Of a DNA stretch of 64,000 bases, positions 1 through 64,000 are shown piece by piece (position 1 is the first letter of the stretch; the number at the start of each line of letters is the position of its first letter). The notes under the pieces were generated by a model that had not been told where the DNA came from, searched no databases, and was given only the letters and a program-made list of their open reading frames with translations. The translations under genes were made by a program, and so were the position numbers. Where the stretch lies: contig NZ_CP059572.1 of assembly GCF_019175365.1 (NCBI RefSeq), positions 124,001 through 188,000 of the forward strand, in the 5' to 3' direction. This DNA comes from Actinomadura graeca (GTDB lineage: Bacteria; Actinomycetota; Actinomycetes; Streptosporangiales; Streptosporangiaceae).

Positions 1-299
1 TGAAGATCGACATCCCGGGCGTCCTGGTGCACCTGCGCGGGAAGGTCGTCGAGTCCCGCCGCCGCCGTCCCGTCCCCACGCCGGAGCTGCTCATGATGCG
101 CGGGCTCGCCTGGACGATGGGCGACCCCCGCCGCTACGAGACGGCCCTGCGGCGCGGCACCCGCTGGGTCCGGCTGATGTCGCGCGGCGGGCGGATCCGG
201 CGGCTGCCGGGCCTGCTCGGCACGTGGACCGAGGCGCGCGACCTGCCCCTCCCGCCGTCGGAGAGCTTCCGCGGCTGGTGGCGGCGGAGGAACGCGTGA
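1..299 (+). CDS. lutB: LutB-type iron-sulfur oxidoreductase, C-terminal end only
   Basis: Only the last 98 codons are present; the gene begins before the window. The reading frame opens with KIDIPGVLVHLR and ends RRRNA, which fits the C-terminal tail that follows the ferredoxin-like domain in LutB/YkgF proteins. LutB belongs to the LutABC complex that oxidises L-lactate to pyruvate in the cytoplasm; the iron-sulfur ligands would lie upstream and cannot be checked here. The stop codon overlaps the GTG start of the LutC-like gene, so the two are translationally coupled. Assignment rests on this tail and on the neighbour, so it is good but not independent. Confidence 0.8.
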   Translation, partial: KIDIPGVLVHLRGKVVESRRRRPVPTPELLMMRGLAWTMGDPRRYETALRRGTRWVRLMSRGGRIRRLPGLLGTWTEARDLPLPPSESFRGWWRRRNA

Positions 300-961
300 G
301 CGCCCCGGGGGAGGCGGCCGCGGGCCCGCGGGAGGAGATCCTGCGGCGCGTCCGCGAGGCCGTCGGCGGCCCGCGCGCCGCCCGCCCGCCGGTGCCGCGC
401 GACTACGCCCGGCGGCTGACCGGCTCCGAGGCCGAGACCCGCGCGGACGTCCTCGCCCTGTTCACCGAGCGGGTCGCCGACCAGCGCGCCGCGGTCCGGC
501 ACGTCAGCGCCGACGAGCTGGCCACCGCCGTCGCGGCGGCGCTGTGGGGCCGCGAGGCCAAGCAGATCGTCGTCCCGGCGGACCTGCCGTTCGGCTGGCT
601 CGCCGAACTGGACGGCGTGCGCGCCCTCGCCGACACCCCCGCCGTCGACATGGGGACCCTGGCGGCCGTGGACGGCGCCGTCACCGGCTGCGCGGTCGCC
701 GTCGCGCAGACCGGGACCGTCGTCCTCGACGGCGGCCGCGCCCAGGGACGGCGCGCCCTGACCCTCGTCCCGGGCTACCACCTGTGCGTCGTGCAGGCCG
801 ACCAGATCGTCGGAACGGTCCCGGAGGCCGTCGGCCGGCTCGACCCGTCCCGCCCGCTCACCTGGATCAGCGGACCCTCGGCCACCCACGACATCGAGAT
901 GACCCGGGTCGAAGGCGTCCACGGCCCATGCCACCTCGAAGTCCTGGTCGTGGAGGACTGA
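296..961 (+). CDS. lutC: LutC/YkgG family LUD-domain protein
   Basis: A 221-residue protein of the LUD (lactate utilization) family, the third subunit of the LutABC lactate dehydrogenase complex. The start is GTG at 296, with GGAGG at 286-290 and a GTGA overlap with the preceding stop. Family marks are VAQTGTVVLDGG near residue 133, a GYHLCVVQADQIVGTVPEA segment near 160 and the diagnostic SGPSATHDIEMTRVEGVHGP near 191-211. The length is normal for LutC. It is the last gene of its operon: a structured inverted repeat follows and the next gene is convergent. No regulator of the lut operon is visible in the window. Confidence 0.93.
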   Translation: MSAPGEAAAGPREEILRRVREAVGGPRAARPPVPRDYARRLTGSEAETRADVLALFTERVADQRAAVRHVSADELATAVAAALWGREAKQIVVPADLPFGWLAELDGVRALADTPAVDMGTLAAVDGAVTGCAVAVAQTGTVVLDGGRAQGRRALTLVPGYHLCVVQADQIVGTVPEAVGRLDPSRPLTWISGPSATHDIEMTRVEGVHGPCHLEVLVVED

Positions 962-1033
962 ACTCATGCAATCCCGGCCCAAGGGGGCTCGCCTGGCGGC
1001 TCACCCCCTTGACCGCGCTTGGGCGGGCGCGAC

Positions 1034-1087
1034 ATCGCTTCGCGATCAGCCCGTCGCGACTCGCCTCCGGCGTCATCCCGACGGGCT
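1034..1087. terminator. Structured inverted repeats between convergent lutC and tetR
   Basis: Two hairpins sit back to back. ATCGC-TTC-GCGAT lies at 1034-1046. A 9-bp arm AGCCCGTCG at 1048-1056 pairs with CGACGGGCT at 1079-1087, with a smaller CGCC/GGCG stem inside. The position between two convergent genes suggests a bidirectional terminator without a U-tract, as is usual in high-GC actinomycetes. The rest of 962-1163 holds nothing I can assign. Confidence 0.5.
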
Positions 1088-1163
1088 GGTAGCGCGCCCG
1101 CGTGACGGTTCCGGCCCGCCCGCGTGAGGTCACCTGCTCCGGCCGAGCGGGTGTCGTCGATGC

Positions 1164-1739
1164 TCAGCCCGCGGCGGTGAGGACGAGGTCGAGGCCGGCG
1201 TCGAAGCGGGCGTCCCAGTCGACCACGCGGTCGGCGCCGTCCTCGCCGGTGCCGCGGACCTCCAGCGCGCAGTGGCCGATGACGTAGCCGACGAGGGTGT
1301 GCGCGGCGGTGGCCGCGGCGTCCTCGGTGACGGCGCCGCGCCGCATGATCTCGCGCAGGGACACCACGGTCTCCGTCAGCGCGGTGGGGTTGCGGCGGGT
1401 GACGACGAGGGGGAGGACGCCGGCGTGGGCGAGCAGGCGGGCACGGTAGTCGCGCGCCCACGAGCGCAGGGCCCCGCGCCAGCCGCCGTCCGCGGCTCCG
1501 GCGGGCACGGCCGCGGGCGCGGCGGCGACGTGCGCGACGAGGCCATCGAGGAGCTGCTCCTTGCCGCGGGGGAGATGGTGGTAGATCGCCATCGCCTCGA
1601 CCTCCAGCGCGTCGCCGAGGCGGCGCATGGTGAGGCGGGACAGGCCCTGGCCGTCGACGATCTGCAGCGCGGTCTCGATGATCCGCTCGGTCGACAGCGG
1701 GGCGCGGTTCTGGGCGTTGATGGCTGGTTGCCTGACCAT
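1164..1739 (-). CDS. TetR-family transcriptional regulator (TetR_C_1 type)
   Basis: A 191-residue repressor. The N-terminal helix-turn-helix runs from about residue 15 to 60 (STERIIETALQIVDGQGLSR, then MRRLGDALEVEAMAIYHHL), the classic TetR pattern with a YHHL recognition helix end. The remainder is an all-helical ligand and dimer domain resembling the tetracycline-repressor C-terminal class. The ATG at 1739 is chosen because the HTH begins soon after it and a palindrome-bearing promoter lies directly upstream. It is divergent from the small helical protein at 1875 and may regulate itself and that gene. The ligand is unknown. Confidence 0.88.
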   Translation of the reverse strand: MVRQPAINAQNRAPLSTERIIETALQIVDGQGLSRLTMRRLGDALEVEAMAIYHHLPRGKEQLLDGLVAHVAAAPAAVPAGAADGGWRGALRSWARDYRARLLAHAGVLPLVVTRRNPTALTETVVSLREIMRRGAVTEDAAATAAHTLVGYVIGHCALEVRGTGEDGADRVVDWDARFDAGLDLVLTAAG

Positions 1740-1749
1740 GGGTCTGAAC

Positions 1750-1776
1750 CTTACTACGTAAAGGGCCGGGGCCGGG
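1750..1776. promoter_or_regulatory. TTAC-N3-GTAA element upstream of tetR, repeated at 9941-9967
   Basis: Eleven bases before the tetR ATG lies CTTACTACGTAAAGG followed by a GC-rich tail. The core TTAC-N3-GTAA is palindromic. The whole 27-base stretch recurs at 9941-9967 with 25 of 27 identical positions, in the same orientation. The place beside a repressor gene suggests an autoregulatory operator; the second copy lies upstream of the sigma factor gene. Confidence 0.45.
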
Positions 1777-1832
1777 TGTGCCCCGTCACGACACACCGGA
1801 CGGCCCGCGTACGCTTGCCTGGATCGGACACG

Positions 1833-1854
1833 ACGATCGCAGCCTGACGATCGT
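1833..1854. promoter_or_regulatory. 7-bp inverted repeat before the 1875 gene
   Basis: ACGATCG at 1833-1839 and CGATCGT at 1848-1854 form perfect arms around an 8-base spacer, ending 20 bases before the ATG at 1875. It could be an operator for the divergent TetR or a hairpin in the leader. Confidence 0.35.
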
Positions 1855-1874
1855 GAGCTAGAGGAGAGACCACC

Positions 1875-2291
1875 ATGCCGCTGGGCCGCCGGGTGAGCAA
1901 GGACGTCGCGGAGTCGTACGAGGCCGACCGGCGGCTGGCCGACGACTATCCCCGGCTGCTGGCGGCGGCCACCGAGGCGGAGCGGGCGCTGCGGGACGCG
2001 CAGGGCGCGGACACGCCGGAGGCCGCGCTGCGGGCGCTGACGGTCGCGTTCGACGAGGCGCTGACCGGCGCGCTCACGGCGGCGGAGGCGGCCGAGCGCG
2101 CCGCGATGGGCCCCAAGGCGTACTCGACCGACACGCAGGACGCCAAGACGCGCCGGGCGGCGGAGATCGCCTACCGCAAGGCCAAGGCGCGTCCGTCCGT
2201 CCACCCGTGGACCGAGGAGGTCGACCGGCTGCGCACCGCCCGCGAGGCGCACCGGCTGGCCTTCCGGACGCGGCCGGCCACCGTGCTCTGA
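1875..2291 (+). CDS. Small helical protein of unknown function
   Basis: A 138-residue soluble, highly charged, Ala/Glu/Arg-rich protein that I do not recognise. The start ATG at 1875 follows GAGGAG at 1861-1866 with good spacing. The sequence is predicted to be almost wholly alpha-helical (for example a run of Glu, Ala and Arg around residues 30-80) and has no signal peptide, no membrane segment and no cysteine cluster. A conserved-looking centre reads MGPKAYSTDTQDAKTRRAAE. It is transcribed away from the TetR gene and appears monocistronic. GC-rich third positions and the ribosome site argue that it is real, but no function can be inferred. Confidence 0.65.
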   Translation: MPLGRRVSKDVAESYEADRRLADDYPRLLAAATEAERALRDAQGADTPEAALRALTVAFDEALTGALTAAEAAERAAMGPKAYSTDTQDAKTRRAAEIAYRKAKARPSVHPWTEEVDRLRTAREAHRLAFRTRPATVL

Positions 2292-2532
2292 GCGGGCCGG
2301 GCCGCCGCGCGCGGCCGGGTCGTCCCGTCCGCCTGGGGAGGCGGGCGGGAAGTCCCCGACGTGGGACGACACAGGTTCACCGAGTGGCACCGGCCACCGA
2401 ACTCTGAGAGTCTGCCCTCTCGGGGAACGCCGGGGGCTCCTCGCATCGCAACGCCGCGGGGGACCGCGGCGGCGGGGGAGTCCCGGCGGGGAGGGCACGC
2501 GCAGGGGTGCTCTGGACGCGGGGGGAAGACAC

Positions 2533-3246
2533 GTGGAGCGCACGCCGCCGGACCGGCATCGCGTCCTCGAGTCCTATCAGGACGGGGTGCAGGCGATCCG
2601 CGCGCTTTCGGACGGGATCGGCGACTGGGACGTGCCGACGCCGTGCGCCGACTGGCAGCTGCTCGACCTGGCCGGACACCTGCGGTGCGTCGCGGAGAAC
2701 TTCCTGGAGTACCTGCAGGACGCGCCCGACAGCCGGCTCGCGAAGCTGTTCGCGCAGGACGCGGCGTCCGCGGTGCTGATCAGGCAGCAGGCCAGGCAGA
2801 ACGCGGCGGAGCTGGCGGTGCTGCCGGCCGAGCCCGGGCCTGAGCGGATCATGGCGTTCGGGGTGTCGGCGGGCGCGTACGCCGACCTGATGCCGGACAT
2901 GTGGGACCGGACGCATCTGATCTACCGGGGGACCAAGTACACGGTCGGCGACCACGCGGGCGCGGCGTGCGTGGAGTGGCATCTGCACGCGTGGGACATG
3001 GCCCGGGCGTGCGGCGCCGACTACCGGCCGCGCGACCCCGACCTGTTGGTGTCGGCGTGGCACTGGGGCGTGCCGCACCTGCCGCTGGCGGCGGGGGACG
3101 CATGGGAGGCGGTGCTGCGCTCCTCGGGACGGTCACCGCGCTGGCCGGAGCCCGACGAGGGGGCCGGGCGGCGGCGGGGCGGGAGGCGCGGCGGCCGTCG
3201 TCCGCCGGGGTCGCCGGGCGGGGCCGGGGCCGGGCGCTGCGGGTGA
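2533..3246 (+). CDS. Maleylpyruvate isomerase N-terminal (MDMPI/DinB-like) family protein
   Basis: A 237-residue protein whose first two thirds match the mycothiol-dependent maleylpyruvate isomerase N-terminal (DinB-like) fold: WDVPTPCADWQLLDLAGHL near residues 33-51 and CVEWHLHAWDMARACG near 146-161 carry the typical Trp and His positions. Members bind a metal and use mycothiol or act in unknown thiol chemistry; the substrate here is not known. The last 40 residues are an Arg/Gly/Pro-rich low-complexity tail, so the true end of the folded protein is near residue 195. The GTG start at 2533 has only a weak GGGGGAAG upstream, so the start is uncertain. Region 2292-2532 before it holds no other gene. 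Confidence 0.8.
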   Translation: MERTPPDRHRVLESYQDGVQAIRALSDGIGDWDVPTPCADWQLLDLAGHLRCVAENFLEYLQDAPDSRLAKLFAQDAASAVLIRQQARQNAAELAVLPAEPGPERIMAFGVSAGAYADLMPDMWDRTHLIYRGTKYTVGDHAGAACVEWHLHAWDMARACGADYRPRDPDLLVSAWHWGVPHLPLAAGDAWEAVLRSSGRSPRWPEPDEGAGRRRGGRRGGRRPPGSPGGAGAGRCG

Positions 3247-3345
3247 GCGCCGCCGGGGCGGCGGGACGCCGGACGCCGGGATAGCGGCGGCGCGACCTGG
3301 GTAGACAGGGAGCGCGGTGCGGCGGGCGGAGAGGAGGGAGACCCG

Positions 3346-3594
3346 ATGGCGATCTGCGAGGTCTGCGGTAACGACTACGCGCTGTCCTTCGAGGTGCACG
3401 CCCAGGGCGGCGTGCACACGTTCGACTCGTTCGAGTGCGCGATCACCCGGATGGCGCCCATCTGCGAGCACTGCGAGTGCCGTGTCCTCGGGCACGGTGT
3501 CGAGGTGGACCGGCACTGGTACTGCTCGGCCCACTGCGCCCGCGCGGCCGACCCCGAGCGCGCCCGGCACATCAACGACGCCGCGCCCGTGTGA
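3346..3594 (+). CDS. Small cysteine-rich metal-binding protein (metallothionein-like or zinc ribbon)
   Basis: An 82-residue protein with eight cysteines at positions 4, 7, 31, 40, 43, 45, 60 and 64 plus several histidines, arranged as CxxC, a lone Cys, CxxCxC and CxxxC. This is enough for two zinc sites. The opening MAICEVCGNDYALSF is typical of a small protein widespread in actinomycetes that databases label prokaryotic metallothionein or hypothetical. GGAGAGG lies a few bases before the ATG. The role is not established: metal storage or a zinc-stabilised adaptor are both possible. It stands alone, convergent with the Nudix gene 23 bases downstream. Confidence 0.75.
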   Translation: MAICEVCGNDYALSFEVHAQGGVHTFDSFECAITRMAPICEHCECRVLGHGVEVDRHWYCSAHCARAADPERARHINDAAPV

Positions 3595-3617
3595 GCCGGG
3601 CGCGGCGGGCGGGGTCT

Positions 3618-4106
3618 TCAGGGGACGGCGCCGAAGGGCTGCTCGCGGCCGTTCTCCAGGTAGACGGCGCGCCGCTCGGCCATGGCCCGCAGGCTGTGGG
3701 GCATCCGGCGGGCGATGTGCGGCGGCGCCAGCTCGGAGATCTTCTCCGGCGTCACCAGGACGTGGTCGGAGAGCTCCTCGGGCGGCAGCCGGATCGCCCC
3801 GGCCTCGGCGGCGGTGATGGTACCGCCGAAGACGAAGACGTTGACGGAGTCGACGCCGTTCTGCGGGGAGCACCAGTCGACGCAGACGAGGCCGTCCAGG
3901 CGGGGGACGAGGCCGAGCTCCTCCTCGCACTCGCGGACGCAGGCGGCGAGGGGCGACTCGTCGGCCTCGATGACCCCGCCGGGCAGGAACCAGCCCTCCT
4001 TGTAGGTGGGCTTGACCAGGAGGACCTGTCCCAGGTCGTCTAGGAGCAGGGCCGCCGCGGCGCCGCGGGTACGCGGCAGGGAGGCGTAGTACGCAAGGTC
4101 AGGCAT
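3618..4106 (-). CDS. Nudix hydrolase
   Basis: A 162-residue Nudix-domain protein that would cleave a nucleoside diphosphate linked to another moiety. The Nudix box is GGVIEADESPLAACV followed by RECEEELGL at about residues 43-66, and it keeps the key residues Gly, Glu and REx2EE. No second domain is present, so it is a stand-alone pyrophosphatase such as those acting on NTPs or ADP-ribose; substrate cannot be read from the sequence. The ATG at 4106 begins MPDLAYYASLPRTRGAA, a common opening in actinomycete members. It is convergent with the cysteine-rich protein and otherwise monocistronic. Confidence 0.9.
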   Translation of the reverse strand: MPDLAYYASLPRTRGAAAALLLDDLGQVLLVKPTYKEGWFLPGGVIEADESPLAACVRECEEELGLVPRLDGLVCVDWCSPQNGVDSVNVFVFGGTITAAEAGAIRLPPEELSDHVLVTPEKISELAPPHIARRMPHSLRAMAERRAVYLENGREQPFGAVP

Positions 4107-4411
4107 GTACCGAGGGTAGGCGTGACGGGCACCCTCCGGATCGGCCGCCGAGGACGCGGGACCGCATCCGTCCGCGGGATCGGCGCGGTGCCGCGAATCC
4201 GTTCGGTAACCGCCCGAACGATGACGAAAGGGCCATGACTGGGGGCGACAACGCTTGACACGAGATCGTCAAGGGGTGGGACGGGCCCGTGCGCTGACGG
4301 GTGGCGGGCCGCTGACCAGGGCGAACGTCGCCGGGCGAAGATCGGGCTCAGAGGTGAGGGTCCCTTAACACGGTGGTGACAAAGGCGGCGCGTTCGCGAA
4401 ACGGCCCGCGG
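4107..4411. other. Intergenic region with two inverted repeats, no gene seen
   Basis: About 300 bases upstream of the Nudix gene and downstream of the MarR gene. It contains a 7-bp repeat CGTTCGG/CCGAACG at 4200-4220 and CTTGAC/GTCAAG at 4254-4273. The second could be an operator around a TTGACA -35 box at 4255-4260, though no clear downstream gene on the plus strand uses it. No open frame with a ribosome site is evident. Confidence 0.4.
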
Positions 4412-4906
4412 TCACCGTCCGGCGTGCGATCCCCGGTCCGCGGGACGGCCGGGCGGCCGGGCGGTGAAGCGCGGGTCGTGGTGGGCCAGCACCCGCAGCA
4501 TCAGGTGCGTGAACTGTTCGAGCTCTTCTGGTGCGAGGGGGCCGAACAGCAAGGCGTCGAGATGGTCGCGGCGCTCGCGGGCCGCGCTGAGGAACAGCCG
4601 TCCCGCCTCGGTGACGCCGAGGGCGTAGCGGCGCCGGTCCTCGGCGTCGCGGCGCCGCTCCACGTAGCCGGCCTCCTCCAGCGTGTCCACCAGGCCGACG
4701 ATGTCGCCGGCGTCCATCCGCAGGTGCTCGCTCACCTCGCGCTGCGACAGCGGCCCCAGGCGCGCCACGCAGCCCAGGACCATCAGGTGGGGGAGGCGCA
4801 CGCGCTCTCCGGGGAAGATCCGCGCCGAGGTCCGCCGGGCGAGCCTCAGGAGCTCGAACAGCAGGTAGGACGGTGAGTCGCGCAGCGGGTCCGGCTTCTC
4901 CTGCAC
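4412..4906 (-). CDS. MarR-family regulator of the adjacent ABC exporter
   Basis: A 164-residue winged-helix repressor. The MarR core spans roughly residues 30-125: LPHLMVLGCVARLGPLSQRE, SEHLRMDAGDIVGLVDTLEE, then the wing RRRDAEDRRRYALGVTEAG. The start is GTG at 4906, preceded by GGGAGGGG at proper distance; the open frame continues upstream but without family similarity. It is divergent from the ABC transporter operon that starts at 5001, and an inverted repeat overlapping the -35 box lies between them. The usual arrangement is repression of a drug or lipid exporter, relieved by the exported compound. The ligand is unknown. Confidence 0.88.
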   Translation of the reverse strand: MQEKPDPLRDSPSYLLFELLRLARRTSARIFPGERVRLPHLMVLGCVARLGPLSQREVSEHLRMDAGDIVGLVDTLEEAGYVERRRDAEDRRRYALGVTEAGRLFLSAARERRDHLDALLFGPLAPEELEQFTHLMLRVLAHHDPRFTARPPGRPADRGSHAGR

Positions 4907-4931
4907 GGCCCCTCCCTTGGCATCGCTAATT

Positions 4932-4965
4932 TCTCTTGACCTGAGAGATAGGGGAATCCTACCGT
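4932..4965 (+). promoter_or_regulatory. Promoter and MarR operator of the drrAB-type operon
   Basis: A -35 box TTGACC at 4936-4941 is followed after 18 bases by TACCGT at 4960-4965. The arms TCTCT (4932-4936) and AGAGA (4944-4948) form an inverted repeat straddling the -35 box, where a bound MarR dimer would block polymerase. Confidence 0.55.
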
Positions 4966-5000
4966 TGGATGGTCCAAAAGCCGAGCACGCGGGAGGCTTC

Positions 5001-5984
5001 ATGCCGGGCGCGGGGCCGGCCGTCGAGGTCGACGGCCTGATCAAGAGATTCGGCGACGTGGAGGCGGTGCGGGGGATCGGGTTCGCGGTGCGGCCAGGGG
5101 AGACCTTCGGCTTCCTCGGCCCGAACGGCGCGGGGAAGTCCACCACGATCAACATGCTCTGCACGCTACTGCGTCCCTCGGGCGGCACCGCGCGGGTCGC
5201 CGGGCACGACGTGGTGGCCGAGCGCGACGCCGTGCGCCGCAACATCGGGCTGGTGTTCCAGGACCCGACCCTCGACGGCTACCTGTCGGGGGAGCAGAAC
5301 CTGCGCTTCCACGCCGAGCTGTACGGGGTGCCGCGGTCGGCCACGTCCGCCCGCATCGCCCAGGTGCTCACCATGGTCGGGCTGTGGGAGCGGCGCGGTG
5401 ACCGGGTGCAGACCTACTCGGGGGGCATGAAGCGGCGGCTGGAGATCGCGCGCGGCCTCCTGCACTCGCCGCGCGTGCTGTTCCTGGACGAGCCGACCGT
5501 CGGCCTGGACCCGCAGACCCGGTCGTCGATCTGGGAGTACATCCGGCAGCTCAAGGAGGCCGAGGAGATCACGATCTTCATGACGACGCACTACATGGAC
5601 GAGGCCGAGTACTGCGACCGGATCGCGATCATGGAGAAGGGCGAGATCGTGGCGCTGGACACCCCCGGGGCGCTGAAGGCGGGCGTCGGCAAGGACCGGG
5701 TGCGCATCGAGACCGCCGACGACGAGGCCGCGATCACCGCGCTGCGGGACGGGTTCGGGCTGGAGGCGGTGGTGTCCGAGGGCGCCGTCGCCTTCGCGGT
5801 GGCCTCGGGGGAGGCGTTCGTGCCGCGGCTGTTCGCGGAGCTGGGAGTGCCGATCAGGTCGGTGAGCGTCTCGCGGCCGTCCCTGGACGACGTCTTCATG
5901 TCCTTCACCGGGACGACGATCCGCGACGCCGAGGCCGGCGCGAGCGACCACATGCGCATGATGATGCGCATCGCGAGGAGGTGA
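5001..5984 (+). CDS. ABC transporter ATP-binding protein, DrrA type
   Basis: A 327-residue ATPase subunit of an ABC-2 exporter. Walker A is GPNGAGKST near residue 43, the signature is TYSGGMKRRLEIARG near 138, Walker B is RVLFLDEP near 160 and the H-loop is TTHYMDEAE near 197. A DrrA-type C-terminal domain of about 100 residues follows the nucleotide-binding domain. The ATG at 5001 has GGGAGG four bases upstream. It overlaps the permease gene by four bases (ATGA). MarR control is likely. A degraded copy of codons about 90-117 of this gene, or of a close relative, survives at 31761-31847. Confidence 0.95.
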   Translation: MPGAGPAVEVDGLIKRFGDVEAVRGIGFAVRPGETFGFLGPNGAGKSTTINMLCTLLRPSGGTARVAGHDVVAERDAVRRNIGLVFQDPTLDGYLSGEQNLRFHAELYGVPRSATSARIAQVLTMVGLWERRGDRVQTYSGGMKRRLEIARGLLHSPRVLFLDEPTVGLDPQTRSSIWEYIRQLKEAEEITIFMTTHYMDEAEYCDRIAIMEKGEIVALDTPGALKAGVGKDRVRIETADDEAAITALRDGFGLEAVVSEGAVAFAVASGEAFVPRLFAELGVPIRSVSVSRPSLDDVFMSFTGTTIRDAEAGASDHMRMMMRIARR

Positions 5985-6865
5985 CGATGACGAGCACCGC
6001 TCCCAGCGCCGGGGTCGTGCGGGTCACGGTGCCCGAGCGCAGCGTCCGGCACGACCTGCGCGCGGTGAAGATCGTCCTGCACCGGGAGCTGATCCGTTTC
6101 TGGCGGGACAAGCTGCGGATGGTGTCGGGCCTGATCCAGCCGGTGCTGTGGCTGCTGGTCATGGGCACGGGCCTGTCGAACCTGATGGCCAGTGGCGGCG
6201 GGCCCAGCGGGGACGTGGACCTGAAGACCTTCATCTTCCCCGGCGTCTGCGCGATGTCGGTGATGTTCACCGCGATGTTCTCCGCCGGGTCGATCGTGTG
6301 GGACCGCGAGTTCGGGTTCCTGCGCGAGATGCTCGTGGCGCCGGTCGCCCGCGGCGCGATCGTGGTGGGCAAGTGCGTCGGCGGCGCGCTGGTCGCGACG
6401 CTGCAGGGCATGGTGATCGTCCTGCTGGCGGGCCTCGCCGGGGTGCCCTACGACCCGCTCCTGCTGCTGGAGCTGGTCGGGCTGATGTTCATCGGGGCGT
6501 TCGCGCTCACCGGGTTCGGCGTGATGATGGCCGCGCGGATCAAGAGCATGCAGTCGTTCTTCGGCCTCATGCAGATGGCGATGATGCCGATGATGTTCCT
6601 GTCGGGCGCGCTGTACCCGCTGAGCGGGCTGCCGACCTGGCTGACCGTCCTCACCCGTTTCAATCCGCTGACCTACGCGGTGGATCCGCTGCGCCAGGCG
6701 GTCTTCGCGCACCTGGACGTCTCGCCGGCGCTGGAGCGGACCTTCAACCCGGGCGTCACCTGGAACGGCTGGGTCGTCCCGGTGTGGCTGGAGGTCTTGA
6801 TCGTCCTGCTCATGGGGCTGGGGCTGATGGGCGTGGCCATCCTGGAGTTCCGCCGCGCCGAGTGA
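5981..6865 (+). CDS. ABC-2 type permease, DrrB family
   Basis: A 294-residue membrane subunit partnered with the ATPase that precedes it. After a cytoplasmic N-terminus of about 50 residues come six hydrophobic segments (VSGLIQPVLWLLVMGTGL, FIFPGVCAMSVMFTAMFSAG, LVATLQGMVIVLLAGLAG, LVGLMFIGAFALTGFGVMM, MMPMMFLSGALYPLSGLP and VWLEVLIVLLMGLGLMGVAI). The loop between the second and third holds the ABC-2 motif REMLVAPVARGAIVVGKC. The start overlaps the ATPase stop, giving one ATPase and one permease per half-complex. Substrates of DrrAB systems range from anthracyclines to lipids, and nothing here narrows that. Confidence 0.95.
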   Translation: MTMTSTAPSAGVVRVTVPERSVRHDLRAVKIVLHRELIRFWRDKLRMVSGLIQPVLWLLVMGTGLSNLMASGGGPSGDVDLKTFIFPGVCAMSVMFTAMFSAGSIVWDREFGFLREMLVAPVARGAIVVGKCVGGALVATLQGMVIVLLAGLAGVPYDPLLLLELVGLMFIGAFALTGFGVMMAARIKSMQSFFGLMQMAMMPMMFLSGALYPLSGLPTWLTVLTRFNPLTYAVDPLRQAVFAHLDVSPALERTFNPGVTWNGWVVPVWLEVLIVLLMGLGLMGVAILEFRRAE

Positions 6866-7020
6866 GCGACCCTGCGGCGGGCCGTCCTCCCCGGAGGCCC
6901 GCCGGGTCGTGGCGCGCCCGGAGCCGCGCCGCGCCTGTACGAAGAAAAGCACCGCGCCGCGCGGTGCCCGCGCATAACCTTTGCGAACGGAGTGGATTCG
7001 GTCCTAAGCAAAGGGTGACA

Positions 7021-8208
7021 TTGAACGCGAAAAGATTTAAGGCGGTCAATCGCGGCGTGGCGGCGGTGACCGCGGTCCTGGCGGCGGCGACCGCGGCGGT
7101 GGCCGTGGACGCCGCGGCGCCGCGCGCGGACGCCGCGGCCCCGGCGGCGGCGCCGCAGCCGCTGCGGATCACGCGGTTCCTCGGCGAGCGGCGGCTGCCG
7201 CACATGATGAAATTCCAGGACACCACCGTCGGGGGTCTGTCGGGCATCGACCGGGACCCGCGCACCGGCACCTGGTACTTCATCTCCGACGACCGGTGGC
7301 GGTACGACCCGGCGCGGTTCTACACCGGCCGGCTGGACATCGACCCCGGAAGCGGGGCGTTCACCGATGCCAGGATCACCGGGGTCACGACGCTCCAGCG
7401 GCCCGGCGGCGGCCCCTATCCGGCGTACGGCAAGCCCGAGTCGGCCGATCCGGAGACGATCCGCTTCGACGCGTGGAGCGGCCGGCTGCTGTGGGGGCAC
7501 GAGGGCGACCGCCCGGACGCGACCCACCAGGACATCCCCGTGTCGGACCTCTTCGTCCGCTGGTCGGACCGGGACGGCCGGTACCGGGGCGGGCTCCGGA
7601 TCCCCGCCAACCTCTCGCTGACCGACGCCGACCGCGGCCCCCGGCGCAACTTCGGGTTCGAGGGGCTCACGTTCACCCCGCACGGCATCGCCGCGATGGT
7701 GGAGGGCCCGCGCTACGAGGACGGCGAGCCGCCGACCGTCGAGCACGGCTCGGTGACCCGCCTGACGCTGTGGAGCCGTGACGGGCGCCCGCAGGCGCAG
7801 TACGCCTACCCCGTCGACCCGCTCCCGGCGGCGCCGATCCCCGCGGGCGGCGCCGCCGACAGCGGCGTTTCGGAGATCCTCTCCGCCGGTGACGGCCGCT
7901 TCCTCGCGCTGGAACGGTCGTGGATCGAGGGCGTCGACTACAAGGTCAGGCTGTACGAGTTCGACGTCCGGGGCGCCACGAACGTGCTGTCCCGCGACAG
8001 GCTGGCCGACGGTGCCCGGTACCGTCCGGCGGCCAAGCGGCTCGTCGCCGACCTCGGCCGCTACAGCACGCCGACGCAGAACCTGGAGGCGCTGGCCTGG
8101 GGGCCGCGCCTGAGGACGGGGGAGTGCACGCTGGTCATCGGGTCGGACGACAACTTCGACAGCCGTGAGACCACGCAGTTCCTGGCGTTCGCCGCCCGGG
8201 GCTGCTGA
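7021..8208 (+). CDS. Secreted esterase-like/phytase-like beta-propeller protein
   Basis: A 395-residue exported protein of the phytase-like (esterase-like activity of phytase) family. A signal peptide covers about residues 1-40: basic NAKRFKAVNRG, then an Ala/Val-rich core ending in Ala. Domain marks include TVGGLSGIDRDPRTGTWYFI, a PESADPETIRFD segment, FGFEGLTFTPHGIAAM, a VSEILSAGDGRFLALERSW strand and the closing NLEALAWGPRL. These describe repeated propeller blades with acidic metal-binding loops. TTG at 7021 is chosen because AAAGG ends six bases before it; an in-frame GTG at 7015 is too close. It probably hydrolyses phosphoesters outside the cell. A terminator follows. Confidence 0.85.
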   Translation: MNAKRFKAVNRGVAAVTAVLAAATAAVAVDAAAPRADAAAPAAAPQPLRITRFLGERRLPHMMKFQDTTVGGLSGIDRDPRTGTWYFISDDRWRYDPARFYTGRLDIDPGSGAFTDARITGVTTLQRPGGGPYPAYGKPESADPETIRFDAWSGRLLWGHEGDRPDATHQDIPVSDLFVRWSDRDGRYRGGLRIPANLSLTDADRGPRRNFGFEGLTFTPHGIAAMVEGPRYEDGEPPTVEHGSVTRLTLWSRDGRPQAQYAYPVDPLPAAPIPAGGAADSGVSEILSAGDGRFLALERSWIEGVDYKVRLYEFDVRGATNVLSRDRLADGARYRPAAKRLVADLGRYSTPTQNLEALAWGPRLRTGECTLVIGSDDNFDSRETTQFLAFAARGC

Positions 8209-8232
8209 CCGGGTATCGCTGACCGGGCGCGG

Positions 8233-8288
8233 CCGACCGCGCAGGACCGACCGCGCAGGACCGACCGCGCAGGACCGACCGCGTACGG
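8233..8288. repeat. 14-bp tandem repeat
   Basis: The unit CCGACCGCGCAGGA is repeated exactly three times from 8233 to 8274, with a partial fourth copy ending near 8284. It lies between the phytase-like gene and its terminator, outside coding sequence. No function is evident. Confidence 0.8.
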
Positions 8289-8293
8289 CACGT

Positions 8294-8324
8294 GGCCCGC
8301 CGGATCGCTGAGATCCGGCGGGCC
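8294..8324. terminator. Bidirectional hairpin terminator
   Basis: Arms GGCCCGCCGGATC (8294-8306) and GATCCGGCGGGCC (8312-8324) are perfect 13-bp complements around a 5-base loop. The hairpin lies between the convergent phytase-like and sigma factor genes and can stop transcription from both sides. Confidence 0.85.
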
Positions 8325-8355
8325 CCGTCTCGCGTCGGTGTCCGGGCGGCGCGGG

Positions 8356-9729
8356 TCAGACCGCGAAGTCCAGGAGGGGACTGGCGTTGCTGGGGTGCCG
8401 CAGCTTGGACAGCGACTCCTTCTCCAGCTGGCGGATCCGCTCCCGGGTCAGGCCGAGGGCCCTGCCGATCTCGTCGAGGGTGCGGGGCGTCCCGTCGTAG
8501 AGCCCGAACCGCATCGCCATGATCTTGGCCTCGCGGGGGGACAGGATGTCCAGGGTGCGGCGCAGCTGGTCGGCCATGAGCTGGCGGTCCACCAGCTCGG
8601 CGGCCTCGGGGCTGTCGGTGTCCTCGATGAGGTCGCCGATCCTGGTCTCGCCGTCCTCGCCGATGGTGGAGTCCAGGCTGATCGGCTGGCGGCTGGTGCG
8701 CAGCAGCTCGCGGATCTGCTCGGGGCTCCTGTCCAGCTCGACGGCCAGTTCCTCGGGCGTGGGCTCGCGGCCGAGGCGCTGGTGCATGTCGCGCTCGACG
8801 CGGCTGAGCTTGCTCAGCATCTCCAGGACGTGGACGGGCAGCCGGATCGTGCGGGCCGAGTCGGCGAACCCGCGCTGGATGGCCTGCCGGATCCACCACA
8901 TCGCGTAGGTGGAGAACTTGTAGCCCTTGGAGTAGTCGAACTTCTCGACCGCCCGGATCAGGCCGAGGTTGCCCTCCTGGACGACGTCCAGCAGCGACAG
9001 GCCCCGGTCGGAGTACTTCTTGGCGACCGACACGACGAGGCGGAGGTTGGCCTCCAGCATGTGGGCCTTGGCGCGGCGGCCGTCGGCGGCCACCCACTCC
9101 AGGTCGGCGCGGACGCGCGGGCCGGGCCGCTCGGTCTCCAGCTTGTGCTCGGCGTACAGGCCGGCCTCGATGCGCTTGGCGAGGTCCACCTCCTGCTCGG
9201 CTGTGAGCAGCTGCCGCCGCCCGATCGCCTTGAGGTAGGTGTGGACGGAGTCGCCCATGGTGGTCGACTGGTCGTCCAGGTCCGCGGCGGAGTCGGCGGC
9301 CTCGACTTCGGTGACCTCGAAGCCCTCGTCCGTGGCGTCCTCGGCGGCCTTGCGGGTGGTCTTCCCGGCCGTCTGCGCGGCGCTCTTGCCCGCGGGCTTC
9401 GCGGTGGCCTTCCTGGTGGAGCGCTTCTTGGGGGCGGTCTTGGCCAGGGCGGGCTCGCTCCCGGCGTGGTCGGCGGTGCCGTTGGCGGTGGTGCCGTTCG
9501 CGGCGGCCGCGTGCCCGGCGGCGTCGCCCTCGCCGGCGAGGGAGATGCCGGACTCCGACAGCTCGCGCAGCAGGGAGCGGCCCTGCGCGGGGCTGATGCC
9601 CGCGGCCTCGAAGGCCCCCCGCACCTCGTCGAGCGAGAGGCGCCCCTGGGCGCGGCCACGCTTGAGGAGCTCGTCGAGTGCCGGGCTCGCGGGCTCCGTG
9701 AGCGGGGTCTGTGCGGCGGTTCGCGGCAT
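8356..9729 (-). CDS. RNA polymerase sigma-70 factor, principal (group 1/2) type
   Basis: A 457-residue sigma factor. Residues 17-65 resemble region 1.1 ([19 protein letters not shown]). A Lys/Ala-rich linker follows, then region 1.2 ([20 protein letters not shown]) and region 2 with [20 protein letters not shown] and the -10 recognising [19 protein letters not shown]. Region 3 begins at [10 protein letters not shown]. Region 4 carries the -35 [23 protein letters not shown]. The end [13 protein letters not shown] differs from the RDYLD tail of strict HrdB/SigA proteins, so it may be a group 2 paralogue. GGGAGGGG lies about 11 bases before the ATG at 9729. A roughly 260-base upstream gap contains the second copy of the TTAC-N3-GTAA element. 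Confidence 0.92.
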
Positions 9730-9940
9730 GAGGACGCCCCCCTCCCTTCAGTGGTGTGAGTGCGGCGCGTCATTTTCGGTCCCTGGTGGCGCACGCACTT
9801 ATCGCAACGTCGCACGGCCGGGTCGTTGTTCCCGGTGTGCCGGACCGGCCGTCCTGCCGGAGGGCCTCGGGGAGGCCGGTCCAGGCGGTCGTGGTGCCCG
9901 GAATGGGCTGTTTCATGCCGTCAGGCCGCCCCGATCCGAC

Positions 9941-9967
9941 CTTACTGCGTAAAGGGCCGGAGCCGGG
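9941..9967. promoter_or_regulatory. Second copy of the TTAC-N3-GTAA element
   Basis: Reads CTTACTGCGTAAAGG plus the same GC-rich tail as at 1750-1776; 25 of 27 positions agree and the TTAC/GTAA arms are kept while the centre changes. It lies about 210 bases upstream of the sigma factor start and 20 bases past the end of the cation transporter gene. It could be an operator in the sigma factor promoter region or a small dispersed repeat. Confidence 0.4.
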
Positions 9968-9988
9968 GCCAGGGCAACGTGATAGACC

Positions 9989-11059
9989 TCACCCGGATCC
10001 CGGCTCCCGCGGCCGCAGCGTCCGGCCGTACCGCGCGATGACGCGTTCACGCAGCTCGGGGTCGTCGCGGGGCACCGGCTCAAGGAAGACCTCGTCGATC
10101 TCCTCGTGGGCGGCGCGCAGCTCGCGGGCCATCCGGACGCAGGCGCGCTCGACGTCCCCGGCGGTCAGGGCGTCGCGGAAGTCGAGCCGGGCGCAGACCA
10201 GGACGCGGTCGGCGCCCACGGTCATGGTGACGATGTCGACGACCCAGTCGACCTCGGGCGCGGCGCCGAGCCGGTCGCGGACGTCGGCGACGACGCGGGG
10301 GTCGGCCTGGTTGCCGATGAGCAGGTTGAGGTTGATGCGGCCGAGGACCAGCGCGACGGCGGTGAGCAGCACCCCGATGAGGACCGATCCGACGCCGTCC
10401 CAGGCGGCTGCGCCGGTGAGCTGGTGCAGCCCGAGGCCGGCGAACGCCAGCAGAAGGCCGATGAGGGCGGCGGAGTCCTCCAGCAGGACGCTGATCGCGG
10501 TGGGCTCGTCGGTCCGGCGGATGTAGGCGGCGAGGGGGAGCCGCTCGTCCCGGGCGGCGCCGCGGACCTGCCGCAGCGCCTGCCGCCACGAGATCCCCTC
10601 CAGCACGAACGAGACGGCGAGGACGCAGTACCCGGCCAGCGGGTCGGCCTCCCCGCCGCGGTGGCCGGTGAGCGTCTGGAAACCCTGGTAGAAGGCGAAC
10701 AGCGCGCCCATCCCGAAGATCGCGACGGCGACGAGCAGCGTCCAGATGTAGCGCTCCTTGCCGTAGCCGAGGGGGTGGCGCCGGTCGGCGGGGCGGCCGC
10801 TGCGGCGCAGCCCGACCATCAGCAGCACCTCGTTGAAGGTGTCGGCGATGGAGTGGGCGGCCTCGGCGGCCATCGACGCCGACCCGGTGGCCACCGCCGC
10901 GACGATCTTGGCGATGGCGATCCCGAGGTTGGCGGCGAGCGCGAGCAGGACGGTCAGGCCGCTCTCGTGCTCCGGCCGTTCGTGCTCCGGCCCGTCGTGC
11001 CCGGCGCGGCGCTCCTCCCGGTGCCCGCCGCCGGGCGGGTCGCCGTGCCCGTTGGTCAT
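9989..11059 (-). CDS. Cation diffusion facilitator family transporter
   Basis: A 356-residue membrane protein of the CDF family, which exports divalent cations such as zinc by proton exchange. After a His-rich N-terminus come about six helices. The metal site motifs are AAHSIADTFNEVLLMVG near residues 67-84 (the HxxxD pattern) and a second TM5 motif, LEDSAALIGLLLAFAGLG, with Asp in the E-D-S context. A C-terminal cytoplasmic domain of about 90 residues (VDIVTMTVGADRVLVCARL) is the usual metal-sensing fold. The ATG at 11059 has AGGA eight bases upstream. The open frame continues without a stop into menE because of a frameshift there; translation should restart at this ATG. Confidence 0.92.
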   Translation of the reverse strand: MTNGHGDPPGGGHREERRAGHDGPEHERPEHESGLTVLLALAANLGIAIAKIVAAVATGSASMAAEAAHSIADTFNEVLLMVGLRRSGRPADRRHPLGYGKERYIWTLLVAVAIFGMGALFAFYQGFQTLTGHRGGEADPLAGYCVLAVSFVLEGISWRQALRQVRGAARDERLPLAAYIRRTDEPTAISVLLEDSAALIGLLLAFAGLGLHQLTGAAAWDGVGSVLIGVLLTAVALVLGRINLNLLIGNQADPRVVADVRDRLGAAPEVDWVVDIVTMTVGADRVLVCARLDFRDALTAGDVERACVRMARELRAAHEEIDEVFLEPVPRDDPELRERVIARYGRTLRPREPGSG

Positions 11060-11117
11060 GGTGGACGTCCTGCCCCGGTGATCGCCTCGCCATGCGCGTC
11101 CGGATGCTCCGCCGCGG

Positions 11118-12301
11118 CTACCGCCCGGAGGCGGGGACGCGCAGGCGGGCCCGGTCGGGCTTGCCGGAGGCGAGCAGCGGGATGGCCTCGACCAGTTCCA
11201 GCTCGCGGGGGCCGCGTGCGCGGGCAGGGTCTCGCGCACGAGTGCGCGCAGCTCGGGCAGGGCCGGTGCGGCGGGGGCGCCCGGGACGGGGACGATCACC
11301 GCGGTGACGCGCTCACCCCATTCGGGGTCGGGCCGTCCGACCACCACCACGTCGCGGACGCCGGGATGGCGGGACAGCGCGGTGGCGACCTCGCCGGCGA
11401 CGACCTTCTCGCCGCCGGTGTTGATCACATCGTCGACGCGGCCGCGGACGCGCAGCCGGCCGTCCTCGACGGTGCCGAGGTCCTGGGTGAGGAACCAGCC
11501 GCCGTCCAGGGCGGCTGCGGTCAGGTCGGGGCGCAGCCGGTAGCCGCCGAACAGGGACGGACCGGTGAGGCGGATGCGGCCGCCGTCGCCGATGGCGGCG
11601 CGCATCCCGTCCAGGGGGACGCCGTCGTAGACGCAGCCGCCGGACGTCTCGCTCATGCCGTAGCTGGTGAAGACGCGTCCGCCCCGGGCGCGGGCCTCGT
11701 CGAGCAGGCCGGGCGTGGCGGCGGCGCCGCCGAGGACGACGGCGCCGAGGCGCGACAGGTCGGCCCCGGCGTCCAGGAGGCGGCGAAGCTGGGTGGGGAC
11801 CAGCGCGGTGTGCACGCCCGGGGCGGCCGCGGCGGTGACGGCGGCGGTGTCGAAGCGGGGGAGGATGATCGGTTCGGTGCCGGAGACGAGGGCGCGGACG
11901 AGGACCTGGACGCCGGAGATGTGGCTGGTGGGCAGGCAGCACAGCCACCGGTCGCCAGGGGCGGCGCCGATGCGGGCGAGGGTGCCGGCGGCGGAGTGCC
12001 GGAGCGCGGCGGCGGTCAGCTCGACGAACTTCGGGGCGCCGGTGGAGCCGGACGTGGCGATCAGCACGGCGGCATCGCCGGGCACGGGGGCCGCGGACGT
12101 GCCGCCATCGTGGCGGGTGAGGCCGTCCTCGGTCTCGACGGAGCAGGGGGCCAGGGCGCTGAGGAGGTCGCGCAACGCGGGCGCGGGCAGGCCGGGCGGC
12201 AGCGGGCACACCGCGGGCCCCGTGCCGTCGAGGGCCGCCGCGAGCGCCCTGAACAGGCGGGGGCCCGGCGGGAGGACGACGGCGTGCAGGCGGCGATCCA
12301 T
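11118..12301 (-). CDS. menE: o-Succinylbenzoate-CoA ligase with an apparent 3' frameshift
   Basis: MenE activates o-succinylbenzoate with ATP and joins it to CoA in menaquinone synthesis. Visible adenylate-forming motifs are LIATSGSTGAPK near residue 78, TSYGMSETSGG near 213 and RVRGRVDDVINTGGEKV near 287. After LPAHAAP the frame breaks at a run of five C (11207-11211 on the plus strand). Adding one base restores RELELVEAIPLLASGKPDRA, including the catalytic lysine of motif A10, and ends at a TAG at 11118-11120. Without correction the frame runs into the cation transporter gene. This may be a sequencing error or a real lesion. ATG 12301 is nearly leaderless behind a palindromic promoter. Confidence 0.85.
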
Positions 12302-12312
12302 GATCCCGCCAG

Positions 12313-12340
12313 GGTAGACGACTGCGCTGAACGTGTTCAA
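12313..12340 (-). promoter_or_regulatory. menE promoter with TGAAC-N2-GTTCA operator
   Basis: On the minus strand TTGAAC (12340-12335) is followed after 16 bases by TCTACC (12318-12313); the menE ATG at 12301 is 11 bases further. The palindrome TGAAC-GT-GTTCA at 12328-12339 covers the -35 box. The menF promoter has the same design. The divergent menB gene probably shares the operator. Confidence 0.6.
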
Positions 12341-12432
12341 ACGGAGGTGGCGTCGCCGTGGCGGCCCCGGCGACGCGGTTGAATGGGCCGGACCGCCGCG
12401 CCGGCGCGGCGGACCCGGCAGGAGAGGAAGAC

Positions 12433-13332
12433 ATGGTCTCGGAGCTGTTCGACGCGGACGCGTGGAAGGAGGTCGAGGGCTTCGGCTTCACCGACATCAC
12501 CTACCACCGGGCCGTCGGCCATGGGACGGTGCGGGTGGCGTTCGACCGTCCCGAGGTGCGCAACGCCTTCCGCCCGCACACCGTGGACGAGCTGTACCGG
12601 GCGCTCGACCACGCGCGGATGTCCAGCGACATCGGATGCGTGCTGCTGACCGGCAACGGGCCGTCGCCGCGGGACGGCGGCTGGGCCTTCTGCTCGGGCG
12701 GCGACCAGCGGATCCGCGGGAAGGACGGCTACCGGTACGCCGAGGGTGAGACGTCCGACACGATCGACCCGGCGCGCGCGGGGCGGCTGCACATCCTGGA
12801 GGTGCAGCGGCTGATCCGGTTCATGGGCAAGGTCGTGATCTGCGTGGTCCCGGGGTGGGCGGCGGGCGGCGGGCACAGCCTGCACGTGGTGTGCGACCTG
12901 ACCCTGGCCAGCCGGGAGCACGCCCGGTTCAAGCAGACCGACGCGGACGTGGCGAGCTTCGACGGCGGGTTCGGGTCGGCGTACCTGGCGCGGCAGGTCG
13001 GGCAGAAGTTCGCGCGGGAGATCTTCTTCCTGGGCGATGCCTACGACGCCGAGGCCGCGCACCGGATGGGGATGGTGAACGCGGTCGTCCCGCACGCCGA
13101 GCTGGAGGCGACGGCGCTGGAGTGGGCGCGGAAGGTCAACGGCAAGAGCCCGACGGCGCAGCGGATGCTGAAGTACGCCTTCAACCTCGTCGACGACGGG
13201 CTCGTGGGGCAGCAGGTGTTCGCCGGGGAGGCGACGAGGCTGGCCTACGGCACCGACGAGGCGGCCGAAGGGCGGGACTCCTTCCTTGAGAAGCGCGACC
13301 CCGATTGGTCGCCTTTCCCGTGGCACTACTAG
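12433..13332 (+). CDS. menB: 1,4-Dihydroxy-2-naphthoyl-CoA synthase
   Basis: A 299-residue crotonase-fold enzyme that closes the naphthoquinone ring from o-succinylbenzoyl-CoA. Marks are ITYHRAVGHGTVRVAFDRPE, the CoA and oxyanion segment FCSGGDQRIRGKDGYRY, GWAAGGGHSLHVVCDLTLAS, FDGGFGSAYLARQVGQK and the C-terminal WSPFPWHY typical of MenB. The ATG at 12433 is preceded by AGGAGAGGAAGAC, and known MenB proteins start close to SELFDADAW. An upstream in-frame GTG at 12358 would add 25 residues of non-family sequence. It is divergent from menE and probably co-regulated through the shared palindrome. The chain length is normal. Confidence 0.96.
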   Translation: MVSELFDADAWKEVEGFGFTDITYHRAVGHGTVRVAFDRPEVRNAFRPHTVDELYRALDHARMSSDIGCVLLTGNGPSPRDGGWAFCSGGDQRIRGKDGYRYAEGETSDTIDPARAGRLHILEVQRLIRFMGKVVICVVPGWAAGGGHSLHVVCDLTLASREHARFKQTDADVASFDGGFGSAYLARQVGQKFAREIFFLGDAYDAEAAHRMGMVNAVVPHAELEATALEWARKVNGKSPTAQRMLKYAFNLVDDGLVGQQVFAGEATRLAYGTDEAAEGRDSFLEKRDPDWSPFPWHY

Positions 13333-13404
13333 CAGTTTCGCCGTTCGGTCCGGGGTTTACGGGCGACCCCGCCCCCTGGCCTCCGACCTGCTGATCCAGC
13401 GAGA

Positions 13405-14130
13405 TCAGAGCGTGCGCTTCGTCCCGTGCGGCGGGGTGGTGGAGAAGCAACTGGCAGGGGGATTGACGAGAAAGAACGCCTGGGTGGTGCTGGGTTCGTC
13501 CTCGCCGGGTGCGGCGTCCGTGCGACCGGCCTGTGCTCCTCGGTTCTTCGAGGACAGGGGGATCGGTCTCGCCACTCGAAGCAGTCGCTTTATTACGACG
13601 AAGCTCAGGGTCGAGTAGCCAAGGGCGCCGCCTCCGCCTATCACGGTGGCGGAGCTGGGGAATGCGCGGTCGGTGAAGACATCCATGCCCGCGAACGTCA
13701 GCGCCAGGGCGACGCCTGTCAGGCTCCCGAGGAGCGCCACCAGGAGCAGCCAGCGGTGTTCGGCGGTCGGGGTCGCTTCTGCCAGCTCGCGACGCAGGTC
13801 ACGGAGCTGCTTGAAGAGGTCGGCCAGGGCTCCGCCGAGTCCGCGTGGTGCCTGCCGGGTTCTGCGGATCGCCCGCCGTGCGATCGCGGTGAGTGCGGGG
13901 ATGGAGAAGCGGAGGGCGGTGGCGAGTTTGGCGATGTTGCTGGTCTGGCCTGCGACGCCGCCGGCCCATTCTTCGGCGTACCCGTCGGCGGCGGCGGGGT
14001 CGTGGGCGTAGATCTGCCGGGCGGACCAGATGATGATCTTGCGGGAGGTCGTGGAGGCGAGGGCGCTGAGCTCGGCGACGGCCAGCCCGGCGGCGATGCC
14101 GCAGACAATGGCGATCATGGTCGCGGTCAT
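13405..14130 (-). CDS. Integral membrane protein of unknown function
   Basis: A 241-residue protein that I do not recognise. It opens with a hydrophobic helix MTATMIAIVCGIAAGLAVAE, continues with a helical soluble part (KLATALRFSIPALTAIARRA, then a charged DLFKQLRDLRRELAEATPTA) and ends with two more membrane segments (HRWLLLVALLGSLTGVALAL and a Gly-rich VIGGGGALGYSTLSFVVI). A basic C-terminal tail follows. The ATG at 14130 overlaps the stop of the upstream PadR-like gene by four bases, with GGGAGGG before it, so the two form an operon. A regulated membrane or envelope factor is possible; the pairing with a PadR-type gene is the only clue. Confidence 0.7.
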   Translation of the reverse strand: MTATMIAIVCGIAAGLAVAELSALASTTSRKIIIWSARQIYAHDPAAADGYAEEWAGGVAGQTSNIAKLATALRFSIPALTAIARRAIRRTRQAPRGLGGALADLFKQLRDLRRELAEATPTAEHRWLLLVALLGSLTGVALALTFAGMDVFTDRAFPSSATVIGGGGALGYSTLSFVVIKRLLRVARPIPLSSKNRGAQAGRTDAAPGEDEPSTTQAFFLVNPPASCFSTTPPHGTKRTL

Positions 14131-14468
14131 GTGCCCTCCCGGGTGGGGAAGGCGGTGCCGCCGGGTGCTCGCCGGTGCTGTCGCCTGAGGGCTTTCGGCC
14201 GGCGTCGCAGCAGCACCTGCCTGGCTTCGATGGCGCCGGTGGGGGAGAGGGAGTAGTAGCGGCGCCGGGGGCGGCCGTCGGGGTGGCCGGTCTCCCATTC
14301 GCGTTCGACCCAGCCTGCGTCGAGGAAGCGGTCGAGTGCGCGGTACACGGTGGGGCCGTGGCGGCCGGTCATCTTCATGATCTCCCAGCCGTGGAGCTGG
14401 ACCTGCTGGGAATGTGCGTTCAGGAGCGTCTCAAGGATGTCGAGTTGCGCCCCGGTCACCCGTTCCAT
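14127..14468 (-). CDS. PadR-like winged-helix regulator
   Basis: A 113-residue single-domain regulator. The winged helix is MERVTGAQLDILETLLN, then GWEIMKMTGRHGPTVYRALD (recognition region), LDAGWVERE and the wing GRPRRRYYSLSPTG. This is the PadR pattern without the helical C-terminal dimerisation domain of longer members. An upstream in-frame ATG at 14486 would add MGTLVP; I prefer 14468 because a TACATT -10 box (14481-14476) ends seven bases before it, implying a leaderless message. A perfect palindrome lies exactly between the two ATGs, so the protein probably represses itself and the downstream membrane protein. Confidence 0.82.
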   Translation of the reverse strand: MERVTGAQLDILETLLNAHSQQVQLHGWEIMKMTGRHGPTVYRALDRFLDAGWVEREWETGHPDGRPRRRYYSLSPTGAIEARQVLLRRRPKALRRQHRRAPGGTAFPTREGT

Positions 14469-14486
14469 GGGTACTAATGTACCCAT
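14467..14486. promoter_or_regulatory. PadR operator overlapping the start codon
   Basis: ATGGGTAC at 14467-14474 and GTACCCAT at 14479-14486 are perfect 8-bp arms around four bases. The palindrome covers the proposed -10 box and both candidate start codons of the PadR-like gene, a place suited to autorepression. Confidence 0.6.
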
Positions 14487-14768
14487 CAGAGGGCGTCCCG
14501 TCCCGGCGGATGTGCCGCGAGGTACGGCTATCCGCCGGCTGGTGAAGGTCAGAGGGGCTTACAGGGCCGGACCGGCTCGGCTGGGAACCATCGGGAGCCT
14601 GGCCGGACGGGGTCCGTGCGGTCGGGTACGGATCTCGCGACACGTTCCGGCATGAGAGTCTGGGCTTGAGCAGCTGGAACAAACCGGTGCGTCATGACTT
14701 GGGCCCATCCGATACGTTCTCTGGGGTACTACTTATTGTTCGGTAAGGGCGCGGCAGGGGGTCAGCGG

Positions 14769-15722
14769 GTGCGGGTCTACTCCATCCCGATGCGGACGCG
14801 GTTCCGCGGCGTGACGCGGCGGGAGGGCGTCCTGTTCCGCGGCCCCGCCGGCTGGGGGGAGTTCTCGCCGTTCGCCGAGTACGGCCCGGCCGAGTGCGCG
14901 CGCTGGCTGGCCGCGGCCCGCGAGGCCGCGGTGGAGGGTTTCCCCGCGCCGGTCCGCGACCGCGTCCCGGTGAACGCGACGATCCCGGCGGTCGGCCCGG
15001 AGACGGCGTTCGAGATGGCGAAGGTGTCGGGGTGCGGCACCGCGAAGGTGAAGGTCGCCGAGCGGGGGCAGGACGACGCCGACGACATGGCGCGGGTGGA
15101 GGCCGTCCGTGACGCGCTGGGACCCGACGGCCTGATCCGCGTGGACGCCAACGGCGGGTGGGACGTCGAGCACGCCGCGCGGATGATCCGGTCGCTGGAC
15201 CGGTGGGGGCTGGAGTACGCCGAGCAGCCGTGCGCGACGCTGGAGGACCTGGCGCTGGTGCGGCGGCGTGTGGACGTGCCGATCGCGGCGGACGAGTCGA
15301 TCCGCCGGGCGGAGGACCCGCTGAGGGTCCGCGCCGCCGGTGCCGCGGACGTGGCGGTGCTGAAGGCGCAGCCGCTGGGCGGGGTGCGGGCGGCGCTGCG
15401 GGTCGCCGAGGCGTGCGGGCTGCCCGTGGTGGTGTCGAGCGCGGTGGAGACGTCGGTGGGCCTGGCGGCGGGGGTCGCGCTGGCGGCGGCGCTTCCGGAC
15501 CTGCGGTACGCGTGCGGCCTGGCGACGCTGTCGTTGCTGGAGGGCGACGTGGTGCACGATCCGCTGCGGCCGGTGGCCGGTGAGATCGCGGTGCGCCGTC
15601 CCGTCGTGGACGAGGAGGCGCTGCGCCGGTTCGAGGTGCGGGACGCCGGGCCGTGGCGGCGCCGCGCGCTCGCGGCGCAGGCGCACATGGACGGCCCGCC
15701 GGTGATCGGGGAGGCGCGTTGA
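14769..15722 (+). CDS. menC: o-Succinylbenzoate synthase
   Basis: A 317-residue enolase-superfamily enzyme that dehydrates SHCHC to o-succinylbenzoate. Catalytic and metal positions are visible: the KxK pair in TAKVKVAERG near residue 97, Asp in IRVDANGGW near 127, Glu in LEYAEQPC near 156, Asp in IAADESIRR near 175 and Lys in VAVLKAQPLGG near 199. The GTG at 14769 is chosen since AGGGGG lies seven bases upstream and actinomycete MenC begins with a short R(V/I)Y-IPMRTRFRG. An open frame extends back to 14694 without similarity. The stop overlaps the menD TTG start, so menC and menD form a coupled operon. Confidence 0.95.
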   Translation: MRVYSIPMRTRFRGVTRREGVLFRGPAGWGEFSPFAEYGPAECARWLAAAREAAVEGFPAPVRDRVPVNATIPAVGPETAFEMAKVSGCGTAKVKVAERGQDDADDMARVEAVRDALGPDGLIRVDANGGWDVEHAARMIRSLDRWGLEYAEQPCATLEDLALVRRRVDVPIAADESIRRAEDPLRVRAAGAADVAVLKAQPLGGVRAALRVAEACGLPVVVSSAVETSVGLAAGVALAAALPDLRYACGLATLSLLEGDVVHDPLRPVAGEIAVRRPVVDEEALRRFEVRDAGPWRRRALAAQAHMDGPPVIGEAR

Positions 15723-17389
15723 ACCCGGCGACCGCGCTGTCGGCCGTCGTGGTGGACGAACTGCTGCGCTGCGGGACGACCGACGTGGTGCTGGCGCCGG
15801 GGTCCCGCTCCGCTCCGCTGGCGCTGGCGCTGCACACCGCCGAGGAGGCGGGCCGGGTCCGGCTGCACGTGCGGATCGACGAGAGGTCGGCGTCGTTCCT
15901 GGCGCTGGGCATGGCCAAGCGCGCGGGCCGTCCGGTGACGTTGATCTGCACGTCGGGGACGGCGGCGGCGAACTTCCATCCGGCGGTGATCGAGGCGCAC
16001 GAGTCCGGTGTCCCGCTCATCGTGATCACCGCGGACCGTCCGCCGGAGCTGCGTGACACCGGTGCGAACCAGACGGTCGACCAGGTGAAGCTGTACGGGA
16101 CGGCGGCGCGGTGGAGCACAGAGATCGGCGTGCCGGAGAACCGCCCGGGGATGGTGGCGTACTGGCGGTCGCTGATCAGCCGGGCGTGGGGGCTGGCGCA
16201 GGCGCCCGTCCCGGGGCCGGTGCACCTGAACGCGGCGTTCCGGGAGCCGCTGATCCCGGACGGGGACGAGACGTGGTGCGAGCCCCTCGATGGTGACGCG
16301 ACGGGGGCGTGGACGAAGGTACGGGCCGCCACGCCGGGGTCGGTCCTGCACGTCCCGCCGACGCGCCGCGGGGTCCTGGTGGTGGGGGACGGCGCGGTCA
16401 ACGTCAAACGGTACGTGGCGGCGGCGTCGATGGCGGGCTGGCCGGTGCTCGCCGAGCCGAACGGCAACGCCCGCTACGGCGACCACGCGCTGTCGTCGCA
16501 CCATTTCCTGCTGGGCGTGCCGGAGTTCGTGGAGCGGCACCGCCCGGAAGTGGTGGTGACGCTGGGGAAGCCGGGGCTGTCACGTCCGCTGCTGTCGCTG
16601 TTGCGGCGGGCGGAGGAGCACATCGTGCTGGCGCCGGACCTGGCGCACTGGCCCGATCCGGTCCGGTCGGCGACGCAGGTCGCGCCGGAGGTGGAGATCC
16701 CGGTGGTCTCGGGTGACGATGTGTGGCTGAAGTCCTGGCGGACGGCCGACCTCGCGGCCGCGGCGGCGGTCGACGCGGTGCTGGACGCGGTGACCGAGGT
16801 GAGCGAGCCGAGGCTGGCGCGGGACCTGGTGGCGGCGCTGCCGGGCGGGTCGCTGCTGTTCACGGCGGCGAGCATGCCGATCCGCGACCTGGACCAGGTG
16901 ATGCGTCCCCGGCGCGGCATCCGGATCATGGCCAACCGCGGGGCGAGCGGCATCGACGGGCTGGTGTCGTCGGCGATCGGCGCGGCGCTGGCGCACAGCG
17001 GCCGCTCGTACGCGCTGCTGGGCGACCTGGCGTTCCTGCACGACCAGAACGGCCTGATCATGGGCCCGCACGACCGCCGCCCGGACCTGGCGATCGTGAT
17101 CGTCAACAACCGGGGCGGCGGGATCTTCTCGCTGCTGCCGCAGGCGGCGATGCACGGGCCGTTCGAGCGGGTCTTCGGGACCCCGCACCGCGTGGACCTG
17201 GAGGCGGTCGCGGCGGCGCACGGTGTCCCGTACCGGCGGCTGGACGCGGCGGCGGACCTGCCCAAGGCCATCGCGGGGGAGGGGCTGCGGATCGTGGAGG
17301 CCCGCACCGACAGGGAGGCGAACGCGGTCCTGCACGCCGAGATGCGCAAGGCGGCGCACGCCGCCGTCCGCTCCGTCCTCCAGCACTGA
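15719..17389 (+). CDS. menD: SEPHCHC synthase (2-succinyl-5-enolpyruvyl-6-hydroxy-3-cyclohexene-1-carboxylate synthase)
   Basis: A 556-residue thiamine-diphosphate enzyme that adds the succinyl semialdehyde unit from 2-oxoglutarate to isochorismate. The N-terminal domain has LAPGSRSAPLALAL and the catalytic Glu in HVRIDERSASFLALG near residue 56. The TPP-binding part carries GDLAFLHDQNGL near 436 and IVNNRGGGIFSLLPQ near 459. The start is TTG at 15719, overlapping the menC stop (TTGA) with GGGGAGG four bases before, so translation is coupled. A short AT-rich stretch follows the stop. All expected MenD segments are intact. Confidence 0.96.
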   Translation: MNPATALSAVVVDELLRCGTTDVVLAPGSRSAPLALALHTAEEAGRVRLHVRIDERSASFLALGMAKRAGRPVTLICTSGTAAANFHPAVIEAHESGVPLIVITADRPPELRDTGANQTVDQVKLYGTAARWSTEIGVPENRPGMVAYWRSLISRAWGLAQAPVPGPVHLNAAFREPLIPDGDETWCEPLDGDATGAWTKVRAATPGSVLHVPPTRRGVLVVGDGAVNVKRYVAAASMAGWPVLAEPNGNARYGDHALSSHHFLLGVPEFVERHRPEVVVTLGKPGLSRPLLSLLRRAEEHIVLAPDLAHWPDPVRSATQVAPEVEIPVVSGDDVWLKSWRTADLAAAAAVDAVLDAVTEVSEPRLARDLVAALPGGSLLFTAASMPIRDLDQVMRPRRGIRIMANRGASGIDGLVSSAIGAALAHSGRSYALLGDLAFLHDQNGLIMGPHDRRPDLAIVIVNNRGGGIFSLLPQAAMHGPFERVFGTPHRVDLEAVAAAHGVPYRRLDAAADLPKAIAGEGLRIVEARTDREANAVLHAEMRKAAHAAVRSVLQH

Positions 17390-17399
17390 CGACCTACGC

Positions 17400-17530
17400 G
17401 TCGCCACGACCCTCAATCATTTCAACCCTCAAATTACAATGTAAAGGCGCTGGACGTTTAGCAACTCCACAACCTCTGAAAAACTAAGAACAACACCCAC
17501 ATGAGAACTCGAACCGCCATTCGCCTTACC
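17400..17530. other. AT-rich non-coding block
   Basis: After menD the base composition falls sharply: the stretch about 17405-17525 is rich in A, with runs such as CAAATTACAATGTAAAGG and CTGAAAAACTAAGAACAA, unlike the surrounding sequence. No gene, tRNA or clear hairpin is present. It could be a remnant of transferred DNA or a promoter-like region for the small reverse-strand frame at 17553-17675. Confidence 0.5.
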
Positions 17531-17552
17531 GGGGTTGCGCAGTCGATGCAGC

Positions 17553-17675
17553 TCAGGCGCCGTCGTGCGCGGTAGGCCGATCGGCTGGGATCGCGAGGGT
17601 GCGGGTCGGCGGGGCGTCGGCGGGACGGGCGAGCAGGTTGCGCAGGGTGGTCCGGTGGGGCGGGCGCGGTGTCAT
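17553..17675 (-). CDS. Possible 40-residue peptide
   Basis: A short frame encoding MTPRPPHRTTLRNLLARP and ending in DRPTAHDGA. The ATG at 17675 has GGAAGG seven bases upstream, which is the main evidence. It is basic, Pro/Thr-rich and without a membrane segment. No family is recognised. High GC makes chance frames common, so this is tentative. Confidence 0.3.
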   Translation of the reverse strand: MTPRPPHRTTLRNLLARPADAPPTRTLAIPADRPTAHDGA

Positions 17676-17749
17676 GGGTGTGCCTTCCGGGTAGCGGGCC
17701 GGTGATCCCGGCGCTACCCCTCGGCCGCATGACTACACCATGGGTGAAG

Positions 17750-18550
17750 TCAGCCGAGGAGGCGGTCGCGGAGGGCGCCGGTGTCCTCGTCGGTCCAGCC
17801 GTGGGCGGTCAGCCAGGCGAGGGGGCCGCCGGATCGCTCGTCGACGCAGTCGAGGAACCTCGTCATCGTCGCGGCGCGGGGGCGGTGGGTGTCGGCGGGG
17901 CGGGAGTCGAGGTCGGCGGCGTAGGTGCCGCTGGCGCGGAGCCTGCCCAGGATGCGTTCCATGCGCTCGCCGCTGAGGGCGTAGTCGGAGACGATGGCGT
18001 CCCGGGTGACGCCGACGACCTCCAGTGCCAGGGCGCAGACGACGCCGGTGCGGTCCTTGCCGGCGGCGCAGTGGACGAGTGCCGCGCCGTCGGTGCGGGT
18101 CATCACCCGCAGGGCGGCGACGATGGAGTCGGCCCGGTCGGCGAGGTAGCCGTGGTAGTGGCCGAGGGAGCGGTCGTGCTCGGGGACGTCGTCGGTGTCG
18201 TCCTGCCAGGGGAGTGCCGTCCGGGGGGAGGCGGGCAGGTCGGCGGCGGCGTCGGTGTGGCGGCCGCCTTCGGCGAACAGCGAGAGCTGGTGGATGGTCA
18301 CGGCGGGGACGCGGGTCAGCGGTCCGGGGCCCTCCAGGCGCACCTCGGCGTCGGTGCGCAGGTCGATGATGTTCTTGAGGGCGTAGTCATCGAGGAGGAC
18401 GCGCAGGTCGGTGACCGAGAGGTCCTGGAGGTTGTCCGAGCGCAGCACGCGGCCCCAGCGTGTCGAGCCGCCGTCGGTGGTGGGGAGGCCGCCGAGGTCG
18501 CGGGCGTTGGCGGCGCCGTCCAGATCGATCCACCGAGTGCATTCGTTCAT
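17750..18550 (-). CDS. Tyrosine-protein phosphatase (PTP-like, DSP class)
   Basis: A 266-residue cytoplasmic phosphatase. The P-loop is LVHCAAGKDRTGVVCALAL near residues 158-176, with the catalytic Cys, the Lys-Asp insertion and Arg of the Y_phosphatase3/lipid-phosphatase-like family. The N-terminus has the paired motif ARDLGGLPTTDGGSTRWGRV and LRSDNLQDLS typical of these enzymes (for example MptpB-related proteins). The GKDR P-loop suggests activity on phosphotyrosine and possibly phosphoinositides; substrates here are unknown. The ATG start at 18550 gives the standard length. No partner kinase is nearby. Confidence 0.92.
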   Translation of the reverse strand: MNECTRWIDLDGAANARDLGGLPTTDGGSTRWGRVLRSDNLQDLSVTDLRVLLDDYALKNIIDLRTDAEVRLEGPGPLTRVPAVTIHQLSLFAEGGRHTDAAADLPASPRTALPWQDDTDDVPEHDRSLGHYHGYLADRADSIVAALRVMTRTDGAALVHCAAGKDRTGVVCALALEVVGVTRDAIVSDYALSGERMERILGRLRASGTYAADLDSRPADTHRPRAATMTRFLDCVDERSGGPLAWLTAHGWTDEDTGALRDRLLG

Positions 18551-18742
18551 GGCTTATGACCCTATAGGTCTGTTCTGACTCTTCCTTGACTCAGGGTGCC
18601 CCATTGTCTGATACGTCCCGGTATGCGCATTGACTCCGTCCCTGCCCGGGGTGGTGCCGGGGGACGACGTGTCCCGGCCGCGTCGGTGGCCGGAGCGATC
18701 TGTCATGGGCACACCGGGACCTGCGAGTGAGAAGGCGGATGG

Positions 18743-18796
18743 CTCCGTAGCGTGGCGACCTGGCGCATCTACGCTCCGTAACTTGGCGACCCGGCG
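18743..18796. repeat. Imperfect direct repeat upstream of the desaturase gene
   Basis: Two 23-base copies start at 18743 and 18774, each beginning CTCCGTA and ending TGGCG or CGGCG around GGCGACC, and differing at four positions. They are 31 bases apart (three helical turns), about 40-90 bases before the desaturase ATG. They may bind a regulator. Confidence 0.45.
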
Positions 18797-18833
18797 GCCC
18801 GGACGGGCGCCGAGTCCCACGAATGGAGCCTTC

Positions 18834-19877
18834 ATGCCCGCGACCCTCGATGCCCCTCCCGCCTCTCCCGGCAGGGCGGGTGCCGGCAGCGACTTCGCGC
18901 CGCTGGCGCGGCAGGTCCGCGCGAGCGGGCTGCTGGATCGCCGCACCGGCTACTACGCGAGGGCGATCGGGCTGAACCTGGCCGCCACGGCGGCGCTCTG
19001 GGCGGCGGTCGCGTGGGCGGGCGGGTCCTGGTGGGTGGTGCTGCTCGGGGTGCCGCTGGCGGTGGTGTCGGCGCGGACCGCGTTCCTCGGCCATGACGCG
19101 GGGCACCGGCAGATCGCCCGGAGCGCCCGTGCGAACCGGGTCCTGGGGCTGCTGCTGGGCAACCTGCTGCTGGGCATGGGGCATGGCTGGTGGACCGACA
19201 AGCACAACCGTCACCATGCCAATCCCAACCATGTCGGCAAGGACCCGGATGTGGGCGAGGGCGTCCTGGCCTGGACGCGTGAGCAGGCGGCGGGCCGGCG
19301 CGGTCCGCTGCGGTGGGTGGCGCGTCATCAGGCGCTGCTGTTCTTCCCGCTGCTCACGCTCGAAGGGCTGAACCTCAAGGTGGGGAGTGCGCTGTTCCTG
19401 CGCGGGCGGTCTCGGCGTGAGCGTGTGGTCGAGGGCGGGCTGCTGGCGTTGCACGCCGCGTTGTATGTGGGCCTGGCGTTCACGCTGGTGTCCCCGGCGA
19501 AGGCGCTGGTCCTGATCGCTCTGCATCAGGCGTTGTTCGGTGTGCACCTGGGCAGTGTGTTCGCGCCGAACCACAAGGGGATGGCGATGCCCCGGCCGGG
19601 GGAGCGGTGGGGTCATCTGCGGCGCCAGGTGCTGACGTCCCGGAACGTGCGCGGCGGGCGTGTGACCGACTGGTTCATGGGCGGGCTGAACTACCAGATC
19701 GAGCACCATCTGTTCCCGGGCATTCCGCGGTGCAACCTGCGCCGTGTGCAGCCGCTGGTGCGTGAGCACTGCGCGCGGGTGGGGCTGCCGTTCACCGAGG
19801 CCGGGCTGGTCGCGTCCTACCGTGAGGCGCTCGGGCACATGCGTGAGGCGGGGGCGCCGTTGCGGGGCCGTCCCTGA
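18834..19877 (+). CDS. Membrane fatty acid desaturase
   Basis: A 347-residue integral membrane di-iron enzyme that inserts a double bond in a fatty acyl chain. The three histidine boxes are HDAGH near residue 87, HNRHH near 124 and NYQIEHH near 287, the last with the QxxHH form of front-end/omega-type desaturases. Hydrophobic pairs lie before the first box (ALWAAVAWAGGSWWVVLLGV) and between the second and third. The ATG at 18834 follows GGAG and gives MPATLDAPPASPG, a normal opening. A ferredoxin or desaturase reductase is not encoded here. A direct repeat upstream may take part in regulation, for example by membrane temperature, but that is inference. Confidence 0.93.
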   Translation: MPATLDAPPASPGRAGAGSDFAPLARQVRASGLLDRRTGYYARAIGLNLAATAALWAAVAWAGGSWWVVLLGVPLAVVSARTAFLGHDAGHRQIARSARANRVLGLLLGNLLLGMGHGWWTDKHNRHHANPNHVGKDPDVGEGVLAWTREQAAGRRGPLRWVARHQALLFFPLLTLEGLNLKVGSALFLRGRSRRERVVEGGLLALHAALYVGLAFTLVSPAKALVLIALHQALFGVHLGSVFAPNHKGMAMPRPGERWGHLRRQVLTSRNVRGGRVTDWFMGGLNYQIEHHLFPGIPRCNLRRVQPLVREHCARVGLPFTEAGLVASYREALGHMREAGAPLRGRP

Positions 19878-19948
19878 ACCGGTCCGGGACGGGAGGATCC
19901 GGGACCGATCCGGCCCGTGGCGGGTGCTCGCGCGCCTATGCTGGCCAG

Positions 19949-20764
19949 GTGCCCGAGGGACACACCATCCATCGTCTGGCCGCCGAGCATCAGCGGATGT
20001 TCGGCGGCCGTGCCGTGCGTGCTTCGAGTCCGCAGGGGCGTTTCGCCGTGGGGGCCGCGGCCGTGGACGGGCAGGTGCTGGTCCGGGCCGACGCGCATGG
20101 CAAGCATCTGCTGCTTGTGCTGGCCGATGAGCGGACGCTGCACGTCCATCTGGGGATCTATGGGACGTACACGTTCGGGTCGCTGCCCGCGCCCGAGCCG
20201 ACGGGTGCGGTCCGGCTCCGGCTGGCCGGGGCGGCGCATTTCGCGGATCTGCGGGGGCCGAGCAGGTGCGAGCTGCTGGAGCCGGGGGTTGTGAAGGTGC
20301 TGCGGGACCGTCTCGGGCCGGATCCGCTGCGTGCGGACGCGGATCCGGATGTGGCGTGGCGGCGTGTGTCCCGGAGCCGCACGGCGATCGCGGTGCTGCT
20401 GATGGACCAGTCGGTGGTGGCGGGGCCGGGCAACATCTACCGGGCGGAGGTGCTCTTCCGGCAGGGCGTGGACCCGCGGCTGCCGGGGCGGCGTCTGGCG
20501 CGGGAGCGGTGGGCGGCGATCTGGGACGATCTGGTGCTGCTGATGGCGGACGGGGTCCGTGCGGGGCGGATCGACACGGTCCGTCCGGAGCACACGCCGG
20601 AGGCGATGGGGCGTCCGCCGCGGGTGGACGGCCATGGCGGTGAGGTGTACGTGTACCGGCGTGCGGGGCAGCCGTGCCTGGTGTGCGGCACGCCGGTCCG
20701 GGCGGCGGAGCTGGCCGCGCGGAACCTGTTCTGGTGTCCGGTGTGCCAGCCCGCGGCGGTCTGA
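19949..20764 (+). CDS. nei: Fpg/Nei family DNA glycosylase (endonuclease VIII type)
   Basis: A 271-residue bifunctional glycosylase/AP lyase for oxidised bases. The mature N-terminus PEGHT (after the GTG-coded Met) supplies the nucleophilic proline and Glu, and is the endonuclease VIII form rather than the PELPE form of Fpg. Lysine is in DAHGKHLLL, the helix-two-turn-helix in QSVVAGPGNIYRAEVLF near residue 153, and the zinc finger in CLVCGTPVRA and FWCPVCQ near the C-terminus. A TATGCT hexamer ends six bases before the GTG at 19949, so the message may be leaderless. The gene stands alone between the desaturase and a convergent PEBP gene. Confidence 0.93.
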   Translation: MPEGHTIHRLAAEHQRMFGGRAVRASSPQGRFAVGAAAVDGQVLVRADAHGKHLLLVLADERTLHVHLGIYGTYTFGSLPAPEPTGAVRLRLAGAAHFADLRGPSRCELLEPGVVKVLRDRLGPDPLRADADPDVAWRRVSRSRTAIAVLLMDQSVVAGPGNIYRAEVLFRQGVDPRLPGRRLARERWAAIWDDLVLLMADGVRAGRIDTVRPEHTPEAMGRPPRVDGHGGEVYVYRRAGQPCLVCGTPVRAAELAARNLFWCPVCQPAAV

Positions 20765-20840
20765 TCGTCCCTGGTGGGCCGGTGGAGGGCGGGGCCGCCC
20801 CGCCCGGCCGCGGGCGGCCGGGGAGGCGGCGGCGGTGGTG

Positions 20841-21437
20841 TCAGGATTCGCCGGTGATGCGTGCGGAGCCGATCGACGCCTGGGTGATGGTGCGGGCGGC
20901 GGTCTGGATGGAGGAGTCGGCGTCGAGGTTGTCCAGGGTGGCCTTGTTGAGCGCGTGGACGACGAATTCGTAGGTGTTCACGCTGTTGGGGGAGCAGGGG
21001 CCCTGGTATCCGAAGAGGCTGGCGCTGCCGCGGTAGTAGATCTGCCGGGAGCCTTTGGGGACGGGGGGCTGGTAGACGTGCTCGACGTTCTGGGGGAGCG
21101 ACGTCGCGGTCGCGGGGATGTCGTAGATGATCCAGTGGAGCAGGTTGTTGTTGTCGAGGTCGCGCATGATGAGGGCGTAGCTCTGCGCGGCGGCGGGGGA
21201 GCCGGTCCAGGCCAGGGGCGGGGATTCGTTCTTCTGGCGGGGGTCGTTGCCGCCGCTGGTGCATTCGTGGACCTTGGGGATGGTGCCGCCCTCGGTGAAG
21301 GCGGTGCTGGTCACCGTGAACGCGGCGGGCGCGGCGGGGGGACGGGGGGACGCGGCGGCCGGCGGCGCGGCGGCGCAGGACAGGCCGGTGGCCGAGGCGG
21401 CGATCAGGGCGTACGACATGACTCGTTTGGTGATCAT
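20841..21437 (-). CDS. Secreted YbhB/YbcL (PEBP) family protein
   Basis: A 198-residue phosphatidylethanolamine-binding-like protein. A signal peptide covers about residues 1-29 (MITKRVMSYALIAASATGL, ending AAAS). The PEBP core begins at FTVTSTAFTEGGTIP. It includes SPPLAWTGSPAAAQSYALIM with the DRD-like ligand loop (MRDLDNNNLLHWIIYDIPA) and GYQGPCSPNSVNTYEFVVHAL. A Cys in HECTSGG and one in GPCSP could form a disulfide outside the cell. PEBP proteins bind small phosphate or lipid ligands; the bacterial role is unclear. ATG 21437 is preceded by GAGGAG (reverse strand). Confidence 0.9.
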   Translation of the reverse strand: MITKRVMSYALIAASATGLSCAAAPPAAASPRPPAAPAAFTVTSTAFTEGGTIPKVHECTSGGNDPRQKNESPPLAWTGSPAAAQSYALIMRDLDNNNLLHWIIYDIPATATSLPQNVEHVYQPPVPKGSRQIYYRGSASLFGYQGPCSPNSVNTYEFVVHALNKATLDNLDADSSIQTAARTITQASIGSARITGES

Positions 21438-21583
21438 GAGTGCTCCTCAGGATGGTTCGGTCCTGGTGGCGCCCGCCCGCTCTCGGAACTGCCGTCGTCG
21501 TGTGGCTCCGTGGCCGACAGTGTACGGATCGCCCCTTTTTATCCGCTACCGTCCATTTCTGGCGGGCAGTCGGGGGCGGGGGT

Positions 21584-22819
21584 TCAGCCCTGCAGGGCGT
21601 AGCGCATGACGCCGAACTTGGTCTGCGCTTCGGCCAGTTCCGCCGCCGGGTCGGAGTCGGCGACGATGCCGCATCCGGCGAACAGCCGCGCCCGCGTCCC
21701 GTCGAGCTGGGCGCAGCGCAGCGCGATGCCCCATTCGCCGTCGCCGCGCGCGTCCACCCAGCCGACCGGCCCGGCGTAGCGGCCCCGGTCCATGCCCTCC
21801 AGCTCGCGGATCAGCTCCGCCGCCACCGGCGTCGGCGTCCCGCACACCGCGGGCGTCGGATGCAGCGCGGCCACCACGTCCAGGACCGACCGGTCCCCGG
21901 CCAGCCGTCCCCGCACCGGCGAGGCCAGGTGGATCAGGTTCGGCAGCGTCAGCGGCTCGGGCTCGTCCGGGACGTGCAGTTCCGCGCACAGCGGCGCGAG
22001 CGCGTCGCGGACCATCTCCGCGGCGTAGGCGTGCTCCTCGCGGTCCTTGGCGGAGGCCAGCAGGCGCGCCGTCCGCTCGGCGTCGCCGGCGGGTCCCGCG
22101 CCGCGCGCGGTCGTGCCCGCCAGCACCAGCGACTCCACGTCGCCGCCGGTGCGGCGGATCAGCAGCTCCGGCGTCGCGCCGACCAGTCCCGCACACGCGA
22201 AGGTGTAGCAGCCGGGGAACCGCGCGGCGAGCCGCCGCAGCAGCACGCGCGCGTCGATCGGCTCGGCCGCGCGCACGGCCAGGTCCCGGGCCAGCACCAC
22301 CTTGCCCAGCGCGCCGCCGCGGATCCGCCGTACCGCCGCGGCGACCGCGGCCTGCCACGCCGGTGCCGGGAGCGCGCCGTCGTTCCAGGTCAGCGAGGAC
22401 GGCTCCGCCGGCGGGCGTACCAGCGCCAGCGGGTCGGGGGCCTCGCCGATCGTGGTCAGCCATGCCCGGCCGCCGCGGCGCCCGAGTACCTGCCGGGGCA
22501 CGATCAGCACCGAGTCCGGCGACGCCGGGTCGAACCCGAACCCGCCGAACGCCACCGGCCCCGACCCCGGCACGCCGACCCGGTCGTCGACGCCGGCCGC
22601 GCCGAACAGCTCGCCCAGTGCCCGGCCCGCCGCCGCGAAGCGGTCCGCGCCGCCCGGCAGGGTCACCCGCGCGGCCTCGCCCCAGCCGACGATGCCCTCG
22701 CCGTGCCGGACCCACGCCAGCGCGGCGGGGTCGGGCAGGCGTGAGATCAGGTCGCCAGGGTCGGGGATCGGGACGCTGCGGACGGACAGCCGGTCCGGTG
22801 CGGTCACGGCGAGGTTCAC
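21584..22819 (-). CDS. menF: Isochorismate synthase
   Basis: A 411-residue chorismate-binding enzyme that converts chorismate to isochorismate, the first step to menaquinone. Family marks are GKVVLARDLAVRA, PELLIRRTGGDVESLVLAGT, KDREEHAYAAEMVRDAL, LASPVRGRLAGDRSVLDVVA, LHPTPAVCGTPTPVA and the closing CGIVADSDPAAELAE. Because menC, D, B and E are nearby and no lyase domain or salicylate gene is present, a menaquinone role is the natural reading. The GTG at 22819 is selected since TACAGT ends seven bases before it, which gives a leaderless message; another GTG at 22828 would overlap the -10 box. Confidence 0.93.
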   Translation of the reverse strand: MNLAVTAPDRLSVRSVPIPDPGDLISRLPDPAALAWVRHGEGIVGWGEAARVTLPGGADRFAAAGRALGELFGAAGVDDRVGVPGSGPVAFGGFGFDPASPDSVLIVPRQVLGRRGGRAWLTTIGEAPDPLALVRPPAEPSSLTWNDGALPAPAWQAAVAAAVRRIRGGALGKVVLARDLAVRAAEPIDARVLLRRLAARFPGCYTFACAGLVGATPELLIRRTGGDVESLVLAGTTARGAGPAGDAERTARLLASAKDREEHAYAAEMVRDALAPLCAELHVPDEPEPLTLPNLIHLASPVRGRLAGDRSVLDVVAALHPTPAVCGTPTPVAAELIRELEGMDRGRYAGPVGWVDARGDGEWGIALRCAQLDGTRARLFAGCGIVADSDPAAELAEAQTKFGVMRYALQG

Positions 22820-22826
22820 GCAAGCC

Positions 22827-22855
22827 ACTGTACGGCAGATTTGAACCCGTTCAAA
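22827..22855 (-). promoter_or_regulatory. menF promoter with TTTGAAC-N2-GTTCAAA operator
   Basis: On the minus strand TTGAAC (22854-22849), a 16-base spacer and TACAGT (22832-22827) precede the menF GTG by seven bases. The perfect palindrome TTTGAAC-CC-GTTCAAA spans 22840-22855 and covers the -35 box, exactly as at menE. Confidence 0.65.
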
Positions 22856-22949
22856 CAGCCGGGGCGGCCGTGTGCGGTGAGGCGTGCGCCACAGCCCGGC
22901 CCCGTGTATTCCCCGCGCCGCGCGCCTCATTCGGGGGTGACGCGCGCCT

Positions 22950-23543
22950 TCACGCGGGGCCGCGCCGGGCGCCGGTCAGCCGCCATGCCGCCGGCAGCAG
23001 CCCGGCGGCCAGCAGCACCTTCAGCGCGTCGCCCGCGAGGAACGGCGTCACCCCGAGTTCCAGTGCCCGCGCCGGCCCGACGTGCAGGGCGGCCATCAGG
23101 TACGGGACGCCCGCCGCATACATGATCACCGTTCCGGCCGTCATCGTGGCGACGGTGCGCGCCGGGCTGCGGTCGCCGCCGCGCTCGGCCATCCATCCCA
23201 CCGCGGCCGCCGCGACCACGAACCCGATCACGTAGCCGAGGGACGGCGCGCCGGTGCCGGACGCCCCGTCCACGAACCAGGGCACGCCCGCCATACCGGC
23301 CAGCAGGTACACCACCATGCCGAGGGCCGCCCGGACCCGGCCGAGCGCGGCGCCCGCGAGCAGCACCGCGAACGTCTGCCCCGACACCGGGACCGGTGTG
23401 CCGGGCAGCGGCACCGCGATCTGCGCGGCGACGCCGACGAGGGCGGCCGCGCCCGCGACGAGCGCGGCGTCGCGGGCCAGGGATCCGGGCAGCAGGTCGC
23501 CCAGGACGACGGGACGCCGCCGGGCAGCGTGGACAGAAACCAC
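22950..23543 (-). CDS. bioY: Biotin transporter BioY
   Basis: A 197-residue S-component (substrate-binding membrane subunit) for biotin uptake. Typical BioY segments are QIAVPLPGTPVPVSGQTFAV near residue 42, GAALGRVRAALGMVVYLLAG, a GTGAPSLGYVIGFVVAA loop-helix and FLAGDALKVLLAAGLLPA near the end. Six membrane helices are predicted. GTG 23543 has GGAGG four bases upstream. No EcfA or EcfT energising subunits are adjacent, so it either uses shared subunits encoded elsewhere or works alone, as some BioY proteins do. Neighbours on both sides are unrelated. Confidence 0.92.
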   Translation of the reverse strand: MVSVHAARRRPVVLGDLLPGSLARDAALVAGAAALVGVAAQIAVPLPGTPVPVSGQTFAVLLAGAALGRVRAALGMVVYLLAGMAGVPWFVDGASGTGAPSLGYVIGFVVAAAAVGWMAERGGDRSPARTVATMTAGTVIMYAAGVPYLMAALHVGPARALELGVTPFLAGDALKVLLAAGLLPAAWRLTGARRGPA

Positions 23544-23695
23544 TGGTCCTCCCAAGAAGCTGTTACCAGGCGAAACCTAGCGAACCGCTCACCGGGCTCC
23601 GATGCCGACGGCCACAGAATCCACCCGCGCCGCTTTGTGCCTCGCCGCTTCCGCCCCCCCGCCCGGCTGCAGAGCACTCGACGCGCACGCGACGG

Positions 23696-24406
23696 TCACC
23701 CGGAGACGGTCACCGGGAAACGGGCGGCCGGGAACGGGTCGCGCGCCAGGTAGACGACGTCGGGCTCGCCCCGGGGCACCGGCACCGGACGCGCCTCGAC
23801 CCGCGCGAAACGCTCCCGCAGCAGCTCCTCGAAACGCGGGGCGGCGTTCGCGCTCCACACCGCCAGGACCCCCTGGCGCGTCAGCCGCTCCGCCAGCAGC
23901 TCCAGCCCCGCCGGGCCGTACAGGCGGGCGTTGCCCGGGGTGACCGTCCAGTCGGGCCCGTTGTCGATGTCCAGGCACAGCGCGTCGAAGGTGCCCGCGC
24001 GCGGGTCGGCGACGACGTCCAGCAGGTCGGCGCACTGGAGTGTGACGCGCGGGTCCTCCAGCGCGCCCCGCGACCACGGGCGCAGCAGCGTCCGGTGCCA
24101 GCCGACCACCGCGGGCTCGCGCTCGACGACCGTCACCGCCGCCACCTGCGGCAGCAGCAGCGCCTCCGCCAGCGAGAACCCCACGCCCAGGCCGCCGATC
24201 AGCAGCCGCGCCGGACCCCGCAGCCCCTCCGCCGCCGCCCGGACGAGCAGCCGCTCGGACTCGCCGTTGCGGGTGTCCATCAGGAACACCCCGTTGCCGA
24301 TGATCTCCAGGTGCGCGCCCGCGCGGCGCAGCACCATCTCCCCGCCGACCCCCGCGGCCCGTTCGAGCACCACGGGTTCCCCCGCCGCCTCCGGCATCAC
24401 GCCCAT
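23696..24406 (-). CDS. Spermidine-synthase-like methyltransferase-fold protein
   Basis: A 236-residue Rossmann-fold protein of the spermidine synthase family. The nucleotide-binding strand-loop is LLIGGLGVGFSLAEALLLP near residue 68, followed by VTVVEREPAVVGWHR and ADLLDVVADPRAGTFDALCLDIDNGPDW, where polyamine synthases have the catalytic Asp region. The N-terminal beta domain is short (ERAAGVGGEMVLRRAGAHLE). Many actinomycete proteins of this length have lost polyamine residues and have no known substrate. No S-adenosylmethionine decarboxylase gene is in the window. The ATG at 24406 is the only good candidate. Confidence 0.8.
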   Translation of the reverse strand: MGVMPEAAGEPVVLERAAGVGGEMVLRRAGAHLEIIGNGVFLMDTRNGESERLLVRAAAEGLRGPARLLIGGLGVGFSLAEALLLPQVAAVTVVEREPAVVGWHRTLLRPWSRGALEDPRVTLQCADLLDVVADPRAGTFDALCLDIDNGPDWTVTPGNARLYGPAGLELLAERLTRQGVLAVWSANAAPRFEELLRERFARVEARPVPVPRGEPDVVYLARDPFPAARFPVTVSG

Positions 24407-24745
24407 GCCCCGACCCTAGGGCCCGTGCCGGGCCGCTCGCGCCCGCGCCGACGCCCCCGAGGGCGATCACCCGCGAGGATCGGGCACGCGCGGCTGCCTT
24501 CGGTACCCGAGGAGGATCTGAGCTCCCGGAGGCTGTCGAGCGGCACCTCCTTCCGCGCCAGCGCCTTCCCGGCGGGGTGGTCCGCAGCGTCCTGCGCCGC
24601 GAGGCCGCCCCTGAAGCGCGCCGCGCGAACCGCCGTGACGGCCGTCCTTGGCGCGCCGTCCCGATCATGCCGCCCGGCTTCGGCCCGGGAACACTTCGGC
24701 CTTCGCAAATGTTGCGTTGTAAACATGTAATCATCGGGAGGTGCG
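24407..24745. other. Intergenic region upstream of the HtrA-like gene
   Basis: No supportable gene. Near the right end an inverted repeat ATGTT (24709-24713)/AACAT (24722-24726) sits in an AT-richer patch, followed by GGGAGG at 24736-24741 as the ribosome site of the next gene. It probably carries that gene's promoter. Confidence 0.4.
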
Positions 24746-25693
24746 ATGATCCCCCATGACCCCGGCGAGCCCCTGGACGCCTATTCCGCCGCGGTGTCCG
24801 CCGTCGCCCGCGAGCTGACGCCCCGCGTGGCCGCGCTGCGCGTCCGCCACCGGCGGGGCGAGGGCGCCGGGTCCGCCGTCGCCTTCACCGGCGACGGGTT
24901 CCTGCTCACCAACGCCCACGTCGTCGGCGGCGCCGCAGGCGGGCAGGCCGCGTTCGCCGACGGCACCACCACCGCGTTCACCGTCATCGGCACCGACCCC
25001 CTGTCGGACCTGGCCGTCGTCCGGGCCGACGGCGACACCCCCGGCCCGGTCGCCCTCGGTGACAGCGACCGCCTGGTCGTCGGGCAGCTCGTCGTGGCCG
25101 TCGGCAACCCCCTCGGCCTCGCCGGGTCGGTCACCGCCGGGGTGGTGTCCGCCCTCGGACGGTCCCTGCCCACCCGCAGCGGCGGCGCCGTCCGCGTCAT
25201 CGAGGACGTCATCCAGACCGACGCCGCCCTCAACCCCGGCAACTCCGGCGGCGCGCTGGCCGACGCCCGCGGCCGCGTCGTCGGCGTCAACACCGCCGTC
25301 GCCGGCATCGGCCTCGGCCTGGCCGTGCCCATCAACGCCACCACCCGCCGCATCATCGGCGCGCTCATCCGCGACGGCCGCGTCCGCCGCGCCTACCTCG
25401 GGCTGGCCGCCGCGCCCGTCCCGGTCCCCGCCGCCCTGCGCGCCCGCACCGGCCAGGACGGCGCCGTCCGCGTCGCCGAGGTCGTCCCCGCCAGCCCCGC
25501 CGACCGCGCCGGCCTGCGGCGCGGCGACCTGGTCCTGACCGCCGGTGGCGCCCCCGTCACCAGCGCCCAGGACCTGCAGCGGCTCATGTTCGCCGAGGCC
25601 ATCGGACGGCCGCTGCCCATCACCGTCCTGCGCAACGGCGCCATGGTCGACGTCATCGCCGAACCCGACGAGCTGGACGCCGAACACGCCTGA
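24746..25693 (+). CDS. HtrA/DegP-like serine protease with PDZ domain, cytoplasmic form
   Basis: A 315-residue trypsin-like protease of family S1C. The catalytic triad is visible: His in LLTNAHVVGG near residue 56, Asp in DPLSDLAVVRADG near 88 and Ser in LNPGNSGGALADARG near 168. A PDZ domain follows from about residue 220 (AYLGLAAAPVPVPAALR, then AEVVPASPADRAGLRRGDLV). Unlike most actinomycete HtrA proteins there is no N-terminal membrane helix or signal peptide, so it should be cytoplasmic, or the start is misplaced. The ribosome site GGGAGG at proper distance from ATG 24746 supports this start. Confidence 0.92.
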   Translation: MIPHDPGEPLDAYSAAVSAVARELTPRVAALRVRHRRGEGAGSAVAFTGDGFLLTNAHVVGGAAGGQAAFADGTTTAFTVIGTDPLSDLAVVRADGDTPGPVALGDSDRLVVGQLVVAVGNPLGLAGSVTAGVVSALGRSLPTRSGGAVRVIEDVIQTDAALNPGNSGGALADARGRVVGVNTAVAGIGLGLAVPINATTRRIIGALIRDGRVRRAYLGLAAAPVPVPAALRARTGQDGAVRVAEVVPASPADRAGLRRGDLVLTAGGAPVTSAQDLQRLMFAEAIGRPLPITVLRNGAMVDVIAEPDELDAEHA

Positions 25694-26119
25694 CCCGCCC
25701 GCCCCGGCGGCGGCCAGTGACCGGCCAAGGCGGGCCGCCGGAACGCCGCCCGGTATGGGCCGGGCGGACAGCTCGGTGTGCGGCCGTGCCCGCCGCGATC
25801 CCGCCGTCCCCGACTGCCGCGGCGCCGGCACCGACGGGGAGGTCGCCGAGCTGCGCGCCCGGCCACCCGCTCCACCGGCAGGTCCCTCTCCTCCAGCCCC
25901 GCCGCGCCACCACCTCGCCCAGTGGCGCGCCGTCCGTCGGCCGCGCCGCCCCGAACAGCTGGTGGACGACGCCAGCTCCAACGGCTGCGCGACCTGCCCA
26001 CCGCCGCGCCCTGCCCTGCCGGGCCGGGTGCGGCGGCGACTACGACGGCCCCGGTCTCGTCTCCCGGCGCCACCGGCCTCGCCGTCCACCTTGTCGGTCC
26101 CCGCCCGTCCGCCGCACCC
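25694..26119. other. Long intergenic region without a convincing gene
   Basis: About 430 bases between the protease stop and the ArsR-controlled promoter. Open frames exist in several phases because of high GC, but none has a ribosome site, a recognised domain or coding-like amino acid composition. It may be decayed coding sequence. Confidence 0.4.
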
Positions 26120-26149
26120 TTGATACGTAGGGAAAATCCTACGTATAGT
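26120..26149 (+). promoter_or_regulatory. Promoter and perfect operator of the VOC-ArsR-SRPBCC operon
   Basis: The -35 box TTGATA (26120-26125), an 18-base spacer and -10 box TATAGT (26144-26149) end six bases before the ATG at 26156, so the transcript is probably leaderless. A perfect 9-bp palindrome, ATACGTAGG-N6-CCTACGTAT at 26123-26146, fills the spacer and touches both boxes. The ArsR protein encoded in the operon is the likely binder. Confidence 0.8.
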
Positions 26150-26155
26150 GGCCGC

Positions 26156-26536
26156 ATGACCATCACCCGCATGAGCCGCCTCTCCCTCCCCGTCTCCGAC
26201 CAGGACCGCGCCAAGGACTTCTACGTCGGCGTCCTCGGCTTCGAGGTCCTCGGTGACAGTCCCGTCCCCTTCGCCGACGGCGCCCGCTGGCTGGAGGTCG
26301 GGCCCGCCGGCGGCGGCACCAGCGCCGTCCTGGTCACCTGGCTGGAGATGGAACCCGGCGCCCTCACCGGCCTGATGCTGGAGACCACCGACATCGACGC
26401 CGACCTGGCGCGCCTGCGCGGCGCCGGCGTCGATGTCCACGGCCCCGCCGACACCCCCTGGGGGCGGCAGGCCACCTTCGCCGACCCCGACGGCAACGGC
26501 ATCGTCCTGGCCGAGGCCGCCGCCGGGGCCGCCTGA
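26156..26536 (+). CDS. VOC-superfamily (glyoxalase/bleomycin resistance-like) protein
   Basis: A 126-residue vicinal-oxygen-chelate protein: two beta-alpha-beta-beta-beta repeats, seen as LSLPVSDQDRAKDFYVGVLGFEV split by turns, LTGLMLETTDIDADLARLR and the C-terminal ATFADPDGNGIVLAE. The C-terminal DPDGNGI with Glu supplies a metal ligand. Such proteins are dioxygenases, glyoxalases or drug-binding proteins; nothing here fixes the substrate. It is the first gene of a three-gene operon with an ArsR repressor and an SRPBCC protein, and ATG 26156 lies directly after the promoter. GCCTGA ends it 16 bases before the ArsR start. Confidence 0.9.
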   Translation: MTITRMSRLSLPVSDQDRAKDFYVGVLGFEVLGDSPVPFADGARWLEVGPAGGGTSAVLVTWLEMEPGALTGLMLETTDIDADLARLRGAGVDVHGPADTPWGRQATFADPDGNGIVLAEAAAGAA

Positions 26537-26552
26537 GCCGGGCACCGGTCCC

Positions 26553-26873
26553 GTGACCGCCACCGCCGACGCGCTGTTCTCCGCGCTGGCCAGCCCCGTC
26601 CGCCGCGAGTTGCTGCGCCTGCTGCTGGACGGGCCCCGCACCGCGGGCGCGCTCGCCGCCCACTTCGACATGGCCCGCCCCAGCGTCTCCGAGCACCTGC
26701 GGGTGCTGCGCGACGCCGGGCTCGTGGCCGAGACGCGCCGCGGACGCGAACGCCACTACCACCTGGAGGCCGCGCCCCTGATGGACCTGGCCGACTGGCT
26801 GCACCCCTACGAGCGGTTCTGGCGGCAGAAGACCGCCGCCCTGCGCCGCGTCCTGGACGAGGAGGACCCATGA
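26553..26873 (+). CDS. ArsR-family repressor (SdpR-like, metal-site free)
   Basis: A 106-residue winged-helix repressor. The core is ADALFSALASPVRRELLRLL, then AGALAAHFDMARPSVSEHLR (recognition helix) and AGLVAETRRGRERHYHLEA (wing). No ELCVCDL-type metal-binding cysteines are present, so it is a member of the group paired with SRPBCC proteins rather than a metal sensor. The GTG at 26553 is the only start that leaves the domain whole. The stop overlaps the SRPBCC start (ATGA). It probably binds the perfect palindrome at 26123-26146 and represses its own operon. Confidence 0.92.
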   Translation: MTATADALFSALASPVRRELLRLLLDGPRTAGALAAHFDMARPSVSEHLRVLRDAGLVAETRRGRERHYHLEAAPLMDLADWLHPYERFWRQKTAALRRVLDEEDP

Positions 26874-27379
26874 CCCGCGCCCCCGACGACCCCGGGGCGC
26901 CCCGATCCCGGAATGAGGGATCCGGCGCCGCGGACGACCTGCGCACCATCCGGGTGGAGGAGTTCCTGCCCCACCCCCCGGACCGCGTCTGGCGGGCCCT
27001 GACCGATCCCGAGCTGCTCGCCCGCTGGTTCATGCCCTGCGACTTCCGCCTGGAGATCGGCCACGCCTTCACCCTGACGACCACGCCCCGGCCCAACGTC
27101 GCCTTCGGCGGCGTCTGCCACTGCCGCGTCCTGGACTTCGAGACCGGGCGGATGCTCCGCTACAGCTGGACCGACCCCGGCGAGGACAACGCGCTGGACT
27201 CCACCGTCACCTGGAGGCTGGAACCCGAGGGCACCGGCACCCGCCTGTTCCTCGAGCACGACGGCTTCGACCCCGACAACCCCTACCAGGCCATGTCCCG
27301 GCGGATCATGGGCGGCGGCAACGGCTGGACGGCCGTGGTCGCCCGCCTCGCCACCGCCGTCGCCGCGGCCGCCGCCTGA
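26870..27379 (+). CDS. SRPBCC (AHSA1-like) protein
   Basis: A 169-residue START-like protein. The AHSA1 domain starts at TIRVEEFLPHPPDRVWRALT near residue 25 and continues with DPELLARWFMPCDFRLEIGH, FGGVCHCRVLDFETGRMLRYS and WRLEPEGTGTRLFLEHDGFD, ending with a long helix GGGNGWTAVVARL. These proteins bind hydrophobic ligands in a deep pocket and are commonly paired with ArsR regulators. The first 22 residues are a polar leader. It is translationally coupled to the ArsR gene. Together with the VOC protein it suggests a small-molecule response unit; the inducer is unknown. Confidence 0.92.
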   Translation: MTRAPDDPGAPRSRNEGSGAADDLRTIRVEEFLPHPPDRVWRALTDPELLARWFMPCDFRLEIGHAFTLTTTPRPNVAFGGVCHCRVLDFETGRMLRYSWTDPGEDNALDSTVTWRLEPEGTGTRLFLEHDGFDPDNPYQAMSRRIMGGGNGWTAVVARLATAVAAAAA

Positions 27380-27492
27380 CCACCGCACGCCCCCACAAAA
27401 ACCAGGCACGAGACCAGGCACGACCGGGCAAAGGCCCCGCACGCGGTGGGCGGCCGGGGGGCGTCCCGGGGACGCGCCCGTCCTGCGGCCGG

Positions 27493-28251
27493 TCACACCC
27501 GGTGTACCGCCACGCCCGCCGCCTCGATCTCCGCGACCGCGGCGGCGGGCGCGGAGGCGTCGGTGACCAGCACGTCCAGCGCCGTGACCGGGCACACATG
27601 GCCCAGGCCCGTCCGGCCCAGCTTGGCGCCGTCGCACACCGCCACGACCCGCTGCGCCGCGGCGAGCGCGGCCCGCTTGACCGGCACCTCCGCCAGGTCG
27701 TGCGCGGTCAGCCCGTGCCGCGCCGACAGCCCGCACACCCCGAGCACCGCGGTGTCCACCCGCAGCGCCCGCAGCGACGCCTCCGCCAGGTGCCCCGTCA
27801 GCGACAGCGTCCCCGGCGTCGTCCGGCCGCCGGGCACCAGCAGAGTCACCTCCGGCGCGGCGCTGAGCGCGTTCGCCGAGTGCAGGTCCAGCGGCACCAC
27901 CGTCAGCCTGCGCGAGGCCAGGACCCGCGCCGCCTCCAGCGTCGTGGTCCCGCCGTCCAGCACCACCGACTCCCCGTCGGCCACCAGCGCGCCCACCCGC
28001 GCGGCGATCCTCCGCTTGGCCTCGGCCGCCTCCCGCAGCCGCAGCGCGAACGGCGTCGCCTCCCCCCGCAGCAGCAGGCTCACCGCCCCGCCCCGCACCC
28101 GCCGCAGCACCCCGTCCTCGGCGAGCCGGTCCATGTCCCGCCGGATCGTCATCTCCGAGCAGCCCGTCTCCGCCGCCAGGTCCGCGACCGTCACCCGCTC
28201 CGCCGACCGCAGCCGCTCCACGATCGCCAGCACCCGCTCCGCACCTTCCAT
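27493..28251 (-). CDS. DeoR/GlpR-family transcriptional regulator
   Basis: A 252-residue sugar-metabolism type repressor. The DeoR helix-turn-helix is at residues 4-57 (VLAIVERLRSAERVTVADLA, then CSEMTIRRDMDRLAEDGVLR, RVRGGA). The DeoRC ligand domain follows with LVADGESVVLDGGTTTLEAA, VTLLVPGGRTTPGTLSLTG, DTAVLGVCGLSARHGLT and LDVLVTDASAP. DeoR proteins sense phosphorylated sugars. The gene is divergent from a HAD phosphatase gene, and a palindrome lies in the 59-base gap, so that phosphatase is the likely target. ATG 28251 gives the normal length. Confidence 0.92.
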   Translation of the reverse strand: MEGAERVLAIVERLRSAERVTVADLAAETGCSEMTIRRDMDRLAEDGVLRRVRGGAVSLLLRGEATPFALRLREAAEAKRRIAARVGALVADGESVVLDGGTTTLEAARVLASRRLTVVPLDLHSANALSAAPEVTLLVPGGRTTPGTLSLTGHLAEASLRALRVDTAVLGVCGLSARHGLTAHDLAEVPVKRAALAAAQRVVAVCDGAKLGRTGLGHVCPVTALDVLVTDASAPAAAVAEIEAAGVAVHRV

Positions 28252-28259
28252 ATGTTCAA

Positions 28260-28280
28260 TCTAACGTCATCCGTGTTAGA
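28260..28280. promoter_or_regulatory. Candidate DeoR operator
   Basis: TCTAAC at 28260-28265 and GTTAGA at 28275-28280 form perfect 6-bp arms around nine bases, in the middle of the 59-base gap between the divergent DeoR and HAD genes. One site could control both promoters. Confidence 0.5.
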
Positions 28281-28310
28281 AAGGCGGCGGAGCGAACATC
28301 GGAGGGTCAC

Positions 28311-28910
28311 ATGAAGTGGGTCGTCATCGACTACGGCGAGGTCGTGTGCCGCAGGCCGCCCGACGAGTCCGCCGCGCGGCTGCCCGCGGCGCTCGGCGCC
28401 GAGCCCGGCCCATTCTGGGACGCCTACTGGAGCGGCCGCCGCGCCTACGACCTCGGCGCCGTCGACGCCGCCGGCTACTGGGGCGCGCTGTGCGGGGACC
28501 TCGGCCGCGTCGCTGGCACCGCCCTGCTGGACACCCTCGTCGAGCTGGACCTGGACATGTGGTCGCACCTGGACTCCGGCACCCTGGCGGTGCTGGAGGA
28601 CCTGGCCGCCCGCCGCGTCCCGCTCGCGCTGCTGTCCAACGCGCCGCTGGAACTGGCCCGCGACATCGAGCGCCGCCCCTGGGCCGCGCTGTTCCGCCGC
28701 CGGTTCTTCAGTGCCGACCTGAGCATGGCCAAACCCGACCCCCGCATCTACCGGCACGTCAGCGACGCCCTGGACACCGACCCCGGCGACCTGGTGTTCG
28801 TCGACGACCGCCAGGAGAACATCGACGGGGCACGGGAGGCGGGGCTGCGCGCCCACCTGTTCACCGGCGCCGACCGCCTCCGTCAGGACCTGCGGCTGCC
28901 GGCCGGGTGA
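28311..28910 (+). CDS. HAD-superfamily hydrolase
   Basis: A 199-residue HAD phosphatase-like protein with a helical cap. Motif I is WVVIDYGEVVCRRP near residue 5, where the nucleophile Asp is kept and the usual second Asp is Gly, as in the D-x-G-G-V subgroup. Motif II is ALLSNAPLEL near 106, motif III Lys is in MAKPDPRIYRHV near 140 and motif IV is LVFVDDRQENIDGA near 161. Loss of the second Asp may lower phosphatase activity or signal a different reaction such as dehalogenation. Probably a sugar-phosphate phosphatase in view of the divergent DeoR regulator. GGAGGGTC precedes the ATG. Confidence 0.88.
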   Translation: MKWVVIDYGEVVCRRPPDESAARLPAALGAEPGPFWDAYWSGRRAYDLGAVDAAGYWGALCGDLGRVAGTALLDTLVELDLDMWSHLDSGTLAVLEDLAARRVPLALLSNAPLELARDIERRPWAALFRRRFFSADLSMAKPDPRIYRHVSDALDTDPGDLVFVDDRQENIDGAREAGLRAHLFTGADRLRQDLRLPAG

Positions 28911-29077
28911 CCCCCGCCGCCCCGCGGGCCGAGAAGCCGCCGAGGGCCCCGGCACCGGGGGACCTGCGCCAGGCCCTCACCGGCACGGGCAACGGATGAT
29001 GATCATCCCTCCGGGTCACCGGTGGCATCGACGCCGTACGGCTCGCGCCGCCCGCCTTGCCTGCTACGCCTTGCCTG

Positions 29078-29977
29078 CTACGCCCCGCCCGCTGACGCCC
29101 CGCCGGGCGGCGCGAACGCGGCGGCGTGGTGGCGGGCGAAGTCGGCGACGTCGCGCGGGGGACGGCCGAGCAGCCCGGCGACCGTGCCGGTGGTGAGGTC
29201 CCCCCAGCCGCCGGCGTACGCCCGCGCGTACTCCTCCAGCATGTCCACGATCCACTCGGTGACGCCGAGCCCGAGCAGCGCGGCGCGCTTGACGTCGTCG
29301 CCGACCGCGCGGTAGGCGACCGGCCTGCCGAGCGCCGCGCCCAGCTCGGCGGCGGCCTCCCCGAACGTCAGCGAGCGCGGGCCGGTGAGGGTGTAGATCC
29401 GGCCGTGGTGGCGGTCCGGGGCGTCCAGGAGCACGCGGGCCGCGCAGTCGGCGACGTCGCGGACGTCGACCATGCCGATCCGCGCCGCGCCCATGTTCAG
29501 CGAGAACGTGCCCGTGGCGGCGATGTCGCCCGCCTCGCCCAGCAGGTTCTGCATGAACCAGTGCGGGCGCAGGATCGTCCAGCGCAGCCCGCACCGCTCG
29601 GTCTCGCGGTCGGCCAGCGCGTGCAGCCTGCCGCTGCGGTTCGGCGCGTCGTGCGCCGCGCCGACGGCCGACAGGCGCACGAGACGTTCCGCCCCGGCCC
29701 GCCGCGCGGCCCGCACGGCGCTCAGGGCGTACTCCGGGGCGCGCGGCCCGTTCGGGGTGAGCAGCCACACGTCCTGCACCCCCTCGAAGGCGGGCGGCAG
29801 GGACCGGGGGTCGCCGAGGTCGCCGACGACGACCTCGGCTCCCCGCTCGCGGGCGGCGGCGGCCGCGGACCCATCGCGCACGAGCGCGCGCAGCCCCACC
29901 CCCGTCCCTTCCAGCGCGCCCATCAGCGCGGTGGACACGGTCCCGGTGGCGCCGGTGATCAGAACGGTGCGCGGCAT
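29078..29977 (-). CDS. NmrA-like NAD(P)-binding protein (atypical SDR)
   Basis: A 299-residue extended Rossmann protein. The dinucleotide motif is VLITGATGTVSTALMGAL at residues 4-21, followed by VVVGDLGDPRSLPPAFEGVQ and VWLLTPNGP. The middle includes AERLVRLSAVGAAHDAPNRS, LRWTILRPHWFMQNLL and a QNLL segment typical of NmrA/QOR2-like quinone reductases. The active-site Tyr-x3-Lys of classical SDRs is absent. ATG at 29977 (second of two close ATGs) is favoured because AAGGAG lies seven bases before it. It overlaps the EamA transporter gene, so the pair is an operon behind the MarR operator. Confidence 0.9.
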   Translation of the reverse strand: MPRTVLITGATGTVSTALMGALEGTGVGLRALVRDGSAAAAARERGAEVVVGDLGDPRSLPPAFEGVQDVWLLTPNGPRAPEYALSAVRAARRAGAERLVRLSAVGAAHDAPNRSGRLHALADRETERCGLRWTILRPHWFMQNLLGEAGDIAATGTFSLNMGAARIGMVDVRDVADCAARVLLDAPDRHHGRIYTLTGPRSLTFGEAAAELGAALGRPVAYRAVGDDVKRAALLGLGVTEWIVDMLEEYARAYAGGWGDLTTGTVAGLLGRPPRDVADFARHHAAAFAPPGGASAGGA

Positions 29978-29979
29978 GG

Positions 29980-30981
29980 TCATTCTCCTTCGGGGGAGGC
30001 GGGGACACGGGCGGGACGACGGGCGAAGACGCGGGCGGGGCCCCGGGCGGGGAGGTGGGCGCGCAGGGCGCCGGGCGGCAGCTGCGCGGCGGCGATCGCG
30101 GCCAGCGCGAGCATGAAACCGGCCCCCTGCGGCGGCGTCAGGGACTCCCCGAGGAACAGCAGGCCCAGCAGCGCCGCGACCACGGGCGAGAGCAGGGGCA
30201 GGAACGACACCGCCACCACGGGCAGCCGGCCGATCCCGCGGAACCAGACCGGATAGGACAGCAGGGCGCCGACGGCCGACAGCCACGCGTAGCCGCCGGC
30301 CGCGCGCGCGTCCAGCGCCGGCGGGAGCCCCTCCAACGCCAGCGCGAACGGGACGAGCACCAGGCCGCCCGCGGTGAGCTGCCACCCGGCGATGGCCGCC
30401 GCGCCCGCGCCCTCCGGGCGGCCCCACCGCTTGGTCAGCACGATCCCGGCGGCCATCACGGCGGCCGCCGCGAGACCGGCCAGGACGCCCGGCGCGTCGA
30501 ACGACGGCCCGCCGCGCAGGACGATCAACCCGACGCCCGCCACGCCCGCCAGGCCCCAGGCGAGCCGCCGCCGGGCGGGACGCTCGCCGAGCAGTGCGAA
30601 CGCGAGACCGGCGACCAGCAGCGGCTGGACGGCGAACAGCGTCGCCGCGACCCCCCCGGGCAGCCGGTAGGCCGCCACGAACAGCAGCGCGAACAGCGCC
30701 CCGATGTTGAGGGTGCCGAGCAGCAGCGAGCGCCACAGCCACCGGCCGCGCGGCAGGCGGCGCGTGACGGCCAGCAGCACCAGCCCCGCCGGCAGCGCGC
30801 GGATCACGCCGGACACCAGCGGATGGCCGGGCGGGAGGAACTCGGTGGTCACCAGGTAGGTGGTGCCCCAGCTGACCGGCGCCGTCGCGGTCAGCGCCGT
30901 CGCGGCCAGGGCGCCCCCGACGGGACGCGGCGCCGGAACCGCCGGGGGAGCGGCCGGTGCGGGGGGAGACGCGGTACCCAT
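29980..30981 (-). CDS. EamA/DMT-superfamily transporter
   Basis: A 333-residue ten-helix exporter with two EamA repeats. Helices begin with ALAATALTATAPVSWGTTYL and include TLNIGALFALLFVAAYRLPG, VAATLFAVQPLLVAGLAFAL, WGLAGVAGVGLIVLR, LAAAAVMAAGIVLTKRW and VAVSFLPLLSPVVAALLGLL with FLGES. The second-repeat LGE motif is typical. The ATG at 30981 has AAAGG seven bases before; a GTG at 30987 is possible. C-terminal Pro/Arg-rich tail of about 30 residues overlaps the next gene. It is divergent from the MarR gene at 31074 and likely exports the MarR ligand. Confidence 0.9.
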   Translation of the reverse strand: MGTASPPAPAAPPAVPAPRPVGGALAATALTATAPVSWGTTYLVTTEFLPPGHPLVSGVIRALPAGLVLLAVTRRLPRGRWLWRSLLLGTLNIGALFALLFVAAYRLPGGVAATLFAVQPLLVAGLAFALLGERPARRRLAWGLAGVAGVGLIVLRGGPSFDAPGVLAGLAAAAVMAAGIVLTKRWGRPEGAGAAAIAGWQLTAGGLVLVPFALALEGLPPALDARAAGGYAWLSAVGALLSYPVWFRGIGRLPVVAVSFLPLLSPVVAALLGLLFLGESLTPPQGAGFMLALAAIAAAQLPPGALRAHLPARGPARVFARRPARVPASPEGE

Positions 30982-30992
30982 CCTCACAACCT

Positions 30993-31016
30993 TTCAACAT
31001 TGAAATGTTCAACGTT
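30993..31016. promoter_or_regulatory. Candidate MarR operators between EamA and MarR genes
   Basis: Two overlapping palindromes: TTCAA-CA-TTGAA at 30993-31004 and TTGAA-ATG-TTCAA at 31000-31012, continuing into AACGTT at 31011-31016. A weaker partial copy, GTTCAACGCTGAG, lies at 31053-31065 against the MarR ribosome site. The cluster could repress both divergent genes. Confidence 0.55.
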
Positions 31017-31073
31017 AAGGACCGTACGCCGGTGATAGCTTGGCGTCAAACAGTTCAACGCTGAGGAGTCCCC

Positions 31074-31652
31074 GTGGCACGCGACGCCGTCGACCTCGTC
31101 GTGGAGCAGTGGGCCCGCGCCCGCCCCGACCTCGACGCCTCCCCCATGGGGGTCCTCGGCCGCCTCTCCCGGCTGGCCCAGATCGTCGACCGCGAGCTCC
31201 AGGCGGCCTTCGCGGAGTTCGGGCTCAACCGGGGCGAGTTCGACGTCCTGGCCACCCTCCGGCGCGCCGGGCCGCGCGACGGCATGACCGCGGGCGGCCT
31301 GGCCCGGCACTCCATGGTGACCTCCGGTGCCGTCACCAACCGGCTCGACCGGCTCGTCGCCAAGGGCTACGTCACGCGCGAGGTCGACCCCGCCAACCGG
31401 CGCAGCGTCGTGGTCGCCCTCACCCCCGCCGGCCGCGAGCTCATCGACCGCGCCGTCGCCGCCCACCTCGACAACGAGCGGCGCATCCTCGCCGGGCTCG
31501 ACCGCCACGGCCAGGACGGCCTCGCCGCGACCCTGCGCACCCTGCTCCTCAGCCTCGGCGACAAGGCCGACGACGCCGACGGGCCCGCCGAAGCGGCTGA
31601 GGCGGGGCAGGCGGGAGAGCAGGGCGGCGGAGGGACGGCCGCCAGGCGCTGA
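31074..31652 (+). CDS. MarR-family transcriptional regulator
   Basis: A 192-residue MarR protein. The core spans about residues 25-130: MGVLGRLSRLAQIVDRELQA, LNRGEFDVLATLRRAGPRDG, ARHSMVTSGAVTNRLDRLVA and the wing REVDPANRRSVVVALTPAG. The C-terminal 30 residues are an Ala/Glu/Gly-rich tail. GTG at 31074 is supported by GAGGAG at 31063-31068. It faces the EamA/NmrA operon and probably represses it through the TTCAA palindromes. A fragment of a DrrA-type ATPase gene lies just downstream, a possible trace of an older MarR-ABC unit. Confidence 0.92.
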   Translation: MARDAVDLVVEQWARARPDLDASPMGVLGRLSRLAQIVDRELQAAFAEFGLNRGEFDVLATLRRAGPRDGMTAGGLARHSMVTSGAVTNRLDRLVAKGYVTREVDPANRRSVVVALTPAGRELIDRAVAAHLDNERRILAGLDRHGQDGLAATLRTLLLSLGDKADDADGPAEAAEAGQAGEQGGGGTAARR

Positions 31653-31760
31653 GCCCCCCGCGCCCCCTCGCTCCCGGCCTCCCGCCTCCGCGCGGCCGCG
31701 CCGCCGGGCCGCGGCGCACCCGCAGGCCCATGCCCGAGGGCCACAGATCCAGCGAAGCGG

Positions 31761-31847
31761 ACCCTCGACGGCTACCTGCCGGGGGGGAGCGGAACCTGCG
31801 CTTCCAGGCCGAGCTGTACGGGGTGCCGCGGCCGGCCGCGTCCGGCC
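31761..31847 (+). pseudogene. Fragment of a DrrA-type ABC ATPase gene
   Basis: About 87 bases closely match positions 5268-5352 of the DrrA-type gene (its codons for TLDGYLSGEQNLRFHAELYG and onward). Identical blocks include ACCCTCGACGGCTACCTG and GCCGAGCTGTACGGGG. Two extra bases near 31783-31792 break the frame, and roughly ten substitutions are present. Nothing on either side resembles the rest of the gene. It is a decayed piece of a paralogue or of a duplication. Confidence 0.8.
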
Positions 31848-31891
31848 GCGGCGACCGCGACCACCCGGCTCCTGACCTTCGCCGTTGCTAA

Positions 31892-31943
31892 ACGGGACAT
31901 CGTCCCGTATCGTCGGATCCACAAACGGGACAAGGTCCCGTTT
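31892..31943. promoter_or_regulatory. Twin palindromic operators upstream of the aldo/keto reductase
   Basis: Two perfect palindromes share one consensus: ACGGGAC-ATC-GTCCCGT at 31892-31908 and AAACGGGAC-AAG-GTCCCGTTT at 31923-31943. Their centres are 33 bases apart, close to three helical turns. They lie 117-168 bases before the reductase ATG. No regulator gene is next to them, so the binder is encoded elsewhere. Confidence 0.7.
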
Positions 31944-32059
31944 ATTTCGGACGAGGGGGCGGCGCCGGGCGCGCGTGCCGGGCGCGCACCGCCTGCGATC
32001 GCCCGGCTCGTCCACCCGCTGCCAGTTCCGCAAGCCCGCCGCATTGGAGGAACACGCTC

Positions 32060-33079
32060 ATGCAGTACCGCACCTTGGGCCGCACCGGTGTGCAGGTCGG
32101 CTCCCTCGCGCTCGGCGCGATGAACTTCGGCGGCATCGGCCGCACCACCCAGGACGAGGCCACCGCCCTCGTCGACGCCGCGCTGGAAGGCGGGATCAAC
32201 CTCATCGACACCGCCGACATGTACGGGCGCGGCGAGTCCGAGGAGATGGTCGGCAAGGCCATCGCCGGACGCCGCGACGACATCGTGCTGGCCACCAAGG
32301 CGGGCATGCCGATGGGCGAGGACCGCAACCACCGGGGCGGCTCGCGCCGCTGGCTGGTCACCGCGCTGGAGGACAGCCTGCGCCGCCTCGGCGTCGACCA
32401 CGTCGACCTCTACCAGATCCACCGGTGGGACCCCGGCGCCGGCGACGAGGAGACGCTGTCGGCACTGACCGACCTGCGCCGCGCGGGCAAGATCCGCTAC
32501 TTCGGCTCCTCGACCTTCCCCGCCTACCGCCTCGTGCAGGCGCGGTGGGCCGCCCGCGAGCACCACCTGGGCGCCTATGCCACCGAGCAGCCCAGCTACT
32601 CGATCCTGCAGCGCGGCGTCGAGGCGCACGTCCTGCCCGTCGCGGGGCAGTACGGGCTGGGCGTGCTGGCGTGGAGCCCGCTGGCCTCCGGGTGGCTGTC
32701 GGGCGCGGTCCGCGCGGGCCGGGAGATCGCCACCCACCGGTCGGCGTTCATGCCCGAGCGCTTCGACCCCGCCGTCCCCGCCAACCGGGCACGGCTCGAC
32801 GCCGTCGAGCGGCTGGCCGCGGTCGCCGACGCGGCCGGCCTGACCATGATTCAGCTCGCGCTCGGGTTCGTGACCGCGCACCCCGCCGTGACCTGCGCGA
32901 TCATCGGCCCGCGCACGCCGGAGCACCTGCGCTCGCAGCTCGCCGCCGCCGGCACCGTGCTGCCCGCCGACGTCCTCGACGCGATCGACGCGATCGTCGC
33001 CCCCGGCACCGACCTCGCCCCGCACGAGAAGCACGACACCCCGCCCTCGCTGCTCGACCCGGCACTGCGCCGCCGCTGA
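32060..33079 (+). CDS. Aldo/keto reductase
   Basis: A 339-residue NADPH-dependent (beta/alpha)8-barrel oxidoreductase. The catalytic tetrad is visible: Asp in FGGIGRTTQ...NLIDTADMYGRG near residue 50 with Tyr in MYGRGESEE, Lys in LATKAGMPMGED near 78 and His in YQIHRWDPG near 120. The cofactor loop IGPRTPEHLRSQLAA is near residue 277. It resembles the AKR subfamily of YghZ/Tas-like proteins acting on small aldehydes. GGAGG lies eight bases before the ATG. The gene is alone and sits behind two strong palindromes, so it is likely induced under a specific stress or substrate. Confidence 0.93.
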   Translation: MQYRTLGRTGVQVGSLALGAMNFGGIGRTTQDEATALVDAALEGGINLIDTADMYGRGESEEMVGKAIAGRRDDIVLATKAGMPMGEDRNHRGGSRRWLVTALEDSLRRLGVDHVDLYQIHRWDPGAGDEETLSALTDLRRAGKIRYFGSSTFPAYRLVQARWAAREHHLGAYATEQPSYSILQRGVEAHVLPVAGQYGLGVLAWSPLASGWLSGAVRAGREIATHRSAFMPERFDPAVPANRARLDAVERLAAVADAAGLTMIQLALGFVTAHPAVTCAIIGPRTPEHLRSQLAAAGTVLPADVLDAIDAIVAPGTDLAPHEKHDTPPSLLDPALRRR

Positions 33080-33227
33080 CCGCGGCCACCGGCGTCCGCG
33101 CGGGGCGACCCGGGGGCCACGGCGATCCGGGCCCCGCCCCCGGCGGACCGGGTCATGCGTCCGAGGACCGCGGGGCCCTGCTCTGGGCCGGGCGCCGCGC
33201 CCCCGCCCGGGCGGCGCCGGGCCCGGC

Positions 33228-34253
33228 TCAGAGCAGGGTCAGCTGCCGGGGGCCCGGCGGGGAAGCAGGCGGGGGAGCAGGCGGCGCGGCGTCCCGGTGC
33301 TGCGGGCCCGCGATGCCGTACCGGGCGGCCAGGTCACGGACCTGCGCGGCGATCCCGTCCTGGTACTCCCGCGGCGCGTAGGCGCCGCCGCGGTACAGCC
33401 GCGCGTAGGGGACGACCAGGTCGGGGCGGTGCCGGCGCAGCCACGCCTGGAACCACTCCCGCGCGCCGGGCCGCAGGTGCAGCGGGATCGGCGTCACCGA
33501 CGTCGCGCCCGCCGCGGCGATCCGCCGCACCGCGTCCTCCAGCTGCGCGGGCGAGTCGGCCAGGTAGGGCAGGACGGGTCCCATGAGCACGCCGCAGCCG
33601 ACGCCCGCGCCGTTGAGCGCCGCGCACACCTCCAGCCGCCGCCGCGGGGACGGTGTGCCCGGCTCCACCAGCCGCCACAGCGACTCGTCGGCGAACCCGA
33701 CCGACACCGCCGCGCTCACCCTCGTCCGCCCGGCCGCCTGGCGCAGCAGCGGCAGGTCCCGCAGGATCAGCGACCCCTTCGTCAGGATCGAGAACGGGTT
33801 GGCGGCGTCGCGCAGCGCCGCCAGGATGCCCGGCATCAGCCGGTAGCGGCCCTCGGCCCGCTGGTAGCAGTCGACGTTGGTGCCCATCGCGATCGGCGCG
33901 CCCCGCCACCGGGGCGCCGCCAGCTCCGCCCGCACCCGCTCGGCGGCGTTGACCTTCACCACGATCCGCGAGTCGAAGTCGGCCCCGGCGTCCAGGTCCA
34001 GGTACTCGTGGGTCTTGCGCGCGAAGCAGTACACGCACGCGTGCGAGCAGCCCCGGTAAGGGTTGATCGTCCACTCGAACGGCACGCGGGAGGCGGCCGG
34101 CACCCGGTTGATGACCGTCCGGGCCCGCACCTCGTAGAAGGTCATGCCGCGGAACCCGGGCGTGTCGAACGTGCGTGCCACCGACCGCCGCTCGATCAAT
34201 GGCAGCCCCGGCGCGGCCGCGTCCTCCGCCAGCCGCAGATGATCCCAGCGCAC
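33228..34253 (-). CDS. Radical SAM protein (Rv2578c family)
   Basis: A 341-residue radical S-adenosylmethionine protein. The cluster motif is CSHACVYCFARKTHEYLDLD, that is CxxxCxxC near residues 68-75. Other family blocks are GFRGMTFYEVRARTVINRVP, FEWTINPYRGCSH, IAMGTNVDCYQRAEGRYRLM, ILTKGSLILRDLPLL and TPIPLHLRPGAREWF. These correspond to the Rv2578c/SplB-like group, whose reaction is unknown. GTG 34253 is chosen because GGAGG lies four bases upstream; a long open frame before it lacks similarity. The C-terminus is Pro-rich. It is divergent from the GHL10-type lipoprotein gene. Confidence 0.92.
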   Translation of the reverse strand: MRWDHLRLAEDAAAPGLPLIERRSVARTFDTPGFRGMTFYEVRARTVINRVPAASRVPFEWTINPYRGCSHACVYCFARKTHEYLDLDAGADFDSRIVVKVNAAERVRAELAAPRWRGAPIAMGTNVDCYQRAEGRYRLMPGILAALRDAANPFSILTKGSLILRDLPLLRQAAGRTRVSAAVSVGFADESLWRLVEPGTPSPRRRLEVCAALNGAGVGCGVLMGPVLPYLADSPAQLEDAVRRIAAAGATSVTPIPLHLRPGAREWFQAWLRRHRPDLVVPYARLYRGGAYAPREYQDGIAAQVRDLAARYGIAGPQHRDAAPPAPPPASPPGPRQLTLL

Positions 34254-34392
34254 ACCGCCTCCATCGAACACGTGATCGGCCTGACCTCGACTGACAGTAT
34301 GGAACACATGTTCGAACGATGCAACGACGGCGGCGCCCCGGGATCGCCGTTCCGTGCGTGGCATCGCAACGGGTACGTAACAATGACTCGCT

Positions 34393-36006
34393 ATGGCATG
34401 GCGAGTGAGGACGCGGATCAGGGTCACGGCGGCGGCGATGACCGCCACGCTGTCGGCGGGCGCGCTGGCCGGCTGCGGCGTGGCCGCGCTCGGCGGCACC
34501 GACGACGACCGCGCCGGGCGCGCGCCCGTCCCCGCGGGCGCGCGCGCGGAGTGCCCGGGCACGCCCGCCCCCCGCGACTCCAAGGCCCGGCAGGTGCGCG
34601 GCATGTGGATCGCCACCGTCGCCGGGATCGACTGGCCCAAGGACACCGCCCATCCCGCCGAGCGGCAGCGGGCCGAGTTCGTCAAGCTGCTCGACACCGC
34701 CAAGGCGATGAACATGAACGCGGTGTTCGTGCAGATCCGCCCCAACTCCGACGCGTTCTACCCCTCCCCGTACGAGCCGTGGTCGCAGTGGATCACCGGC
34801 ACGCAGGGCAAGGACCCCGGCTACGACGTCCTGGCGTTCATGCTGAAGGAGGCGCACGAGCGCAACCTGGAGTTCCACGCCTGGTTCAACCCCTACCGCG
34901 TCAGCCGGCAGGGCGACCTGGACAAGCTCGCCCCCAACAGCCCCGCCCGCCAGCATCCCGACTGGGTCCGCAAGTACGGCAAGGGCCTGTGGTACGACCC
35001 GGGCCTGCCGCAGGTGCGGGACCTGACCACCCGCGCGGTGCTGGACGTCGTCCGCAAGTACGACATCGACGCCGTCCACTTCGACGACTACTTCTACCCC
35101 TACCCCGAGGACGGCGACTTCCCCGACGCCGCCACCTACAAGACCCACGGCGGCGGCCTGGGCAAGGCCGACTGGCGTCGCCGCAACGTCGACACCCTCG
35201 TGGAGTCGCTGTCGGACCAGATCCACCGCACCAAGCCGTGGGTGCGGTTCGGCATCAGCCCCTTCGGGGTGTGGCGCAACAAGAGCACCGACCCCGCCGG
35301 GTCGGCGACCCGCGCGCTGCAGAGCTACGACGACATCTACGCCGACACCCGCACCTGGATCCGCGAGGGCTGGCTCGACTACGTCACCCCGCAGCTGTAC
35401 TGGCCGATCGGCGACGAGCGCGCCGACTACGCCACCCTCGCCGAGTGGTGGTCCCGGCAGGTCGAGGGCACCGGCGTGCAGCTGACCATCGGGCAGGCCG
35501 CCTACCGCGTCGGCCAGGACGACACCTGGAAGAAGCCCGCCGAGCTGTCGCGCCATCTCACCCTGAACGCCCGGCACCCCCAGGTGCGCGGCGACGTGTT
35601 CTTCAGCGCCACCGACATCGTCTCCGACCGGCGCGGGTTCGCCGACCGGCTGCGCCGCGACCACTACGCCGCCCCCGCGATCCCCCCGCCCGCCCGCGAC
35701 GGCGCGGGCAAGGCGCCGCCGCCCGTCCAGGACGTCGCCGCGGGCGCCGACGGCGGTGGCGTGCGGGTGCGCTGGCGGCCCTCGGAGGGCGCGGCGTCCT
35801 ACGCGGTGTACCGGGTGGGCGGCCGGCGGCCCGGCTGCGCCCCCGTCGACCCGTCCGCACTCGTGGCCGACGTCCGCGGCGGCGCCATCATCGACCCCTC
35901 CGCCAAGCCCGGCCGCACCTACACCTACTACGTCACCGCCCTCGACCGCCTCCACCACGAGAGCGCCCCGGCACGTGGCGCAACGGTTACCGCCACCGGG
36001 GGATAA
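34393..36006 (+). CDS. GHL10-type (YddW-like) family lipoprotein with FN3-like domain
   Basis: A 537-residue exported lipoprotein: n-region RVRTRIR, hydrophobic stretch and lipobox LAGC with Cys28. The glycosyl-hydrolase-like GHL10 barrel begins at RGMWIATVAGIDWP near residue 69. It includes MNAVFVQIRPNSDAFYPS, LEFHAWFNPYRVS, IDAVHFDDYFYPYPEDGDFP (acidic residues at the expected strand-4 site), FGISPFGVWRN and LDYVTPQLYWPIGD. A C-terminal fibronectin III-like domain is at about 440-535. The family is thought to act on cell wall or exopolysaccharide glycans. ATG 34393 has no strong ribosome site, so an in-frame GTG at 34405 is possible. Confidence 0.9.
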   Translation: MAWRVRTRIRVTAAAMTATLSAGALAGCGVAALGGTDDDRAGRAPVPAGARAECPGTPAPRDSKARQVRGMWIATVAGIDWPKDTAHPAERQRAEFVKLLDTAKAMNMNAVFVQIRPNSDAFYPSPYEPWSQWITGTQGKDPGYDVLAFMLKEAHERNLEFHAWFNPYRVSRQGDLDKLAPNSPARQHPDWVRKYGKGLWYDPGLPQVRDLTTRAVLDVVRKYDIDAVHFDDYFYPYPEDGDFPDAATYKTHGGGLGKADWRRRNVDTLVESLSDQIHRTKPWVRFGISPFGVWRNKSTDPAGSATRALQSYDDIYADTRTWIREGWLDYVTPQLYWPIGDERADYATLAEWWSRQVEGTGVQLTIGQAAYRVGQDDTWKKPAELSRHLTLNARHPQVRGDVFFSATDIVSDRRGFADRLRRDHYAAPAIPPPARDGAGKAPPPVQDVAAGADGGGVRVRWRPSEGAASYAVYRVGGRRPGCAPVDPSALVADVRGGAIIDPSAKPGRTYTYYVTALDRLHHESAPARGATVTATGG

Positions 36007-36062
36007 TGATCTTGCTCCGCGGGCAGGAACCAGACACCTGAACGCCCCCCGGAGGTACGAGC

Positions 36063-36266
36063 ATGGCGCTGTCGATGGAGGAGCAGCGGATCCTCATGCA
36101 GATCGAGGTCCGCCTGAGCGAGGACGATCCGCGGCTGGCCCATCGCCTCTCCAGGCTCGGCGAGGACCGCACCGGACACCGCGTCCGCGTGGTCGCCGTC
36201 GTCGTGGTCACCGCGATCGTCGTCCTGGCCGCCGTCGGCGGCGCGGTCGCCGCCGCGATGTCCTAG
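36063..36266 (+). CDS. DUF3040 small membrane protein
   Basis: A 67-residue protein with the DUF3040 signature MALSMEEQRILMQIEVRLSE followed by DDPRLAHRLSRL, then a single hydrophobic helix (VVAVVVVTAIVVLAAVGGAV). DUF3040 proteins are small actinobacterial membrane proteins of unknown role, often with one or two helices. GGAGG lies nine bases before the ATG. It is 56 bases downstream of the GHL10-type gene and may be cotranscribed; a very strong terminator follows at 36322-36358. Confidence 0.88.
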   Translation: MALSMEEQRILMQIEVRLSEDDPRLAHRLSRLGEDRTGHRVRVVAVVVVTAIVVLAAVGGAVAAAMS

Positions 36267-36321
36267 CGGGACCCCCGCGCACCGGCACGCCCGCCGCGCC
36301 CCGGACGCGCCCGGTGAACGC

Positions 36322-36358
36322 CGAGGCCCCGGCGAGATCAGATCTCGCCGGGGCCTCG
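36322..36358. terminator. Perfect 18-bp-arm hairpin terminator
   Basis: The arms 36322-36339 and 36341-36358 are perfectly complementary (outer CGAGGCCCC/GGGGCCTCG, inner GGCGAGATC/GATCTCGCC) with a single central base. It closes the GHL10/DUF3040 unit and is the strongest hairpin in the window. Confidence 0.9.
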
Positions 36359-36830
36359 ACGCTGAGGCCGGTGTGGTGGTCGCCTCACGGCGAAAGGCAC
36401 AACGGAGCTCCAGCCCGGACGGACCGGCGGTATTCCCCGAAGGCGTTGTGTAGAGCCCGGGGGACACATGCCACACCGACGCCCCCCAGCCTAGCGGCAA
36501 CCGCGCCGTGCTCCCTCCACCGGTCCCCGTGTGTCACGATCACCTCACCTGAGAGTGAGGCCCACCTTGACCCGTGCACCGACCCGGTGGGCGGTGCGTC
36601 CTCTTATCTAGACCGACGCGGGAAAAGAAGGGAACTGCCCTGGATCGACCGTGGGCGGTGCGCGGAGGCGCCGCCGCGGCCGGGTGCGACCACCCTGTCC
36701 GCCGCCGACACGGGGAACTGCCGGCGCGGCCAGATCTGCGGGCATCGCCCCATGCCGCGTCGTCTGCGGGGAAGAAGCCTGTTGAGGGCCGCTGACCTGC
36801 GGAAACCACCAGAGGTGAGGAGACGGGGCA
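36359..36830 (+). other. Long untranslated region before the anti-sigma-like gene
   Basis: About 470 bases without a gene. A hairpin CCTCAC-N6-GTGAGG is at 36543-36560 and TTGACC at 36567-36572, with TATCTA at 36605-36610, but the distance between these boxes (32 bases) is wrong for a sigma-70 promoter. A real promoter for the TTG-started gene at 36831 must lie here; its position is unclear. Confidence 0.4.
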
Positions 36831-37349
36831 TTGGGAACGAAGGAACTCGGCATCGACGGGTCCATCGAAGGGTCCATCGACGAGATCGACGAGATCGACG
36901 AGATCGACAGAGAAGGCCACCACCGCGCGGTGTGGGAACTGGCCGCGGAGACCCGCGCGGCCTCACGCGCGCGGGCCCTCACGGACCGGACGCTGCGGGC
37001 GTGGCGGGTGAGCCACCCCGCCGACATCGACGACATCGTGCTCATGGTCGACGAGCTGGTCACCAACGCGGTCGTCCACGGTACCGGCCCCGTCCGGCTC
37101 ACATTGCGCCTGGACGGGCGGCGGATCGCCGGAGAGGTCGGCGACGGCAACCCCATGGCGCCCCCCGCGCCCGGAACCCCGCCGCACGTGCTGGACTGGG
37201 CCGAGGCCGGGCGCGGCCTGCTGCTGGTCGCCGCGCTCGCCACCGAGTTCGGCGCCCGCCCCGACGGCGCCGGCAAGACCGTGTGGTTCACCCGCCTCCT
37301 GGACCCCCTCGACAGCCGCCCCCTCACCGTCGGCGCCCCCGGGAACTGA
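36831..37349 (+). CDS. ATP-binding anti-sigma-like protein (HATPase_c, RsbW type)
   Basis: A 172-residue single-domain GHKL ATPase of the serine-kinase anti-sigma group common in actinomycetes. The N box is DIVLMVDELVTNAVVHGTGP near residue 65, the G1 box is GEVGDGNPMAPP near 102 and the G2 box is EAGRGLLLVAALATEFG near 125. Residues 8-26 are an acidic low-complexity leader with GSIEGSIDE and three IDE repeats, encoded by 9-base tandem repeats at 36889-36909. TTG 36831 is eight bases after GAGGAG. No sigma factor or anti-anti-sigma gene is adjacent, so its partner is encoded elsewhere. Confidence 0.85.
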   Translation: MGTKELGIDGSIEGSIDEIDEIDEIDREGHHRAVWELAAETRAASRARALTDRTLRAWRVSHPADIDDIVLMVDELVTNAVVHGTGPVRLTLRLDGRRIAGEVGDGNPMAPPAPGTPPHVLDWAEAGRGLLLVAALATEFGARPDGAGKTVWFTRLLDPLDSRPLTVGAPGN

Positions 37350-37740
37350 CCCCCGTACCCTGGCCCCCCTCCAGGACCCCCCACCGACGCGCCGAGGCCG
37401 CACCAGCCGCGGCGGAGCTCCCAGCCCGATCCGCCGCGTTCCCCCAAGCCCTCCGAGGGCCTCAGGCGCCACCCCACGCCGACGGGCCCATCTCAGGGCG
37501 GCGCGTCCTCCGCGCGTGACCCCGCGTCGAAGCCCACGTGCAGCGCGCGCCGGCCCGCGCGTTCCAGCCTGCTGTGGCGAACAGCGCACCTCTGTGCCGC
37601 ATGCCCCACGGCGGGTGTCAGCACCGCACGTCAGCACCGCACGCCGGATGCAAGGGTCGGACGGCGGGCGGCAGATGGCGCAGGCCGGGCTCCGCCCGCC
37701 GGACGGCGCTCGCCGGACGCGGGTGCCGGACGGCGCTCGG
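37350..37740. other. Intergenic region with short direct repeats
   Basis: No gene is supported. It contains a tandem 13-base repeat GTCAGCACCGCAC at 37617-37642 and two copies of CCGGACGGCGCTCG about 29 bases apart near 37697-37740. This is downstream of two convergent genes and probably free of function beyond termination. Confidence 0.5.
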
Positions 37741-38868
37741 TCACGCCTGCAGAGGGCAGCGGTCGACGAGCCACACGCCCTCGTCGTCCACCGACGGCGG
37801 CCACATGCCCTCGGCGGGCGGCTCGTCGGCGAGCCGGTCCAGATGCCACTCGATGTGCGCCAGCGGGCCGCGCCACCCCGCCAGCAGGTCCGCCAGCGGC
37901 CGCGGCGCGCCCGGCGGGCCGAACGGACGCGGGTCGGGCAGCTCCTGCTCCCACAGCGCGTCGTCGCAGTCGGCCACCCAGTGCGCCGCCGCCTCCAGCA
38001 CCGCCTGCAGGTCGCGGGCCAGGTCGCCGAGCGAGCGCAGCGCCATCGCGTCCTGGATCATCCGCTCCCGCTCGCTGTAGGGAAGGTCGCGGTCGAACTC
38101 CGGCGGGAACGGCGGGCGGCGGCCCTCCAGCACCGGCTCCTCGTCGGTCGCCGCGGCCCGCACCGCCGCCAGCTGCCACCGCGTCCACTCCGCCAGATGC
38201 CCGAGGACGCCGCGCAGCGCCGCCGCGCCCTCCCCGCCCTCGCGCACCTCCGCGGCCGCCTCCCGCAGCCGGGACCGCACCGACGCCAGCCGGTCCAGCG
38301 TCCACGCCCGCGCACGCGCCGCGCCCGCCGGGCCCCGCGGCCCCGGCTCGGCCGGAGGACGCGGCATCGGCACCCGCAGCGCCGCCAGCAGGTCGTCCAG
38401 ATCTCGGACCTCCGCGCCCCGCCCCGACAGGAACGCCGCCCCGACCCGGTCCAGCCGGAACATCCGCGGCCCCTCGCGCATCCGGCACCAGCCCACCAGG
38501 TACTCCCCGTACGGGGCGACGACCAGGCCGTGCGCCTCGACGTCACGGAAACTGCGCACGCCGCTCTGGTCGGTGTAGGCCAGCCGCACGATCCGCCGGG
38601 TGCGCACCGCCTCGGCCAGCGTGTCGTGCACCGGGCCCATCAGCGAGGCGACCTCGCCCAGCGCGGGCGGCGCGGGCACCCGCGGCAGCGCGTACCCGCC
38701 CTCGCCCGCCTCGGCGGGCAGCCCCCCGTGCGTGAGCAGCTCCAGATCGCGCCGCACGGTCCGCTCGCTCACCCCCAGCCGCTCGCCGAGCACCGACGGC
38801 TGCACCGGCGCGGGCGAGGCCGCGCGCAGCTCGGCGACGAGCGCCAGTAACCGGTCCACGCGATCCAC
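37741..38868 (-). CDS. WYL-domain transcriptional regulator with helical C-terminal domain
   Basis: A 375-residue regulator. An N-terminal HTH (VDRVDRLLALVAELR, then LGERLGVSERTVRRDLELLT) is followed by a WYL domain at about 90-140 (RRIVRLAYTDQSG, VVAPYGEYLVGWCRM, MFRLDRV), the usual ligand-sensing barrel. From about residue 180 to 360 there is an extra helical region with HLAEWTRWQLAAVRA and LAHIEWHLDRLAD, resembling a DinB-like four-helix bundle. GTG 38868 begins directly before the HTH. WYL proteins often sense nucleic-acid fragments and control defence or DNA-damage genes. The partner is unknown; the gene lies beside the 937-residue protein on the same strand. Confidence 0.85.
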   Translation of the reverse strand: MDRVDRLLALVAELRAASPAPVQPSVLGERLGVSERTVRRDLELLTHGGLPAEAGEGGYALPRVPAPPALGEVASLMGPVHDTLAEAVRTRRIVRLAYTDQSGVRSFRDVEAHGLVVAPYGEYLVGWCRMREGPRMFRLDRVGAAFLSGRGAEVRDLDDLLAALRVPMPRPPAEPGPRGPAGAARARAWTLDRLASVRSRLREAAAEVREGGEGAAALRGVLGHLAEWTRWQLAAVRAAATDEEPVLEGRRPPFPPEFDRDLPYSERERMIQDAMALRSLGDLARDLQAVLEAAAHWVADCDDALWEQELPDPRPFGPPGAPRPLADLLAGWRGPLAHIEWHLDRLADEPPAEGMWPPSVDDEGVWLVDRCPLQA

Positions 38869-39009
38869 ACCACCATCGTGACCCGCGCCGCCGACATTAT
38901 GCGGTGGCGCGAAGGTCTCAAACCCCTGCGGGCACGGCGCAGCACGCACTTCACCGCAGCACGCACTTCACCGCGCGGCGGCACAGCGCGGCGGCGGCGT
39001 GCGGCGCGG

Positions 39010-41823
39010 TCACCTGCCCGACAACTCCGCCGCGAGGCCCTCGAAGTCGGCCGCGGTGAGCGACAGGGCGCTGCCGATCGCCTGCGTCGCCTCCGCACTG
39101 CCCAGATGACGGGTCACGGCCCGGTCCAGGTAGGACTCCACGAGCCGCGCGCCGGTCAGCCGGCCGCGGCTGCGCAGCGCCCCCACCTCGCGGTTCACCA
39201 CCACCCACGCGTCCGGCCCCAGCCGCAGCGACCGCTCCTCGGCCAGCACCCCCAGCAGCGCCGCGCGCGCGGCCGGGTCGGCCAGATCGGGCAGCCGCAC
39301 CGCGCGCAGGTCGGTGACCAGCTCCGGCGACACCGCCGACAGCTCGCCCACCCGGTCCGGCTCGCACGTCGCCAGCAGCGCGGTGTCGTTGACGCCCTCC
39401 AGCCGCGCCCGGTACAGCACCGACGCATACGCCGGGCCCTGCGTCTCGTCCAGGATCAGCCCGTCCAGGCCGTCCAGCAGCAGGACGTGCCCGGCGTGCT
39501 CGTCCAGCGCGGCGCGCAGCCCCTCCGGGCCGTCCTCGCGCAGGTCCTCGGCGTGGACGCCGTGGACCTCCCCGCTGGAGGCATCCACCTCCGCCAGCGC
39601 GCGCGCCACCATCCGCGCCAGCCGGCGCTGCCCGCTGGAGGGCGCGCCGATCAGCAGCAGCGCCGGCGCCGACGCGCTGGACACCTCCTGCCCGCGCAGC
39701 CGCCTGGCCCACTTGCCGCGGCGCCGCACCTCCGTCACCACCCGGCCGATGTCGTCGGCGCCGCACAGGAACCGGATCCCGTACGCCTCGGCGACCTGCG
39801 CGCCCGGCTCGGGGACCCGCGCGGGCGGCGCCGGGGGCACCGGGCCGGGCACCGGCGCGGGCGGCACCGGCAGATCCGGCTGCGGCACCGGAGCCGCCGC
39901 GGGGCCGGGTGCGGGCGCGGGGTCGGCGGCCGGCCACGCCGGGCCCGGGTCGAGCTGGGTCTTGAACGCGTCGGTGTCCAGCTGCGTCGCCGGCTCCACC
40001 GGCCACACCGGGTCGGCCGCCGCGGCCGGGCCCTCCTCCACCACGGCCGTCGGCGGCGCCACCGGGACCGGGGGAGGAGGGGGAGGGGGAGGGGGAGGGG
40101 GCGGTTCGGCCGGCGCGGGAGCCTGCGGCCGCTGTGCCGCGGCGGGCGGCTCGGCGCGGGCCTGGAACGGGTCGCCCGGGGGCGCCGGGACCGGGACCGG
40201 CGGAGGGACGGGTGAGGGCACGGGCGGCGGGACCGGTGCCGGCACAGGCGGCATGGGCGGCGCGGACGCGACCGGCGGGACGGGCGGGACGGGCGGCGCC
40301 GCCGGGGGCTCCACCGGCGCGACCGCGGGCGGCGGGCCCGGCGGCCGCTGCTGCGGGTCGGGCACCGGCGCGACCGGCTGGTCGCCGGTGGCGCGCTCGG
40401 CCGCCATGTGCGCGCGCGCCGCCTTGATGATGTCCCAGGCCGACAGCTCGTCGGTGGACGGCGGGGAGTGCATCGCCGGGGACGTCAGCTCCGCCGCGAC
40501 CGCCTGCGGCACCGCGAAGCCCGTCGACGGCGGCGGGACCTGCGCCAGCCGGCACCAGGTCAGCCCGAGGGTGTAGGTGGTGGCCAGCAGCGCGGCGAGC
40601 GCGTCGGGGTCGTCGCTGCGCAGCGCCTCGGGCAGCCGCCCGTCACGCGGCCACAGCGAACGCAGCGGGTTCGCCGGATCCGACAGCACCGCCTGCAGCG
40701 TCCGGGCGCTGTCTGGGTCCAGCCAGCGCTGCAGCGCCGCCAGCGCGTTCGGCGCGGCCTGCAGGTCGGCGGCCAGCACCGCGATCCCGGCGCGCCGCAC
40801 CTCGTCGTGGCCGCGGCCCGCGGCCGCCGGCCGCCGCGGGCCCGTCAGCCCCGCGACGATCTGCTGCAGGTCGTACAGGGCCAGCCGCAGGTACTCACCG
40901 GGCGCGGTGTCGCGCACCATCGGCGTCGCGTGCTCGGCGGGGCAGCGGCGCCGCCATTCCTGCAGGATCGCCTCGGGCCCGTACCGGACGGTGGCCAGGT
41001 CCTGGTTGACCAGCCGCAGCGACGCCGCCGTCACCGCGGCGAGCGCGTCGGCGCCCGGCCGGAACCGCGGGTCGGCCTGCAGGCCCGCCGCCACCTCGTA
41101 CATCACCCGCGCGATGTGCGCGGCGCCGCCGCCGTCGCCCGCGCCGAGCCGGTGGACGTAGTACCCGGCGAGCGTGCCGAAGTCGGGCGGCATCATCCAG
41201 TGCAGCTGCTCGGCCGAGGTCGTCAGGAACGGGATGAACGACTCGATCAGCGGGTGCTCGGTCAGCACCACCGGCGACCCCGCGCACCACAGCAGCGCGC
41301 CCCAGGCCGCGGCGACGGTGCTGGGCGTGCCCGGCTGGAACATCGGGTCGCGCTGGGCGAACTGCGCCGGGTTCACCGCGAGCGCGGTGGTGAGCGCCTG
41401 GGAGATCCGCGCGACCACGGCGGTGTCGGGGACGGCACCGAGGAACCCCAGCGGCGCGACCCGCCCGGCCGATAGGTCCGGCCCGGTGGGGAACAGCTGC
41501 GGCGGCACCGGCGGCGTGCCCGCGCCGCGCGGCGCGGGCACCGCGACCCGCCGGTCCTCGGCGTCCGCCGGGGGCGGGCAGGGATGCCAGCTGCCGTCCA
41601 GCCCGCACCGGTACCAGCGGCCCCACGCGCCGTACAGCCACCATTCCCCGGCGCCCCACAGCATCCGCGCGGCGATCTGCCCGGCGCGTTCCTGCGGCGG
41701 CGCGGTCTGCCACCACGGCGAGGCCACCAGCTCCCGCACGTTGCCCTCGACCGCCGCGAACAGGTCCCCGCTCGGCCCGCCTCCGGTTCCACCGGGTCCC
41801 GCCCCGGCCGCCTGCCAGCTCAC
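39010..41823 (-). CDS. Large three-part protein with degenerate AAA-like C-terminal domain
   Basis: A 937-residue protein. The N-terminal 470 residues are globular and mostly helical with a Trp-rich start (ASPWWQTAPPQERA, then GAGEWWLYGAWGRWYRCGLDG). Residues 475-675 are a Pro/Ala/Val linker containing twelve prolines in a row (40081-40112). The rest resembles a CbxX/EccA-like AAA domain: strand-loop ALLLIGAPSSGQRRLARMVA near 722, HVLLLDGLDGLILDE near 780 and a sensor region LLATCEPDRVGELSA. The Walker A lysine and the canonical Walker B DE pair are missing, so ATP hydrolysis is doubtful. I do not know its function. ATG 41823 lies opposite the EamA gene. Confidence 0.82.
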   Translation of the reverse strand: MSWQAAGAGPGGTGGGPSGDLFAAVEGNVRELVASPWWQTAPPQERAGQIAARMLWGAGEWWLYGAWGRWYRCGLDGSWHPCPPPADAEDRRVAVPAPRGAGTPPVPPQLFPTGPDLSAGRVAPLGFLGAVPDTAVVARISQALTTALAVNPAQFAQRDPMFQPGTPSTVAAAWGALLWCAGSPVVLTEHPLIESFIPFLTTSAEQLHWMMPPDFGTLAGYYVHRLGAGDGGGAAHIARVMYEVAAGLQADPRFRPGADALAAVTAASLRLVNQDLATVRYGPEAILQEWRRRCPAEHATPMVRDTAPGEYLRLALYDLQQIVAGLTGPRRPAAAGRGHDEVRRAGIAVLAADLQAAPNALAALQRWLDPDSARTLQAVLSDPANPLRSLWPRDGRLPEALRSDDPDALAALLATTYTLGLTWCRLAQVPPPSTGFAVPQAVAAELTSPAMHSPPSTDELSAWDIIKAARAHMAAERATGDQPVAPVPDPQQRPPGPPPAVAPVEPPAAPPVPPVPPVASAPPMPPVPAPVPPPVPSPVPPPVPVPAPPGDPFQARAEPPAAAQRPQAPAPAEPPPPPPPPPPPPVPVAPPTAVVEEGPAAAADPVWPVEPATQLDTDAFKTQLDPGPAWPAADPAPAPGPAAAPVPQPDLPVPPAPVPGPVPPAPPARVPEPGAQVAEAYGIRFLCGADDIGRVVTEVRRRGKWARRLRGQEVSSASAPALLLIGAPSSGQRRLARMVARALAEVDASSGEVHGVHAEDLREDGPEGLRAALDEHAGHVLLLDGLDGLILDETQGPAYASVLYRARLEGVNDTALLATCEPDRVGELSAVSPELVTDLRAVRLPDLADPAARAALLGVLAEERSLRLGPDAWVVVNREVGALRSRGRLTGARLVESYLDRAVTRHLGSAEATQAIGSALSLTAADFEGLAAELSGR

Positions 41824-41973
41824 CCGGCGAATAGTAGTCCTTGCGGACGGTATGCCCGGCCCCGCCCGGTGTTCCCGGGACGGCCGGGCCCGGCCGCACC
41901 CCTCGTCCCGTAAGGAGCGTTATGGCACGATGCTCATGATAAGGCGAAGGCCGGGCTGCGGAGGGGTGCGCGG

Positions 41974-43095
41974 GTGGCGGCGGACGGTGCGGCGCGGGCG
42001 CGCGCCGGGGGCGTGGGCCTGGTGCTGGTGTCCTCGGTGTGCTTCGGGGCCTCGGGGCCGTTCGGCAAGGCCCTCATCGAAGCGGGGCTCGCGCCGCTGC
42101 AGGCGGTGTGGCTGCGGATCGCGGTGGCGGCGGCCGTGCTGGTCCCGGCGGTGGCGCTGCTGCGCGGGCGGACCGCCGCGCGGGGCCTGCGCCCGCATCT
42201 CGGCCGGCTGGCGCTCAACGGGCTCACCGGCGTCGCCGGCTGCCAGGCGTGCTACTACGTCGCCGCGTCACGGCTGCCGGTCGGCGTCGCGATCCTGCTG
42301 GAGTTCAGCGGCCCGGTGCTGGTGCTGGCGTGGCTGCGGTTCGCGCGCCGTGCCCCCGTCCGCCGCACCGCCGTCGCGGGGGTGGCGGTCGCGATGACGG
42401 GCCTGGCGCTGGTCGTCCAGGTGTGGGCGGGCCTGGACCTCGACCCGGTCGGCCTCGCCGCCGGATGCGGCGCCGCCGCCTGCCAGGCGTGCTACTTCCT
42501 GTTCGTCGACGGCCTCGCCGGCCGGGTCGACCCCCTGGTCGTCACCGCGTCCGGACTGGCCGTCGCCACCGCCGCGCTGACCGTGCCCGCGGCGCCCTGG
42601 GCGCTGCCGTGGGAGGTGCTGCCCGCCTCGGTGCCCGTCGGCGGCCACGCCGCGCCCGGCTGGACGCTCCTCGCCTCGATCGCGCTGGTCAGCACCGTCC
42701 TGGCCTACCTCACCGGCGTCGCGGGCCTGCAGCGGCTGCCCGCGCAGGTCGGCGGGGCGATCTGCTACACCGAGGCCGTCGCCGCCACCCTCATCGCCTG
42801 GGCCGTCCTCGGCGAGCGCCTCACCCCGCTCCAGATGACGGGCGGCGCCATCGTGCTGACCGGCGCCTACATCGCCCAGCGCGCCGCGGGCGGGCGCCCG
42901 CCCGCGCATGCCGCCCACCGCGGCGCGCCCGACGAGGCGCCCGGGACCGCGGCCCCCGCACCCGGCCGCCGACCCCGGGCCCCAAGCCCCGAGGACACCA
43001 GGACCCCGGGCCCTGCGTCCCGGCGGATCAGGCGTTCTCCCTGCGGAACCGCCGAGCGCCGAGCGTCACCGACACCACCAGCAGCACCACCGTGA
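41974..43095 (+). CDS. EamA-family (RhaT-like) transporter
   Basis: A 373-residue protein with ten predicted helices in residues 10-305 and two EamA repeats (VGLVLVSSVCFGASGPFGKA, WLRIAVAAAVLVPAVALL, CQACYYVAASRLPVGVAILL, VLGERLTPLQMTGGAIVLTG). The first repeat shows the CFGASGPFGK motif and the second the YTEAV and LGE motifs. GTG 41974 has GGAGG nine bases upstream. The last 70 residues are Pro/Arg-rich and overlap the end of the ABC permease gene on the other strand by 68 bases, so the true protein may end earlier in evolution. It probably exports a metabolite. Confidence 0.9.
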   Translation: MAADGAARARAGGVGLVLVSSVCFGASGPFGKALIEAGLAPLQAVWLRIAVAAAVLVPAVALLRGRTAARGLRPHLGRLALNGLTGVAGCQACYYVAASRLPVGVAILLEFSGPVLVLAWLRFARRAPVRRTAVAGVAVAMTGLALVVQVWAGLDLDPVGLAAGCGAAACQACYFLFVDGLAGRVDPLVVTASGLAVATAALTVPAAPWALPWEVLPASVPVGGHAAPGWTLLASIALVSTVLAYLTGVAGLQRLPAQVGGAICYTEAVAATLIAWAVLGERLTPLQMTGGAIVLTGAYIAQRAAGGRPPAHAAHRGAPDEAPGTAAPAPGRRPRAPSPEDTRTPGPASRRIRRSPCGTAERRASPTPPAAPP

Positions 43096-43816
43096 CCAGC
43101 GCCCCCTCGGCGGCCGCCGCGCCGGCGTAGTCGCCGCGGAACGCTGCGCGCGCCGCGTCCACCACGTACCGCAACGGCGTGCACCGCGACACCGCGTCCA
43201 GCCAGCCGGGCGCCAGGCCCATCGGCAGCAGCACCCCCGACAGCAGCATCAGCGGCAGCGTCAGCGCCGACAGCAGCGGCGCGAACGCGTCCTCGCTGCG
43301 CGTCCGCAGCGCCAGCACGTACGACAGCGAGGCGATGCTCACCGACAGCGCCACCACGAACGCCAGGCCCGCGGCCACCCCCCACACCGGGGCGCGCAGC
43401 CCCAGCGCGAATCCCGCCGCCAGCAGCATCACCGCCTGGACGGCCAGCACCAGCGCGTCGCGCAGCACCCGGCCGAGCAGCAGCGCCGTCCGGCTCACCG
43501 GCGTGACCCGCAGCCGCTCCACCACGCCCGAGCGCAGGTCGGCGATCAGCCCGAACCCCACGAACCCGGCGCCGAACAGCGCGAGCTGGACCAGCACGCC
43601 GGGCACGAACACCTGCCAGGCGCCCCCGCCGAACCCGCGCACCCCCGCCAGCCCCGACAGCAGCGGCCCGAACAGCAGCAGGTACAGCAGCGGCTGCAGC
43701 ACGCCGAACACGACGGCGACCCTGCTGCGAAGGGTCTGCCGCAGGCACCGCAGGAAGATCAGGCGGGTGTCGCGAACGACACGGGGAGGGGACGTCACAT
43801 CGCTCCAGAAGGGCAT
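43028..43816 (-). CDS. ABC-2 permease, DrrB type
   Basis: A 262-residue six-helix permease: VAVVFGVLQPLLYLLLFGPL, VFVPGVLVQLALFGAGFVGF, ALVLAVQAVMLLAAGFALGL, GVAAGLAFVVALSVSIASLS, LSALTLPLMLLSGVLLPMG and LVTVVLLVVSVTLG. The ABC-2 motif is VVERLRVTPVSRTALLLGRVL between helices two and three. It pairs with the upstream ATPase (63-base gap containing three CTGAGGGG repeats). ATG 43816 opens MPFWSDVTSPP. Compared with the DrrB at 5981, it shares the fold but little sequence, so the two exporters are not recent duplicates. Confidence 0.93.
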   Translation of the reverse strand: MPFWSDVTSPPRVVRDTRLIFLRCLRQTLRSRVAVVFGVLQPLLYLLLFGPLLSGLAGVRGFGGGAWQVFVPGVLVQLALFGAGFVGFGLIADLRSGVVERLRVTPVSRTALLLGRVLRDALVLAVQAVMLLAAGFALGLRAPVWGVAAGLAFVVALSVSIASLSYVLALRTRSEDAFAPLLSALTLPLMLLSGVLLPMGLAPGWLDAVSRCTPLRYVVDAARAAFRGDYAGAAAAEGALVTVVLLVVSVTLGARRFRRENA

Positions 43817-43879
43817 CGCGCTACTCCAGGCAGTCCGGGATCGAGGGAAGGGCTGAGGGGTCTGAGGGGGCTGAGGGGT

Positions 43880-44827
43880 TCAGGCCGCGTCCCGCAGCGG
43901 GCGGCCGGTGACGGTGAGGAAGACGTCGTCGAGCGTGGGACGCGCCAGGCTCAGCGAGGACGGCTCCACCCCCGCCGCGTCCAGCGCGCGGACCAGGCCC
44001 GCCAGCTCCCGCCCGCCGTCGGCGACCGACAGCCGCACGACCCGCCCGGCGACCACGGCCTCCCGGACCGCAGGGCACCCCGACAGCGCGGCCCGCGCCC
44101 GCGCGGCCGCCGCCGCGTCGGCCACCTCCAGGACGACCACGTCCCCCGAGACGCGGCGCTTGAGGTCGGCGGGCGTGCCCTCGGCGACGATCCGGCCCCG
44201 GTCGATGATCAGCAGCCGGTCGCACAGCGCGTCGGCCTCGTCCAGGTAGTGCGTGGTAAGGAAGACGGTGGTGCCGTCCTCGCCGCGCATCGCGCGGATG
44301 TGCTCCCACAGGTCGCCGCGGCTCTGCGGGTCCAGGCCGGTGGTCGGCTCGTCCAGGAACAGCAGCGGCGGCCGGTGGAGGAGCCCGAGCGCGATGTCCA
44401 GGCGCCGCCGCTGGCCGCCCGACAGCGACCCCGCCGGGAGCGCTCCCAGCCCCTCCAGGTCCAGCCGCGCGCACAGCGCGGCGATGCGCCGCGCCCGGCC
44501 GGGCACCCCATGCAGGCGGGCCTGCAGATCCAGTTCCTCGCCGACGGGCACGAGCGGGTCGGTGCCGCCGCCCTGCGCGACGTACCCGATGGCGCGGCGC
44601 ACGCCCGCCGGGTCGGCGCGCAGGTCGTGCCCGGCGACGGTGGCGGCGCCCGCGGTCGGCGCCAGCAGCGTCGTCAGCATCCGCAGGGTGGTGCTCTTGC
44701 CCGCGCCGTTGGGGCCGAGGAACCCGACGATCTCACCGGGCCCCACGGCCATGTCGACGCCGCGCACGGCCTCGACCGCTCCGCGCTTGGTGGTGAAGGT
44801 GCGGGCCAGCCCGCGTGCATCGATCAC
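43880..44827 (-). CDS. ABC transporter ATP-binding protein, DrrA type
   Basis: A 315-residue ATPase with Walker A GPNGAGKST near residue 40, signature SLSGGQRRRLDIALG near 135, Walker B LLFLDEP near 158 and H-loop TTHYLDEAD near 193, then a DrrA-type C-terminal domain (VVVLEVADAAAAARARAALS, LARPTLDDVFLTVTGRPL). It is the first gene of a two-gene operon with the permease. The start ATG at 44827 lies 37 bases from a palindrome, and a TetR gene is divergent. The arrangement suggests TetR-repressed export. Confidence 0.95.
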   Translation of the reverse strand: MIDARGLARTFTTKRGAVEAVRGVDMAVGPGEIVGFLGPNGAGKSTTLRMLTTLLAPTAGAATVAGHDLRADPAGVRRAIGYVAQGGGTDPLVPVGEELDLQARLHGVPGRARRIAALCARLDLEGLGALPAGSLSGGQRRRLDIALGLLHRPPLLFLDEPTTGLDPQSRGDLWEHIRAMRGEDGTTVFLTTHYLDEADALCDRLLIIDRGRIVAEGTPADLKRRVSGDVVVLEVADAAAAARARAALSGCPAVREAVVAGRVVRLSVADGGRELAGLVRALDAAGVEPSSLSLARPTLDDVFLTVTGRPLRDAA

Positions 44828-44863
44828 GGTGACCTCCGGTGACGAGGGGGACGACGTTCACTA

Positions 44864-44900
44864 GAGTAACCACAAATTTTAAGTCACTCCAAATTTTAAG
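44864..44900. promoter_or_regulatory. Candidate TetR operator between the ABC operon and tetR
   Basis: GAGTAAC (44864-44870) and GTCACTC (44883-44889) form a 7-bp inverted repeat with one mismatch and a 12-base spacer. A direct repeat CAAATTTTAAG occurs at 44873-44883 and 44890-44900. This AT-rich patch is the only regulatory-looking part of the 100-base divergent gap. Confidence 0.6.
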
Positions 44901-44928
44901 CCGGTCTATCGCCGGTAAGATCTCCGGC

Positions 44929-45630
44929 ATGGCAGACGGGACCGCCCCCCGGCCCGGCGAGGGCCTGGGGCTGCGCGAGCGCAAGAAGCGCGAGACGCGC
45001 CGGCGCATCTCCGACATCGCCACCGGCCTGTTCCTCACGCGCGGGTTCGACAACGTCACCATCGCCGACGTCGCCCGCACCGCCGACGTCTCGGTCAACA
45101 CCGTCTTCAACTACTTCAGGACCAAGGAGGACCTGTTCTTCGACCGGCAGGGCGAGCACATCGAGCAGGCCGCCCGCCAGTTCCGCGACCGCCGCCCCGG
45201 CGAGAGCGTCGTCGCGCTGTTCCGCCGCCGGTTCTTCGAGGGCCTGGACGCCCGCGCCTACCACACCGCCTTCCACGAGGGCTCGGAGACCTGGACCCGC
45301 ACCGTCCACGACAGCCCCGCGCTCATGGCCCGCCAGCGCGAGATCGGCCGGCAGGCCCAGGAGCACCTCGCAGCGCTGCTCGCCGAGGAGACCGGCGCCC
45401 ACCCCGACGACATCGCCCCGCACGCCGCCGCCGCCATGATCTTCGCCGCGCAGGGCGCCCTCATCGACCGGATCGCCGCCCGCAAACGCGCGGGGGAGAC
45501 CCTGGAGGAGATGCGCGAGGGGGTCTACGCCGACGCCGCGCACGTCTTCGACCTGCTCGAACACGGCCTCGGCGACTACGCCGCCGCCCCGCCCGCGCAC
45601 CCGCCCGGCGGCCGGACCACCGGAAAATGA
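44929..45630 (+). CDS. TetR-family transcriptional regulator
   Basis: A 233-residue repressor. The HTH is at residues 16-62: LRERKKRETRRRISDIATGL, then FDNVTIADVARTADVSVNTV and FNYFRTKEDLFF. The helical ligand domain ends near residue 215 and a Pro-rich tail follows. ATG 44929 begins MADGTAPRPGEGLGLRERKK; an open frame from 44839 upstream is not family-like and crosses the operator. It probably regulates the divergent ABC-2 exporter and itself. The effector is unknown. Confidence 0.92.
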   Translation: MADGTAPRPGEGLGLRERKKRETRRRISDIATGLFLTRGFDNVTIADVARTADVSVNTVFNYFRTKEDLFFDRQGEHIEQAARQFRDRRPGESVVALFRRRFFEGLDARAYHTAFHEGSETWTRTVHDSPALMARQREIGRQAQEHLAALLAEETGAHPDDIAPHAAAAMIFAAQGALIDRIAARKRAGETLEEMREGVYADAAHVFDLLEHGLGDYAAAPPAHPPGGRTTGK

Positions 45631-45685
45631 GTGTCGGGGCACTCCCGGCGATTCCTACACTCCATGATTGCGGAGGCGAACAATC

Positions 45686-47011
45686 ATGGACACCCCCACG
45701 CTCCTTGCCCACCTGGAGACCCACGACACCCCCCTCACCCTGCCACGGGGCGGCACCCTGCGCTGGGACGACGCGGACCTGCACCGCGCCGCCCACACCG
45801 ACGACCCCGAGGGCTACGCGCTGCTCGGCCTGGCCCCGGGCGTGCGGCCCTGGCAGCGCGCCCGCGTGCTGCTGCAGGTGCTCAACGCCTCCCAGGCCGG
45901 CCTGGACCAGGCGACCCGCGCCGTCCTGCACCGCACCGCCCGCGTCCTGACCCTCGGCCTGCCGCCCGCGCACGTCATCACCGTCCTGCTCGGGCTGCGG
46001 CGCCTGCGCGCCAACCACAAGCACACCACCCGCATCGCGCTGCGGTTCGTCCTGGAGCACCCCGGCGCCGACGCGCTCATCGCCGCGCGCCGCCCCGCGC
46101 TGGTCGACTGCTTCGAGCACGCGCTCGGCACCGCCACCGCACGCGGCTGCGCCCGGCGCATCGCCGACGGCGACACCGCCTCGGACTACCTGCAGCGGCG
46201 GCTGCTGCGCTTCCTCACCCGCCCGCACGCCGCGCCCGCCCGCATCCGCGCGCTCTACGACGCCGGGACGGGCGGAGCCGCCGCGCCGCCCGGGCCCGCG
46301 CTCGCCCTGGACACCGCCCGCGACCGCCCGCCCACCGTCACCGCCACCAACCGCGGCGACATCGCCGCGACCCTCGTCCACCTGTACCGGGGCGGGCCGT
46401 CGGAGTCGCTGTACGAGGCGCTCGGCCGGTACGTCGACGCCGCCGCCGCCGCGTTCCCCCGCTTCGACGGCACGGTCGCCCTGGTCCTGGACGCCTCGGC
46501 GTCCATGCGCGGCTACGGCACCCGCGAATGGGCGGTGCTGTCGCAGGCCGCCGCGCTGCGCATGGTGCTGTCGCAGGTGTGCGCCCGGCTGGAGGTCGTC
46601 GAGGTCGGCGGGGACGAGCGCGCCCCGCGCGGCGCCACCGACCTGGCCATGGGCGTCCTGGACGCGCTCGGCACCGGGCCCGACCTCGTCGCCGTCGTCA
46701 CCGACGGCTACGAGAACCTGTTCCCCGGCGACCTCGCCCGCGTCGCCGCCACGCTGCCCCGCGCCGGCGTCACCACCCCCGTGGTGCTGTGCCACGCCCT
46801 GTTCACCGGCAGCGACGACCTGGCCCTGCGCCGTCCCGCGCCGTCCCTGCCCCAGCGCGGGTTCTGGCACCAGGACGACTTCGCCGAGCTGCTGCCCTGG
46901 ATGCTCGGGCACTGCGCCGCCGGCGCGCCCTGGCTGCGCGCCGCGCTGCGCGCCCGCCTGGACGACCTCGACCGGCGCGCCGACGCGCTCGCCCCCGGCC
47001 TGGCCGCCTGA
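45686..47011 (+). CDS. von Willebrand factor A domain protein with helical N-terminal repeats (TROVE-like layout)
   Basis: A 441-residue cytoplasmic protein. The first 250 residues are helical repeats (LLGLAPGVRPWQRARVLLQV, VLTLGLPPAHVITVLLGLRR, HKHTTRIALRFVLEHP, YLQRRLLRFLTRP), similar in layout to TROVE/Ro60 or HEAT proteins but without a firm match. A vWA domain follows with MIDAS LVLDASASMRGYGTREW near residue 268 (DxSxS), Thr in GATDLAMGVLDAL near 316 and Asp in VAVVTDGYENLFPGD near 335. It would bind metal and a partner. GGAGG nine bases before ATG 45686. It is followed 181 bases later by an ARPP-1-like gene, probably one operon. Confidence 0.85.
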   Translation: MDTPTLLAHLETHDTPLTLPRGGTLRWDDADLHRAAHTDDPEGYALLGLAPGVRPWQRARVLLQVLNASQAGLDQATRAVLHRTARVLTLGLPPAHVITVLLGLRRLRANHKHTTRIALRFVLEHPGADALIAARRPALVDCFEHALGTATARGCARRIADGDTASDYLQRRLLRFLTRPHAAPARIRALYDAGTGGAAAPPGPALALDTARDRPPTVTATNRGDIAATLVHLYRGGPSESLYEALGRYVDAAAAAFPRFDGTVALVLDASASMRGYGTREWAVLSQAAALRMVLSQVCARLEVVEVGGDERAPRGATDLAMGVLDALGTGPDLVAVVTDGYENLFPGDLARVAATLPRAGVTTPVVLCHALFTGSDDLALRRPAPSLPQRGFWHQDDFAELLPWMLGHCAAGAPWLRAALRARLDDLDRRADALAPGLAA

Positions 47012-47192
47012 CCCCGCGCCCGCCCGCGCCGCCCCCGCCGGGGCGCCGCACCGGCGGACGCGGGGGGCGGCCCGCGAGCCCGCACCCGGCGGCGGCGCCC
47101 CCGCAACCGGCGCACACGACCCCGCAGGCACGACCCGCAGGCACGTACAAGGCACGTACAAGGCACGACCCCGCACGGAAGGAAGGAGCACC

Positions 47193-48152
47193 GTGACCCA
47201 CATGACGGCGCTCGACACGCTGGTCCCCGGGCCCCTCAGCCTCGCCGGGCACCGCCTCGGCACCCCGCAGCAGGCGGGCGCGCTGACCATGGTCCCGATC
47301 TCCGGGCCCGCCCACCCCGGCTTCGTCCCGCCCCGCACCGGCCTGAAGCTGTCGCGGGTCGTCGGGTACGGGCAGGTCGAGCTGACCAATGGCGCCCCGT
47401 CCGGGGTGGCCATCGTGCCGCTGCACATCGGCTACATCCAGGACCACGCCCAGAATCACGCCCTGTGCCGGTCGGCGTTCCTGGCCGCCGGGCAGACCCT
47501 GCGCTTCGACGACGCCTGCTGCGTCCAGGAGAGCCAGGGCGGCTACCTCACCGGCGGCGACCAGTGGTTCTTCGTGCTGCCCGCCGAGCTGCGCGCCCGC
47601 GCCCTGGAACTGCGCGGCGTCCACGGCTACAGCAAGCTGTGGGCCGACATCGCCGAGCTGAACGCCCGGTACGGGCTGCCGCGGCGCGGGCACCTGGAGC
47701 AGATCCTGTCCCGCCAGAGGCCCGTGCTGACCCAGTTCCAGAGCCGCCTGGAACTCCAGCCCGGCCAGGTCGGCGCCCTGTTCTTCCTCGCCGGCCGGTT
47801 CGCCGGCCTGGAGATCGCCCCCGACCCGGCCTACTTCGCCGAGATGTGGGCCGCGCTGGTCTGCTTCGCCTACGGCGCCGCCGCCTGGCACGCCGAGCCC
47901 GAGCCGCCCCCCGCCGTCCCCTACGACGCCGCGGGCCTGGCCGGGCTGCGCGGCGCCCTGGACCGCGACCGCTCCGGCCGCATCGCCGAGATCGCCGGAT
48001 GGCTCGCCGACGCCCCCGCGGGCCCCGTCGACGTCCAGGAGGAGGACCGCTACCTGGACCTGCGGCTGTCCACCGTCACCGGCCCGCACCTCGCCGGGCA
48101 GATCGTCACCGGCGGGGACCGCACCGTCTACGCGTCGCTGTTCGCACGCTGA
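47193..48152 (+). CDS. ARPP-1 (DUF6569)-like domain protein
   Basis: A 319-residue soluble protein. Residues 20-125 fit the ARPP-1-like pattern: an adhesin-like beta domain with VVGYGQVELTNGAPSGVAIV, IGYIQDHAQNHALCRSAFLA, AGQTLRFDD and ACCVQESQGGYLTGG, where ARPP-1 proteins have a conserved Cys-Val-Glu-Gln-Gly motif. The C-terminal half is helical with a conserved-looking DVQEEDRYLDLRLSTV. GGAAGGA precedes the GTG at 47193. As I recall, comparative-genomic work places ARPP-1 proteins beside RNA-repair and Ro/vWA genes; that is unchecked here. Similarity is moderate, so the family call is tentative. Confidence 0.6.
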   Translation: MTHMTALDTLVPGPLSLAGHRLGTPQQAGALTMVPISGPAHPGFVPPRTGLKLSRVVGYGQVELTNGAPSGVAIVPLHIGYIQDHAQNHALCRSAFLAAGQTLRFDDACCVQESQGGYLTGGDQWFFVLPAELRARALELRGVHGYSKLWADIAELNARYGLPRRGHLEQILSRQRPVLTQFQSRLELQPGQVGALFFLAGRFAGLEIAPDPAYFAEMWAALVCFAYGAAAWHAEPEPPPAVPYDAAGLAGLRGALDRDRSGRIAEIAGWLADAPAGPVDVQEEDRYLDLRLSTVTGPHLAGQIVTGGDRTVYASLFAR

Positions 48153-48153
48153 T

Positions 48154-48300
48154 CCCGGGGCGATCCGTAAAAAGGGTTGCCCCGGGGGAGCACCACCCAC
48201 TTGAATCGGAGCCACGGGAACTGTGCCGGGCACCTCAGGCAGAACCCTGATTCCAGATCTCGGGCATCGTCTGTTCAACGATACTGAGCCTGACGAGGCG
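48154..48300 (+). ncRNA. Candidate structured RNA downstream of the vWA/ARPP-like genes
   Basis: The 338-base gap 48153-48490 contains unusually ordered complementarity. CCCGGGGC/GCCCCGGG (48154-48186) makes an 8-bp stem with a 17-base loop. AGGGTT at 48173-48178 can instead pair with AACCCT at 48243-48248. TCAGGC (48235-48240) pairs with GCCTGA (48288-48293). Inside lies ATCGT-CTGTTCA-ACGAT at 48266-48282, a five-base-pair stem with a seven-base loop like a tRNA anticodon arm. No open frame covers it. It might be a terminator plus leader, or a small RNA (Y-RNA-like in view of the vWA gene). No expression evidence is available. Confidence 0.35.
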
Positions 48301-48490
48301 CCGGCCACCTGTCCCCCCGCCCCCGCGGCGTCCCGCCGAGGACGGCCCCGTCCGGCGGGGCCCCTCCTCCCATGCTCACAGCAGGCCGAGGGGACGCCGG
48401 GATACATCGGCCCCCGGGCCGATGTTCCCGCGCCCTCCCGTTCCCTGATCTGTGGGCCCACCCGCTCCCGGCGCCGTACGGAGGGAAACG

Positions 48491-48703
48491 ATGCACCACC
48501 CGGAGGACACCCCCGGCGAACGCCCCCGCGCCGCCCCCACCGGGGCCCGGCCCGGGACCCGCCCCGCAACCGGACGCGTAATCCCCAGAGGTGAGCCCGA
48601 CTGGGAGAGCGTGCTCGACGACTGGGCCTGGATCCTCCGGCTGAACCTCACCCCCCGAGCCGCGACGCGCGGGCCCGCAGGTACCGCTGCTCGGGGAGGC
48701 TGA
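48491..48703 (+). CDS. Possible 70-residue protein
   Basis: ATG 48491 has GGAGG six bases upstream, a textbook site. The protein begins MHHPEDTPGERPRAAP, has a Pro/Arg-rich first half and a more ordered DWESVLDDWAWILRLNLTP, then a Gly/Ala tail. Its last 56 bases overlap the 3' end of the sigma factor gene on the other strand. No family is recognised. The ribosome site is the main support. Confidence 0.4.
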   Translation: MHHPEDTPGERPRAAPTGARPGTRPATGRVIPRGEPDWESVLDDWAWILRLNLTPRAATRGPAGTAARGG

Positions 48704-49880
48704 CCGTCAGCCGCGCCGCCACCCGGAACTCCTCCCGGGCCGCCCCGCCCTCACCCGCCATCTCCAGCAGATGCGCCCGGACGGCATGCAGCCGGTGATG
48801 CCCCGCCAGCTCCTCCTCCACCGTCCCCAGCACCGCCAGCCCCTCCCGCGGACCCCGCGCCATCGCGACCGCCACCGCCCGGTTGAGCGTCACCACCGGA
48901 CTGGGGTCCAGCCCCTCCAGCAGCCGGTACAACGCCGCGATCTGCGGCCAGTCGGTGTCCTCGGGCCGCCCCGCCTCCGCGTGCACCGCCGCGATCGCCG
49001 CCTGCACCTGGTACGGGCCGGCCCTCCCGCCCGCCAGGCTCCGCGCCACCAGCGCGGTGCCCTCCGCGATCGCCGCCCGGTCCCACAGGCCGCGGTCCTG
49101 CTCGGCGAGCGGCACCAGCCCGCCGCCCGGGCCCGTGCGCGCCGGCCGCCGCGCGTCGGTGAGCAGCATCAGCGCCAGCAGCCCCGCCACCTCCCCGTCA
49201 CCGGGCAGCAGCCCCCGCATGGCCCGGGCGAGCCGGATCGCCTCGCCCGTCAGGTCCGCGCGCTGCAGATCCGGCCCCGAACTGGCCGTGTACCCCTCGT
49301 TGAACACCAGGTACAGCACGTGCAGGACCGAGCGCATCCGCCCGGCCCGCTCCGCCGGCGGCGGCATCGCGAACCGCGCCCCCGCCGCCCGCACGCGCTG
49401 CTTGGCGCGGCCGATGCGCTGCGCCATCGTCGCCTCCGGCACCAGGAACGCCCGCGCGATCTCCGCCGTCGTCAGCCCGCCCACCGCCCGCAGCGTCAAC
49501 GCCACCTGCGACGCCGGGGTCAGGCTCGGATGGCAGCACAGCAGCAGCAGCGCCAGCGTGTCGTCCCCCGCCGCGCCCGCGTCGGCCGGCGGCGCCACCA
49601 GCGCGTCCGCCGGGACCCGCGCGGCCGCCGCCTCCTCCCGCCGCCGCCCCGCCGCCTCACTGCGCAGCAGATCGGTCATCCGCCGCGAGGCGACCGTGAC
49701 CAGCCACGCGTCCGGACGGTCGGGCAGCCCGTCCCGCGGCCACCGCGTCGCCGCCCGCAGCAGCGCCTCCTGCACCGCGTCCTCGGCGGTCTCGAAGTTC
49801 CCGCGGTGCCGCACCAGCGCGGCGAGGACCCGCGGCGCCAGCTCGCGCAGCAGGTCCTCCACCCCGGCGCCCGCGCTCAC
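48648..49880 (-). CDS. ECF sigma factor, ECF42-type (DGPF-associated) with TPR-like C-terminal extension
   Basis: A 410-residue sigma factor. Region 2 is VLAALVRHRGNFETAEDAVQ and ALLRAATRWPRDGLPDRPDAWLVTVASRR near residues 18-70. Region 4 is LTPASQVALTLRAVGGLTTA and EIARAFLVPEATMAQRIGRAKQRVR near 125-165. The remaining 240 residues (DUF6596 with TPR-like helices: HVLYLVFNEGYTASSG, LDPSPVVTLNRAVAVAMARG) are the hallmark of ECF42, which lacks an anti-sigma factor and is coupled to a DGPF/YciI protein. That partner is directly upstream and overlaps by four bases. The C-terminal extension is thought to control the factor. Confidence 0.92.
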   Translation of the reverse strand: MSAGAGVEDLLRELAPRVLAALVRHRGNFETAEDAVQEALLRAATRWPRDGLPDRPDAWLVTVASRRMTDLLRSEAAGRRREEAAAARVPADALVAPPADAGAAGDDTLALLLLCCHPSLTPASQVALTLRAVGGLTTAEIARAFLVPEATMAQRIGRAKQRVRAAGARFAMPPPAERAGRMRSVLHVLYLVFNEGYTASSGPDLQRADLTGEAIRLARAMRGLLPGDGEVAGLLALMLLTDARRPARTGPGGGLVPLAEQDRGLWDRAAIAEGTALVARSLAGGRAGPYQVQAAIAAVHAEAGRPEDTDWPQIAALYRLLEGLDPSPVVTLNRAVAVAMARGPREGLAVLGTVEEELAGHHRLHAVRAHLLEMAGEGGAAREEFRVAARLTVSLPEQRYLRARASRLGG

Positions 49881-50272
49881 ATCTCCTGGCCCGACATGTC
49901 CATGATCGGGCGCACCTCCACCGCGCCGAGCCGCGCGTCGGGGAACCGCGCCGCGATCTCCGCCGCCCGCTCCGGGCCCTCGCAGTCCACCACGAAATAC
50001 CCGGCGAGCTGCTCCTTGGACTCCAGGTAAGGGCCGTCGGTGGCCGCCGGGACACCGCCGCGCACCCGCACCGTCCGGCTGTTCACCGGATCGGCCAGCG
50101 CCACCCCCTCGACCAGCTCACCGGACCCGCGGATCTCCTCCAGCAGCGCCTCGCCCCGCGCCGCCAGCGCCTCCCGCTCCTCCGGCGGCAGCGCCAGGAA
50201 ATCCGGATGCCGCAGGAACAGCGGGTGCTCCCAGTTCTCGGGATTGCCGTAGATCAGCAGCAGGTACTTCAT
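49877..50272 (-). CDS. YciI-like DGPF-domain protein
   Basis: A 131-residue ferredoxin-fold protein with the DGPF-type motif ATDGPYLESKEQLAGYFVVD near residues 77-96 (here DGPY), opening MKYLLLIYGNPENWEHP. DGPF proteins are the constant partners of ECF42 sigma factors and are probably targets or sensors in that response; their activity is not established. It lies between the VOC gene and the sigma factor gene with four-base overlaps on both sides, a tight three-gene operon. The His and Asp of YciI enzymes are not obvious. Confidence 0.92.
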   Translation of the reverse strand: MKYLLLIYGNPENWEHPLFLRHPDFLALPPEEREALAARGEALLEEIRGSGELVEGVALADPVNSRTVRVRGGVPAATDGPYLESKEQLAGYFVVDCEGPERAAEIAARFPDARLGAVEVRPIMDMSGQEM

Positions 50273-50685
50273 CGCGTCCCCTCCCTCACGCCCCCCGCCG
50301 GCGCGGCCCCCGCAGGGGGACCGGCGACGCCGATCAGATTGCCCTCCGGATCGGTGAAATGCCCCACCGCGAAGTCCCCTCCCGACTCCGGCTCCGGGCC
50401 CATCAGGCGCGTGCCGCCCAGGCTCTCGGCCCGCCGCAGCGCCTCCTCCACATCGTCCACCCCCACATAGAACAGGACGTTGCGCTCATACCCCTCGCCG
50501 CCGCCGACACCGCCGGCGATGCCCGCCTGCCCCGGCTCCACGAACCCGTAGGCGCCCGGCCGCGACACCGCCTCGCTGGCGGCGTCCCCGACCTGGAACC
50601 CCCACCCGAACAGCTCCCCGTAATACCCCCGCAACCTCTCCGGATCATTGCCGATGACCTCGAAATGCACCACAGGACGTCCCAT
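50269..50685 (-). CDS. VOC-superfamily protein
   Basis: A 138-residue vicinal-oxygen-chelate protein. It shows VVHFEVIGNDPERLRGYYGE, LFGWGFQVGD, NVLFYVGVDDVEEALRRAES and the terminal GHFTDPEGNLIGVAG with the Glu metal ligand. Similar proteins often travel with ECF42/DGPF operons. It is the first gene of that operon and its stop overlaps the DGPF gene start. The substrate is unknown; the C-terminal tail is Ala/Gly/Pro-rich. GGAGCGGG lies before ATG 50685. Confidence 0.9.
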   Translation of the reverse strand: MGRPVVHFEVIGNDPERLRGYYGELFGWGFQVGDAASEAVSRPGAYGFVEPGQAGIAGGVGGGEGYERNVLFYVGVDDVEEALRRAESLGGTRLMGPEPESGGDFAVGHFTDPEGNLIGVAGPPAGAAPAGGVREGTR

Positions 50686-50912
50686 GCCCGCTCCTTCCCC
50701 GGCGTCTGCGCGCCTCCCGGCGCCTTCGCGTGCGCGCCCCGTCCGGGCGCCTCACCCCAGAGGACGGAGCCGCCGCCCCCGGCCTCGACGTCCCCGCCCG
50801 GAATTCTTCCCGGGCCGGGCCCGAGGCGCCGCTGCTGAAGTCTCGGCAAAGGTTGCCTCCCCCGCAGGGCGTACCGGCGGGCGGGACGCGCTGCCGCGGT
50901 TAGCGTGCGGGC

Positions 50913-52208
50913 ATGCCGCAGACGCCCGGCGACCGGCCCGCGCACGCGCCCGGCGGCGCCGCGCACGCCGGCGCGCCGCCGCGCGGAACCGCGCCGGACG
51001 GCGCACCCTCCGGCGCCACCATCGCCGGCGGCGCCCCGCCAGAGGGACCCGGCCCGCCCGCCGCGGCGGACCCCGGCCACCCCGACCCGCGCCGGATGCC
51101 GCCCTGGCTGCCGAAGGCGTTCCTGCTCGCCGGCGGCACCGTCCTGCTGTTCGTGGCCGGGGTGTGGCTGGTCGAGCGGCTGCGCGAGCTGCTGCTGTTG
51201 CTGCTGACCTCGCTGTTCCTGGCCTTCGCGATCGAACCCGCCGTCAACCGGCTGGCCGCGCACGGCTGGCGGCGCGGCTGGGCCACCGGCCTGATGTTCC
51301 TGGTCATCGCGGCGTTCACCGCCGCGTTCATCGGCGGGATCGGCTCGCTGCTTGCCACCCAGAGCACCAACCTCATCGACGGGTTCCCCGGATACGTCCG
51401 GCAGGTCATCGACTGGGTCAACGCCACGTTCGGGACCAACCTGTCACGCGACACCGTGTTCCAGCGGCTGCCGACCGTGACCGAGCAGGTCTCGCGGCAC
51501 CTGTCGGCGATCGCCGGGAACGTGTGGGGGATCGGCGCCACCGCGTTCGGCGTGGTGTTCAAGCTGCTCGGGATGCTGCTGTTCACCTTCTACCTGTCGG
51601 CGCAGGGACCCCAGTTCCGCCGGACGGTCTGCTCGGTGCTCCCGCCCCGCCGCCAGCGCCAGGTGCTGTGGGCCTGGGAGATCGCCGTGGAGAAGACCGG
51701 CGGCTACATCTACTCCCGCGCGCTGCTGGCGATGATCTCCGCCGTCGCGCACTACATCGCCATGGCCGGGCTGGGCGTGCCCTACGCGCTGACCCTGGCG
51801 CTGTGGGTGGGCGTGGTGTCGCAGTTCATCCCCGCCGTCGGCACCTACCTCGCCGGCGCGGTCCCCGTGCTGATCGCGCTCACCAAGGGCCCCTCCACGG
51901 CGCTGTGGATGCTGCTGTTCATCACCGCCTACCAGCAGCTGGAGAACTACCTCCTCCAGCCGCGCATCACCGCCCGGACCCTGGACATGCACCCCGCCGT
52001 CGCGTTCGGGCTCGTGCTCGCCGGCGTCGCGGTCGTCGGCCCCGTCGGCGCGCTGCTGGCGCTGCCGTTCGGCGCCAGCGTCCAGGCGTTCGCCGCCGCC
52101 TACATCCGCCGCTACGAGATCGAGGAGCACCACCTCACCGAACCCGTCCGGCCCCGGCGCCGGCCCTGGACCCGGCCGGGCTGGTGGCGGCGCCCGCGAC
52201 GGCGCTGA
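50913..52208 (+). CDS. AI-2E family transporter
   Basis: A 431-residue membrane protein of the AI-2 exporter superfamily (TqsA/PerM). After a 65-residue Pro/Ala/Gly-rich cytoplasmic leader come eight predicted helices, including FLLAGGTVLLFVAGVWLVER, LLLLLLTSLFLAFAIEPAVN, LMFLVIAAFTAAFIGGIGS and LLAMISAVAHYIAMAGLGVP. Conserved landmarks are SQFIPAVGTYLAGAVPVLIA and QQLENYLLQPRI. Homologues export signalling molecules, ions or lipids, and the substrate here cannot be told. ATG 50913 begins MPQTPGDRPAH; the long leader makes an internal start possible. The gene stands alone. Confidence 0.9.
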   Translation: MPQTPGDRPAHAPGGAAHAGAPPRGTAPDGAPSGATIAGGAPPEGPGPPAAADPGHPDPRRMPPWLPKAFLLAGGTVLLFVAGVWLVERLRELLLLLLTSLFLAFAIEPAVNRLAAHGWRRGWATGLMFLVIAAFTAAFIGGIGSLLATQSTNLIDGFPGYVRQVIDWVNATFGTNLSRDTVFQRLPTVTEQVSRHLSAIAGNVWGIGATAFGVVFKLLGMLLFTFYLSAQGPQFRRTVCSVLPPRRQRQVLWAWEIAVEKTGGYIYSRALLAMISAVAHYIAMAGLGVPYALTLALWVGVVSQFIPAVGTYLAGAVPVLIALTKGPSTALWMLLFITAYQQLENYLLQPRITARTLDMHPAVAFGLVLAGVAVVGPVGALLALPFGASVQAFAAAYIRRYEIEEHHLTEPVRPRRRPWTRPGWWRRPRRR

Positions 52209-52227
52209 CCCCGGCCGCGCCCCGCAC

Positions 52228-52305
52228 CATCGCCCCGAGCCATCGCCCCGAGCCATCGCCCCGAGCCATCGCCCCCAGTCATCGCCCCCAGCCATCGCCG
52301 GGGCC
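52228..52305. repeat. 13-bp tandem repeat
   Basis: The unit CATCGCCCCGAGC occurs three times exactly (52228-52266) and twice with small changes to 52292, plus a partial copy. It follows the AI-2E gene stop at 52208 and lies in the 269-base gap before the GH3 gene. Tandem slippage is the simplest origin. Confidence 0.85.
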
Positions 52306-52477
52306 ATTCCCGCGGCGATCCCCGCGCCCGCCACCGGGGGGCCTCTTTGCCGAGTCCAGAGCGCGCCCTGGGCGTGTCGTCGACCCTTGCCATGGACGGG
52401 GCCCCCGCGCCGGGCTACCGTGCCGGAAGAGACCTTGATCGTTTCCGGTGGCCGTCCGGGGGGCGGAGGGAGCCGTC

Positions 52478-54322
52478 GTGTACCGTCCCCGCGCACGCCG
52501 CCACGGGTGCCTCGCCGGGCTCGCCGCCGCGGCGCTCGCCGTCACCGCGGCGGCCGCCCCGCACGCCGCCGGGGCGCCCGCGCACGGGAAGGACCCCAGG
52601 CTGCAGCGCATCGTGCGGTCCCTGACCCTGCGCGAGAAGATCGCGCAGCTGTTCGTCCTGCAGGTGCACGGCACCAGCGCCGACACCACCGACCCCGCCG
52701 CCGTCGCCGCCAACCGCCGCCTCTACGGCGTCGACAACGCCGCGCAGGTCATCGCCCGCTACCGGCCCGGCGGATTCCTGTACTACTCCGCCGACCCCGC
52801 CAACGTCGAAGGCCCCCGCCAGCTCGCCGCGTTCTCCAACGGCATCCAGCGCGCCGCGATGGCCCAGCGCGTCCCGATCCCCGCCACGATCGCCACCGAC
52901 CAGGAAGGCGGCATCGTCGCCCGCGTCCCGCCGCCGGCGACCCAGTCGCCCGGGGCCATGGCCCTGGCCGCCGGACGCCGCCCCGGCGACGCCGAGACCC
53001 TCGCCCGCATCACCGGGCGGGAACTGCGCGCCCTCGGCGTCAACCAGGACTACGCGCCCGACGCCGACGTCAACGCCGACCCGGCCAACCCCGTCATCGG
53101 CGTCCGCTCCTTCGGATCCGACCCCGCGCTGGTGGCGCGGATGGTCACCGCGCAGATCGACGGCTACCGCGCCGGGGGAGTGACGCCCACCGTCAAGCAC
53201 TTCCCCGGCCACGGCGACACCACCACCGACAGCCACACCGGCGTCCCGCGCATCGGCCACACCCGCGAGGAATGGGAGCGCCTCGACCTGCCGCCCTTCC
53301 GCGCGGCCATCGCCCGCGGCGCCGACGCGATCATGACCGCGCACATCGTCGTGCCCGCCCTCGACCCCTCCGGCGACCCCGCCACCCTGTCGCGGCCCAT
53401 CCTCACCGGCATCCTGCGCGACCGGCTGCGCTACCGCGGCGTCATCGTCACCGACGCGCTCGACATGCGGGGCGTCCGCGACGCCTACGGCGACGAGCGC
53501 ATCCCCGTCCTCGCGCTCAAGGCCGGCGCGGACGTCCTGCTCAAACCCCCCGCCGACGCCACCGGCACCGGCGTGTTCGCCCGGCAGCTCGCCGCCGTCG
53601 CCGCCGCGGTCCGCGACGGCGAGCTCACCGAACGGCGCATCGACGAGTCGCTCTACCGGATCCTGGAACTCAAGGAACGGCGCGGGCTGTTCCGCGACCC
53701 CTACGCCGACGAGTCCAGGATCGACGGCACCGTCGGCGCCCCCGCGCACCTGGCCGCCGCGCAGCGCGCCGCCGGCCGCACCACCACCCTCGTCAAGAAC
53801 GACGCCCGCCTCCTGCCGCTGCGGCCCGGAACCCGCGACGTCCTCGTCACCGGCTGGGGCGCCACCGCCACCGGCACCCTCGCCGCCGAGATCGGTAGGC
53901 GCGGCGCCGCCACGACCGTCCTGGAGACCGGCCTCGCCCCCGCCCGCGCCCGCATCGGCCAGGCCGTCGCCGCCGCCCGGCACAGCGACCTCGTCGTCGC
54001 CGTCACCAACCGCGCCTGGGACGTCCAAGACGAACGCCCCCACAACGGCCCCGGCCAGATGAACCTCGTCAAGGCGCTCATCGCCACCGGCAGGCCCGTC
54101 GTCGTCATCGCCGCCCGCGACCCCTACGACATCGCCTGGTTCCCCGAGGCCGCCACCTACCTGGCCACCTACTCCGCGACCGCCGAGGCGCTGCGGTCGG
54201 CCGCCGCCGTCCTGTTCGGCGAACTCCGCCCCCGCGGCCGCCTGCCCGTCTCCGTCCCCGCCAGGGACGACCCCGCCACCACCCTCTACCCCTTCGGCCA
54301 CGGCCTCGGCTACGGCCGCTGA
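52478..54322 (+). CDS. Secreted glycoside hydrolase family 3 (NagZ-like) enzyme
   Basis: A 614-residue exported GH3 protein. A signal peptide covers about residues 1-35 (CLAGLAAAALAVTAAAAPHA). The catalytic barrel has DQEGGIVARV, the NagZ-type motif VKHFPGHGDTTTDSH near residue 238 that supplies the Asp-His acid/base dyad, and the nucleophile loop VIVTDALDMRG near 326. A second alpha/beta domain follows (KNDARLLPLRPGTRDVLVTG to GRLPVSVPA). Expected activity is beta-N-acetylglucosaminidase on peptidoglycan fragments. GTG 52478 has GGAGG eight bases upstream; an earlier in-frame GTG at 52448 lacks one. Confidence 0.93.
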   Translation: MYRPRARRHGCLAGLAAAALAVTAAAAPHAAGAPAHGKDPRLQRIVRSLTLREKIAQLFVLQVHGTSADTTDPAAVAANRRLYGVDNAAQVIARYRPGGFLYYSADPANVEGPRQLAAFSNGIQRAAMAQRVPIPATIATDQEGGIVARVPPPATQSPGAMALAAGRRPGDAETLARITGRELRALGVNQDYAPDADVNADPANPVIGVRSFGSDPALVARMVTAQIDGYRAGGVTPTVKHFPGHGDTTTDSHTGVPRIGHTREEWERLDLPPFRAAIARGADAIMTAHIVVPALDPSGDPATLSRPILTGILRDRLRYRGVIVTDALDMRGVRDAYGDERIPVLALKAGADVLLKPPADATGTGVFARQLAAVAAAVRDGELTERRIDESLYRILELKERRGLFRDPYADESRIDGTVGAPAHLAAAQRAAGRTTTLVKNDARLLPLRPGTRDVLVTGWGATATGTLAAEIGRRGAATTVLETGLAPARARIGQAVAAARHSDLVVAVTNRAWDVQDERPHNGPGQMNLVKALIATGRPVVVIAARDPYDIAWFPEAATYLATYSATAEALRSAAAVLFGELRPRGRLPVSVPARDDPATTLYPFGHGLGYGR

Positions 54323-54383
54323 CCGCCCCCGATGTGAGCCGGGTCTCGGGCGGACGGGCCGCGGCGTCGGGCAGGATCGAAGG

Positions 54384-55172
54384 ATGCGGGTGCCCCGGCC
54401 GGGGGGCGGGCGCCTCCCCGGCCGCGCCCCCTCCGCCACGCTGCCGGTGGCCGCCGCCGTGGTGACGGCGGCGGCCACCCTCGACGTGCTCGCCGGGGGC
54501 CCGCTCCGCCACCTGGACCACGACGTGTTCTCCGGCGGCCTGCCGCCGCGCACCGGCGCCTGGCACTGGACGTGGCGGACGGTCGTCAACGGCGGCCAGT
54601 ACTGGCTCGCCGGATCCCTGGTCGCGGTGACCGCCGCCGTGGCCGCCCGGCGGCGCCGGAGCCTGCCGACGCTGCTCGGCGCCGCCCTCTGGCTGGCCGC
54701 GACCGAGGCCGTCGTCCGCGGCGCGCAGATGCTCTTCGCGCGGACACCCCCGCTCGCCGGCCGCGACGAGCTGTTCGCCGGCGGGTCCCTGTCCTACCCG
54801 TCCGGCCACGCCGCCAACGCCGCCGCCTGCCTGCTGTTCGCCGCCGCGCTGGCCGGCGCGTCACGCGGCTGGACGATCGCCGCGCACACCCTGGCGCTCG
54901 GGGTCGCCGCGGCCGTCGTCGCCCTCGGCTACCACTGGCCCTCCGACGCGTGCGCGGGCTGGGGCATCGGCGTCCTCATGGCCTGCGCCGGCCGCGCCCT
55001 CGTGGCCCGCCGGCCCCCGCCACCCCGCGGCCACCCGCCCGGCGGCCCCCGCCAAGCCCCCGGCAGCCTTCCGGAAGACGGCGGCCCGGCGGGCTTCCCG
55101 GGCGGAGAACCCGGCCGCACACCCGGCCGCGGGCCGCACGCCCCGGCCGGAGGCGGACGCCCGGACGCCTGA
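54384..55172 (+). CDS. PAP2-family phosphatase
   Basis: A 262-residue membrane phosphatase for lipid phosphates. PAP2 motifs are present: Lys/Arg in RGAQMLFARTPPL near residue 115, LSYPSGHAANAAACLLFA near 135 (SGH) and GYHWPSDACAGWGIG near 178 (HxxSD, with Tyr-His). About five helices surround them. The last 75 residues are Pro/Gly-rich. ATG 54384 begins MRVPRPGGG, 62 bases after the GH3 stop. Candidates are phosphatidic acid or undecaprenyl pyrophosphate phosphatase; the sequence does not decide between them. Confidence 0.9.
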   Translation: MRVPRPGGGRLPGRAPSATLPVAAAVVTAAATLDVLAGGPLRHLDHDVFSGGLPPRTGAWHWTWRTVVNGGQYWLAGSLVAVTAAVAARRRRSLPTLLGAALWLAATEAVVRGAQMLFARTPPLAGRDELFAGGSLSYPSGHAANAAACLLFAAALAGASRGWTIAAHTLALGVAAAVVALGYHWPSDACAGWGIGVLMACAGRALVARRPPPPRGHPPGGPRQAPGSLPEDGGPAGFPGGEPGRTPGRGPHAPAGGGRPDA

Positions 55173-55273
55173 AACGCGGCGCCGGGGCCCCCGATCCGCC
55201 CCGGCACCGCGTCCCGGCCCGCATCTCACGGGCGGCGCGTCACGGGCGGCGCGTCACGACCGCCGCCGATGCG

Positions 55274-55744
55274 TCACGGCCGCCGGCCGGGCCCGCCCAG
55301 ACCGGCGACCTCGTCCAGCAGCGCCGCCAGCTCACGCGGCCTGGACAGCATCGGCCAATGGCCGGTCGGCAGCTCCCGGTAGGTCCACTGCGGGCCCGTC
55401 ATCATCGAGAACGCCGGATTGCCCGCCTCGGCCAGCTGCCGGACCCCTGCGACCGGGAACGTGCTGGCGATCAGCGTCAGCGGGACGCCCGGCAGCGGCT
55501 CCGGCCGCCGCATCGCCTGCGTCGCCGTCCGGAACGGCTGCGGCGTCCCCCGCTCGCGCATCATGGCCAGCTGCCCCGCCGACAGCCCCGCGAGGTTGTG
55601 CGGGTCGGCCTCCGGGTCGAACGCCGGCACCGGGATCCGCCAGCCGCCGCCCTCGGAGGCGACCCGCTCCCGCAGCGCCGCGCGCTCCGCCGGCTCGTGG
55701 AAGTCGATGCCCGCCAGGCCCGATGGGGCATACCCATTTTGCAT
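55274..55744 (-). pseudogene. Truncated alpha/beta hydrolase, C-terminal half only
   Basis: The frame encodes 156 residues matching the C-terminal part of EstC-like alpha/beta hydrolases: ERVASEGGGWRIPVPAFDPE, LPGVPLTLIASTFPVAGV and the terminal catalytic His in LPTGHWPMLSRPRELAALLD. The N-terminal half with the oxyanion region and the GxSxG nucleophile is missing. Similarity fades near 55715, and phage tail genes begin 80 bases further. The first residues MQNGYAPSG are not family-like. It looks cut by integration or deletion at the island edge; the missing half is not elsewhere in the window. Confidence 0.7.
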
Positions 55745-55821
55745 ACCGGGCGCTGCCTGCGCAAATGGCCGATGACCCTCATCTTGCTAACGGTGGGGCC
55801 CGGTAGGGGGTGCGCTGCTGC
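55715..55821. other. Junction between chromosome and phage tail island
   Basis: About 105 bases between the last hydrolase-like codons and the short fibre gene stop. It includes GCATACC twice (in GGGCATACCC and GCATACCGGG) around an ATTTT core. It is the place where an attachment site would be expected, but the other end is outside the window. Confidence 0.35.
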
Positions 55822-56406
55822 TCATGCCATGGCGGTCCATAGGACGGCGGAGTGGATCTCGCTCGTGACGCCGGATATGCCGTTGCGGACCCAGTAGGTG
55901 AGGGGATAGTCGCCGGGGCTGTACCGGGCGAGCTCGACGGGGTAGGTCGCGGTCACGAGCGCGGAGGCGTCGTTCAGCAGGCCGACGGGGCGGAAACCGA
56001 AGTACCACAGATCCTGGCCTGCGAGTTTGGCACCGAGCCGCATGTCTCCGTGCTTGTTCGTGGCGACGTGCATCTCGACGTTGATGAGGTAGTAGGTCGC
56101 GTGGGCCGGGGGCGCGGTCGGGATGGTGAGCGTCTGCGCCATCGCCACCACTTCGCTCATCTCGGTGCTGTTGACGATCCGCGTGGGGTTCAGGTCCACG
56201 ACCTTGACGTTGCCCCGGAGGACCATCTCAGCACGGGTCATGCGGGTGCTGAGGTTGGTGACGTCGGTGCTCAATCCGCCGACACGGTCATTGGCGGTCT
56301 TGAGGTTGGTATCGACGGCTTCGGCGAGTTGCTGGGCGTGCAGGGGCACGTTCGGCGGGTCGGCCAGGCCGGGGTAGGGAAGCTGGTAGTTGGGCGTCTG
56401 TCCCAT
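55822..56406 (-). CDS. Phage tail fibre-like protein
   Basis: A 194-residue protein, probably the short tip or host-contact protein. It begins GQTPNYQLPYPGLADPPNVP, a Pro-rich opening typical of actinophage fibre proteins, then a coiled-coil-like segment LAEAVDTNLKTANDRVGGLS TDVTNLSTRM in two parts, and a C-terminal beta domain ending WTAMA. It is the last tail gene before the island edge. Being short it could serve a domesticated tail particle. ATG 56406 lies 12 bases past the next gene's stop. Family assignment is by opening and order only. Confidence 0.7.
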   Translation of the reverse strand: MGQTPNYQLPYPGLADPPNVPLHAQQLAEAVDTNLKTANDRVGGLSTDVTNLSTRMTRAEMVLRGNVKVVDLNPTRIVNSTEMSEVVAMAQTLTIPTAPPAHATYYLINVEMHVATNKHGDMRLGAKLAGQDLWYFGFRPVGLLNDASALVTATYPVELARYSPGDYPLTYWVRNGISGVTSEIHSAVLWTAMA

Positions 56407-56418
56407 GGCGGGAGGCTC

Positions 56419-56679
56419 CTATGCGTAGGCACCGATGATGACGGCGGTGTGCGCGCTGATCCACTGGAGCAGCACGACGTCTCCGGGGCGCGGGGTGTAA
56501 TGGGCCAGGTGGCGGCAGGTGACTGGCATGGCGCCGTTGTGAAAGGTGATGTCGGCTGTCCGGGCGGTCGAGTTCGCCGCTTTGACGGTGGCCGTTGCGG
56601 GCCGGGCCGGGGTGGTGCCGGGGGTGAGGGCGGCGGCGAGGGCGCGCTGTGTGCGCCACCGCTTGAGGTCACGGGCCAT
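56419..56679 (-). CDS. Small phage tail protein with OB-like fold
   Basis: An 86-residue protein. Residues 25-86 contain ITFHNGAMPVTCRHLAHYTP and RPGDVVLLQWISAHTAVIIG, the strand pattern of small OB-like baseplate or spike proteins in actinophages. The ATG at 56679 overlaps the DUF5047 gene end by 11 bases, so the two are coupled. It probably sits at the tail tip next to the DUF5047 protein. No firm family match is claimed. Confidence 0.6.
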   Translation of the reverse strand: MARDLKRWRTQRALAAALTPGTTPARPATATVKAANSTARTADITFHNGAMPVTCRHLAHYTPRPGDVVLLQWISAHTAVIIGAYA

Positions 56680-57817
56680 CGGCCGTTCCTTCGTCGTTGG
56701 GGCGCTCGCGGGTTGCGAGGGCGAGGGTTCCGTCCGGGGTCAGCGGCACCTGGACCGCGTCCACGGTGAAGGTGCGGGCGATGCGGCTGGTGCCGGCGAC
56801 TTGCACGGCGTCGCCGGGGTCGAGCGCCGGGTTGGGGACGGTGGTGGCGTCCACGATGGTGTCGGCGACGCTGTAGCGGGCCAGCAGCGTGCGGGCGGCG
56901 GCTTGGCATTGCTGGACGGTGGTCAGCAGTGGGGAGGAGTAAAACCGGGTGCGCACGCCGAACGGCCCGTTCACCCTGACGGGTGAGGTGGGGCTGGTGA
57001 TGGCGGCCTGCCCCTGGACCGGCGGGGCGTCGGATCCGGTCGCCTCGCCCCGCGCGACGATCAGGTTGTACACCTGATCACGTTTGACGCCCTGGTGTGC
57101 CTGGATGAGCACCCCGTCCGGACCGGCGTCGGCCCGCCATGCGGGCGGGCCGCTCTGGGCGGCGGGCCGGAAGCGCCAGATGCCGCGTCGGTCGGGGAAG
57201 CACTCCACGCCCAGGCTGGTCGCGAGCTGATCGAGCGCGGCCAGACGATCGCTGTCGAAGACCGTGCCGACGGGGACGACGGTCGCGGGCAGCGCGTTCC
57301 ACTCGTCTCGGTTGTAGGGGGCCGGGCGGGCGGGTTCGGGAAGCCCTTCGTTGATCAGCGCGAGCATGATTTGGCGGATCGGCTGCCCGGGGTAGCTGAC
57401 GGGCGCGGGGAACTGCGCGTCTCTCAGGTAGCCGCGGAACGCAACGCCGGTCAGCGACACCTCGGGGTCGCCGTCGCTGGTGCGGAACTCGGTCAGCAGG
57501 TAGCGGCCGAGCGGGACTTCCTCGACGGTCCCGCCGGGGAACCGCACGCCCCGGTAGGGGCACAGCACCAGGCCGTAGATGTTGATGTCGGTTAGGTCCA
57601 CGTCGGGGGCGCCGACCAGCGCCCCGCCCGGCAGGAGTGCGGCAGTTACTTCGCACGTTGCGTAGACGTCGGATGAGCGGTCCAGGGTGACGCTTCCGCC
57701 GGTGACGTCCAGGGCGCTGGTCAGTCGTTTCCCGGTGGCGTCCCACAGCTCGACGCGTGCCGCCATCCCATGCGGGCGGCGCAGCGCTTGCAGGAACAGA
57801 TCGGAGACGGGCCACAT
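56669..57817 (-). CDS. Minor tail protein, DUF5047-like
   Basis: A 382-residue protein resembling the DUF5047 tail proteins of actinophages: opening MWPVSDLFLQALRRPHGMAA followed by RVELWDATGKRL, then VPLGRYLLTEFRTSDGDPEV, a phage-tail hub-like LAALDQLATSLGVECFPDRR and the end FTVDAVQVPLTPDGTLALAT. It likely forms part of the baseplate hub. The start overlaps the upstream gene's last base and the stop overlaps the OB-like gene, giving tight coupling. All residues appear intact, with no frameshift. Confidence 0.8.
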   Translation of the reverse strand: MWPVSDLFLQALRRPHGMAARVELWDATGKRLTSALDVTGGSVTLDRSSDVYATCEVTAALLPGGALVGAPDVDLTDINIYGLVLCPYRGVRFPGGTVEEVPLGRYLLTEFRTSDGDPEVSLTGVAFRGYLRDAQFPAPVSYPGQPIRQIMLALINEGLPEPARPAPYNRDEWNALPATVVPVGTVFDSDRLAALDQLATSLGVECFPDRRGIWRFRPAAQSGPPAWRADAGPDGVLIQAHQGVKRDQVYNLIVARGEATGSDAPPVQGQAAITSPTSPVRVNGPFGVRTRFYSSPLLTTVQQCQAAARTLLARYSVADTIVDATTVPNPALDPGDAVQVAGTSRIARTFTVDAVQVPLTPDGTLALATRERPNDEGTADGP

Positions 57818-58743
57818 CAGTGTCCCTCCCCCCCGTCGGGGGGCGGGGTCTTGGGAGCGCGCAGCGCGTCTAGGTACGTGCGGTAGGCAGCCACGACACG
57901 CTCATAGGTGGCGTGGCCGTTCAGCCAGTCCTGATAGCTGCGCCCCGATGTCTCGGTGATCAGCGGGGTCAGCGGCGGCTCGGTCTCAACTCCGGAGAAC
58001 GTCCAGGTGCGGGCGGGCTCGGTGGCGAGCCGCGAGATGCGCAACTCGGAGACGGAGGCCGCCAGGAAGTACAGGTTCCCGCCCTCGTCGGGGTGGCCTT
58101 GGAGGAGGAACGTGGCCGTGCCGTCGGTCAGCGTGCGGGCGGCGGCGGCCTCGGCGCGGGTGAATGTGGCGGTGGTCAGCTCGAACTCGGCAGCGCGGCG
58201 GACGTCGGCGATGGCGATCGGGGTCCGCCGTCCGAGCACGTAGTGGACTCCGGTGTCGGCTTTGCGTGCCAGTTCGGGGAGTGACTGCACGTGGGCCCGG
58301 ATGCTCAGGGAGGGGTGGCCCACGTCGCGCAGCCAGGTCCATCGGTAGGGCAGGTTGACCTTGAGCGGCGGCGACATCTTGGAGGGGCTTCCGGCCGCGT
58401 CGAAGACTCGGGCGAGGTACTGGACGGGGACCTCTTGAGGGGCTTCGTAGTCGTCGCCGAACGCCGTGCGCCAAACCATCGCCTCAATTGCCTTCTGGTA
58501 GGTGGGGTATGCGCTGCCCAGTTCCGCGTAGGTGGAGTACTGGTCCAGCCACGCCTGATAGGCGTAAAGGCTGGACAGCGGGAGGCGCCACATCGACCGG
58601 ACGGGCCGCAGTGCCCCGTCGGCGGCCAGCCGCCACACGGTGACAGTCGCGGCCTCGGCCTGGAACGCCGATGCGGTGAGGACGATTCGGCCGTAATCGG
58701 GGTCCGGCTCGGCCGTCAGGTGCGGGGCGTTGAGCTCGGGCAT
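57817..58743 (-). CDS. Minor tail protein
   Basis: A 308-residue protein between the tape measure and hub genes, the position of a distal tail or minor tail protein. It has repeated YxxWLDQYSTYAELGSAYPTY-like segments (residues 64-85, and a second near 280: YQDWLNGHATYERVVAAYRT), which look like a duplicated Tyr-rich helix. The centre is beta-rich (ATVTVWRLAADGALRPV). I do not recognise a defined family. ATG 58743 follows a GGAAGGA site 11 bases after the tape measure stop. Confidence 0.75.
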   Translation of the reverse strand: MPELNAPHLTAEPDPDYGRIVLTASAFQAEAATVTVWRLAADGALRPVRSMWRLPLSSLYAYQAWLDQYSTYAELGSAYPTYQKAIEAMVWRTAFGDDYEAPQEVPVQYLARVFDAAGSPSKMSPPLKVNLPYRWTWLRDVGHPSLSIRAHVQSLPELARKADTGVHYVLGRRTPIAIADVRRAAEFELTTATFTRAEAAAARTLTDGTATFLLQGHPDEGGNLYFLAASVSELRISRLATEPARTWTFSGVETEPPLTPLITETSGRSYQDWLNGHATYERVVAAYRTYLDALRAPKTPPPDGGEGH

Positions 58744-58754
58744 CGTCCTTCCTC

Positions 58755-61700
58755 TCAGACGGCCCGCGCGTACAGCGCGCGGGACAGTTCGGCGTCGGCC
58801 TGGTCGATTTCGACGCGGACCAGGTCGCGCAGTTCGGTGTCGCCGATGAACACCCGCACGCCGATAGGCCGGGGCTCGGGGTGGGGCGGGGTGGTGGACA
58901 CGGGGGTGAGCGCGGCCACCGCCCGCGAGGCGGTCAGCGGGATCACCGCCTCGGGTCCGGCCTCTCCCAGGAGCCCCAGCGTGGGACGGGTGACGACGCC
59001 GCCCGTACCGAACATCTGGAGCTTGGACAGGACGGCGACCGCCTTAGCGGCCAGGCCGGGCCCCAGCGCGCGATAGAGCCGGGTCATGGGGCTGCTGCGG
59101 TCTTCGGGGTTCTGGGCGAGCACGGCGCGCAGGTCGTCCCGGACGATGCCGCCCTTGGCGTACCGGCTGGGGCGTACGACGACGGGCGCCATCCGGGAGG
59201 TGCGGACCACCCGGGGGCCGTGGTTGCCCTCGATCATGCCGTGCGGCTTCTCCACGATCCCGATGTGCCTGCCGGGCCAGATGCCAAGGTCACCGGGGCG
59301 AGGTGCGCCGGGCTGGCGCCGCATTCCCAGGTAGCCGCTGGCGGCGGCGGTCGGGTACCCCTTGTAGGCGGCTTGCGCGCCTGCGTGCTTGATGACCCAG
59401 GACACGAAGTTGGCGCACCACTTGGTTCCGGCAGGCCACCCGAACTCGTCGTTGTACTTGTTGTCGTTGTCGCGGCCCCGGTCGCCCTGCCCGAGTTGGG
59501 AGAGGGCGACCCGCACGACCTTGGTCGGGCCGAGCTTGGCCAGCCACCGGTTCTCGTTGCGGGTGAAGTACCGCAGGACACCGTTCACGATCGTGCGTGG
59601 GAGGGCGGCGACCAGCTTGCCGAATCCGGTCTTGGTGAACCCCGACGACTCCGCGGCGGCGAGGATCGGGGTGAACGCGGCGCGGGCGGCGGCGGCGACG
59701 CCGCGCCCGAACAGGTCCTTACCCTCGTTAAGGAATCCGCCGACGGCTCCGCCGATCCGGCCGACGATGCCGCCCTTGGCGAACCGGGCGGGGGCGGTGA
59801 GCTGTCCCTGACGGGCGGCCTTGTTGATGCTGTGGATCCACCCGGCCCCCAGGAACCGGACCGCTTCGGGCCGCAAGACGGCTTCGCCTGGCGACAGCAG
59901 CGCGGTCACCGAGTCGTGGCCGGGCCGATATCCGTCCAGGACACCGCCCATGGCGAACTTCGGTGCGGCGGGCAGCTTGGGCAGCCCGACCCTGTCGGCC
60001 AGGGCGTCCCAGATGCGCTTGATGCCGCCGGAGTAGACCGTCTCCACCACGAACCGCACGGGATCGGCGGCGGCCTTCCTAATGCCGCTCCAGATGCGCT
60101 GGATCGCCCTGACACCGGTCCAGAAGCCGCGCTGCATCTGGCCGAGGAAGCCCAGGACGACGCCCTTGATGGCGCCCCACACCACCGACGCTGTTGTCTT
60201 GATCGCCCACCAGGCGCCCTGGAAGATCGCCCGGTAGATGGCGATGTAGACCTTGGCGACGGTCCAGATGACCTTCCAGGTCCCGATCAGGACCGCCTTG
60301 ATCACCGCCCAGGCGACCGCAGTGCCGTTGCGGATCGCCCACCAGGCGCCCAGGAAGATCGCTCGGTAGATCGCTATGTAGACCTTGGCGACGGTCCAGA
60401 TGACCTTCCAGATACCGGTCAGGACGCCGCCGATGGAGCCCCAGACGGCCGCCGTGGTGTTGCGGATCCAGTTCCACCCGGCGGTGATGCCAGCGGTCAG
60501 GACGGCGATCGAGAGCAGGACGCCGGTCTTGATGGCGTTCCAGACCGCCATCACGATCGCACGGAAGGTCTCCGATCGGGTCCAGGCGACCACGAGCGCG
60601 GCCCCGAGCGCGACCAGCGCGAGGACCACCAGCCCGACCGGGTTGGCGGACATGGCGGCGTTGAGTAGCCATTGAGCGGCCGTCCACGAGAGCACGGCCA
60701 GCCGCACCACTCCCGCCGCAGCGGCGGCGGCGAGCTGCCGCGCGGCGGAGGCGGCGGCGGCCACGCCGGTCCGGACGTACCCGGCTGCCATTCGGCCGAG
60801 GTTGACGGCGGTGGCGAAGGCGGCCTTGCCCGCCCTGACGGTGGCGAGCGCGGCCGTCTTGATCATGGCGCCCGCCTTGCGGGCGGTCTCGCCCGCATAC
60901 ATGGCGCGCAGGCGCAGCGTGTTCCACGCGCCGCCCGCGCCCTTGAGGACGGCGGTGGTGCCGCCGACGACGGTCTTGGCCGCGCCGTAGGTCGCGGCGA
61001 CCGCCTTGGCGCCGATGGCGATTCCGCCGACGGCCGCGCCGGTGGCGATCAGGCCGGACGGGGAGATGTTGAGCGCCTGTCCGGCCCGCTGGAGCAGGTT
61101 CAGGGCTGGGACGCCGTAGTCGAGGACGGCGCCGGTGACCTTGGCCTGCATCCCGCGCTTGAACGCCTCGAACCGGGCCGAGGAGGTGTTCTGTAGCGTC
61201 TTACCGGCCGAGTCGGTGGCGCCCTGGAAGTTCCCGAGAGCGGCGGTGGCCTTGCTGGGGTCCATCGCCAGCAGCGCGCCCCCGAGGTCTTCAGCCTGGG
61301 TGCCGAACAGTGCCACGGCGGCGGCGGACCGGTCGGCGGGGTCCTTGATGCCGCGCAGCCGGGACAGGACGAGCTGGAGGCCCTGCGCGGCGGCGGGACC
61401 GCCCGCCGCGAACGTCGCGGTCATCTGCCTGGCGTCCAGGCCGAGCGCCTTGAACCCGGCGGCGCTGGTCTTGGAGCCGTCCACTGCGCGGATGGAGAAC
61501 TCCTTGAGGGCGTCGGCGGCGACGTCGCTGTCGCGTGCGCCCGCCTTGATGGCTTGGGAAATCAGGCCCATCGCGGCCGGGCCGGTCAGCCCGAGCTTTT
61601 GGAACTGGACGGAGTACTCGTTGACGGTGTCCAGCAGGTCGCCGCCCTTGTCGGCGCCCTGCTGGGCTCCCTTGGTGATCAGGTCGAACGCCTCGCTGGC

Positions 61701-62285
61701 GTTCTTGGCCAGGCCGGTGCGAAGAAGCTGGGAGACGGCCCGGGTGGTGTCGCCGACATCGGCGTCCATCACCTTGGCGAGGGTGAGCGCGCGGCCCGTG
61801 GTGGCCTCCAGCGCCGTCCGGGACGCGCCCCGCATCCCATCGATGTTGCGGATCACCGAGGTGACCGCGCCGGAGACCTCCTCCAGCGAGGAGCCGTAGG
61901 CACGTGCGTACAGCGACCCGGCGACTTTCCCCGCCTGAGCGGACTCGGTGCGGGTCAGTCCGAGCTGGGCGGACATGGTGGCGCGGGCCGAGTCCAGGCT
62001 CAGCGCCCCGGACACGCCAGCGGCCAGCGCCGTCCCGGCGGCGGCCCCGGCGAGGGTGGCGGCGCCCTTGAGCTTGCCGAGTCCCGGCTTGGCGGCAGCC
62101 GCTGCGCGGCTGCCGAACCGCTGACCGCCCTCGCCGCCGGACTTGCCCAGCTCGCCGCTTGCCTGGGCTCCGGCCTGGCTGGCGGCGCGGCGGACCGGCG
62201 CGGCAAGTTGCCGGGAAGTCTCGCGGCCGAAGCCGGAGAGGTCGGGCAGGACGGCCAGATAGACCGCGCCGATCGGGCTAGTCAC
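58755..62285 (-). CDS. Tape measure protein with C-terminal CHAP domain
   Basis: An 1176-residue tape measure protein that sets tail length. The TP901-type region is early (LGLTRTESAQAGKVAGSLYA, VISQAIKAG-type helices, FQKLGLTGPAAMGLISQAIK). Long hydrophobic stretches include AGVVRLAVLSWTAAQWLLNA and a 44-residue repeat at about 620-695 (IWKVIWTVAKVYIAIYRAIF twice). Near residue 957 a CHAP/NlpC-like domain has the catalytic Cys in TKWCANFVSWVIK and His in GRHIGIVEKPHG near 1007, likely cutting peptidoglycan during entry. GTG 62285 with GGGGAG seven bases upstream overlaps the chaperone gene. Confidence 0.93.
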   Translation of the reverse strand: MTSPIGAVYLAVLPDLSGFGRETSRQLAAPVRRAASQAGAQASGELGKSGGEGGQRFGSRAAAAAKPGLGKLKGAATLAGAAAGTALAAGVSGALSLDSARATMSAQLGLTRTESAQAGKVAGSLYARAYGSSLEEVSGAVTSVIRNIDGMRGASRTALEATTGRALTLAKVMDADVGDTTRAVSQLLRTGLAKNASEAFDLITKGAQQGADKGGDLLDTVNEYSVQFQKLGLTGPAAMGLISQAIKAGARDSDVAADALKEFSIRAVDGSKTSAAGFKALGLDARQMTATFAAGGPAAAQGLQLVLSRLRGIKDPADRSAAAVALFGTQAEDLGGALLAMDPSKATAALGNFQGATDSAGKTLQNTSSARFEAFKRGMQAKVTGAVLDYGVPALNLLQRAGQALNISPSGLIATGAAVGGIAIGAKAVAATYGAAKTVVGGTTAVLKGAGGAWNTLRLRAMYAGETARKAGAMIKTAALATVRAGKAAFATAVNLGRMAAGYVRTGVAAAASAARQLAAAAAAGVVRLAVLSWTAAQWLLNAAMSANPVGLVVLALVALGAALVVAWTRSETFRAIVMAVWNAIKTGVLLSIAVLTAGITAGWNWIRNTTAAVWGSIGGVLTGIWKVIWTVAKVYIAIYRAIFLGAWWAIRNGTAVAWAVIKAVLIGTWKVIWTVAKVYIAIYRAIFQGAWWAIKTTASVVWGAIKGVVLGFLGQMQRGFWTGVRAIQRIWSGIRKAAADPVRFVVETVYSGGIKRIWDALADRVGLPKLPAAPKFAMGGVLDGYRPGHDSVTALLSPGEAVLRPEAVRFLGAGWIHSINKAARQGQLTAPARFAKGGIVGRIGGAVGGFLNEGKDLFGRGVAAAARAAFTPILAAAESSGFTKTGFGKLVAALPRTIVNGVLRYFTRNENRWLAKLGPTKVVRVALSQLGQGDRGRDNDNKYNDEFGWPAGTKWCANFVSWVIKHAGAQAAYKGYPTAAASGYLGMRRQPGAPRPGDLGIWPGRHIGIVEKPHGMIEGNHGPRVVRTSRMAPVVVRPSRYAKGGIVRDDLRAVLAQNPEDRSSPMTRLYRALGPGLAAKAVAVLSKLQMFGTGGVVTRPTLGLLGEAGPEAVIPLTASRAVAALTPVSTTPPHPEPRPIGVRVFIGDTELRDLVRVEIDQADAELSRALYARAV
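60201..60429. repeat. 132-base direct repeat inside the tape measure gene
   Basis: The stretches 60201-60297 and 60333-60429 are nearly identical, with a 132-base period (44 codons). Both encode the hydrophobic AWWAI... and VIWTVAKVYIAIYRAIF segment. Such periodic duplication changes tail length in tape measure genes. Confidence 0.85.
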
Positions 62286-62673
62286 GGGGCGCTCCCCACG
62301 CTCGGGTGATGACCGCCTGGACTTCCTCGGCGGAGCGGGCGGCGCGGCGCGGTGGCACGGCGGGCTGGTCGGGTCGGGGCACCCGCAGCGGCCCGGGTAG
62401 CTCGTGCTTGGCTACGCCGTGCGCTGACAGGTGCGAGCGGTACAGGGCGTGGAGGATCTCGGCGATCTGCGCGAGCAGCTCGATGGAGACCGGCCACGCC
62501 CCGTCCGGGGTGTTGGAGGCCGCGTCCGGCGGCAGGCCCCTGAACAGGGCCGCGATCTGCCGGACGTCCAGCCGGGACAGGTCGGCGCCGTAGAAGCGGC
62601 GGAAGTCGGCCTCGGCGGTGGCGCGGCGGCGGGGGTCAGCCGTCAGCCACGCGACGAGGCCGAGGCTTCCCCC
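62278..62673 (-). CDS. Tail assembly chaperone, GT-type extension (second frame)
   Basis: The open frame from the slippery site to 62278 encodes the extension of the chaperone (LGLVAWLTADPRRRATAEAD, then FRRFYGADLSRLDVRQIAAL and the helical end VQAVITRAWGAPRD). It has no ribosome site of its own. It would be joined to the first frame by a -1 shift at GGGGGAA (62673-62667). The fused product corresponds to the G-T protein of siphophages that loads the tape measure. It overlaps the tape measure start by eight bases. Confidence 0.8.
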   Translation of the reverse strand, partial: GGSLGLVAWLTADPRRRATAEADFRRFYGADLSRLDVRQIAALFRGLPPDAASNTPDGAWPVSIELLAQIAEILHALYRSHLSAHGVAKHELPGPLRVPRPDQPAVPPRRAARSAEEVQAVITRAWGAPRD

Positions 62674-62942
62674 GCGCCGTCCCCGTAGACCTGCTCCACC
62701 AGAGCGCGCAGCCAGTCCACGCTCAGGTCGTTGCCGGCGGACTCGATCAGGTCGTCGAGCTGGTCGCCGAACAGGCACCTGAGCGCCTTGGCGATGTCTT
62801 CTTGCTGGAGGTAGTAGGGGAAGGCCAGCGGGAGCCGGGCGGGCATGGGGAACCGCTTGTCGGCCAGGGTGATCCCGGTTTCCTCGGCGGGGTTGTCGGC
62901 GTTGACGGCTGCGGTGATGGTGTCGGCATCGACCCAGGACAC
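62643..62942 (-). CDS. Tail assembly chaperone, G-type (first frame)
   Basis: A 99-residue protein between the major tail and tape measure genes, the place of gpG. Sequence MSWVDADTITAAVNADNPAE, then FPYYLQQEDIAKALRCLFGD and LIESAGNDLSVDWLRALVEQ, all helical. It ends EASASSRG just past the slippery site. Most ribosomes would end here; a fraction shift to the longer form. The ATG at 62942 is preceded by AAAGAGAGAG. Confidence 0.82.
   Translation of the reverse strand: MSWVDADTITAAVNADNPAEETGITLADKRFPMPARLPLAFPYYLQQEDIAKALRCLFGDQLDDLIESAGNDLSVDWLRALVEQVYGDGAGEASASSRG
62667..62673 (-). promoter_or_regulatory. Slippery site for -1 ribosomal frameshift
   Basis: On the minus strand the heptamer G-GGG-GAA lies in the zero frame 24 bases before the stop of the first chaperone frame. 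A -1 slip here enters the second frame exactly where family-like sequence (GGSLGLVAWL) starts. Frame arithmetic agrees with both open frames. Confidence 0.7.
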
Positions 62943-63038
62943 GGGGCTCTCTCTTTCAAGGTCCGCCAGGACAGTCGGCGGGGCAGAAGGTGGGCAGGGC
63001 GGGCCGCGCCCCGGCGCACAGGCCGGGGGGCGGCGCGG

Positions 63039-63665
63039 TCATGCGTCGGGAGCGGCGGGCGGGGCGAAGCGCGCGTCGAGGCTGTCGAACTGCCAGGCGG
63101 GCGCTCCGGCCTCGCCGAGCGCGGCAACCGTGACGCCGAGCAAGGCGCCCTCGTCGCGCTTGAGCGTCAGGTCCTCGTTCTCGGACACCACAGTGCGCGG
63201 CAGGTAGATCTGCGCGGAGAACGTGCCGTCCACCCAGCGCAGCAGCACGGCCCGCTCCTCCTCGGAGCCGGGCGCGGGCGGGGTGTAGGTGTAACCGGCC
63301 GCCGCGTCGCCGCTCCAGGCGCCGCCCGCGAACGCGAACGACATCGACGCCCGCGACCACGAGGCCATGGCGAACTTCAGGGTGTTCTCGACCGAGGTCG
63401 TCAGGCGGCGCGCGGCATACAGCGACTGCCAGACCATGATGTCGGCAGTGTCGCGGGAGTTGCCGAACGCCACCCCGTCCTCGCCGACCAGGCCAAGCCG
63501 GGTCCACGTCGCAGGCGGCGCGTCCTTGATCGCGGGCTTGGCGGTGCGGGCGGGGGCGGCCCACAGATCCCCGGACGCGCCGATGATCGGCACATCGTTC
63601 GCGGCGGCATCGGCGAGGGCGGCGGTCTTGGTCAGGTCGGGGATGTCGTTGGGCTTGCTGGGCAT
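63039..63665 (-). CDS. Phage major tail protein
   Basis: A 208-residue protein in the position of the tail tube protein. It opens MPSKPNDIPDLTKTAALADA, has an Ala/Pro/Gly-rich middle (PATWTRLGLVGEDGVAFGNS, RRLTTSVENTLKFAMASWSR) and a beta-rich end with SENEDLTLKRDEGALLGVTV. Length and order fit a siphophage tube protein of the phi13 type. ATG 63665 follows a weak GGGTC. Tail tube proteins are abundant, so this gene should be the most expressed in the module if active. Confidence 0.82.
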   Translation of the reverse strand: MPSKPNDIPDLTKTAALADAAANDVPIIGASGDLWAAPARTAKPAIKDAPPATWTRLGLVGEDGVAFGNSRDTADIMVWQSLYAARRLTTSVENTLKFAMASWSRASMSFAFAGGAWSGDAAAGYTYTPPAPGSEEERAVLLRWVDGTFSAQIYLPRTVVSENEDLTLKRDEGALLGVTVAALGEAGAPAWQFDSLDARFAPPAAPDA

Positions 63666-63702
63666 GGGGCAGACCCCTCGTGCAGGGCCGCCGAGGCGCG
63701 CG

Positions 63703-64000
63703 TCAGGGGTGAGCGAAGACGCTCAGCCCGAGCCGCGCCCGGTGCTTGACCGGCTCGTATTCGGGGTCAAGGTCGGCGGCGAAGATGGTGAGTCGGGAGT
63801 CGGTCACCACGCCGCCTGGACGCGAGCCGGGCAGGCGCCACACGAGCGCCTCGACAAGGCACCTGGCCGTGTCGCTTACCTGAGCCTGACGATCGGCCCA
63901 GACGTCGAGCTGGAGGTCGGCCCGGTCCAGCCAGGCCGACGAGTCGGTGAACGCCCCGCCGAACCGCATCACGCGGCACAGCGGGAACGTCTTGTCCTTG
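63703..64000 (-). CDS. Tail completion/terminator protein, N-terminus cut by the window
   Basis: The frame is open to the window edge; an internal ATG at 63972 is preceded by in-frame codons for KDKTFPLCRV, so the gene begins further upstream. The visible 99 codons include WLDRADLQLDVWADRQAQVS and VTDSRLTIFAADLDPEYEPV, ending LSVFAHP. Strands and position before the tail tube gene match a tail terminator (gpU-like) protein that caps the tube. The product is incomplete here. Confidence 0.75.
   Translation of the reverse strand, partial: KDKTFPLCRVMRFGGAFTDSSAWLDRADLQLDVWADRQAQVSDTARCLVEALVWRLPGSRPGGVVTDSRLTIFAADLDPEYEPVKHRARLGLSVFAHP

Follow-up and report, generated by a model that had tools for sequence, protein, structure and literature searches.

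The gene pair and its neighbourhood

The window, i.e. the whole stretch of 64,000 nucleotides analysed here, belongs to the 8.98 Mb assembly of Actinomadura graeca and carries, on its forward strand, a compact unit of two protein genes and a small RNA. The first gene (45686..47011, +) encodes a protein of 441 aa, with a helical N-terminal domain, a C-terminal vWA domain featuring an intact MIDAS, and a predicted Ro60-like fold; an alternative, longer frame, opened by an upstream TTG, is also present in the ORF list. The second (47193..48152, +), recognized by profile match and by its position after the vWA gene, encodes an ARPP-1 protein (PF20208) of a distinct subfamily, found together with the vWA gene. 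A predicted structured RNA of 106 nt, Y-RNA-like and with pairing 5' and 3' ends, follows at 48214..48319 (+).

A scan of one genome per species produced 57 loci containing a relative of the vWA gene. The two genes are neighbours in other genomes too, a point that a preceding sequence-only reading of this DNA had singled out for checking: the loci come from Actinomycetota, Cyanobacteria and Bacteroidota, and in 52 of the 57 the next gene, on the same strand, is an ARPP-1 of this subfamily. In the other five (L016, L020, L025, L053 and L059) no more than about 55 nt separate the vWA match or ORF from the end of the contig. The 52 pair loci span Actinomadura, Nonomuraea, Rhizohabitans, Nocardia, cyanobacteria and a single Bacteroidota locus (L061). 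In L017 and L054 the ARPP-1 gene runs off the contig, in L050 it is split over two frames, and in L038 and L041 the two genes overlap by 4 nt (ATGA).

Across the 52 loci compared (the window and 51 relatives), no other gene cluster recurs in more than 28; such counts are minimum values, because the rough gene caller found ARPP-1 itself in only 31. The gene after the unit varies between loci, and in the window lies on the opposite strand. The 12 window neighbours scanned include a PAP2-superfamily membrane protein, and no member of ADP-ribosylglycohydrolase (ARG), rhodanese-phosphatase, Nudix, Macro, NADAR or MoxR-type AAA+ families. A WYL-domain regulator is encoded upstream (38002-38949, -), and its cluster recurs in 19 of the 52 loci; elsewhere, WYL regulators are reported to pair with ARPP (PMC9503650). 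Downstream of the RNA, a possible small ORF of about 70 aa (48491-48703, +), preceded by a GGAGGG site, overlaps the end of the opposite-strand sigma-factor gene.

The vWA protein

The helical protein with an intact MIDAS had been correctly recognized from the letters alone: across 26 aligned sequences, the window included, residues D269, S271, S273, T318 and D340 show a conservation of 90% or more, up to full invariance. No Pfam, NCBIfam or PADLOC model matches the window protein. A C-terminal MIDAS vWA domain after a helical domain is a trait of TROVE/Ro60 proteins, and had led to the proposal of a Ro60/TROVE layout, which agrees with the best matches of the predicted structure, but not with the sequence of the N-terminal domain. 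The TROVE domain (PF05731) gives no Pfam match in the window protein and is absent from the families matched by 12 members; profile comparison of the N-terminal domain with that of TROVE proteins assigns a probability of 0.5%; and no TROVE match is found in the window's own genome. At the sequence level, only the vWA domain and the helix before it find a match, which reaches a probability of 94.8-96.3 in profile comparison with TROVE proteins. Some members of the family also weakly match VWA_2 and VWA_CoxE.

When the whole-protein model was compared with the PDB by Foldseek, the top 8 matches were all Ro60/Rsr (E 1e-5 to 1.6e-4), the best entry covering the vWA domain alone being 8ql1 (E 7.3e-3), and in BFVD a phage Ro-like protein ranked first (E 7.3e-6): the best matches of the whole-protein model do not refute the initial suggestion. 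The best VIA row of the structure search covers residues 1-428, with low TM-scores. Matches of the modelled fold appear to favour Ro60 over other vWA proteins. In comparison with the closed HEAT-repeat ring, the N-terminal part is about 90 residues shorter than its TROVE counterparts.

The ARPP-1 protein

Profile searches, proposed for both proteins, found no TROVE match for the first and a clear ARPP-1 match for the second, which had been described as ARPP-1-like: PF20208 scores 119.5 bits (E 2.4e-34) against a cut-off of 27. The predicted structure (pLDDT 85.8) has no PDB match at E<=0.001.

With a profile built from close relatives, the vWA-linked ARPP-1 sequences, including the cyanobacterial and Bacteroidota ones, score 391-590 bits, the contig-end fragment of L054 reaching 402. 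Other actinobacterial ARPP-1 genes match this profile in only 5 of 25 loci, with 18-40 bits, and the three long enough to be aligned lie beyond a branch of length 2.8 (support 1.0). PLHIGYIQ-, QNHALC- and CVQ-type motifs are common to the vWA-linked sequences; the three distant ones lack them except for QN, sharing Q87-N88, but not C92, with the linked group. As candidates for the cysteine and glutamine conserved in the ARPP-1 family, residues C92, C109 and Q112 are invariant in 27 of 27 aligned sequences; in the L018 and L047 proteins C110 is present and C109 absent.

ARPP-1 had also been placed in RNA-repair neighbourhoods. The literature account of ARPP assigns it instead to ARG-centred neighbourhoods, together with phosphatases; vWA genes occur there as well, and ribose chemistry is proposed (PMC9503650, section 31).

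A structured RNA downstream of the pair

The stretch downstream of ARPP-1 contains inverted repeats, as expected from its reported richness in complementary blocks, and folds better than shuffled sequences both at 48150-48300 (z -2.78, 0/200 as low) and at 48153-48490 (z -3.34, 0/100 as low). No such excess is found in the intergenic region between the vWA gene and ARPP-1 (47012-47192, z +1.17). The sequence-only reading had closed the stretch at 48300: its folding potential is confirmed, but not its end, since the predicted RNA runs from 48214 to 48319, 19 nt beyond. The ARPP-1 stop is followed at once by a hairpin with 13-nt arms (48154..48186, +; inverted repeat I2, with 85% complementarity), which is part of the 48150-48300 fold. 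This hairpin is an element separate from the RNA, overlaps its -35 element and is possibly a terminator.

A block behind ARPP-1 is common to the relatives; GCGGGAACUG stands near one of its ends and CCUGUCCCGC at the opposite one. In the window, the corresponding model, R1, matches with 90.6 bits (E 2e-18), the only match in the 8.98 Mb genome. The structure model consists of basal helices and two hairpins, for a total of 30 pairs in 5 helices; the basal helices were obtained by RNAalifold (32 rows), and the two hairpins were added to them. In the basal helix P1, the GGGA strand (48216..48219, +) pairs with UCCC at 48312-48315 (alignment columns 3-6 with 112-115), and the two outermost basal pairs of the family do not form in the window copy. 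In helix P3, UCAGG (48235..48239, +) pairs with CCUGA (48289-48293), with changes on both sides in 4 of 5 pairs.

The first hairpin (48246..48262, +) is T-arm-like, with 3 of 5 stem pairs in the window and a 7-nt loop, UUCCAGA, at 48251-48257; the loop is 7 nt long in 49 of 51 copies and contains UUCCA in 42 of 51. We take it to resemble the T loop of tRNA, in length and in four of five letters. The second, AUCGU-CUGUUCA-ACGAU (48266..48282, +), is anticodon-arm-like, with 5 bp, all formed in the window, and a 7-nt loop, a length retained in 30 of 51 copies, a subset carrying longer inserts. At least 11 copies feature a CUNNNAA loop, presumably similar to an anticodon loop. No D-arm was recognized in the RNA.

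Covariation distinguishes these pairs from chance ones: in the 32 rows, 90.9% of 950 cells pair, as against 28.9-43.9% with slid partners, and both partners vary in 19 of 30 pairs (shuffle mean 10.4, 0/500 as high). Helices 1 and 2 are paired in 93.8 and 97.9% of cells, and the weakest helix, the second hairpin, in 75.0%. Because the structure had been drawn with the 32 rows in view, 19 matches outside the alignment were evaluated: 95.0% of 540 cells pair (slides 29.8-44.6%) and both partners vary in 14 pairs (slides 2-7), figures which lean towards the model, since the model itself aligned these rows. GGGAACU is invariant on one strand of the basal stem, and CCUGUCCC largely conserved on the other; the unpaired letters A7, C8, C95 and C96, invariant in 32 of 32 rows, suggest a protein contact. 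A coding origin was discarded because of variable linker lengths and covarying helices, and a G+C artefact because the slid-pair controls fail. The RNA is the strongest part of the finding.

No Rfam family fits the RNA, which is matched neither by the Y RNA nor by the YrlA models. In the 48000-48700 region, only mir-3130, a thermometer and COG3610-DE appear up to E 10, each with a score far under its threshold. YrlA (RF02553) has no gathering-score match in the window, none up to E 10 in 48000-48700, and none up to E 1 in L030, L048, L055 and L061.

The RNA would be transcribed from a promoter of its own, predicted from a pattern upstream of its copies: a -35-like TTGCCC (48177..48182, +) and a -10-like TTGAAT (48201..48206, +), 7 nt before the RNA start. 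The -10-like hexamer is TTGAAT in 33 and TTCAAT in 9 of 51 copies. With this pattern, drawn post hoc and without shuffled control, a promoter-like site precedes 48 of 51 copies, 47 of which feature a TTG-like element, a spacing of 17-18 nt and a TTGAAT-like hexamer 5-10 nt upstream of the RNA. The 48th, in the cyanobacterial locus L055, was scored at 15 nt spacing; by eye it reads TTGACA-18 nt-TATGAT, 8 nt before the RNA. A simple promoter scan lists no promoter-like site in the window.

Distribution of the three parts

The RNA model matches 48 of the 57 vWA loci, always downstream of the pair and on its strand. Seven of the nine misses (L016, L017, L020, L025, L053, L054 and L059) are at contig ends; in L061 and L063 room is present and no match is found even with filters off, so that two misses are real. 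Matches are weak in L024 and L027 (E 0.0029 and 0.001). A further Nonomuraea record (L112) contains all three parts. The model finds nothing in 25 loci of other ARPP-1 genes or in 6 TROVE loci, searched over at most about 1.5 kb on each side. The L055 copy, of 47% G+C, lies beside the pair, and in L057 other sequence separates ARPP-1 from the RNA (13437-13544), which lies 3.1 kb further downstream. Second RNA copies were observed near the first in L052 (12297-12411), L039 (10680-10796, cut by the locus end) and L114 (5424-5543).

Among 120 genomes of the family, the vWA profile matches in 30, at full length only in 5; in a sixth, G405, the match is partial (residues 1-212), and the remaining ones cover the vWA domain only. 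ARPP-1 is found in 6, above cut-off in the same 5, and the RNA in 6, namely the same 5 and G059, with a 51-nt match (E 6.7e-5). Full-length vWA, above-cut-off ARPP-1 and full-length RNA thus coincide in the same 5 of 120 genomes, which include that of the window, two being the same contigs as L039 and L060. The conservation of a covarying downstream RNA with the pair, another of the checks suggested at the outset, is therefore seen both across loci and across genomes. In a 296-genome phylum sample ARPP-1 is found in 31 genomes, the full-length vWA protein only in the window's one, and the RNA is unmatched in the other 295, under stricter filters, which lose weak matches. RtcB is encoded in all five genomes with the unit, never beside it, and about 393 kb away in the window's genome. 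A protein with a predicted Ro60-like fold, an ARPP-1 and a predicted structured small RNA form a fixed three-part set, present in actinomycetes and in at least one cyanobacterium.

G405 retains just an N-terminal half of the vWA protein (L113:4844-5659); ARPP-1 is absent and no RNA is clearly recognizable, the best score being 16.3 bits. Apparently the entire unit has decayed. Relatives matching the vWA domain alone are frequent in the family, and the window's genome encodes a second vWA protein (G000:C1:8629629-8630216, L067) of about 507 aa, with no Pfam match. Mobile versions were sought and discarded: 14 pattern-matching stretches in viral_contigs encode no relative, ARPP-1 in phages is limited to one distant match (29.7% identity over 66%), and the only long match among four plasmid records is a Nonomuraea record of 11.85 Mb.

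Two loci feature tRNA-like elements near the unit. In L055 (Cyanobacteria UBA8803), a second RNA-like element (10898-11035) follows the first; its ends, GCCGAG/CTCGGC, are acceptor-like, its T arm is canonical, one loop reads CTCGTAA, and ARAGORN calls a tRNA-Thr (cgt) at 10965-11037; an inserted hairpin, CCACCTGTCC...GGAACTGTGC, corresponds to the basal stem of the unit in permuted order. Since the stem considered below as a docking site is here found inside an apparent tRNA, the RNA of the unit may, as part of the speculative extension given further on, have arisen from a real one. In L061 (Saprospiraceae), a tRNA-like stretch of about 127 nt (10497-10623) lies directly behind ARPP-1, with GGCGGGG/CCCCGCC ends, a T arm and TCCA, and contains GGAACTGT; ARAGORN makes no call here, and the fold z is only -1.40.

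Interpretation

A Ro-Y-type particle with ARPP-1 is the best reading of the locus, because gene order, co-occurrence, fold and RNA architecture all fit it. The three parts probably cooperate in handling RNA, as a particle similar to the Ro-Y RNA complex known from animals and other bacteria. We consider it rather probable that the locus encodes a ribonucleoprotein of divergent Ro-Y type in which, we infer, protein and RNA bind each other and ARPP-1 is the partner enzyme. The vWA protein, predicted to be Ro60-like, would bind the basal stem of the small RNA, made from its own promoter, GGGAACU/CCUGUCCC being the candidate docking site, in analogy to bacterial Y RNA, whose basal stem tethers Rsr. 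ARPP-1, encoded between the vWA gene and the RNA, would serve as the enzyme of the complex. The head of the RNA, with its T-arm-like and anticodon-arm-like hairpins, may mimic tRNA; it could serve to offer ARPP-1 tRNA-like or damaged RNA or, alternatively, to hold a further RNA enzyme in place.

It is unlikely, in our opinion, that the pair is instead a stripped-down ARG-centred conflict system, in which the vWA protein would be a peptide-binding chaperone, ARPP-1 would act on the ribose of ADP-ribose adducts and the RNA would be a separate regulator. Such a system would account for the occurrence of vWA and ARPP genes in ARG neighbourhoods, where ribose chemistry is proposed (PMC9503650, section 31), and for a sequence-level match confined to the vWA domain and its preceding helix; yet none of the ARG, rhodanese-phosphatase, Nudix, Macro and NADAR families is represented among the 12 window neighbours scanned, RNA and pair share the same five of 120 genomes, the RNA stands beside the pair in another phylum too (L055), and the matches of the modelled fold lean towards Ro60 rather than towards other vWA proteins.

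The tie between RNA and proteins being inferred, and the RNA having a promoter-like site of its own, it could also be an independent small RNA, trans-acting or derived from a 3'-UTR, located behind the operon and binding neither protein. Against this, which we hold to be quite improbable, stand the invariant unpaired letters of the basal stem, with the protein contact they suggest, the coincidence of the three parts in 5 of 120 genomes and the lack of RNA matches in the rest of the phylum sample (295 genomes), though with filters that lose weak ones. Strong hairpins in a G+C-rich region, one of them just after the ARPP-1 stop, might suggest that the RNA acts in cis on an adjacent gene, as a terminator, attenuator or riboswitch, or that it is no more than a G+C artefact. 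We hold this to be very improbable, given that the next gene varies between loci and, in the window, is encoded by the other strand, that the helices covary, that the 47% G+C copy of L055 lies behind TTGACA-18 nt-TATGAT (by eye) and that the L057 copy is 3.1 kb from ARPP-1.

The Ro-Y-type particle with ARPP-1 may be taken one step further, to a speculative and, on present evidence, improbable extension: an additional branch of Ro-type particles, missed by sequence searches, in which a reduced Ro and a tRNA-mimic RNA would guide tRNA-like, ADP-ribosylated or damaged RNA to ARPP-1, acting as a new ribose-acting RNA repair enzyme. A vWA/ARPP/RNA unit is not described in the titles and abstract starts of the literature matches listed. 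If true, the particle reading would add a Ro-Y-like complex missed by sequence profiles, its RNA forming a family that Rfam lacks and its enzyme partner being fixed; it would provide a concrete setting for testing the function of ARPP-1 proteins, and a compact system for asking about the role of Ro particles outside RtcAB repair operons. The three-part unit is well defined, and can be expressed and deleted as a whole.

Comparison with known systems

The closest resemblance is to Ro60/Rsr with YrlA RNA (rsr-yrlBA-rtcBA, RYPER). Shared features are a helical N-terminal domain followed by a vWA domain with MIDAS, a T-arm-like hairpin in the head of the RNA, and an RNA gene adjoining the protein gene (48 of 57 vWA loci, if the vWA protein counts as Ro-like); the RNA of the unit, about 106 nt long and with pairing ends, also falls within the 90-150 nt given for YrlA (PMC8394870). 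In contrast to Ro60/Rsr, the vWA protein has no detectable TROVE sequence and a shorter N-terminal domain; its RNA differs from YrlA in the basal stem letters, GGGAACU/CCUGUCCC, and in showing no D-arm; and ARPP-1 is found where the Rtc genes stand in rsr-yrlBA-rtcBA.

Genuine TROVE genes of the same family offer a direct comparison. In six TROVE-bearing genomes, below-cut-off YrlA matches were found in all six, and beside the TROVE gene in five, the match of G008 being on another contig. Since 7 of 14 control genomes give such matches too, as does the window's genome far from the unit, it is the position beside TROVE that counts. By eye, the RNAs next to TROVE genes have canonical T arms and mostly a different basal motif, the basal stem of most of them being GGUGCGCA/GAUCUCGGG; two YrlA-like RNAs lie in tandem beside a TROVE gene in G007 (L099 and L105).

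ARG-centred ADP-ribose systems (PMC9503650) resemble the unit in containing both vWA genes and ARPP, but differ in that neither ARG nor rhodanese-phosphatase is found among the 12 window neighbours scanned, in that the ARPP-1 of the unit is a separate subfamily, and in that section 31 of that work mentions no conserved RNA. The weak VWA_2 and VWA_CoxE matches of some unit members recall, finally, vWA proteins of the MoxR/CoxE type; no MoxR-type AAA+ protein is, however, encoded by the 12 window neighbours scanned, and the full-length structural matches of the unit protein are to Ro60.
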